From assembly GCA_002780065.1 (NCBI GenBank), contig PEWQ01000046.1:1-9279 (forward strand): a stretch of DNA of 9,279 nt, written 5' to 3'. The DNA comes from Candidatus Hydrogenedentes bacterium CG07_land_8_20_14_0_80_42_17 (lineage in GTDB: Bacteria > UBA8481). This document shows, piece after piece, positions 1-9,279 of the stretch (the first letter of the stretch is position 1; every line of letters starts with the position of its first letter). The position numbers and the translations under genes are program-made. The notes under the pieces were generated by a model. It was not told where the DNA came from and did not search any database. It saw nothing but the letters and a program-made list of their open reading frames with translations.

Positions 1-231
1 GATAAAAGCAAAATGAAATGGAATTGCATATCATTCTTTCGAGTTTTACGAGTCGACGGCTTGGGGCAGGTGTCAGGTTGCAACTGCATTATGATACCTA
101 AAAAAGAAAATGGAGATTGGAAAGAAGACAACAATGTTTGGAATAACATTTATTTTTCCGAGATGCGTCAAAGATTTAAAGAGCGGAAAGAAATTCCTGA
201 ATGCTGTAGATACTGCGGTCAAGCGCAATAG
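1..231 (+). CDS. C-terminal end of a SPASM/twitch-type radical SAM protein (5' end outside the window)
   Basis: The reading frame is open from base 1 and ends at TAG 229-231, so this is the 3' end of a longer gene; the ATG at 13 is probably an internal Met. The visible tail has the layout of a SPASM C-terminal domain: a beta segment ending VDGLGQV, a Cys pair (SGCNC), a VWNNIYFSEMRQRF segment like the usual 'WNS..F.ELR..F' stretch, and a final IPECCRYCGQ Cys cluster. In this family these cysteines ligate auxiliary Fe-S clusters. The substrate cannot be told from the tail; such enzymes modify peptides or sugars, and some sit in surface-polysaccharide loci, which would fit the glycosyltransferase next door. 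The gene converges on that glycosyltransferase with 33 nt between stops. The family call is moderately sure; the role is unknown. Confidence 0.65.
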   Translation, partial: DKSKMKWNCISFFRVLRVDGLGQVSGCNCIMIPKKENGDWKEDNNVWNNIYFSEMRQRFKERKEIPECCRYCGQAQ

Positions 232-264
232 TTAGTGTGGCGTGGTACGTGAAGCGTCAGATAT

Positions 265-1371
265 TCACGGCAGCACTTTTCGATAAACTTCGGCAACACC
301 CTGAATCATTCTTTGAATCGGAAAATGCTCCTCAACTCGTCTTCTAGCCCGCCTTGCAAGCTCGATACGTTTATCTTTCTCATTAAAAAGCAAAGCAATC
401 GCATCCGCTAATGCTTCAGGATTTTTTCGCGGCACAAGCAGTCCACAGTCTCCAAGTGTTTCAGAAATTCCACCGATATCGGTCGAAATAACAGGCCGAC
501 CGGCCGCCATTGCTTCCAAAATCGAAATAGGTTGCCCCTCCCAATGACTGCTCAAAACTGTAATTGATGCGCGTTTGAAGGCAGTTTTCATATCCTCATC
601 AGGCTCAATAAATTCGATAAAGTTTTGAAGACTAAGTTTGCTTACCAACTTAATAATTTGTTCGGCAGAGTCGCCAATTTTCGGCATCAATAGCTTTAAA
701 GCAAAACCTCTCTTTACAAGTATTTGTAAAGCAAGAAGCAAAGTTGCAGGATCTTTCTGCACAGACAATCGAGCCGGAAATATCAACGTATTCGTATCTG
801 GAGGATCGTCGTAATTCCATTTTCCAATATCTACTCCGTTGTAAACAAGAGTTGAAATATCATTCGAAATTTCCGACTCCATCATATCTTTCCGACAGAC
901 AAAAATAAAATGGTCCGTTCTTCTATCAGAAAGTCGTTCAAGAGTATAAAGCATTTTTTTCTTCAAAAGAGCATAGGGCGTAAGCACTCCGGAACGAATA
1001 TGCGCAAGTGTTCCTAACCCATGAACATGCATTATCACTTTTGCTCCGGCAGATGCGGCACGAGCTCTAACGAGCATTCCCGCTTTTGGAGTATGCACAT
1101 GAACAATATTTATTCCTTTGCGTCTAATTATTGATTCGACCACAGTCCCCGCGCGCCTGTCGTATAATCTTTCAATCGGCAAATTAAATGTCTCTATGCC
1201 TGCATCTTCAAATTCCGAAAAGAGAACGCCATCGTCAGGCAAAGCTGTCATTGTTTCAAAGCCAAAATCCGAAAGTCCCATTACAAGTTGCTTCATTACA
1301 TTTTGAGCGCCGCCGGCGCAAGCCGACTCAGATACATGCAGAACTTTAATACGAGTCACATCATGTTCCAT
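265..1371 (-). CDS. GT-B glycosyltransferase, family 4-like
   Basis: 368 aa, a normal length for a GT4-type GT-B enzyme, which moves a sugar from a nucleotide-sugar donor to an acceptor at the cytoplasmic face of the membrane. The N-terminal Rossmann half begins IKVLHVSES and has the AGGAQNVM loop (about residues 19-26) in the place of the family's GGAE loop, then IVHVHTPKAG (89-98) and HVHGLG (115-120). The C-terminal donor half has VYNGVD (176-181), FPARLSVQKDP (198-208), and the EX7E signature with E278 and E286 in EGQPISILEAMAAGRPVIST, followed by GGISE. No membrane segment is visible. It starts 4 nt after the stop of the RmlC-like gene with no clear SD of its own (the strand upstream reads CCTCC, not GGAGG), so translation is probably coupled. 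Likely role: O-antigen, capsule or exopolysaccharide assembly. Donor and acceptor cannot be predicted. Confidence 0.9.
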   Translation of the reverse strand: MEHDVTRIKVLHVSESACAGGAQNVMKQLVMGLSDFGFETMTALPDDGVLFSEFEDAGIETFNLPIERLYDRRAGTVVESIIRRKGINIVHVHTPKAGMLVRARAASAGAKVIMHVHGLGTLAHIRSGVLTPYALLKKKMLYTLERLSDRRTDHFIFVCRKDMMESEISNDISTLVYNGVDIGKWNYDDPPDTNTLIFPARLSVQKDPATLLLALQILVKRGFALKLLMPKIGDSAEQIIKLVSKLSLQNFIEFIEPDEDMKTAFKRASITVLSSHWEGQPISILEAMAAGRPVISTDIGGISETLGDCGLLVPRKNPEALADAIALLFNEKDKRIELARRARRRVEEHFPIQRMIQGVAEVYRKVLP

Positions 1372-1375
1372 AAAA

Positions 1376-1837
1376 TTAAGTTATCGGAGGAGGTTTCAGC
1401 CAGTCATAACCTATTTCAGGATCATCATGAGGAATTCTTCCCTCGTCTTCAGGGTTATATGAATTCGAAGTTAAATAAAAAAGCTGAGACGGACCTGAAA
1501 TGCACTTGCAACCGTGAGCAACTCCAGGCGGAATTTTCACCACCATAGGCGGCCGGCCTTCGCCAAGCATAAATTCCATTAGTTGACCGTAAGTCGAAGA
1601 GTCTTCACGCTTATCGTAAAGAGCAACTTTAAGGACTCCGTTGCCGACATACCACCAATCAAATTGAATCTTGTGAATATGCCAAGCTTTGATCACTCCG
1701 GGATACATTATCGAGAGACTCCACTGCGCAATTCCGGGCTTAAAAAAATCATTATCTTTTTTGTTTATCAATTCCCGAAAGAAACCGCGTTCATCCCAAT
1801 GAGTGACGATTTCTTTGACAACAACATCCTTAATCAT
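1376..1837 (-). CDS. RmlC-like cupin, dTDP-4-dehydrorhamnose 3,5-epimerase family
   Basis: 153 aa, shorter than the roughly 180 aa of typical RmlC. Family landmarks in order: DERGFFRE (15-22); a QWSLS strand (38-42); PGVIKAWHIHK (46-56), which corresponds to the GV.RG.H segment carrying the catalytic His of RmlC; VALYDKREDSSTYGQ (71-85), matching the D.R..S.TFG stretch; IPPGVAHG (102-109); and Y.PEDEGRIPHDDP (127-140). In this family the enzyme epimerises a 4-keto nucleotide sugar, but relatives act on other sugars, so rhamnose synthesis is not shown: no rmlA, rmlB or rmlD is in the window. A strong SD (GAGGAG, complement of 1846-1851) lies 8 nt before the ATG. It is paired with the glycosyltransferase 4 nt downstream, which suggests the two build one surface sugar. 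Confidence 0.85.
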   Translation of the reverse strand: MIKDVVVKEIVTHWDERGFFRELINKKDNDFFKPGIAQWSLSIMYPGVIKAWHIHKIQFDWWYVGNGVLKVALYDKREDSSTYGQLMEFMLGEGRPPMVVKIPPGVAHGCKCISGPSQLFYLTSNSYNPEDEGRIPHDDPEIGYDWLKPPPIT

Positions 1838-1845
1838 TTTAAGTT

Positions 1846-1851
1846 CTCCTC
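1846..1851 (-). promoter_or_regulatory. Shine-Dalgarno site of the RmlC-like gene
   Basis: The minus strand reads GAGGAG 8 nt before the ATG at 1837-1835. It is the strongest SD among the minus-strand genes and fixes this start. It also suggests the epimerase and glycosyltransferase pair is translated independently of the upstream gcv-PHP unit. Confidence 0.75.
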
Positions 1852-1876
1852 AATGTTATCAAAAACATTCTACTAC

Positions 1877-1913
1877 AAAAAAATAGATCAGCTCAACTTC
1901 TTATACAGCTCTA
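1877..1913 (-). terminator. Weak possible rho-independent terminator after the PHP-TPR gene
   Basis: Starting at the TAG stop, the minus strand can pair TAGAGCT with AGC-(TGA)-TCTA, with a 3-nt bulge, and this is followed directly by seven T residues (A7 at 1877-1883 on the + strand). The stem is short, AT-rich and bulged, so it may be only a partial terminator. If real, it separates the gcv-PHP unit from the sugar genes starting at 1837. Confidence 0.3.
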
Positions 1914-3596
1914 AAGTTTTGCGATTCGTTCCAGAGCGTTATGCGCCTCTTCTATCTTCGAATCATCAGGCGCAATTTCGACCATTCTAAGCAATACAGT
2001 CCTGGCCTCTTCAATGCGCCCTAGCTGTTCTAGACAGAGTCCCTTGCCTAACAGCGAACCCGATATCTCTTTTTCATCGAGCGATCTTTGGAATAATGAG
2101 ATAGATTCCTCATATTTTCCAAGATGAAAATTGCACCATCCTAAATAAGAATAGAGATGCGGCATTCTTTCAAAATATGGTTCTCTCTCAATTATTCCTT
2201 CCAACAGCGATATTACATTCTCATAATTACCCGAATAAAAATTGCACAGCGCAAGATTGTAACGCGCATTCATAAAATCAGGATCAAGTTCAATAGATTC
2301 CTTGAAGCTCTTTTTGGCTAGATCAAATTTACGCTTTCTTTGAGCTTCAAGTCCTCTGATAAAAGCATTCAGTGATTTAGAAACGTGTATAAGCTCAGGA
2401 ACCTTCTCTATTGGAAGTATCTCCGCTCCGCAAGCTCTGCACTCCTCTTCCGACCACATAGTAAAAACCGCATTTTCGGCGCGCCTAACCGGTATCTTCG
2501 AAAAGAGCCCCGGCGCCCGAACTGCTATTGCAAGATCAGGTTCCGGCTTTTGAGGCAAACCGAATATTCCTTTAGCGATCGATGCAACTTCAGGGTACTT
2601 CTCTTCTATTTCCTTTTCTGGAAGAGAAGAAATTCTATGCTGTTCACTGCTCGAAAGCCGCAATGCCGATGCGGCTTTTTCAAAAGCTTTTTTCAAACTT
2701 AAAGGTTTTGTTTTGCCGAGAAAAACATATTCAAGTTTTCCATTCGATGAAGTATCAAATATTTTTTCAGGATTGAGTTCGATAATATCCGCGATCTCAA
2801 TCGTAGCATCGCAGTATTCCGACGGAAATCCGAGACTGCGCATTTCTTCCGCAGATTTGACGTAATATTCATGCTGTTTCAATTCGAACTCGGTTGCCTT
2901 TCCAAAACGCGTCTTGATCACAGTATCGTGCATAAGCCATTCATCCTTGAACTGATAGTGACAGTCATTGGCTAAAACAGCTTTTCTACCGTATCTGCCG
3001 GCAATTTCGCATAATCCCGCGGCCGCCTTTTTTTCCTCTTCCATTCCGTGATTGTAAACTTCAATAAAGAAGCGATCTCCGAACAGATCAGAAAATAGTC
3101 CGTAAAATCTATCCGCCTCTTCAAGTTTGTTCTCTTTTATCGACCAGCCGAGCGGCCCCGCAAGGCATCCCGAAAGGCAGAGCAATCCTCCGTTATATTT
3201 TTCCAGAAGTTTCCAATCAACAAGTCCGAGCTTATGCATCAAACAATTATCTTTCCATGAAAGAGAAGCAATCGTCACAAGATTCTTCCAGCCTTCATTA
3301 TTTTGAGCAATAAGCGTAAGGTGATTTCGATTGTTGATGCGGCGGCGGATATTCTCCTCAGCGTCTTCAACAAAATAAGCTTCCATACCTAGAATAGGTT
3401 TTATTCCGCGTTGCAATGCCTCCCGAACGAATTTAGGAATTATGGAAAGGTCGCCGTGATCAGTCACTGCAAAAGCGGACATGCCAAGCTCTTTCACTCG
3501 ATCGAGCGCTCGTGTAACTCTGAGAATAGAATCCGAATAAGAACCTTCGAGATGATTATGGAGATGAACAAAATCCTGTCGATTCTTCAAAGTCAT
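1911..3596 (-). CDS. DnaE-type PHP phosphoesterase domain, degenerate polymerase-like segment and C-terminal TPR repeats
   Basis: 561 aa. Residues 8 to about 285 are a PHP domain of the kind at the N-terminus of bacterial DNA polymerase III alpha (DnaE). FVHLHNHLEGSYSD opens it, and every metal-ligand position I can match is kept: H11, H13, D46 and H47 (VTDHGD), E72 (GMEAYF), H92 (RNHLTLIAQN), C144 (LSGCLAG), D211 and H213 (ANDCHY). Residues about 296-400 look like a shrunken piece of the DnaE palm region, but the PDxDxDF motif is absent and the third catalytic Asp position is not Asp, so polymerase activity is not expected. Residues about 402-561 hold around four TPR units (for example FDLAKKSFKESIELDPD and YEESISLFQRSLDE), which normally bind partner proteins. 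No signal peptide or membrane span is visible. It starts 2 nt after gcvPB, so it is probably co-transcribed with the glycine decarboxylase genes. Function is unknown; metal-dependent phosphoester hydrolysis is the family-based guess. Confidence 0.85.
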   Translation of the reverse strand: MTLKNRQDFVHLHNHLEGSYSDSILRVTRALDRVKELGMSAFAVTDHGDLSIIPKFVREALQRGIKPILGMEAYFVEDAEENIRRRINNRNHLTLIAQNNEGWKNLVTIASLSWKDNCLMHKLGLVDWKLLEKYNGGLLCLSGCLAGPLGWSIKENKLEEADRFYGLFSDLFGDRFFIEVYNHGMEEEKKAAAGLCEIAGRYGRKAVLANDCHYQFKDEWLMHDTVIKTRFGKATEFELKQHEYYVKSAEEMRSLGFPSEYCDATIEIADIIELNPEKIFDTSSNGKLEYVFLGKTKPLSLKKAFEKAASALRLSSSEQHRISSLPEKEIEEKYPEVASIAKGIFGLPQKPEPDLAIAVRAPGLFSKIPVRRAENAVFTMWSEEECRACGAEILPIEKVPELIHVSKSLNAFIRGLEAQRKRKFDLAKKSFKESIELDPDFMNARYNLALCNFYSGNYENVISLLEGIIEREPYFERMPHLYSYLGWCNFHLGKYEESISLFQRSLDEKEISGSLLGKGLCLEQLGRIEEARTVLLRMVEIAPDDSKIEEAHNALERIAKL

Positions 3597-3598
3597 AA

Positions 3599-4936
3599 TC
3601 AGCCCTTTAAGACCGGATTTCTTGCCGCGCGCGCCTCATCGGGATGTCGTATGATCGTGTTATTCGGAAATTTAGAAATTTCCTCCAGAGAAAGTTCCGC
3701 GATTCTTCTCATCGCAGAAATAAATTCATCAAGCGTCTCCAGATTTTCTGTCTCGGTAGGCTCGATCAGCAGAGCTTCATGAACAAGCATCGGAAAATAA
3801 ATTGTAGGCGGATGGAATCCCATCTGAATAAGCGCCTTTGCAACCATCAACGCATTAATGCCTTTTTCGCGCTTCAGCTTTTCAGCGCTCAGAAGAACTT
3901 CGTGCGCGCAAAATCTTTCGGAGACAAATGAAGGGTAGATATCTTTCAAAGATACTCTGACATAATTTGCCGCAATAACTGCATCTCTCGATGCCCGCTC
4001 GACGCCTTCCGAGCCCAGAGTTTTAATGAATGCCCACGCTCTCACCAGCGCTCCGACATTTCCATTGAAGCCGATAACTTTTCCAATAGAACGCGAAGGC
4101 GAAATCATCTTGCCGCCGGAAAATATCGGACCCGGCAATAAGTCTTCAAGCCCTTTCCTTACTCCGATAGGCCCCGCTCCAGGGCCGCCTCCGCCATGAG
4201 GAACGGCAAAAGTTTTATGAAGATTGATATGTCCGACATCAAACCCCATAGCTCCAGGACTCGATACTCCGACAATTGCATTCAGATTCGCGCCATCGTA
4301 ATACATGAGTCCGCCGGCAGAATGAACCAACTCGCATATCTCCAAAACTCTCTCTTCAAAAAGACCCAGCGTATTCGGATTTGTCATCATCATTCCTGCT
4401 GTGCGGTTCGAAAGATGCCTCTTCAAATCATCGATATCTACGCAGCCGGTCGGCCCGGATTTTATAGTGACAACCTTAAAACCTGCGATCGCCGCAGACG
4501 CAGGATTTGTTCCGTGCGCTGAATCAGGAATGAGCATCTCGTTTCGAATTGAATCGTTTCGGTCTGCATGATATTTCCTGATGATCAAACAGCCCGACAA
4601 TTCGCCGTGAGCCCCTGCGGCAGGCGATAACGAAAATGAAGAGAATCCGCAGAGGTCGGAAAGCATTTCATTTAATTCTGAAAGTATTCTGCGAAGAGTT
4701 CGAGCTTGAGCAGAATCCTCCCCAATCCTCATAGGATGGAGTTCTCGAAGTCCAGGAAGCGTTGAGATAAAATCGCATATTTTAGGATTGTATTTCATCG
4801 TGCAAGAGCCGAGCGGATAGAAATTAGCATCTACAGAAAAGTTAAGAGTTGAAAGTCGAGTAAATCTCCTTACAACCTCGCCTTCTGTTCTGTAAAATTT
4901 TGGAGGTTCGAGTTCAACCTCATTAAATTTTTTCAT
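3599..4936 (-). CDS. gcvPB: Glycine dehydrogenase (aminomethyl-transferring), P-protein subunit 2
   Basis: 445 aa, the PLP-binding half of the split P-protein. With GcvPA it decarboxylates glycine and passes the aminomethyl group to the lipoyl arm of GcvH, in the cytoplasm. Diagnostic segments: YPLGSCTMKYNPKI (40-53), SPAAGAHGEL (104-113), IPDSAHGTNPASA (136-148), MTNPNTLGLFE (184-194), YYDGANLNA (212-220), and HINLHKTFAVPHGGGGPG, where K241 is the expected Schiff-base lysine for PLP. Bacterial GcvPB proteins are usually about 480 aa; the difference is at the N-terminus, where the usual leader before the VVRRFTRLS segment is short. The ATG overlaps the gcvPA stop (ATGA, 4936-4933) and an AAAGG lies about 10 nt upstream, so translation is coupled and subunit ratio is probably set this way. 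The stop is TGA, 2 nt before the PHP gene. Confidence 0.97.
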   Translation of the reverse strand: MKKFNEVELEPPKFYRTEGEVVRRFTRLSTLNFSVDANFYPLGSCTMKYNPKICDFISTLPGLRELHPMRIGEDSAQARTLRRILSELNEMLSDLCGFSSFSLSPAAGAHGELSGCLIIRKYHADRNDSIRNEMLIPDSAHGTNPASAAIAGFKVVTIKSGPTGCVDIDDLKRHLSNRTAGMMMTNPNTLGLFEERVLEICELVHSAGGLMYYDGANLNAIVGVSSPGAMGFDVGHINLHKTFAVPHGGGGPGAGPIGVRKGLEDLLPGPIFSGGKMISPSRSIGKVIGFNGNVGALVRAWAFIKTLGSEGVERASRDAVIAANYVRVSLKDIYPSFVSERFCAHEVLLSAEKLKREKGINALMVAKALIQMGFHPPTIYFPMLVHEALLIEPTETENLETLDEFISAMRRIAELSLEEISKFPNNTIIRHPDEARAARNPVLKG

Positions 4937-6114
4937 CGCGTAACGCCTTTCAGAGATATTTCTCCGAACTCGGGATAATCCAAAATAAATCCGTCTTTTC
5001 CTCGCACAACATATTCGTTGAATATCTCGCCGGAAAAAATTCGTTTTCCGTTCGATTCGATTTCAGCTTTCTTCTTCAAGTTGCGCGCAAGCTCGGAAAG
5101 TCCGGTCTTTCCCATGATGCCAAGAAATAGAACTGCCCTGAGAGCCATCAGAGATTGGTTCGAGCAAATATTCGAAGTTGCTTTTTCGCGGCGAATATGC
5201 TGTTCACGAGTCTGAAGCGTAAGAACGAATGAAGTCTTTCCGTCAGCGTCAACTGTCTTACCTACTATCCTTCCGGGCATGCGCCGCAAGAATTTATTAC
5301 GAGCGGAAATTATTCCGAGAAAAGGGCCTCCTCCTGAAAGCGGAATACCCAGAGGCTGCCCCTCAGCGACAGCAATATCCGCGCCGGATTCAAAAGGAGT
5401 TGGAAAAATACTTACAGCAAGCGGATTAAAAATTTGGACAGCAACAGAATTATTTTTTTGAGCGGCGCAGAAAATATCTTTGATGCCTTCTTCTATTACT
5501 CCAAACACATTCGGAGAAGAGATCACCACGCATGCAGTTTTATCAGAAAGTTCCTCGATCTTTTTTAAAGTCATTCCCGACTTATGATCGAATGCAATCT
5601 CTTTAACTGTCACGCCAATTGGCTCAGCATAAGTCATTATCGTTCTTCTGATATGAGGTGCTACTGTTCGCGCGACAAGAATTTCTTTTCGATTCGTCTC
5701 GGCGCACGACATACGAATCGCCTCTACAACTGCTGTCGCTCCGTCATATAATCCGGCATTCGAAATATCGAGTCCGGTCAATTCGCATATTCGCGTCTGA
5801 AACTCATAAATAGCCGCAAGCGTCCCTTGAGAGCATTCAGGCTGATACGGAGTATAAGACGTTACGAATTCGCCTCGTGAAGCAATGTAATCGACTGCTG
5901 GAGGAATAAAATAATTTCCGACTCCGAAAGCACTTTCCATCTCTTGCAAAGGAATTTGTAAATCACTGATCAAATCAATAGTTTCGGATTCAGAAAGCGC
6001 CGGAAATAATTTTACCGGCGATTTTTTTAAATTCGAAAAGAGCGCTTCTTCAGAAGCTCCGATAGCAGAAAGCATTTTTCGGCGGGCAAAATCGTCATGC
6101 GGAAGATATTTCAT
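4933..6114 (-). CDS. gcvPA: Glycine dehydrogenase (aminomethyl-transferring), P-protein subunit 1
   Basis: 393 aa, the non-PLP half of the split P-protein, partner of GcvPB. It matches the family nearly end to end: MKYLPHD start, GNYFIPPAV (66-74), FVTSYTPYQPECSQGTLAAIYE, QTRICELTGLDISNAGLYDGATA, EGQPLGIPLSGGGPFLG, MPGRIVG, and LTLQTREQHIRREKATSNIC. The usual length is about 440-450 aa. The shortfall is near the C-terminus: after FNEYVV the protein goes almost directly to the DYPEFGEISLKGVTR end, omitting the usual linker helices and stopping where others continue past CVTE with an ID..V helix. Because the TGA overlaps the gcvPB ATG, the shorter end looks like established compaction rather than a recent break. 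It begins 29 nt after gcvH; the upstream SD is weak (A-rich). Confidence 0.95.
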   Translation of the reverse strand: MKYLPHDDFARRKMLSAIGASEEALFSNLKKSPVKLFPALSESETIDLISDLQIPLQEMESAFGVGNYFIPPAVDYIASRGEFVTSYTPYQPECSQGTLAAIYEFQTRICELTGLDISNAGLYDGATAVVEAIRMSCAETNRKEILVARTVAPHIRRTIMTYAEPIGVTVKEIAFDHKSGMTLKKIEELSDKTACVVISSPNVFGVIEEGIKDIFCAAQKNNSVAVQIFNPLAVSIFPTPFESGADIAVAEGQPLGIPLSGGGPFLGIISARNKFLRRMPGRIVGKTVDADGKTSFVLTLQTREQHIRREKATSNICSNQSLMALRAVLFLGIMGKTGLSELARNLKKKAEIESNGKRIFSGEIFNEYVVRGKDGFILDYPEFGEISLKGVTR

Positions 6115-6143
6115 TTTAATTCTTTTTTTCTAAATCAGCCGCA

Positions 6144-6521
6144 TCAAGAGATGATTCCGCGATATTCAGTCGGATTCAATAATCCGTCAGTAGTATCGCA
6201 ACTCATCTCAAATAGCCAGCCTTTGTCGTACGGATTTCCATTCACATCCGCGGGATCGAGCGATTCATTGCAAGCAACAACCGTTCCTGTGACCGGAGCG
6301 TAAACGCTGGCGACAGATTTTACCGATTCGATTTCAGCGGCTGTATCGCCCTTCTCAAGTCTCTTTTCGACCTCAGGCATTTCTACATGAACAATATCGC
6401 CGAGCTCGTGCTGAGCGTAATCAGTTATCCCAACTCTCGCATTGCCATTTTGAAGAAGCAGCACCCATTCATGTTCACGGGTATAAAGAAGATTATCCGG
6501 AACCAAAAGTTCTTTTGCCAT
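6144..6521 (-). CDS. gcvH: Glycine cleavage system H protein (lipoyl carrier)
   Basis: 125 aa, standard length. It carries the aminomethyl group between P-protein, T-protein and lipoamide dehydrogenase on a lipoylated lysine. Visible signatures: YTREHEWV (13-20), VGITDYAQHELGDIVHVEMPEV (30-51), and the lipoylation motif ESVKSVASVYAPVTG with K68 as the modified lysine. The tail NPYDKGWLFEM and LNPTEYRGII is typical. An SD (AGGAA within AGAAAGGAAA, complement of 6527-6536) lies about 6-8 nt before the ATG. It is the first gene of the gcvH-gcvPA-gcvPB-PHP unit; gcvT, which often comes before gcvH, is absent from the adjacent sequence. Confidence 0.97.
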   Translation of the reverse strand: MAKELLVPDNLLYTREHEWVLLLQNGNARVGITDYAQHELGDIVHVEMPEVEKRLEKGDTAAEIESVKSVASVYAPVTGTVVACNESLDPADVNGNPYDKGWLFEMSCDTTDGLLNPTEYRGIIS

Positions 6522-6544
6522 TCACATTTCCTTTCTGAAATAAA

Positions 6545-6573
6545 AAGATAACGCAAGAGAAATGCTAAATCAA
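6545..6573 (-). promoter_or_regulatory. Possible sigma-70-like promoter for gcvH
   Basis: On the minus strand, TTGATT (complement of 6568-6573) is followed by a 17-nt spacer and TATCTT (complement of 6545-6550), about 24 nt upstream of the gcvH ATG. Each box matches 4 of 6 consensus bases. I saw no glycine riboswitch core (no CTCTCAGGC-like or GGACAGA segments) between it and the gene. The call rests on motif and position only. Confidence 0.3.
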
Positions 6574-6739
6574 GAGCAATCCCTCAATAGCCGGCACAGG
6601 CTCTGGAGGCACGTGCGGTTGTGTCAATAATTTTCTGCAAATTCGTTTAAAAAAAGCCATTTGATTCCTTCACTAAACTCAAAAAAGTTTTCATTAAGAT
6701 AGTGACTCTTAAGTTGCACATTTTTAAAAAATAAATAAC
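6574..6739. other. Non-coding junction between the gcvH promoter region and the IS91-family fragment
   Basis: No gene is recognisable on either strand, and there is no gcvT remnant in any frame. The stretch holds an 8-bp palindrome GCACGTGC (6610-6617) within a possible GC-rich hairpin (about 6589-6622), a TTGACA on the minus strand (complement of 6622-6627) without a matching -10, and a short inverted repeat TTAAG/CTTAA near 6694-6712. The right half (about 6640-6735) is AT-rich and featureless. Base composition changes sharply at about 6740, where the transposase remnant begins. Confidence 0.4.
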
Positions 6740-7093
6740 CGTCGCCGCCGTGCTGTGGAAACGGTGAAAGAAGTATACCAAGCCGTAATGGAGGAGAAGG
6801 AGGGGCGAATCTCGGAAGAAGTGGTCGGGTCGATGATGCGATGAAAACATTCGGGTTTCAGCGTTCACAAGGATGTCTATCTGGCCGTGGGTGACAAACG
6901 CGTCATCGAGAATCTGGCGCAATATATCTCAAGGTGTCCGTTCAGTCTGGCGCGGATGATTAAAGTGACATCAGAGGGCAATGTCCTGTACCGCGTCGAG
7001 CACTTCGGGCCGAAAGACTTTCCGCATTGGAAATCCATTCCGACCTTGCCGGGAATCAACAGAAACTTCGAGGTTTAAAAGCCGCTGGACTTT
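6740..7093 (+). pseudogene. Decayed IS91-family (Y2-type) transposase fragment
   Basis: Read in one frame, this gives VKEVYQAVMEEKEGRISEEV, GSMMR, a TGA stop (6842-6844), KHSGFSVHKDVYLAVGDKRV, IENLAQYISRCPFSLARM, IKVTSEGNVLYRV and GINRNFEV, then TAA (7076-7078) and KPLDF. This follows the middle of IS91-type transposases, which read '..ITEEL..LL.WRHSGFSVH', 'LA+YI.R.PFSL.RM', '.G.V.YR' and 'RNFEVF.PLDF'. The TGA sits exactly at the usual Trp before (R/K)HSGF, and the TAA at the usual Phe before (x)PLDF. The N-terminal zinc-finger part and the C-terminal part are missing, so it is non-functional. It is visibly richer in G+C than both the gcv genes and the following hsdS/AlbA_2 genes, as expected for acquired DNA. 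No complete IS ends were found. Confidence 0.8.
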
Positions 7094-7216
7094 AGAGCCG
7101 AAAACCCGATCACTCTTGTGCTTGCGAGAAGTAGGTCATGTTCCGAAGGCTTCCGGGGCCATGGAAGCCCTCGAAGCACTTTCCTGTAGACCTGAACGCC
7201 CCACTCCACTACATTC
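7094..7216 (+). other. Unrecognised spacer between the transposase remnant and the hsdS remnant
   Basis: After the PLDF codons the transposase similarity stops in all three forward frames, and the hsdS similarity begins only at about 7230. The stretch is moderately GC-rich, like the transposase fragment, so it is more likely IS-derived or a third fragment than part of hsdS. A single ACGGGGATTGAA (about 7228-7239) resembles the end of some CRISPR repeats but has no second copy. Confidence 0.4.
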
Positions 7217-7633
7217 GTGCGTATGGAACGGGGATTGAATTTCCTATCACTTATTGTTATTCCTGCTTATGTTATTGCAGATATTCCTGGCCTGATTTGT
7301 GGATATCATCTTGTTTTAATTCGTACGAATGTTTCAATATTAAAAGGTAAATATCTTTTTTGGATGCTTTCTGATAATAGTATAAATTACCAATACGAAA
7401 TAGAAGCTTCTGAAGTTACAAGGTTCAGCGTAAGTAATTATTGATTAGATAACTCGACTGTACTTATTCCTCCGAAAGAGGAACAAGATAAGATAACTGG
7501 TTTTCTTGATAAAAAAACAGCGAAAATATATGGTCAGATAGAAAGAGCGCAAAAATCAATTGACTATTTGAGAGAATTCCGAACTGCCTTGATTTCTGAA
7601 GCAGTTACTGGGAAAATTAATGTAAGGAATTAG
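7217..7633 (+). pseudogene. hsdS: 3' remnant of a type I restriction-modification specificity subunit gene
   Basis: One frame (TGA at 7442-7444, final TAG 7631-7633) encodes the end of an HsdS protein, the DNA-recognition subunit that directs HsdM and HsdR to their target. The second target-recognition domain end is visible (ICGYHLVLIRTN, GKYLFWMLSDNSIN, EASEVTRFSVSNY), then the stop, then LDNSTVLIPPKEEQDKITGF, LDKKTAKIYGQIERAQKSID and YLREFRTALISEAVTGKI, the classic C-terminal coiled-coil conserved region and 'AVTGKIDVR' end. The 5' two thirds, including the first recognition domain, is missing. It is therefore at most a fragment, and is split again by the TGA. A protein of about 60 codons after the stop has no evident start site. 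No hsdM is in the window. Low G+C matches the AlbA_2 gene downstream, so the two probably arrived together. Confidence 0.85.
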
Positions 7634-7641
7634 TAATAGAA

Positions 7642-7701
7642 ATGATTGATAATTATATAAAACAAAAAGCAGAAGCTGTAAAATGGATTGAGGTGATCTA
7701 A
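7642..7701 (+). CDS. Possible 19-aa leader peptide ORF upstream of the AlbA_2 gene
   Basis: ATG 7642, 19 sense codons (MIDNYIKQKAEAVKWIEVI), TAA 7699-7701, and 8 nt after the hsdS stop. Its own SD is weak (AAGGA about 13 nt upstream). Its last codons GAG GTG ATC form the perfect SD of the next gene, and its stop is 3 nt before that gene's ATG, so ribosomes finishing here could re-initiate. It may instead be chance reading through a leader. No family was recognised. Confidence 0.3.
   Translation: MIDNYIKQKAEAVKWIEVI
7690..7698 (+). promoter_or_regulatory. Very strong Shine-Dalgarno site for the AlbA_2/HATPase gene
   Basis: GAGGTGATC is complementary over nine bases to the canonical 16S rRNA 3' end, and lies 6 nt before ATG 7705. 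It firmly sets the start of the 487-aa protein and implies strong translation initiation. Confidence 0.8.
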
Positions 7702-7704
7702 TAA

Positions 7705-9168
7705 ATGACATACACACCAGAATATTTGTTGAAACTTTTGAATGAATTGCGTGCATTACCTAAGGAAACAGAATGGCTTGAGTTCAAACATAATCATATT
7801 GACCATCAGGAAATCGGGGAATATATTTCCGCAATTTCAAATTCTGCTGCTCTTTTCGGAAAAGTCGCAGGTTATCTTATATGGGGTATTGAAGACACAA
7901 AACATGGTATAGTTGGGACTGATTTTCAGCCTAAAAGTTATAAGGTTGGTAATGAAGAATTAGAAAACTGGCTGCTAAGATTGCTTTCTCCCAGAATTAA
8001 TTTTACTTTTTTTGAATTGGAAACAGAGCAAGGCCGAGTTGTAATACTTGAGATTGAACGGGCTTTTAAAAATCCTGTCCAGTTTCAGGGTAAAGAATTT
8101 ATTCGAATTGGATCGTATAAAAAACGATTAAAAGAATTTCCTGAAAAGGAGAGAGAGCTTTGGCGCATATTTGATAAGATTCCATTTGAGGAATTATGCG
8201 CAGTAGAAAAAATCAATACCGATGATGTTCTGCGTCTATTGGATTACCCTGCCTATTTTGAATTGACAAGTCAACCGTTACCGGATAATAAGACAGGTAT
8301 TCTTAATCGGTTTGTTGAAGACTGCTTGATTATACAAGACGCTGCCGGTACATATTCAATAACAAATCTTGGAGCCATTCTATTTGCCAGAAAATTATCG
8401 GATTTCAAAAATCTCAAGAGGAAAGCTGTCAGAGTTATAATCTATAAAAACGAAACTCGTATGGAAACAGAAAAAGAATTACCCGTGAATAAGGGATATG
8501 CATCTGGTTTTATCGGTCTTATTGGATATATAAACGGTATTATTCCAAGAAATGAAATTATTGGGAAAGCATTAAGGAAAGATGTGCCTATGTATCCGCC
8601 AATTGCTATTCGGGAACTGGTTGCAAATGCAATAATCCATCAGGATTTTTTTATCCGAGGTGCCGGGCCTATGATTGAAATATTCCCTGATAGAATGGAG
8701 ATAACTAACCCCGGCAAACCTCTTGTAAAAACAGAGCGCTTTCTGGACAGTCCTCCAAAATCAAAAAACGAGGCGCTGGCTTCTTTTATGAGAAGGATAG
8801 GCGTTTGTGAAGAAAGAGGCAGCGGAGTAGATAAGGCGGTTTTTCAGACAGAAATTTTTCAGTTGCCTGCTCCGTTATTTGAAGTCATTGATAGCAATAC
8901 TAAAGTCACGCTCTTTGCTCACCGGTCATTATCAAAAATGGATAAAGAAGACAGAATCCGCGCTACATATTTGCATTCCTGCTTAAAATATGTGCAGAAA
9001 CAGCATATGACAAATTCCACATTAAGAGAACGCTTTGGTATAGAAAAAGAAAATAGCGCTATGATTTCACGATTTATTAAAGAAGCCCTTGACAAAAAAG
9101 TTATAAAGTTAGTAGATCCTGATAGTGAATCAAGGAAACATACAAAATATGTTCCTTTTTGGGCTTAA
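7705..9168 (+). CDS. Schlafen AlbA_2 domain / HATPase_c_4 ATP-binding protein of a type I RM locus
   Basis: 487 aa, intact. Residues about 15-145 are an AlbA_2 (Schlafen-type) domain: ETEWLEFKHN (21-30, the E-x4-EFK motif), YLIWGIED (57-64) and FIRIGSYKKRLKEF (132-145). A helical linker with ITNLGAILFARKL (219-231) follows. Residues about 295-380 resemble the GHKL-type HATPase_c_4 fold: AIRELVANAIIHQDF (301-315, the N-box with N308 as the likely Mg-binding Asn), DRMEITNPGKPL (329-340), and EERGSGVDKA (369-378, a G-box). The last 70 or so residues look like a winged helix (STLRERFGIEKENSAMISRF then a KKVIKLV strand). Proteins of this build are usually annotated as ATP-dependent DNA helicase-related or transcriptional regulators, and are common between hsdS and hsdR; their biochemical job is not established. 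A DNA/RNA-binding, ATP-using regulator or defence accessory is inferred. It follows the broken hsdS by 71 nt. Confidence 0.85.
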   Translation: MTYTPEYLLKLLNELRALPKETEWLEFKHNHIDHQEIGEYISAISNSAALFGKVAGYLIWGIEDTKHGIVGTDFQPKSYKVGNEELENWLLRLLSPRINFTFFELETEQGRVVILEIERAFKNPVQFQGKEFIRIGSYKKRLKEFPEKERELWRIFDKIPFEELCAVEKINTDDVLRLLDYPAYFELTSQPLPDNKTGILNRFVEDCLIIQDAAGTYSITNLGAILFARKLSDFKNLKRKAVRVIIYKNETRMETEKELPVNKGYASGFIGLIGYINGIIPRNEIIGKALRKDVPMYPPIAIRELVANAIIHQDFFIRGAGPMIEIFPDRMEITNPGKPLVKTERFLDSPPKSKNEALASFMRRIGVCEERGSGVDKAVFQTEIFQLPAPLFEVIDSNTKVTLFAHRSLSKMDKEDRIRATYLHSCLKYVQKQHMTNSTLRERFGIEKENSAMISRFIKEALDKKVIKLVDPDSESRKHTKYVPFWA

Positions 9169-9170
9169 TT

Positions 9171-9269
9171 CTTATTTGACTGTCATTTGACTACAAGGGG
9201 TTAAAGAGTTAAAAAGCATTGATACTGAATAAGAATCTTATTTGACTGTTATTTGATTATAGAGGTATT
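9171..9269 (+). repeat. Paired ATTTGAYT direct repeats (operator or iteron-like)
   Basis: Two imperfect copies of a 33-nt unit start at 9171 and 9237, both beginning CTTATTTGACTGT. Each contains two ATTTGAYT boxes 11 bp apart (9174 and 9185; 9240 and 9251). The copies are 66 bp apart, an exact multiple of 11, so all four boxes would face the same side of the helix. They end just before a probable start codon at 9270, which suggests regulator binding sites for the next gene. Confidence 0.6.
9228..9242. promoter_or_regulatory. 7-1-7 palindrome, operator candidate
   Basis: AATAAGA-A-TCTTATT is a perfect 7-bp inverted repeat around one base. It overlaps the start of the second direct-repeat copy and lies about 28 nt before the probable next start codon, an operator-like position. 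It has no G+C-rich stem and no T-run, so it is not a terminator. Confidence 0.4.
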
Positions 9270-9279
9270 ATGCCATCAA
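9270..9279 (+). CDS. Probable start of the next gene (cut by the window edge)
   Basis: ATG CCA TCA A is preceded by AGAGG (9261-9265) with only 4 nt between, a short but usable SD distance. In type I RM loci the gene after this kind of ATP-binding protein is often hsdR, and MPS is a plausible hsdR-like start, but three codons cannot identify it. Confidence 0.35.

Follow-up and report, generated by a model that had tools for sequence, protein, structure and literature searches.

A DnaE-related protein that retains the PHP domain, thumb and distal palm and ends in TPR repeats

The window (the whole 9,279-nucleotide stretch of Candidatus Hydrogenedentes DNA that was analysed) carries on its minus strand, at 1911-3596, an open reading frame of 561 residues. 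It encodes a PHP domain, followed by a relic of the DnaE thumb and palm and by TPR repeats. The ATG start codon is at 3596, 2 nt away from the stop codon of gcvPB, and has upstream of it the sequence AAAGGG, which resembles a ribosome-binding site. Because of this short gap and the upstream motif, the gene is probably co-translated with the three glycine cleavage genes that precede it on the same strand: gcvH, encoding the H protein (6144-6521; Pfam GCV_H, E 4e-33), gcvPA, encoding glycine dehydrogenase subunit 1 (4933-6114; Pfam GDC-P, E 1e-95), and gcvPB, encoding subunit 2 (3599-4936; Pfam GcvP2_C, E 1e-23). The downstream neighbours, also on the minus strand, encode an RmlC-like dTDP-sugar isomerase (1376-1837; Pfam PF00908, E 4e-21) and a GT4 glycosyltransferase (265-1371; Pfam PF00534, E 8e-29). 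On the plus strand, 7705-9168 encodes a protein in which a Schlafen/AlbA_2 domain is combined with a RecG-C-like HATPase, and which has weak PADLOC matches to Argonaute-associated models. The PHP protein of the window matched none of the PADLOC defence models, and a Pfam search detected no cyclase domain in it. The same genome (G000) has a separate full-length DnaE, encoded on another contig (C159).

Residues 9-274 (2775-3572, minus strand) form a DnaE-type PHP domain (Pfam PF02811, E 3.7e-37). All nine metal ligands of active DnaE PHP domains are present as the preliminary description had listed them (H11, H13, D46, H47, E72, H92, C144, D211 and H213), and the pattern HHDHEHCDH is identical in all seven members of the family described below. 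The published "active" PHP metal pattern is HHDHEH[C/H]DH (PMC12926913). The profile match and the nine ligands together place the protein in the PHP phosphoesterase family (PF02811). Since the ligands are invariant in the seven members, they would form an active three-metal site, and the intact ligand set indicates that the domain is most likely an active phosphoesterase. Every high-scoring NCBIfam model over this part is DnaE or PolC; the nucleoside-bisphosphate phosphatase model reaches only E 0.0025. The matches to the DnaE models (E 1e-56) are confined to residues 6-276; none exceeds 192 bits, and the cut-offs of these models lie at 434-1806.

The segment that links the PHP domain to the TPRs had been proposed to follow the order of DnaE. 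The match to DnaE does extend beyond the PHP domain. A profile of the seven linkers aligned to 41 DnaEs with hhalign (E 3.2e-11, probability 97%, score 82.6), collinear with DnaE columns 420-542, which begin directly behind PDxDxD and extend to the GLLK motif. In 150 column shuffles the score did not exceed 22.2, and the reversed alignment scored 14.7, so that the agreement in order is above chance. The window linker by itself matches the DnaE profile weakly (E 0.09). The value is 6e-3 when L006 is included, 8e-7 for the linkers of L007 and L038 as a pair and 6.5e-6 for a profile of four sequences, and all of these matches fall at the same place in DnaE. The homology of the linker to DnaE was proven only once relatives were joined to the window sequence. 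A search of the six-frame translation of 386 genomes with a linker-only HMM returned the family members at the top, followed by ORFs of DnaE size. The motifs could be located at 29 loci. Most matches there start 19-41 residues past PDxDxD and reach about 12 residues into the TQ..GLLK stretch, the exceptions being partial matches or contig ends. One weak match (L076, E 0.009) lies in an unrelated, non-DnaE protein.

The relic spans about residues 275/286-396 and is mostly thumb and second palm segment; the end of palm segment 1, the thumb and palm segment 2 occupy residues 286-396 (2409-2741, minus strand), as delimited by hhalign and structure. Both the GPGRG loop and the PDxDxD motif with its two catalytic aspartates are absent from the ORF, in agreement with the loss of PDxDxDF noted earlier, and the deletion that removed them lies at about residues 275-286. 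The fingers, HhH, clamp motif and OB domain of C-family polymerases are not present in the window protein either.

The structure of the protein was predicted with AlphaFold2. In the input alignment DnaE sequences were restricted to the PHP domain, which left the linker unsteered, and only four sequences covered the relic. The model has a mean pLDDT of 93, with values of 92-97 across most of the linker. Residues 4-395 superpose onto residues 1-555 of E. coli DnaE (2hnh) over 380 residues, with a deviation of 2.7 Å and a Z score of 45.5, and residues 6-397 superpose onto residues 7-589 of Mtb DnaE1 (5lew) over 387 residues with a deviation of 2.3 Å. The last pair in the VIA alignment to 2hnh is Pro395 of the window protein (2412-2414, minus strand) and E. 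coli residue 555, which we take to be the third catalytic aspartate (D555) of Pol III. The suspected replacement of this aspartate by proline is thus borne out. Among the relatives, L006 has an aspartate at this position; the others have proline or glutamine. Folded alone, the linker is predicted with a pLDDT of 88, and its 19 top Foldseek hits are all C-family polymerases (DnaE or PolC), with nothing else below E 1. The corresponding VIA alignment, of model residues 6-130 to residues 437-591 of 5lew, has a modest Z score of 6.6.

In Mtb DnaE1 the PHP domain extends over residues 1-300, the palm over 301-450 and 543-591, and the thumb over 451-542, with catalytic aspartates at 421, 423 and 587 (PMC5636811). 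Read against these limits, the superposition of the model shows that the losses are palm segment 1 and all of the polymerase beyond the third aspartate, and that the PHP domain, the thumb and palm segment 2 are kept. The linker had been described as DnaE palm. This holds for its distal part, which corresponds to palm segment 2 (Mtb 543-591), but the linker is mainly thumb (Mtb 451-542) and not palm alone.

Residues 405-561 (1914-2384, minus strand) form a superhelix of four to five TPRs (Pfam, E down to 2.8e-16), made of the tandem 34-residue helix pairs that define TPR proteins. Structural alignment to solved TPR proteins gave Z scores of 17-20. The TPRs stand in for the rest of the polymerase, as had been supposed.

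The family comprises seven proteins from six genomes and three candidate phyla; these six genomes are the only ones with a member among the 386 that were sampled. Besides the window protein (G000), the members are L006 (53% identity over the full length) from G001, labelled Candidatus Hydrogenedentota by its depositors, L007/L039 and L038 from the Lindowbacteria genomes G030 and G177, L130 and L171 from contigs C511 and C219 of G270, and L170 from G133. The groups sampled are small: members occur in 2 of 2 genomes of the window's phylum, 2 of 3 of that of the Lindowbacteria and 2 of 2 of that of G270. The relatives retain both the PHP ligands and the linker, and the complete order of PHP domain, relic and TPRs recurs in L006, L170 and L171. 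Profile, structure and homologs thus agree that the protein is a polymerase remnant with a PHP domain and a TPR tail, as first proposed. The linker matches DnaE, its predicted fold is that of C-family polymerases, and the relatives share it.

A scan of the genome contigs with the single protein gave no match; a scan with an alignment then gave L037-L039. The short ORFs in L022, L028 and L033, considered as relatives, were rejected as DnaE genes cut off at the edge of the locus. In the Lindowbacteria members (L007:385-1400 and L038:8500-9583) there is a C-terminal extension, part of which is unassigned and which ends in a weak match to PilZ. G270 carries two divergent copies, L130 and L171, one of which is fused to cyclase domains.

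Five family members, all those known before L170 and L171 turned up, were placed in a tree with 46 DnaE-type sequences. The five members form one clade (support 100/99) apart from all 46 DnaE-type sequences, and the DnaEs of G000 and G001 fall on the DnaE side. The separation of the family from every DnaE in the tree, including those of two of its hosts, shows a single ancient origin for the five members tested, so that they are not recent truncations.

The surroundings of the gene vary between members. Where no Pfam search was run on a gene outside the window, its name is taken from its translation. The window has glycine cleavage and sugar genes, G001 a methyltransferase and RmlD, and L170 and L171 have argC and ackA as neighbours. 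The order argC, PHP-relic-TPR gene, ackA is conserved in G133 and G270 (L172:5770-9830 and L173:5582-9768). In the Lindowbacteria the gene stands between MoxR or PilT and a cyclase. In G001 a GGDEF diguanylate cyclase (L037:10482-11210) is encoded two genes from the PHP protein on the opposite strand.

A connection to nucleotidyl cyclases is seen in part of the family. In L130 of G270, the PHP domain, relic and TPRs are the N-terminus of an ORF that continues into two cyclase domains and an AAA domain (CYC-CYC-AAA) until the contig ends. The two cyclase domains are of the class III nucleotidyl type, and the cyclase part matches the PycC models of PADLOC. In both Lindowbacteria genomes the convergent neighbour gene encodes a separate CYC-CYC-AAA-TPR protein. 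In the 386 genomes this neighbour is most similar to proteins of G177 and G001 (40% along most of the length); the relative in G000 is a fragment at a contig end, and G312, a genome without the PHP protein, gave no relative at E 1e-20. In the cyclase tree, five genomes with the PHP relic and one other genome fall into one clade (support 87/92). G213 has a cyclase of that clade but no PHP protein, and the relic protein is absent from 16 genomes of its phylum. The PHP-relic protein probably works with a class III cyclase-AAA-TPR protein in at least one branch of the family. However, cyclase-AAA-TPR proteins are common (matches in 71 of 386 genomes) and, given also the cyclase of G213, the co-occurrence is suggestive and not a proof. 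The cyclase is not adjacent to the window copy, to the copies beside argC and ackA, or to that of G001. A second cyclase set, distinct from that linked to the PHP relic, is found in six genomes (G000:C150, G001:C133, G030:C1, G177:C16, G270:C440 and G312:C100); it consists of a pair of adjacent ORFs, each roughly 0.8-1.2 thousand residues long, that encode class III cyclase domains.

The window protein is a C-family polymerase (DnaE/PolC) by descent, with homologous and collinear PHP domain, thumb and palm segment 2. It is probable, although by no means certain, that it represents a DnaE descendant that is unable to polymerise and has kept a PHP phosphoesterase, a thumb scaffold and a TPR dock. 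Sequence and model show that palm segment 1, with two of the catalytic aspartates, has been removed and that TPRs have taken the place of everything beyond the third aspartate, whereas the PHP domain is retained together with the thumb and palm segment 2. The PHP site would bind three metals and hydrolyse a phosphoester, and the TPRs would attach the enzyme to a partner. In DnaE the PHP domain has the thumb resting on it (PMC3666897), suggesting that the PHP site needs the thumb, which may have been kept as a scaffold and as a wall of the active site. By analogy with the PHP domains of DnaE and PolX, the chemistry is most likely phosphodiester cleavage on a nucleotide substrate. Candidate substrates would be, in order, nucleic acid 3' ends, cyclic nucleotides, and small phosphates or phosphoproteins. 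The PHP domain and relic carry no excess of positive charge such as would argue for nucleic acid binding.

What such a phosphoesterase would do in the cell can be read in several ways. It might be a 3'-5' nucleic acid exonuclease that acts in DNA repair or trims RNA, a C-family counterpart of the noncanonical PolX enzymes that the TPRs join to a repair or decay complex. This reading is tentative and less likely than not. The PHP motif is of the active type, 3'-5' exonuclease activity is proven for the PHP domains of DnaE and PolX, and PolX that is dead as a polymerase is an exonuclease as well (PMC9226535, PMC5636811). However, no DNA-repair genes were seen beside the copies examined, whose neighbours belong to glycine cleavage, arginine and acetate metabolism and sugar genes, and the RD of IRDVGR and the H of HAAG in the DnaE thumb are not retained. 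A cyclic-nucleotide phosphodiesterase or other signalling hydrolase paired with the class III cyclase, destroying or reading its product and connected to it by TPR and AAA parts, appears rather unlikely. It would account for the fusion in G270, for the adjoining cyclase gene in both Lindowbacteria and for a cyclase clade that is nearly confined to genomes with the relic and includes G001, and the PilZ-like end of L038 would suit it. Yet that PilZ match falls under the Pfam cut-off, the clade is small, the cyclase lies apart from the PHP gene in G001 and in the window genome, and some co-occurrence is expected for so common a protein. The fuller version, that a replicative polymerase has turned into a signalling phosphodiesterase with a thumb-roofed PHP site in one pathway with the CYC-CYC-AAA-TPR cyclase, must be regarded as doubtful.

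A phosphatase for small molecules or proteins (histidinol phosphate, nucleoside bisphosphate or, as in CpsB, phosphotyrosine), serving metabolism or glycan synthesis, would fit the sugar and glycosyltransferase genes that follow it in the window, RmlD in G001, and argC and ackA around L170 and L171. These neighbours vary by lineage, however, and the PHP domain is of the DnaE type, not that of CpsB or HisJ, with high scores only to DnaE and PolC models; a role of this kind seems unlikely. That the gene is a decaying truncated dnaE, produced by a frameshift or an assembly join and devoid of function, is hardly credible, as nothing beyond the missing parts speaks for it. The frame is open, the genome has its intact DnaE elsewhere, and seven members in three candidate phyla share the same deletion and invariant ligands, those in the tree forming one clade with long internal branches. 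The pseudogene or artefact reading was rejected on this conservation.

The DnaE descendant with a retained PHP site can be compared with several known systems. One of these is DnaE itself (PDB 2hnh, 5lew and 4iqj), with which it shares a superposable PHP domain, thumb and palm segment 2 and the end of palm segment 1, but unlike DnaE it lacks the body of palm segment 1 with GPGRG and PDxDxD, the third aspartate, the fingers and the remainder, and it ends in TPRs. In PolX-like and noncanonical PolX proteins the polymerase is likewise dead and the PHP active site retained (PMC12926913, PMC9226535). The window protein does not belong to the X family, however, in which the PHP domain is C-terminal and the polymerase is of another family; here the PHP domain is N-terminal and strong polymerase matches are to DnaE and PolC only. 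Whereas PolX-like proteins have lost the whole polymerase domain, the window protein retains the C-family thumb and distal palm and adds TPRs. The PHP fold and metal site are shared with HisJ, with the CpsB/Wzb tyrosine phosphatases and with RNase AM/YciV; the PHP domain of RNase AM is among the Foldseek hits of the model (E 5e-5). In contrast to the window protein, stand-alone PHP phosphatases lack a DnaE relic and are far in sequence from DnaE-type PHP domains. The order CYC-CYC-AAA-TPR of soluble-adenylyl-cyclase-like proteins is shared by the fused part of L130 and by the Lindowbacteria neighbour gene; the window protein, unlike these, has no cyclase.

Surveys of the C family report members with a dead PHP domain, not loss of the polymerase with the PHP domain kept (PMC3919608, PMC12926913). 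A survey of 2013 excluded fragments in which the polymerase site was not intact (PMC3919608), and another dropped truncated sequences ahead of tree building (PMC12926913), so that proteins of this kind could go unseen. The X family offers the parallel: PolX that is dead as a polymerase, and PolX-like proteins, still have the PHP nuclease (PMC9226535, PMC12926913). No description of the corresponding C-family case was found in the open-access literature. The domain order, which the preliminary description did not recognise as a known one, is not unique to the genome of the window, since the small family that has it extends over three candidate phyla. Polymerases of the C family are essential enzymes; in the family described here the outcome is the reverse of PHP loss and parallel to that in PolX. 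It provides a natural unit of PHP domain plus thumb, in which PHP chemistry is separable from polymerase activity, and the fusion to a nucleotidyl cyclase hints, in a way open to test, that a replication domain may have taken on a new role.

Searches of plasmid and phage proteins gave PHP matches, mostly to DnaE or unannotated proteins. A scan of viral contigs found DnaE genes, many of them split, among which no relic protein was identified. In the phage DnaE genes (L080:4977-6278, L103:4953-6386 and many others of L080-L124) the first ORF stops soon after GPGRG, just before the place of PDxDxD, and in L080 a later ORF has an intein-like stretch. This suggests split inteins at the polymerase active site of phage DnaE genes.
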